Part shown: in pieces, positions 1 through 11,666 of the stretch
Position numbering within the stretch: position 1 is the first letter of the stretch
Layout of the letters: each line of letters starts with the position of its first letter
NCBI GenBank assembly: GCA_016213455.1
Contig: JACRAG010000216.1
Location: 1-11,666 of the forward strand
Direction: 5' to 3'
Source of the DNA: Anaerolineae bacterium
GTDB taxonomy: Bacteria > Chloroflexota > Anaerolineae > Anaerolineales > Anaerolineaceae
Length of the DNA: 11,666 nucleotides
Made by a program: the position numbers and the translations under genes
Notes under the pieces: model-generated
The model's input: only the letters and a program-made list of their open reading frames with translations
The model's database searches: none
Told to the model about the DNA's origin: nothing

Positions 1-426
1 CAGCCAGCGGTGCTGCGTGCGCTTAAAGCGGATATTGCCCTCGGCGCAGGCAAACTGGGTCACCGAGTAGATGCTGTTGGGGTACTTGCTGCAATACACG
101 CTGCGCCTGGAAAGCAGGCTGGTCAGCTCGGTGATGGCGATGCCGTACAGTTGATGCTGAAATATATGGTCGATACGCTGCTGCAGGTCGGGTATCTGCG
201 GCTCCAGCCCTTTCAGCAGGCGCTTGGCAATCTCGCGCAAGAATATCCCGGATTTACAGGCAGGATCCAGAAATTTGGTGTCCGGATTCTGGAAAAGTTC
301 CTGTGGGAGCAAATCCAGCATCTGGTTGGCGATTTCCGGCGGGGTGAACACTTCATCGTTGGACAAATTCGCTATGCACGACAGCACGTCCGGGTTGTAT
401 ATTCCACTGTAAAAATCATCCGCCAT
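1..426 (-). CDS. Eco57I-type N6-adenine DNA methylase, N-terminal part (runs off left edge)
   Basis: The reverse strand is open from an ATG at 426 to position 1, giving 142 residues with no stop. Residues about 24-35 carry NDEVFTPPEIAN, a target-entry segment typical of N6-adenine methylases. Residues about 53-64 carry FLDPACKSGIFL, which is SAM-binding motif I. The catalytic NPPY motif is not reached, so it should lie beyond the window. From memory of the family, such proteins are the main methylase of Eco57I- or type III-like restriction-modification systems, acting on cytoplasmic DNA. The start has a strong AGGAGG about 10 bases upstream and overlaps the end of the preceding methylase gene by 11 bases, so translation is probably coupled. 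The partner nuclease or helicase is not visible. Confidence 0.82.
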   Translation of the reverse strand, partial: MADDFYSGIYNPDVLSCIANLSNDEVFTPPEIANQMLDLLPQELFQNPDTKFLDPACKSGIFLREIAKRLLKGLEPQIPDLQQRIDHIFQHQLYGIAITELTSLLSRRSVYCSKYPNSIYSVTQFACAEGNIRFKRTQHRWL

Positions 427-1132
427 GATCCTGTACCCTCCTGTAATGCGATATATATTTTTTTACGAATTCGCCTTCGTCATTGGGCTTTTCTGTCTCA
501 AGACGATCAAACAGCGTTTGCTGCGCCGTATCCGGCTTTTTCATTGGCTTGCCACTGCCGAAAATGTCCCGGCCTTTTTCATCACCCGCGAGCAGCTTGT
601 CAAAGGTATAGTCGCTGCGTTGCAGATTAAAGCCGGTCACGAAAGCCCATTCAGAAAATACAATCGGCTCGTTGATATCCTTGCCGCTCGCGTCCACTTT
701 TTTTAGGCTGAGCGCATTGCCACACACAATATTGCGGCTGAGAATGAACCGGACGGCTTCGCGGCAATCTTCGTTGACTTCCTTCTTACAGACCGCAGTA
801 TATTCCTTATCCCATATTGCAAACATGCGCGCGCGGCAGGCATCCACGTTATCTTGAAGAATGTCCACGCCGTATATACTGGTGGCAGCCAGCACAGCAT
901 ACTTCTCATAATCGCTGGGGCTTTTTCCGTATTTCCTTTTGACAACCGCCAGTTTACGGCGCAGGATCTCCGCCAAAAAATTGCCATCGCCACAGGCAGG
1001 TTCCAAAAACCGGCTGTCGATGCGTTCGGTTTCCTGCTTGACCAAATCCAGCATGGCATTGACCTCACGCTCGGCAGTGAACACTTCGCCGTGGTCTGTC
1101 ACACGCTGTTTGGATTTTACCTGTCTGGACAT
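416..1132 (-). CDS. Small N6-adenine DNA methylase-like protein of a restriction-modification operon
   Basis: This 238-residue protein carries HGEVFTAEREVNAMLDLV (about 14-31) and SAM motif I, FLEPACGDGNFL (about 42-53), so it resembles the N-terminal half of N6-adenine methylases. I see no [DNS]PP[YFW] catalytic motif anywhere in it. Its C-terminal part instead contains IVFSEWAFVTG followed by a YTFDKLL-like stretch. It may therefore bind SAM without methylating alone, or work as a subunit with the Eco57I-type methylase that overlaps its 3' end by 11 bases. An AGGA sits about 8 bases before the ATG. The gene follows the HTH regulator after 59 bases and is probably co-transcribed with it. The methylase fold is clear; the exact biochemical role is inferred. 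Confidence 0.8.
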   Translation of the reverse strand: MSRQVKSKQRVTDHGEVFTAEREVNAMLDLVKQETERIDSRFLEPACGDGNFLAEILRRKLAVVKRKYGKSPSDYEKYAVLAATSIYGVDILQDNVDACRARMFAIWDKEYTAVCKKEVNEDCREAVRFILSRNIVCGNALSLKKVDASGKDINEPIVFSEWAFVTGFNLQRSDYTFDKLLAGDEKGRDIFGSGKPMKKPDTAQQTLFDRLETEKPNDEGEFVKKYISHYRRVQDHGG

Positions 1133-1191
1133 GGACTTTTTCCTATTGCTTCGGGGGGCTTTTCACCAGCCCGATCATTCCCCGATTTTCC

Positions 1192-1449
1192 TCATCCTTT
1201 TACGGCAAGGTAGCGGTTATTTTCTTTCTCGAAAACGAGTAAATCTCCCACCTGGCAGTCGAAATATTCACATAACGCACCGATCACCGGCGAGTCATAT
1301 CGCGTGACCTGGTTGTTTGCCCAGGCATTCAAAGTGGACCAGGCTATGCCTGTTTCGCGCTGCACATCATTGATGGCAATATTGTGCTGCGCTCTGGTAG
1401 CCTTTTCAGCTAACAGAATCCGAAATCGATTAGCAACTCTTCCGGCCAT
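1192..1449 (-). CDS. Cro/C1-type helix-turn-helix regulator of the restriction-modification operon
   Basis: This 85-residue protein has a Cro/C1-type HTH in which INDVQRETGIAW and STLNAWANN form the helix-turn-helix (about 27-47). The C-terminal CEYFDCQVGDLLVF is the usual final helix of this family. A longer reading to 1527 is open, but the ATG at 1449 has AAAGGGG just upstream and begins at the natural start of the domain, so I chose it. By position it is first in an operon with two methylase genes, the place where restriction-modification controller proteins sit, so it probably regulates the operon and perhaps itself. A strong promoter lies at 1478-1506. Function as a controller is inferred from context. 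Confidence 0.85.
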   Translation of the reverse strand: MAGRVANRFRILLAEKATRAQHNIAINDVQRETGIAWSTLNAWANNQVTRYDSPVIGALCEYFDCQVGDLLVFEKENNRYLAVKG

Positions 1450-1477
1450 AAGTGCCCCTTTGGGGATGGAATAGTTT

Positions 1478-1506
1478 ATCTTAGACTCACCTTGAAAATT
1501 TGTCAA
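1478..1506 (-). promoter_or_regulatory. Sigma70-type promoter of the restriction-modification operon
   Basis: On the minus strand a perfect -35 TTGACA (1501-1506) and a -10 TAAGAT (1478-1483) are separated by exactly 17 bases, about 30 bases upstream of the HTH start. Two symmetrical sequences flank it: GACTAGTC at 1518-1525, just upstream of the -35, and CCCCTTTGGGG at 1455-1465, covering the ribosome binding site. Either could be an operator or an RNA hairpin. Neither is a demonstrated binding site. The promoter does not share the GC-rich context of the repeat-type promoters elsewhere in the window. Confidence 0.75.
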
Positions 1507-1545
1507 CGAAAATTGAGGACTAGTCAAAAAAAATTACTAAACTAA

Positions 1546-1729
1546 TCAGACGGATAGCGCGATTCGGACTTTGTCATTCCCGAACCATTGCCCGGAAGAA
1601 ATGTTTTTGATGTGAAACTCCGCAGCGTGCTTTTGTGGAGTAAATAATTCAGTCTCGGTTATTGATATTCAAAATAATGATATCGGAACTACACTGGAAA
1701 TTGGGTTTCTCTTGCTATGTATGATAATT
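1546..1729. other. AT-rich gap with a start-less 41-codon reading on the minus strand
   Basis: Between the unrecognised gene ending at 1730 and the regulator promoter, the minus strand is open from 1668 to a stop at 1546-1548. The reading includes residues such as ELFTPQKHAAEFHIKN, which look protein-like. It contains no ATG, GTG or TTG start and follows an in-frame stop, so at most it is a relic of a gene fragment. Nothing else was seen here. Confidence 0.2.
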
Positions 1730-2110
1730 CTAATCTTTCCTCAAATTCATGATGAATTTTCGAAGCGAATAATTTTCGCTTAGTTCGCCTTCTAACGCTT
1801 CTATTTGGTAATCATCTGATGCTCGAGATCGTTCAAACTCTGCACTTTGAATGGACAAACTGATACCAGAAACAAGTAGGTCAATTTCTTGTTCCGGTAT
1901 CCCATTTTGAGCAAAATTTGAATATTTTGATTTCATATTCGTGAACCAAGATAGATATACCTCCATCAATTCGATCTCTGTCTTCAATTGATAACGGTAG
2001 TATCTGTCCTCCCAACGATCAATTTCGTTCAGCCGTGTAATAAACAGAGTGACCCGTGAGTTGATATATTCTTCTAAAAGAACGAGTTTTTCTGAAGAAA
2101 AAAGGCTCAA
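1730..2110 (-). CDS. Unrecognised small, mostly helical protein (TTG start)
   Basis: This 126-residue protein is not recognised. It is charged and rich in predicted helix, with many Glu, Arg, Tyr and Leu, no signal peptide and no membrane segment, so it is probably cytoplasmic. The start is TTG at 2110. It is supported by AGGAGG only four bases upstream and by the natural N-terminus SLFSSEKLVLLEEYI. The gene is visibly more AT-rich than its neighbours on the right, which suggests recent acquisition together with the following restriction-modification operon. Its promoter is most likely the repeat-type promoter at 2185-2214. It could be a defence accessory protein by location, but nothing in the sequence shows this. 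Confidence 0.65.
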   Translation of the reverse strand: MSLFSSEKLVLLEEYINSRVTLFITRLNEIDRWEDRYYRYQLKTEIELMEVYLSWFTNMKSKYSNFAQNGIPEQEIDLLVSGISLSIQSAEFERSRASDDYQIEALEGELSENYSLRKFIMNLRKD

Positions 2111-2184
2111 TTTTCCTCCTAAACGCTCTACTACTTATACATTTTACTTTTATCGCCCCAAGGCAGTTCTTTCCCTCTACCCGC

Positions 2185-2214
2185 ATTATAGAATCACCCC
2201 GCCCGGCGAGTCAA
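2185..2214 (-). promoter_or_regulatory. Repeat-type promoter, copy A
   Basis: On the minus strand TTGACT (2209-2214) and a perfect TATAAT (2185-2190) are separated by 18 bases. They lie 57 bases after the stop of the SAM methyltransferase gene and about 75 bases upstream of the TTG start at 2110. A 9-bp inverted repeat (2197-2205 with 2217-2225) places the -35 hexamer inside its 11-base loop. The GC-rich surroundings match copies B and C closely. Confidence 0.75.
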
Positions 2215-2225
2215 CGCGGGCGGGG
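2197..2225. repeat. GC-rich hairpin of the dispersed repeat, copy A
   Basis: The arms CCCCGCCCG and CGGGCGGGG pair perfectly around GCGAGTCAACG. The same loop and right arm recur at 3117-3145 and 3861-3891. Read on the minus strand, this would form an RNA hairpin shortly after the stop of the methyltransferase gene. No good U-tract follows, so a terminator role is only possible. Confidence 0.75.
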
Positions 2226-2270
2226 GAGTCAGTTTTGTTAGGTGCTGCGCCAGGCGGAGAATCTTGCCCG

Positions 2271-2969
2271 TTACGCCCGCCAATATACCCTGAACTTCCA
2301 GCGGATGGTGGTCTTGTTTTCCCGCTTCAAATGCGCAATCGCTTTCTTGCCAAAGATAAACCCATAGGTGTTCACAATATGCTCGACCGTCCCATAGTCC
2401 TGGTTCGAGAAGATATCCTGGTAGGCAAAATGGAACTCTTCGATAAAAATCCGGTCCACCTCGTCATCCACCTTCTCCACATCCTCGATCACATCATACA
2501 GATCGCCCCCATACCAACCGGGTGGGATGCCAACGTAAACCACCGATCCCTTCGCCACACGCAGGCCTTCACGGATAAAATCACGATACTGACCGGGTGG
2601 GTACAGCGCCAGGGTAATCCCGGTGACCCAATCTACCGAGTTGTCCGCCAGCGGCAGCGCCATGGCATCGCCGCTCAAAAAGGTGACCCGCCCCGCTCCA
2701 CTTCCTTGCACCTTTTCTTGGGCTTTCTGCAGCATGGCTGCCTCACGCTCAATGCCAATCACCTTCGCCGCGTAGTGCGCCAGCGCCAGGCTTGAACTGC
2801 CGGTTCCCGCCCCCACATCCGCCACTTCCTTGCCGTGCAGGTCGAGGATGCCTGACAGTTGCTCGTAGACTGTGGGGGAATAGGGCGTGTTCGAAAATGC
2901 TTCGTACACTTCCGGGTAATCGCGGTAAAGAATATCCCAGCGGTTCTCAATAGACTCAGGTCGTGACAT
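2271..2969 (-). CDS. Class I SAM-dependent methyltransferase (Methyltransf_11-like)
   Basis: This 232-residue protein has the Rossmann-fold methyltransferase signature: motif I VADVGAGTG (about 49-57), an acidic residue after the second strand in GIERE (about 72-76), GDAMALP and a SVDWVTG motif. The substrate is not evident; the fold is shared by enzymes acting on small molecules, lipids and proteins. The reading stays open to 3134, but the ATG at 2969 has AGGAGG four to five bases upstream and starts at the domain, while the extra codons run through the promoter leader. It is probably a single-gene transcript from the repeat promoter at 3106-3134, and its stop is followed by the next repeat promoter (copy A). 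Confidence 0.85.
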   Translation of the reverse strand: MSRPESIENRWDILYRDYPEVYEAFSNTPYSPTVYEQLSGILDLHGKEVADVGAGTGSSSLALAHYAAKVIGIEREAAMLQKAQEKVQGSGAGRVTFLSGDAMALPLADNSVDWVTGITLALYPPGQYRDFIREGLRVAKGSVVYVGIPPGWYGGDLYDVIEDVEKVDDEVDRIFIEEFHFAYQDIFSNQDYGTVEHIVNTYGFIFGKKAIAHLKRENKTTIRWKFRVYWRA

Positions 2970-3036
2970 GACTCCTCCTTGGGGAATCAGCGAACAGTGC
3001 TTGACGGGTCGCCGGACCATGAGGGCAACGGAATGC

Positions 3037-3112
3037 TGATCCGCGGCACATTCGCCGCATTGCAGGGCGCATCCGGCAGGATAACACGGAGACCCGTCGA
3101 ATTTCAGTATAG
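3037..3112 (-). repeat. Duplicated leader segment (pairs with 3783-3857)
   Basis: This stretch, lying mainly between the -10 of promoter B and the methyltransferase start, aligns along its length with 3783-3857. Shared blocks on the plus strand include TGATCCGCGGCA, CGCATT, CACGGAGACCC and AATTTCAGTATAG. Together with the promoter, about 120 bases are common to the two sites. It would be part of the 5' untranslated RNA. Confidence 0.7.
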
Positions 3113-3134
3113 GAAACCTCGCCGGGCGAGTCAA
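3106..3134 (-). promoter_or_regulatory. Repeat-type promoter, copy B
   Basis: On the minus strand TTGACT (3129-3134) and TATACT (3106-3111) are separated by 17 bases. They lie 40 bases after the stop of the isoprenylcysteine methyltransferase-like gene and upstream of the SAM methyltransferase at 2969. The predicted leader is about 130 bases long. Confidence 0.78.
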
Positions 3135-3145
3135 CGCGGGCGGGG
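3117..3145. repeat. GC-rich hairpin of the dispersed repeat, copy B
   Basis: This is the same element as copies A and C. The right arm CGGGCGGGG and loop GCGAGTCAACG are identical. The left arm CCTCGCCGG has one wobble and one mismatch, so the stem is slightly weakened. Confidence 0.7.
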
Positions 3146-3173
3146 GAGGCAGTTTATGGAATGACTCAACCTG

Positions 3174-3704
3174 CTATTCAATCTTTCTGTGAAACCAGGG
3201 AATGAACATCGATACTTTTTTTCGATATTCCTCATATTGCCTGCCGAAATCTTTCATCAACCGCCTCTCCTCCATCTTCACCACAACCGCCAGCATAAAA
3301 GTAAAAATTGCGCCGATCAACACAACCGCGGTCAATGAATTCAAATAGAGTGCAAACGCCAGGTAGATCAGCAGGGTTCCAAATAACATGGGGTTTCTGG
3401 TGTATCGATAAGGCCCGGAAACAATCAGATTCCTGGTTTTTGGGCTGATTTCGATGTTTCCGATTTCCACAGGACCGCCCTCTCCCACCGTGTTTTGGAT
3501 AACCACCGACCCAATTCCATACACGAATCCTGTCACCAGCAGGATCACCAGAATGATCCAGCGAATCACCTCATTTTGGATCATTTCTATTCGATAAACA
3601 CGATCGCACCATGCTGTAATTCCATAAATGATTGAAGGCACCAAAATCATGACAAGAAAACCACCCACAAGATAACCCAGGATCATCTTTCTATCCCTGT
3701 TCAT
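3174..3704 (-). CDS. Isoprenylcysteine carboxylmethyltransferase-like membrane methyltransferase
   Basis: This 176-residue membrane protein has hydrophobic segments at about 8-30, 48-70, 106-120 and 124-142. It carries the family signature GPYRYTRNPMLFG (about 97-109) and, near the end, EERRLMKDFGRQYEEYRKK (about 145-163), which together form the SAM- and substrate-binding C-terminal part of ICMT/PEMT-type enzymes. Members methylate isoprenylcysteine, phospholipids or unknown small molecules in the membrane; the substrate here is unknown. The ATG at 3704 has AAGGAGG about six bases upstream. It appears monocistronic, transcribed from repeat promoter C, with promoter B starting 40 bases after its stop. 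Confidence 0.85.
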   Translation of the reverse strand: MNRDRKMILGYLVGGFLVMILVPSIIYGITAWCDRVYRIEMIQNEVIRWIILVILLVTGFVYGIGSVVIQNTVGEGGPVEIGNIEISPKTRNLIVSGPYRYTRNPMLFGTLLIYLAFALYLNSLTAVVLIGAIFTFMLAVVVKMEERRLMKDFGRQYEEYRKKVSMFIPWFHRKIE

Positions 3705-3782
3705 GAATGCCTCCTTCCCGTCACTGCCAGGCTTTTTAATACAATCCGCTCAACCGCATACCGTCCAATTATTCCGGTCTTG

Positions 3783-3857
3783 TGATCCGCGGCAAATCCG
3801 TCGCATTCCAACCCGAATCCGGTTGGACGCACGGAGACCCATTCAATTTCAGTATAG
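3783..3857 (-). repeat. Duplicated leader segment (pairs with 3037-3112)
   Basis: This is the counterpart of the leader at 3037-3112. It contains a 7-bp inverted repeat, TCCAACC (3807-3813) with GGTTGGA (3821-3827), which could form a hairpin in the leader RNA. That hairpin is not preserved in the other copy, so it is probably not the shared function. Confidence 0.68.
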
Positions 3858-3879
3858 AAACCCCCGCCCGGCGAGTCAA
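3851..3879 (-). promoter_or_regulatory. Repeat-type promoter, copy C (best preserved)
   Basis: On the minus strand TTGACT (3874-3879) and TATACT (3851-3856) are separated by 17 bases, 42 bases after the GNAT stop. It should drive the membrane methyltransferase at 3704, with a leader of about 140 bases. Confidence 0.8.
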
Positions 3880-3891
3880 CGCGGGCGGGGG
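3861..3891. repeat. GC-rich hairpin of the dispersed repeat, copy C
   Basis: A perfect 10-bp stem, CCCCCGCCCG with CGGGCGGGGG, surrounds an 11-base loop holding the -35 hexamer. On the plus strand it is followed by AGGCAG and then seven T. On the minus strand it is followed by TTTC and the -10. Neither side is a textbook intrinsic terminator, although both are suggestive. Confidence 0.78.
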
Positions 3892-3920
3892 AGGCAGTTT
3901 TTTTGGGGCAGGCATTTCTT

Positions 3921-4565
3921 TCAGAACTGGATGGTGGTTTCGTCTGCCAATAACCGGATCAGGCTGCCCGGCGTATCCATGATTCTCAGGCGTTCAAACT
4001 CTGGTCCGGGCATAAATTCCGCGAGGATGGGCAGACTTTTCTCCAATTCGTTCACCCGGGTCGCCAGTTTCCCCCCTTTCAGCATCTGGAAGCCAAAATC
4101 CGCATACAGTTTGATGGCGCGGAAACTGCCCGGTTGGGTATGCAGAATGATCGGATAGTCGCTCCGGTCAAAACGCCGCATAATGGCGGAGAGCACCGCT
4201 CTGCCCAACCCTTTTCCTTCGTAGGCTTTTCGCGTCTTCAACCAATGGATGGAATGGATCTTCCCGTATGCTTTCCAATGCGAACAGGTAGCCACCGGCT
4301 GATCTGCTTTGTCGCACACAAAGAGGGTGTTCCGGAAAAAAACATCCATGTGCTTGCTGTACGTGTCGTGGATGATCTGGTTCATCATGCCTTCATATTC
4401 CGCCGGCACACGGTCACTGTCAAACGGGAAGGCTTTCCAGAGCTCCAATTCATCCGGTCTGCAATTTCGAAACGTATAGTCGGGGCCCAATTCGGACAGC
4501 GCGGATGGGTTAATTTGCTCGCACAGCATAAAAATATTGTAATCGGGGATATCTTCTTCTCTCAT
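3921..4565 (-). CDS. GNAT-family N-acetyltransferase
   Basis: This 214-residue protein has the GNAT acetyl-CoA motif A in YEGKGLGRAVLSAIMRRF (about 115-132), where the QxxGxG/A loop appears as EGKGLG. A typical motif B follows in SFRAIKLYADFGF (about 147-159). GNAT enzymes move an acetyl group from acetyl-CoA to an amine; the acceptor cannot be told here. The protein is cytoplasmic, without signal or membrane segments. The ATG at 4565 has only a weak purine-rich GAGA upstream. The gene lies 89 bases after Imm5-like protein 1 and may be read through from it. A lone -10-like TATACT at 4636-4641 could be a separate promoter, but I see no matching -35. Confidence 0.85.
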   Translation of the reverse strand: MREEDIPDYNIFMLCEQINPSALSELGPDYTFRNCRPDELELWKAFPFDSDRVPAEYEGMMNQIIHDTYSKHMDVFFRNTLFVCDKADQPVATCSHWKAYGKIHSIHWLKTRKAYEGKGLGRAVLSAIMRRFDRSDYPIILHTQPGSFRAIKLYADFGFQMLKGGKLATRVNELEKSLPILAEFMPGPEFERLRIMDTPGSLIRLLADETTIQF

Positions 4566-4635
4566 GGCTGCGGTCTCTTTTGTTTACGACGGTTTGCTGC
4601 CCGCCAGTGGACGGGATGGATGCCGTGCTGCAGGG

Positions 4636-4641
4636 AGTATA
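4636..4641 (-). promoter_or_regulatory. Possible -10 element before the GNAT gene
   Basis: TATACT occurs on the minus strand about 70 bases before the GNAT start, matching the -10 used by the repeat promoters. No recognisable -35 lies 16-18 bases upstream, so this is weak. Confidence 0.25.
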
Positions 4642-4654
4642 AACCCGAAGTTAG

Positions 4655-5161
4655 CTAAAACCCATCGTCTTTGACGATTTTGACCTGAATCCGGTCACCC
4701 TTCTTTTGAAGGATGATGCGCTTCATCATCTCCTGCCTCAGCTGCGCCGGCAGATGCTCGGATTGCCAGCGCCATTCCTCGGCGGTATGGCGCTCGGCGT
4801 TGGCAGGGTCCATTGCCGCAACAGCTTTGAGCGCGTACAAAGCGCCACCGTAGGCATGTTGAGGCACGTGAGCCGTCGCCACCGCCTGGCCCGCGGCGCG
4901 CGCCGCAAAGCAAGCCGCGGCGTGGTCCTGTGCCGCCCGGGCGGCGGCATGCGCCCCCAGCGAGGCTGCGCGGATCTCCGCCATGTGAAAGATGCCGGTT
5001 TCAACCCAGGCCCGGCACGCCTCCAGGGCTTTGCGGGGGCGGTCATCCCCCGGATAGGCTTCCTCGAAGAGGGGCAGCACCCTCTCGGCGCAATCGGCGG
5101 CCCAGGCTGCCATGATTTTCTGATCTTCCCGGCTATATTTTTTATAGGTGGTTTTTGCCAT
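4655..5161 (-). CDS. Imm5-like putative immunity protein 1
   Basis: This 168-residue, alanine-rich, all-helical protein resembles the putative immunity family Imm5: AAWAADCAERVLPLFEE (about 18-34), DDRPRKALEACRAW (39-52), then an HAAARAA, AARAAGQAVATAHV and HAYGGALYALKA series (71-113). Imm5 proteins are predicted, mainly by gene neighbourhood, to neutralise partner toxins of polymorphic toxin systems; many copies, like this one, have no toxin beside them. A TTG start at 5224 is possible but has no ribosome binding site and overlaps the upstream gene. I chose the ATG at 5161, though its AGGA is unusually far (about 15 bases). The gene follows the nucleoside hydrolase after 52 bases, so they probably share a transcript. 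It is a paralogue of the gene at 7018-7533. Confidence 0.72.
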   Translation of the reverse strand: MAKTTYKKYSREDQKIMAAWAADCAERVLPLFEEAYPGDDRPRKALEACRAWVETGIFHMAEIRAASLGAHAAARAAQDHAAACFAARAAGQAVATAHVPQHAYGGALYALKAVAAMDPANAERHTAEEWRWQSEHLPAQLRQEMMKRIILQKKGDRIQVKIVKDDGF

Positions 5162-5213
5162 ACGGATTACAGCGTTTCCTGTGGACCGCGATTCTTTCGG
5201 TATTTGCGGGCGT

Positions 5214-6311
5214 TTATCGCGCAAACGTCTCGTTCAGACTCTGTTTGACGCGATCGGCGTCCGGCTGCAGGCAGACGTACAGGTTGGGCGCCGCATCTGG
5301 AACCACGCGGGTCTGCCCCAAAGTCGGACCATCCTGCGTGATAACTTCCAGGTGCAGCGGCTGAAAGATACACGATTCCGGTTGGCGCATCACGACCGCC
5401 GCGGTCAGGTCGAAAATTTCAGCCTGCTTCAGCTTCAAACTGTTGAACATCAAGTCGTAGAGATCGGCAACCATCCTGGCTTTCTCATCCCCCTGGCGCC
5501 AGGGGTGGATCTCTTTCTGACTGAGCAGCACCAGATGTGTGGCATCGAGCGGCACCATATACAGCGCCAGCCCAGACTCGAACACCGCTTTTGCGGCTTG
5601 CGGGTCGGCGATGATATTCCACTCTGCAACACGATTGTCCGAGTCAGCGATCAAACCGGTGATATTGCCGGGGACATACACCGCGCCCCCCATGAAGTAA
5701 ACCGCCGAAATCTTCTCCTTGATCGCCGGGTCGAGCTGCAACGCCTGCGCCAGGTTGGTAAACGGTCCGCTCACAAACAAGGTGACCGGTTCCGGCGACT
5801 GAAGGATCGCTGAGACCATCAAAGAGGGGGCATCCTGGAACGGGTACGGTTTGTCAGCCTTTGGCAACGGGTAATCCCAGAAGTTGTCGCTGAGTTCGCG
5901 CAGCCAATCGGGGAAAGGCATGCCGCCAGCCAGGGGCTGATCCTGTCCTGCGCCAAGCGGGATATCACCGAAACCCAGGTTCTCCAGCACACACCCCACG
6001 TGCTGGATGTACAGACTGGGGTGGGCTTCACCATAAGAAATGGTGACCGCCTGGATGGATGTACCTGGAGTACCCAGCAGATAGAGCAACGCCGCCAACC
6101 CGTCGCGGCTGCCGTCATCGTCGTAGAGCAAGCGCATTTTCCTGGACGACCCAGCCGGCTCATCAGCCCTGGCAGTGAGGTCCGGCGATGCCGGCGGCAC
6201 GAATGAGCATGTGGCAGGGCCCGCCGGCGCAGCAGTCGATGCGGCGCACCCTGCGGCAAAGAGCACGAGCAATGTCAGACCGATGACAGAAAACGAATTT
6301 CCACTGTCCAT
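5214..6311 (-). CDS. Lipoprotein-type inosine-uridine nucleoside hydrolase family protein
   Basis: This 365-residue protein starts with a lipoprotein signal: hydrophobic VIGLTLLVLFAAGC with the lipid-modified Cys at 22, then a low-complexity linker. The mature part has nucleoside hydrolase features: YDDDGSRDGLAALLYLL (63-79) at the calcium and ribose site, GPFTNLA (182-188), a YFMGGAVYVPGNI stretch (205-217), AEWNIIADPQAA (229-240) and a C-terminal FDLTA whose Asp (301) fits the last metal ligand. The family cleaves the N-glycosidic bond of nucleosides. The usual DxDxxxDD reads DDDGSRDG here, so the final Asp is Gly. Surface location suggests nucleoside scavenging outside the membrane. The ATG at 6311 has GGAG about seven bases upstream; the longer reading to 6347 enters the promoter repeat. 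Confidence 0.85.
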   Translation of the reverse strand: MDSGNSFSVIGLTLLVLFAAGCAASTAAPAGPATCSFVPPASPDLTARADEPAGSSRKMRLLYDDDGSRDGLAALLYLLGTPGTSIQAVTISYGEAHPSLYIQHVGCVLENLGFGDIPLGAGQDQPLAGGMPFPDWLRELSDNFWDYPLPKADKPYPFQDAPSLMVSAILQSPEPVTLFVSGPFTNLAQALQLDPAIKEKISAVYFMGGAVYVPGNITGLIADSDNRVAEWNIIADPQAAKAVFESGLALYMVPLDATHLVLLSQKEIHPWRQGDEKARMVADLYDLMFNSLKLKQAEIFDLTAAVVMRQPESCIFQPLHLEVITQDGPTLGQTRVVPDAAPNLYVCLQPDADRVKQSLNETFAR

Positions 6312-6340
6312 CCTGGTCTCCGTTCCTTTTAATAGCGCGA

Positions 6341-6363
6341 AATCCACCCGCCCGGCGAGTCAA
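6341..6363 (-). promoter_or_regulatory. Repeat-type promoter, copy D, with damaged -10
   Basis: TTGACT (6358-6363) with the conserved CGCCGGGCGGG spacer start is present 50 bases after the stop of the cysteine-rich gene, upstream of the nucleoside hydrolase. No -10-like hexamer occurs at 17 or 18 bases. The nearest is TATTAA at 23 bases, as if GCGC had been inserted. The outer hairpin arm is also lost. Activity is doubtful. Confidence 0.5.
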
Positions 6364-6412
6364 CGCGGGCACAATGATCCGTGCTCAGCCGGTCGCAGAT
6401 GACGGCTGGGTT

Positions 6413-6961
6413 CTACGCACCATCCTGGATGCAAATCAGAAATTGACAGTGATCATCACCCTGGAGGATGGATTGCAGCAATTTAACCTCCACATGCCGG
6501 TCAAGCAGTGTTTCAAAAAGCTTCTGATACCAACCGCAAGAGCAATGGCAATAGGTGTCCGAGAAAGTCTGCCTGGTTTTGCTCACCGATCCGCAGTAAC
6601 ACCGCTCGTAAGTGGCATGAATGGCCTCGCCGCTGCGCCGCAAATGACCACCGCCGATGTGAGCCTGGTTCAGCCGTTCCAACAAATCGTCCAGATCCCG
6701 GGCATCTGCCTGCAGCCGGCGCGCCTTTTCGATGACGCTGCTGCCAATGCAGCGGTGACCGCACGCCCGCATGACGGCTTGACGGGTGTCCACATCGACT
6801 TCCCGATCCAGCAGCTCCATCAGAGCATGAATGGAACGCGTCTTTTCTTGAGCGCCGGTCAGCGTGGCGTAGTTTGCACAGGCCTGGAGAATCTGGCTTT
6901 TGACCGGATGGTTAAGCCGGAGTGCGATGTTGCTTTGAAACGTATCGACCTTGAAGGGCAT
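6413..6961 (-). CDS. Cysteine-rich protein of unknown function (possibly DUF6144-like)
   Basis: This 182-residue protein has a helical N-terminal half with ACGHRCI (66-72), then a C-terminal domain with ERCYCGSVSKTR (119-130) and YCHCSCGWYQKLFE (137-150), ending in VEVKLLQSILQGDDHCQFLI (157-176). The clustered Cys residues suggest metal or iron-sulfur binding or redox sensing. The last segment resembles the small-ligand regulatory domains that end in a Gly-Asp-x-x-Cys-x-Phe pattern. I associate the layout with DUF6144 proteins, but from memory only. The longer reading to 7120 overlaps the Imm5-like gene; the ATG at 6961 has GGGAGGA nearby and was chosen. It lies 56 bases after Imm5-like protein 2 and may share its transcript. 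Confidence 0.7.
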   Translation of the reverse strand: MPFKVDTFQSNIALRLNHPVKSQILQACANYATLTGAQEKTRSIHALMELLDREVDVDTRQAVMRACGHRCIGSSVIEKARRLQADARDLDDLLERLNQAHIGGGHLRRSGEAIHATYERCYCGSVSKTRQTFSDTYCHCSCGWYQKLFETLLDRHVEVKLLQSILQGDDHCQFLICIQDGA

Positions 6962-7017
6962 ATCTTCCTCCCACCAATTTCCTGGGTGACCGGTCTTGAG
7001 CGTGCCGGGTTTGCCGG

Positions 7018-7533
7018 TCAACCATCGAAGACGAACCAGCAGATCTCGTTGCGCAAGCGTTGATCGTCCAGCACCAGCGCGCGAATCGCATCCGGCAACT
7101 GCTCGCGCTGCCAGGCGCACTCCAGGCGTCCTGCCAGGTCCCGTTCAGGCGCCAGGATGGCAGCCCGGGCAGCCCGGATGGCATAAGCGGCGGCGCCCAA
7201 CTCGTGTGCCGCAACATGCGCCACAGCCGCAGCCTGTCCGGCGGCAAACGCCGCCTCTCTTGCCGCCCCGCGCAGCGTTCGGGCAGCTGCCATGGCGTGA
7301 CCGGCAGCATTGCGGGCCTGCATCATGGCAATTTCGCCGCGCGCCCATGCCCGCACCAGGGCGATCGCCTGGCGGGGACGCAGATCGGATGGCTGCACCG
7401 CCTTGAACAGGTGCAGGACGTGTTCCGCGCAGGTCGCTGCCCACAGGGCAAGCAGCTGGTGGTCAGAGTCGGTTAACGTGCCCCCGCGGTGCAGGGTGAT
7501 GAACCTGGGGTCGCGTTTCTCTGGCAATATCAT
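7018..7533 (-). CDS. Imm5-like putative immunity protein 2
   Basis: This 171-residue, alanine-rich helical protein is a paralogue of the protein at 4655-5161. Equivalent blocks are LALWAATCAEHVLHLFKA (28-45), SDLRPRQAIALVRAWARGEI (49-68), AAFAAGQAAAVAHVAAHELG (94-113) and AAYAIRAARAA (115-125). The C-terminal ERDLAGRLECAWQREQLP (130-147) matches the family's tryptophan-containing end. The predicted role is neutralising a toxin, but none is encoded nearby. The ATG at 7531-7533 has AAGGA about 10 bases upstream. The two copies are clearly diverged, so the duplication is old or they arrived separately. A fragment resembling the 3' end of this gene lies at about 9909-9960. Confidence 0.72.
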   Translation of the reverse strand: MILPEKRDPRFITLHRGGTLTDSDHQLLALWAATCAEHVLHLFKAVQPSDLRPRQAIALVRAWARGEIAMMQARNAAGHAMAAARTLRGAAREAAFAAGQAAAVAHVAAHELGAAAYAIRAARAAILAPERDLAGRLECAWQREQLPDAIRALVLDDQRLRNEICWFVFDG

Positions 7534-7584
7534 CGGGTGGTTTCCTTCTGCCCGGCGGCTGGCGTCAACCTCACCGCAGGAAAA

Positions 7585-8121
7585 TCAATTCCGGGTAAAA
7601 CTCACTTTTTGGGTATCGATGACCTGTGCCCCGCTTTGACCGAGCGCCCGGTTCCATTTCTCGATCAAATCAGGCGCATCCCCGCTGTAGCTGCTGTGCC
7701 CATCGCCCACCAGCACAACCCGGTAACCCTCGTCCACGGCTCCCAGGCAGGTCGCCTTGACGCACCCGTGGGTCACCAACCCGGTGATGACCAGCTGCCC
7801 GACCTGCCGCTTCTCGAGCTCTTCGCGCAGCGAGGTATCTTCAAAGGCGTTGCCGTGATGTTTTTCAAGGATCAATTCGTCTGCCCGCGGTTGAATTTCG
7901 GGGTGCAGCTGCCAGGCATCCGAACCCGATGCCAGGGATTTTGGATTGGCATGCTGGATGTAAATCACCGGTGCGCCTGCCAGGCGGGCCTGGTCAATCA
8001 GAGCGTTGATGTTGGTGAGAAGCTCCTGCGCATGATAAATGGGCGTCGATTTCTCGAACAACCCTTTTTGCACATCGATCACCAGCAATGCCATTTTAGC
8101 CTGTTGTGAATCTGGACTCAT
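7585..8121 (-). CDS. Isochorismatase-type cysteine hydrolase
   Basis: This 178-residue protein has the full catalytic triad pattern of the isochorismatase/nicotinamidase superfamily: Asp16 in ALLVIDVQKGLF (11-22), Lys87 in LEKHHGNAF (85-93) and Cys120 in TGLVTHGCVKAT (113-124). The superfamily hydrolyses amides (nicotinamide, carbamoylsarcosine, ureidoacrylate) or vinyl ethers (isochorismate); the motifs alone do not choose between them. The usual cis-peptide position before the Cys reads LVTHGC, which is acceptable. It is cytoplasmic. The ATG at 8121 has GGGAGG about six bases upstream. It lies 51 bases upstream of Imm5-like protein 2, so the two may be co-transcribed. Confidence 0.88.
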   Translation of the reverse strand: MSPDSQQAKMALLVIDVQKGLFEKSTPIYHAQELLTNINALIDQARLAGAPVIYIQHANPKSLASGSDAWQLHPEIQPRADELILEKHHGNAFEDTSLREELEKRQVGQLVITGLVTHGCVKATCLGAVDEGYRVVLVGDGHSSYSGDAPDLIEKWNRALGQSGAQVIDTQKVSFTRN

Positions 8122-8148
8122 CGTTTGCCTCCCTGGAAAATGGTTGTG

Positions 8149-8218
8149 GGCGCTTCGCCGCCCGTTTCAACGGGCTTGCATCCCACTTGCGGTCAAAGGG
8201 TTCGTCCGGTGGCAAGTG
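8149..8218. other. Inverted repeats in the 213-base gap before the isochorismatase-type gene
   Basis: Three symmetrical elements lie close together: GGCGCTTCGCC (8149-8159), the 16-base palindrome GCCCGTTTCAACGGGC (8160-8175), and CACTTGC (8184-8190) with GCAAGTG (8212-8218) spaced by 21 bases. They sit 28-97 bases before the ATG at 8121. They could be leader RNA hairpins, an operator or the relic of a terminator after the NTF2-like gene; no T-tract follows. No good promoter hexamers were seen between 8122 and 8334. Confidence 0.45.
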
Positions 8219-8334
8219 CGGCGGGGGCTGATTTGCAGCGTCCAGCGTGGTCACCGCGTGGAGGTGAGCCTGCGGGATCATCGAATGAATACACTCAAGT
8301 GCAGGTTCACGCGTTGAAAGGCAGCTTTCACCGC

Positions 8335-8739
8335 TTATTGTTCTCGGAAAGTGTTTTGATCCTGCATAATGAGCCATTGGTTGGCGCGCTTTACGAGAAT
8401 GAACGTTCGGATTTGTTTTTGGTTCTCACGCCGAACTCCATCGGGCGTGGTGTGCGGACTCATCTTACTCGGAACCGTGACAATTGCAGCATTCGTTGAC
8501 GCAAACCGCACGTCAATTTCTTCCGGTGTATCCGTGACGTCTCGTAGAAATGAAGCGTGAACAATCTGCAATTCGCTCAACACTGCCTCGCGCCCGCGTG
8601 CCCAGCCACCCAATGGATTGATGTGCACCCAATCCACCGTGGTAAACTCCGATATTCTACTGAAGTCGTGCTTGTTGAAGGCGTCGTAGAATGACTGCAC
8701 GGCTTTCCGCACCCTTGTCTCCTGGCTGATGGAACTCAT
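8335..8739 (-). CDS. NTF2/SnoaL-like (SgcJ/EcaC-type) protein
   Basis: This 134-residue protein matches the small NTF2-like fold: an N-terminal helix pair RVRKAVQSFYDAFNKHDFSRISEF (9-32), then VDWVHINPLGGWARGREAVL (35-54), the usual turn and third helix, and a C-terminal strand pair ending in FILVKRANQWLIMQDQNTF (113-131). The pattern is that of DUF4440 or SgcJ/EcaC-family stand-alone proteins, which serve as small-molecule isomerases, cyclases or binding proteins. No substrate can be named. The ATG at 8739 has TGGAGG upstream at good spacing. It is preceded by repeat promoter E with a leader of about 160 bases and followed after 213 bases by the cysteine hydrolase. Confidence 0.82.
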   Translation of the reverse strand: MSSISQETRVRKAVQSFYDAFNKHDFSRISEFTTVDWVHINPLGGWARGREAVLSELQIVHASFLRDVTDTPEEIDVRFASTNAAIVTVPSKMSPHTTPDGVRRENQKQIRTFILVKRANQWLIMQDQNTFREQ

Positions 8740-8830
8740 TAACCGGCCTCCAAATTCAAGGTAATGCTGGTGAACGGTTGTATTCGCGGATAGGGTTTGC
8801 GGGCTGCGATGTTGGATCGGGCGTACTTAA

Positions 8831-8859
8831 TGCTTGAACGGTTTACTAACCGTGAAGCA
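8831..8859 (-). other. Leader hairpin upstream of the NTF2-like gene
   Basis: ACGGTT (8838-8843) and AACCGT (8848-8853) form a perfect 6-bp stem with loop TACT. Beyond a small internal loop, TGCTT (8831-8835) and AAGCA (8855-8859) extend it by five pairs. It falls inside the predicted 5' leader transcribed from promoter E. TGAACGGTT is repeated directly at 8771-8779 and 8835-8843. No function is evident. Confidence 0.45.
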
Positions 8860-8904
8860 ATCAATTCGCCTGTGCTCCGGGCAACATGGCTTCCCCTCGC
8901 TTTC

Positions 8905-8934
8905 AGTATAAGGCGGGTTGGTGGCGCGAGTCAA
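8905..8934 (-). promoter_or_regulatory. Repeat-type promoter, copy E
   Basis: On the minus strand TTGACT (8929-8934) and TATACT (8905-8910) are 18 bases apart, 72 bases after the stop of the metalloprotease gene. The flanking GC-rich palindrome has decayed, but the hexamers and the neighbouring CCCGCG upstream of the -35 are kept. It should drive the NTF2-like gene. Confidence 0.7.
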
Positions 8935-9005
8935 CGCGGGCAAGGATGATTTTCAGCGAACATCGCCCGGTCTGGGAAGCGTTCGACGCGGAACTGTCCC
9001 CCTTA

Positions 9006-9872
9006 CTAGGGTGCGTAACCGCTCTCTGCCAGGATCTCCTGCGCTTCCTTGTTCATCAAATCCATCACGCTTTGCTCGGGGTGCTGGTGCAGATAAGCCT
9101 GCACGATATGATAGCCAATCGTGTAGGCTGTGCCCCCGGGCGTTCCGGTAGCCGGATCGCCAAAAAAGAAGCGCTCATACACCGCGCCATCATTTCCCGG
9201 GAGATATTCCTGCATCCGTGCCCACTGGACGCTTTCTTCTTCAGGCGTCAGGGCGTGGATCCAGCTCGGCTGCATTTCCGGATAGAGCATGCTGGCAAAG
9301 CTGTCGGCTTCCCCATCGATCATCAAGCCGGTGAGCAAATCCATGCTGGTCTTTCCCAACACCCCAAAGTAATGATTCCCCCAGATGGCATGATGGTATT
9401 CATGCGCCAGCACATAGGGAACCAATCGCAACCAATCTTCCCCCAATGGGCTCAGCCTGAGCAGGATGTTCTCCCCGACTCCTTCTCCAACCACGCCATG
9501 CTCGCGGACCCAAGCGTTGTCGGGGTCTTCGGCATAAATACAGACAACATGCTGCGGCACGCAGGGAGGTAGCTTCTGGGTCATCGCATCAAACGCCGCC
9601 TGCACCACTTGCTCGATCCCCGAGCGTTTCAGCAGTTCGATTTCCGCTTCCAGCCCATCCAAATTCGTAAACGGGATGGAGATGTGTTTGCGGATACGCG
9701 CTTCATTGAACTGGCCTTCCGCCCATTCCGACCAGTAAGGCTCGACGGCATATTCGAGCCATAACCGCTGCCATTCAGACGGCGGGTTCTTCCGGGCTGC
9801 CTGAACATAATCAGCCATCCCTCGATAGGCGGAAACAATTTTCAGCGAAGAAGTTGTTGAATCGGTCACCAT
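9006..9872 (-). CDS. DUF2268-type putative zinc metalloprotease
   Basis: This 288-residue protein carries the HExxH zinc site in VLAHEYHHAIWG (154-165). A downstream Glu follows in IDGEADSFASMLYP (185-198), fitting the third zinc ligand of gluzincin-like predicted proteases of the DUF2268 family. The stretch ILLRLSPLGEDWLRLVPYV (136-154) before the zinc site is also typical. No signal peptide is apparent, so it is probably cytoplasmic. The substrate is unknown. The reading is open upstream to 10028, but that part comes from a leader containing an Imm5 relic. The ATG at 9872 has AAAGGA about eight bases upstream and starts the real protein. It is transcribed from repeat promoter F, with a leader of about 180 bases. 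Confidence 0.83.
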   Translation of the reverse strand: MVTDSTTSSLKIVSAYRGMADYVQAARKNPPSEWQRLWLEYAVEPYWSEWAEGQFNEARIRKHISIPFTNLDGLEAEIELLKRSGIEQVVQAAFDAMTQKLPPCVPQHVVCIYAEDPDNAWVREHGVVGEGVGENILLRLSPLGEDWLRLVPYVLAHEYHHAIWGNHYFGVLGKTSMDLLTGLMIDGEADSFASMLYPEMQPSWIHALTPEEESVQWARMQEYLPGNDGAVYERFFFGDPATGTPGGTAYTIGYHIVQAYLHQHPEQSVMDLMNKEAQEILAESGYAP

Positions 9873-9908
9873 CGACAATCCTTTTTCAAACAGATGAATG
9901 ATTGGAGT

Positions 9909-9960
9909 GCCGTGCCAGGCACACTCCAGGTGTCTTGCCCTGTCGCGGTCAGGCGCTGCG
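9909..9960 (-). pseudogene. Relic of an Imm5-like gene 3' part
   Basis: The sequence closely follows 7109-7158, inside the Imm5-like gene 2: both contain TGCCAGGC, CACTCCAGG, TGCC and GTCAGGCGC or TTCAGGCGC in the same order and spacing. Read on the minus strand it gives DRDRARHLECAW, against ERDLAGRLECAW in the intact protein. It lies in the predicted leader of the metalloprotease, in frame with but outside the likely coding region. It is short, so convergence cannot be ruled out by eye. Confidence 0.55.
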
Positions 9961-10062
9961 GCGGCGCCAGCCGGATGGAAAAGACAACCAACAAGCTGTA
10001 TTCGGGGGCATGGCCTATGGGCATTCAACTTTCCAGACGCGCGTTGCTCCCCCGCGCCTTTC

Positions 10063-10092
10063 AGTATAGGACGGGTTGGGGCGGAGAGTCAA
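10063..10092 (-). promoter_or_regulatory. Repeat-type promoter, copy F
   Basis: On the minus strand TTGACT (10087-10092) and TATACT (10063-10068) are separated by 18 bases, upstream of the metalloprotease. The palindrome is no longer recognisable, but the TTTCAGTATAGG context around the -10 (plus-strand reading) is the same as in copies B and C. Confidence 0.7.
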
Positions 10093-10215
10093 TCACTGCG
10101 GGGTTTGAACTCAGCAGCTTTCCCAAGAAAATGTCAGTCAACCCCTCCCCTGGCCTTCTTTTTGCCCCTTCCGATGGAAGTGGGTAGGGGAATGGCGGCG
10201 CTTTGTCAAGCTTTC

Positions 10216-10277
10216 TTAAGAACACCGCAACATTGTTTACAATAGAGATTGTTTTTATCTTATTTTAATGATATGAT
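10216..10277 (+). promoter_or_regulatory. Plus-strand promoter candidates for the phosphatase leader
   Basis: Two alternatives are visible. One is TTAAGA (10216-10221), 16 bases, TACAAT (10238-10243). The other is TTGTTT (10249-10254), 17 bases, TATGAT (10272-10277). The first -10 is embedded in the palindrome ATTGTTTACAAT (10232-10243), a possible operator. The stretch 10232-10280 is strikingly AT-rich. Between 10093 and 10215 I see only GC-rich sequence without a gene. Confidence 0.5.
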
Positions 10278-10310
10278 CATCACAGTGGATGCGATGATCC
10301 GGGGAACGAA

Positions 10311-10388
10311 TATGGTCGCTGGTTAGCCAGGGCGAACCATACGCGGGGAGCAAATGGCGAAACCGGCCGCGTAATGTGCCGGTTTTTT
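10311..10388 (+). ncRNA. Structured 5' leader, candidate riboswitch or attenuator of unknown class
   Basis: The leader folds by eye into a hairpin with TATGGT (10311-10316) pairing ACCATA (10336-10341). Inner pairs are CG/CG and CTGG (10319-10322) with CCAG (10327-10330) around loop TTAG. Next, ACGCGG (10341-10346) can pair with CCGCGT (10367-10372). That pairing would use C10367 of the following terminator stem and part of its loop, so the two forms compete as in transcription attenuators. It lies about 40 bases before a secreted phosphatase gene. I compared it mentally with the c-di-GMP, ZTP, fluoride and guanidine classes and found no convincing match. Confidence 0.5.
10360..10388 (+). terminator. 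Intrinsic terminator in the phosphatase leader
   Basis: AAACCGGC (10360-10367) and GCCGGTTT (10378-10385) form a perfect 8-bp stem with a 10-base loop, running into six T (10383-10388). It lies upstream of the start codon at 10431, not after a gene, so it fits conditional termination. Confidence 0.75.
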
Positions 10389-10430
10389 GATTTCCTCTAT
10401 TCAACCGTCGGTTCCCAAAGGAGTGCTTCT

Positions 10431-11666
10431 ATGCGACCGTATCGCGCGCATCGTACTCGATCATTCTTGCTCTCGATTGTGTTGTTGATCGCGCTGCTGA
10501 CCACAGCAGCGGCACAGTCCATCTCCCCTCAAAACGTTTCACTTGACAAGGGTGGTCCTGACGCTGATAAAGTGGTGTTCTTCGCCGCCGATGGACTTCG
10601 CCAGGATATCGTCGCTTCTTACGCGCAGCAAGGTCTCCTGCCCGCGATGGGCGACTTGCTCAAAAAAGGCGCATCCGCGACAGACAATGGCCTCCTCACC
10701 CAATCCCCGCCGAACACCGGCGCCGGTTGGTACACCCTGGCGACAGGGGCCTGGCCGGGTGTTCACGGCTCGACCAACAACACTTTCCACATCAATGGCC
10801 AGCCCTTCAGCAACCGCACCGCCGCCTTCGACAACGGTGTCATCCAGGCTGAAACCATCGCCCAGGCGGCAGAGCGAGGCGGGAAGCGGGTTGCGCAGCT
10901 CGAATGGGCGGGCGGCAGAAATGCGGTTATCCAGGGTCCGACAATTGATTACCGGGGATTTTTCTCCGGTCGCGGCGTTGCGACCAACTATATCAGCCCG
11001 AACGACTCGGCTGCATTTGTGGCCTCCTTCGGACTGCAGTTTGACCATCCGGCGGGTTTCGCCGGGCAGGCTCCTTTCCCCGCCGCAGCGCCCGCACTGG
11101 CTTCAGGGTGGACCAATGTTCCTGCCTCCTATAGCCCGGCCCAAGAGATGCGCTTGCGCGTTCTCGACTTTGGGACGGATAAATACGGGCTCAACGCGTA
11201 CCTGTACGATTCCACCAATGACGGCGCGACCAATTACAACAAGGTTCTCTTCTCGTTCGATAAGAATGGAGCCAACGCCGTTGCCAACCTGGGCCGAAAC
11301 CGCTGGGCAGACGTCAAGGTAAAAATCGCCGACGGCGCTCTGGCCGGTCTCACCGGTGGTATGTTAATCAAGGTGGAAGAACTGACCTCTGACCTCAGCA
11401 AGGTCCGCCTGTTCCACACCTCGGTCACCCGCGCGAATGCGTCCTGGCCGACTTGGCCGGGTGAAGCAGGTTTCAGCGGTGATTTCGCCGAATACGTGGC
11501 GCAGAAATTTGCCACATCCACCGCCGCAGACTTTGCCATCCTTGAGGCTGGCATCGTCAGTGAGCAAACCTATGTCGAACAGGGTCTGTATTGGGAAAAG
11601 AGCCATCTCCCTCTGCTGACCTATATCGTTTCCCGCTACAAACCCGACCTGCTGCTCGCCCATGTC
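10431..11666 (+). CDS. Secreted alkaline phosphatase superfamily protein (phosphodiesterase/nucleotide pyrophosphatase type), 5' part
   Basis: The reading is open for 412 residues to the right edge. Residues 11-28 form a signal peptide, SFLLSIVLLIALLTTAAA, followed by Gln, so the product is exported. DKVVFFAADGLRQDIV (46-61) supplies the first metal-binding Asp (54). PPNTGAGWYTLATGAWPGVHG (93-113) is the nucleophile segment, with Thr96 the likely nucleophile and the usual TGxxPxxHG ending. This is typical of type I phosphodiesterase/nucleotide pyrophosphatase proteins, which cleave phosphate mono- or diesters. The middle region is longer than in compact family members. The ATG has AAAGGAG about eight bases upstream. 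Expression may be controlled by the leader terminator at 10360-10388. The remaining metal ligands lie outside the window. Confidence 0.82.
   Translation, partial: MRPYRAHRTRSFLLSIVLLIALLTTAAAQSISPQNVSLDKGGPDADKVVFFAADGLRQDIVASYAQQGLLPAMGDLLKKGASATDNGLLTQSPPNTGAGWYTLATGAWPGVHGSTNNTFHINGQPFSNRTAAFDNGVIQAETIAQAAERGGKRVAQLEWAGGRNAVIQGPTIDYRGFFSGRGVATNYISPNDSAAFVASFGLQFDHPAGFAGQAPFPAAAPALASGWTNVPASYSPAQEMRLRVLDFGTDKYGLNAYLYDSTNDGATNYNKVLFSFDKNGANAVANLGRNRWADVKVKIADGALAGLTGGMLIKVEELTSDLSKVRLFHTSVTRANASWPTWPGEAGFSGDFAEYVAQKFATSTAADFAILEAGIVSEQTYVEQGLYWEKSHLPLLTYIVSRYKPDLLLAHV

Follow-up and report, generated by a model that had tools for sequence, protein, structure and literature searches.

The window that we analyzed, one entire contig (C89; 11,666 nucleotides) of an Anaerolineae genome, raises the question of why closely similar short sequences stand in front of a series of different genes. 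A sequence-only reading had proposed that they form a dispersed repeat of promoter modules, all on one strand and copied in front of unrelated accessory genes. All six of the TTGACT cores that it described were recovered, every one on the minus strand, and in five of these TATACT or TATAAT follows after 17 (copies 2 and 3) or 18 (copies 1, 5, and 6) nucleotides, copy 4 being the one without it. The copies, the genes behind them, and two extended repeat units are given below, with E values from a profile of the module.

2185..2214, minus strand: copy 1, TTGACT-N18-TATAAT, a profile member (E 5.3e-11)
1730-2110, minus strand: ORF downstream of copy 1, no Pfam match; 74 nt from the -10 to a TTG start
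3106..3134, minus strand: copy 2, TTGACT-N17-TATACT (E 9.7e-10)
2271-2969, minus strand: gene downstream of copy 2, Methyltransf_25/11; 136 nt from the -10 to the ATG at 2969
3851..3879, minus strand: copy 3, TTGACT-N17-TATACT (E 2.8e-11)
3174-3704, minus strand: gene downstream of copy 3, PEMT-family methyltransferase; 146 nt from the -10 to the start
6341..6363, minus strand: copy 4, TTGACT with the shared GC-rich spacer start and no -10 at 17-18 (E 3.2e-7)
3921..6311, minus strand: genes downstream of copy 4, nucleoside hydrolase (5214-6311), Imm5_like (4655-5161), and GNAT (3921-4565)
8905..8934, minus strand: copy 5, TTGACT-N18-TATACT (E 6.7e-8)
8335-8739, minus strand: gene downstream of copy 5, SnoaL/DUF4440; 165 nt from the -10 to the start
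6413..8739, minus strand: the run behind copy 5, with further genes for isochorismatase (7585-8121), Imm5_like (7018-7533), and DUF6144 (6413-6961)
10063..10092, minus strand: copy 6, TTGACT-N18-TATACT (E 2.1e-5)
9006-9872, minus strand: gene downstream of copy 6, DUF2268 predicted Zn-dependent protease; 190 nt from the -10 to the start
3037..3155, minus strand: extended repeat unit, an upstream GC-rich arm, promoter 2, and the first part of the leader
3783..3900, minus strand: extended repeat unit, promoter 3 and the matching part of the leader

By our choice of genes, the next downstream gene is on the minus strand for all six copies, as had been proposed, and the neighbors are indeed unrelated, in that the five directly downstream genes with Pfam matches (all but 1730-2110) have no family in common. 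The genes listed behind copy 4 probably form one transcript, and likewise those behind copy 5. The description of the copies as intergenic also stands under this choice of genes, with the proviso that the methyltransferase ORF has a possible TTG-initiated extension (2271-3134) that takes in copy 2, which is therefore intergenic only if the ATG at 2969 is the start.

The genome as searched comprises 3.03 Mb and is 61.6% complete. It contains 10 related promoter-like copies, each before a different gene; C89 holds six of them, and the other four are on another contig (C577). A profile search of the genome, in which 139 of 1150 first-look candidates were scored under stricter filters, gave 10 strong matches (E 2.8e-11 to 2.1e-5) and a next-best E of 0.18. 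Note that the profile was built from the ten copies, so that their matches are expected by construction. The family is clustered on these two contigs and is not dispersed over the genome, and on this point the sequence-only reading has to be corrected. Both contigs fit the genome, because one flanking gene on each has its best match in the same genus (60-71%). Random placement elsewhere, or placement facing convergent genes, had been named as the outcome that would speak against promoters; this was not what we observed, since by our gene choices all four C577 copies lie between genes and face same-strand, unrelated genes.

Sigma-70-type hexamers separated by 16-18 nucleotides are present in 7 of the 10 copies, namely in five of the six on C89 and, in imperfect form, in C577 copies 1 (TTTACT-18-TAAAAT) and 2 (TTGGCC-18-TATACT). 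C577 copies 3 and 4 have no good -10. The three copies that lack a clear -10 (C89 copy 4 and C577 copies 3 and 4) nevertheless retain the GCGTTGAC core; they may be weak or dead promoters, and have probably decayed.

The pattern TTGACT-N17/18-TATAMT occurs five times on the minus strand of the window, never on the plus strand, and never in 2000 dinucleotide shuffles. Of 20-mers that recur exactly, the window has 30 and 200 shuffles have none. A looser promoter scan returned 15 sites (shuffle mean 6.9, sd 2.8), among which copies 1, 2, 3, 5, and 6 are the top five listed. When spacers of 16-18 were allowed, TTGACT-TATAMT pairs were found five times in the 11.7 kb of C89 versus three times elsewhere in the genome (3.03 Mb), and the reversed control gave two in all. 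Judged by its sequence, the genome appears to use a sigma-70-type promoter pattern; TTGACA-N16-18-TATAMT occurs at 26 sites genome-wide, versus none for the reversed pattern. Under a crude ORF mask, 18 of these 26 TTGACA promoters lie between ORFs, and the next ORF is on the same strand downstream in 18 and upstream in 9, although an orientation control that used any ORF of 80 aa did not discriminate (21 of 26 forward, 20 of 26 backward). The same crude mask agrees with a between-gene, same-strand placement for 8 of the 10 copies.

We next consider how the copies resemble one another. Column identity over the 10 copies is 0.8-1.0 in the -35 and 0.6-0.9 in the -10, 0.5-1.0 over the first ten spacer bases and 0.4-0.6 over the last six, and averages 0.77 over the twelve bases before the -35 and 0.44 over bases 11-40 past the -10. 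The kept spacer start and the kept bases ahead of the -35 exceed what plain promoter function requires. Spacer identity within the family reaches 0.83, and 6 of 45 pairs have at least 0.7; among the 26 other TTGACA promoters it is at most 0.62, and none of 325 pairs reaches 0.7. Copies 1-3 have about 20 further bases in common upstream of the core, and copies 5 and 6 retain TTGACT and TATACTGAAA with spacers unlike those of copies 1-3. Two long promoter-leader segments are also shared, one of about 115 nt by C89 copies 2 and 3 (3037-3155 versus 3783-3900: 71 nt at 90% and 45 nt at 78% identity) and one of 87 nt by C577 copies 3 and 4, whose leaders are 93% identical over this length. The shared spacers, the shared flanking bases, and these two segments together support common descent of the ten copies.

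Several other roles for the copies or their leaders were rejected. Rfam gave the window a single match up to E 1, a c-di-GMP-II riboswitch at 10278-10376, which does not place a known RNA element in the leaders, and folds of 5 of the 10 leaders were not striking (z -2.08 to +0.20). A conserved leader peptide behind copies 2 and 3 was dismissed by eye, because the paired repeats are shifted by one base (offsets 745 and 746) and the frame is broken. A terminator role was discarded as well: although copies 2 and 3 are overlapped by terminator-like matches, the whole window has fewer of these (7) than shuffles do (13.6). A hairpin or REP element was rejected because a strong fold is found in just 2 of the 10 copies.

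We consider it probable (roughly 0.72) that the ten sites are paralogous sigma-70-type promoters that were duplicated before accessory genes, some with part of the leader. The founding promoter would have carried its -35 in the GC-rich context GCCCGCG-TTGACT-CGCC and TATACT as its -10, and would have been duplicated as a short segment, with two pairs taking along part of the untranslated leader and the duplicates ending up before unrelated genes. Wherever a copy works, it would attract the housekeeping holoenzyme, transcription would begin about 7 nt downstream of the -10, and the gene that follows, or a short run of genes, would be expressed from it. Copying could have proceeded by tandem or segmental duplication, or by insertion of genes behind a copied promoter. 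The original proposal of promoter modules copied before accessory genes draws support from the shared spacers and leaders, with transcription predicted from the promoter letters, the direction and route of copying reconstructed, and the downstream genes presumed to be accessory.

It is unlikely that the shared core is instead the operator of a local regulator, whose regulon the sites would be and which would bind a GC-rich dyad centered on the -35. Retention of GCGTTGAC where the -10 is gone, and of the bases on either side of the -35, would fit an operator, as would the near-perfect dyad around the -35 in copies 1 and 3 (DNA fold z -4.21 and -4.10) and the HTH_26 regulator (Pfam) encoded near the C89 copies by ORF 1192-1527. 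However, the other eight copies fold with z of only -1.31 to +0.57, no evidence ties the HTH gene to these sites, the copies sit in two clusters, and the sharing of leaders well past the -10 is left unexplained.

Rather doubtful is the idea that the GCGTTGAC core is an undescribed integration or duplication point, with genes captured behind the promoter or exchanged at it and the -35 edge as the breakpoint. The sharp start of homology in two separate pairs, at GCGTTGAC in C577 copies 3 and 4 and at TTGACTC in C89 copies 5 and 6, is compatible with such a point, as is the persistence of the core in copies without a -10; the bases that copies 1-3 share upstream of the core oppose it. If it were true, the clusters would enlarge as ready-to-express units, with no need of an integron or transposon.

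We judge it very unlikely that a cassette array, of an integron or similar, recombines at these sites. The clusters, whose gene content and layout we take to be cassette-like, resemble integron arrays in their runs of small same-strand genes, several closely followed by the repeat; the homology of two pairs begins at G/TTGAC, and integron integrases over the TIGR02249 cut-off are encoded in 12 of the 61 genomes searched, relatives included. Sites of the attC type have RYYYAAC ... GTTRRRY boxes and folded arms. Unlike these, the repeat carries promoter hexamers and sits 5′ of genes, GTTGACT breaks the GTTRRRY box, and the copies share sequence mainly downstream of GTT, whereas attC has it upstream. 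In addition, no integrase over the cut-off was found in this 61.6%-complete genome (best 45.9 bits versus 265). A simple home-made scan for attC-like sites at two settings found none in C89 or C577, the looser setting being applied to these contigs and the strict one also to integrase-bearing stretches of relatives. This is a weak negative, because, of 15 such stretches, the strict setting gave convincing sites in 5, weak ones in 2, and none in 8.

Least probable is a REP or MITE-like element, a miniature mobile repeat in which promoter hexamers occur by chance: as with REP/REPIN elements the ten copies are short, intergenic, and in two cases palindromic, but there is no conserved hairpin, neither inverted ends nor target-site duplications were seen by eye where the two paired units begin and end, the copies are clustered on two contigs only rather than scattered, and all 10 have a single orientation relative to the genes that we chose.

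The promoter module was also sought beyond this genome. A DNA search with copy 3 (81 bases) gave no match at E 0.001 in 60 relatives, and the best profile match over 40 relatives had an E of 0.0037 (G017, 33 of 55 positions). At up to 3 mismatches the 20-base core was found at 122 places in the 60 relatives versus 128 for the reversed control, none with 0-1 mismatch; nine genomes have a single place with 2 mismatches. No convincing copy was thus found in the relatives searched (60 with the core, 40 with the profile). In its own genome the same search gave 9 places versus 2, and both places outside C89 and C577 have 3 mismatches. A shorter core, GCGTTGACTCGCC, was found with at most one mismatch at 12 own-genome places (5 of them outside C89 and C577) versus 6 for the reversed control. 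Exact matches to the 20-base core in GTDB, at one genome per species, came from two records (Gemmatimonadota and Streptacidiphilus), where about 1.9 would be expected by chance at even base content, and viral contigs held none. Spread through plasmids or phages was rejected, because blastn with a 131-nt stretch containing copy 3 found no match in either collection, which also counts against a miniature mobile repeat.

Homologs of the methyltransferase behind copy 2 are encoded in 4 of 120 relatives (52-70% identical, perhaps at other loci), and the profile found no module around them; for the GNAT gene, none of the 120 yielded a homolog at E 1e-20. Within 20 kb around anchor genes in two relatives (G001 and G004), the accessory proteins tested are absent, but this is a weak test for empty sites, as most other C577 neighbors are absent too; the only one shared is ribosomal protein L19 beside LysM, in G001.

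Repeats as such are not confined to these contigs. Intergenic repeat pairs of at least 24 nt were found in 5 of 72 contigs of the genome (381 kb of 3.03 Mb; 12 of the 72, including C89 and C577, had been chosen for other reasons) and in 8 of 27 stretches totaling 522 kb (C89, C577, 20 of G004, four flank-anchored in G001/G004, and one of G002). Among the pairs listed, only those of C89 were flagged for the promoter pattern, a strict flag, since the C577 pairs escaped it. Two of the six other repeat-bearing stretches were inspected: one (L227) has a simple dispersed repeat, and the other (L238) has, by eye, its repeat beside a transposase-like ORF.

Putative mobile promoters, or promoter propagation, were reportedly described by Matus-Garcia, Nijveen and van Passel in 2012 (NAR 40:10032). 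Our duplicated promoters look like a local case of this already known process. Passages in papers that cite it describe short repeated promoter-bearing segments before unrelated genes of one genome (PMC8049555, PMC9208149, PMC4596501, PMC5906472). Compared by way of these citing passages, the two cases agree in having homologous promoter segments before non-homologous genes in one genome. The present copies differ in having diverged and in lying clustered on two contigs; in addition, part of the leader is carried along in two pairs, and no attached transposon was seen. A passage on promoter capture (PMC11111574) describes duplications or deletions that activate silent or horizontally acquired genes in laboratory evolution. 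There, too, a gene is placed under a working promoter by a short rearrangement, whereas C89 and C577 show the outcome alone. A literature search found no paper joining Anaerolineae, promoter, and transcription start site, and the promoter literature for this lineage seems scant.

Newly acquired genes need a promoter, and the two clusters described here, in which unrelated genes stand behind ten related promoters, are a clear natural example of promoter reuse. A search for paralogous promoters could be a route to such gene clusters.

Sequence inspection and a pattern scan recovered all six sites proposed in the sequence-only reading (2185–2214, 3106–3134, 3851–3879, 6341–6363, 8905–8934 and 10063–10092), and each of the six lies on the minus strand of the window, which is the entire contig C89 of a 3.03-Mb genome in 594 contigs (61.56% complete). 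As that reading had held, TATAAT or TATACT follows the −35 element by 17 or 18 bases in five of the six. The minus strand of the window has five exact matches to the promoter pattern and the plus strand none, and 2000 dinucleotide shuffles of the window yielded none. With a spacing of 16 to 18 bases, the same pattern gave three sites in the rest of the genome outside C89; the reversed TTGACT/TATAMT control gave two in the whole genome.

A search of the genome for further copies added four on a second contig, C577, and these also lead into genes on their own strand.

Copies of the family on contig C577
Start 7362, plus strand, copy 1, leads into an Rce1-like protease gene
Start 8518, plus strand, copy 2, leads into a gene without a Pfam match
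Start 9110, plus strand, copy 3, leads into an alpha/beta hydrolase gene
Start 10142, plus strand, copy 4, leads into a Pfam 3-dmu-9_3-mt gene, then a methyltransferase

The claim that every copy lies between genes and faces a gene on its own strand held for eight of the 10 copies by a crude longest-ORF mask and failed for C89 copy 2 and C577 copy 1. By this mask, the former falls within a TTG extension of the methyltransferase ORF, and the latter is followed by a minus-strand ORF (7385–7627) overlapping the Rce1-like gene at its start; for both copies, Pfam-supported genes were preferred over mask ORFs. The distance from the −10 element to the start codon ranges from 74 to 190 nt in C89, excluding copy 4, which has no −10, and from 24 to 256 nt in C577. 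The latter contig also carries a separate tandem duplication at 10268–10458 (plus strand), directly before the gene at 10427, whose two 93-nt units are 94% identical and contain GTTGACTATAAT and ATTGACTATAAT.

With up to two mismatches allowed, the core, GCGTTGACTCGCCGGRYGGG, has seven matches genome-wide, of which C89 carries four and C577 the other three. Allowing three mismatches added two places on other contigs, and the reversed control gave two. The C577 copies were recognized from repeats and by eye, and all 10 copies were aligned to build a profile that was searched against this genome and 40 relatives. The 10 copies, which match by construction, scored E values of 2.8e-11 to 2.1e-5; the next-best match in the same genome had an E value of 0.18, and the top match in any relative 0.0037. 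No eleventh strong copy was found among the 139 of 1150 first-look candidates from this genome that were scored by the profile search.

The pattern TTGACA-N16–18-TATAMT has 26 sites genome-wide, compared with none for its reverse, and by the crude mask 18 of the 26 lie between ORFs; the next ORF downstream is on the site's own strand in 18/26, and the next ORF upstream in 9/26. These counts and orientations suggest that this genome makes use of sigma-70-type promoters. A looser test, accepting any 80-aa ORF within 250 nt of these sites, was uninformative (forward 21/26, backward 20/26). A −35 of TTGACT with a TATAMT −10 is rare outside the family (three sites, versus 26 with TTGACA).

Several comparisons bear on common descent. 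Among family spacers, six of 45 pairs reach 70% identity (largest 0.83, mean 0.53), compared with none of 325 pairs among the spacers of the 26 other promoters (largest 0.62, mean 0.28). Copies 2 and 3 of C89 have 71 nt in common at 90% plus another 45 nt at 78%, and C577 copies 3 and 4 have 87 nt in common at 93%. Across the 10 copies, per-column conservation is 0.8 to 1.0 in the −35 and 0.6 to 0.9 in the −10, drops to 0.4 to 0.6 in the final six spacer bases, and averages 0.44 over bases 11 to 40 past the −10. The first 10 spacer bases (0.5–1.0) and the 12 bases preceding the −35 (mean 0.77) are also conserved, which exceeds the needs of plain promoter function. This extra conservation around the −35 could reflect either recent descent or a bound protein.

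The cassette array of an integron is the most serious rival explanation, because an integron integrase scored over the cut-off in 12 of the 61 genomes searched, but none did so in the genome that carries the family (61.56% complete). An ad hoc scan for RYYYAAC-GTTRRRY sites with folded arms found no attC-like site in C89 or C577, a weak negative given that, on 15 integrase-bearing stretches, it found convincing sites in five, weak ones in two and none in eight. A looser setting, applied to C89, C577 and the four methyltransferase stretches of relatives, likewise returned none, also a weak negative. The attC-like sites in the relatives' integrase-bearing stretches (L128, L129, L133, L135 and L136) are mostly GCCCAAC ... 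GTTGGGC. In one relative, G017, GCCCAACAAAGCGTGCACC, approximately 25 nt past the methyltransferase homolog, looks by eye like an attC-like site's left end; a matching right end was not found there. Alternatively, the core is possibly the operator of a putative regulator. As for REP/MITE elements, a strong hairpin around the −35 is present only in C89 copies 1 and 3.

Gene content, searches for homologs and empty sites, and the GNAT gene (3921–4565 in C89) suggest that the genes behind the copies are accessory. A search of 120 relatives at E 1e-20 returned no homolog of the GNAT gene. The methyltransferase behind C89 copy 2 has homologs in four of the 120 (52–70% identity), and the profile detected no module in the loci around them. 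Of 40 relatives searched at E 1e-30, only the four that belong to the same genus match the LysM protein adjoining the C577 cluster (the two best at 64% and 60% identity). The phosphodiesterase adjoining the C89 cluster likewise has its best matches in this genus (71% and 68%). In the 20 kb around their homologs in two relatives, G001 and G004, none of 15 tested accessory proteins was found, except for a partial match to the C577 methyltransferase (28% identity over 87 residues), although this empty-site test is weak, as five other C577 neighbors left of the LysM gene were likewise not detected at these loci. Ribosomal protein L19 is the sole shared C577 neighbor, in G001.

Other features of the window were also noted. 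A c-di-GMP-II-GAG riboswitch (10278–10376, plus strand; 46.8 bits versus a gathering score of 40) precedes the type I phosphodiesterase/nucleotide pyrophosphatase-family gene. Another precedes the G004 homolog (stretch L228, 14786–14884; 54.2 bits), and in stretch L227 of G001 no match attained the gathering score. Two Imm5_like putative immunity proteins of one cluster (4655–5161 and 7018–7533, minus strand) have diverged to 44% identity over 52 aa, and neither gene lies directly behind a module. At 1–1132 (minus strand), two neighboring ORFs both score under the cut-off as weak matches to one DNA methyltransferase model, MmeI_Mtase. Short direct repeats run between the two (256–321 versus 992–1054), as if one part had been duplicated.

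Promoter reuse through copying is established, in the form of putative mobile promoters and promoter capture, an idea cited or described in PMC8049555, PMC9208149, PMC4596501, PMC5906472 and PMC11111574. Read as sigma-70-type promoters copied before unrelated, putatively accessory genes, the family joins these cases; its marks are its clustering, the carry-over of leader sequence in two pairs of copies, and the lack of a clear −10 in three copies.
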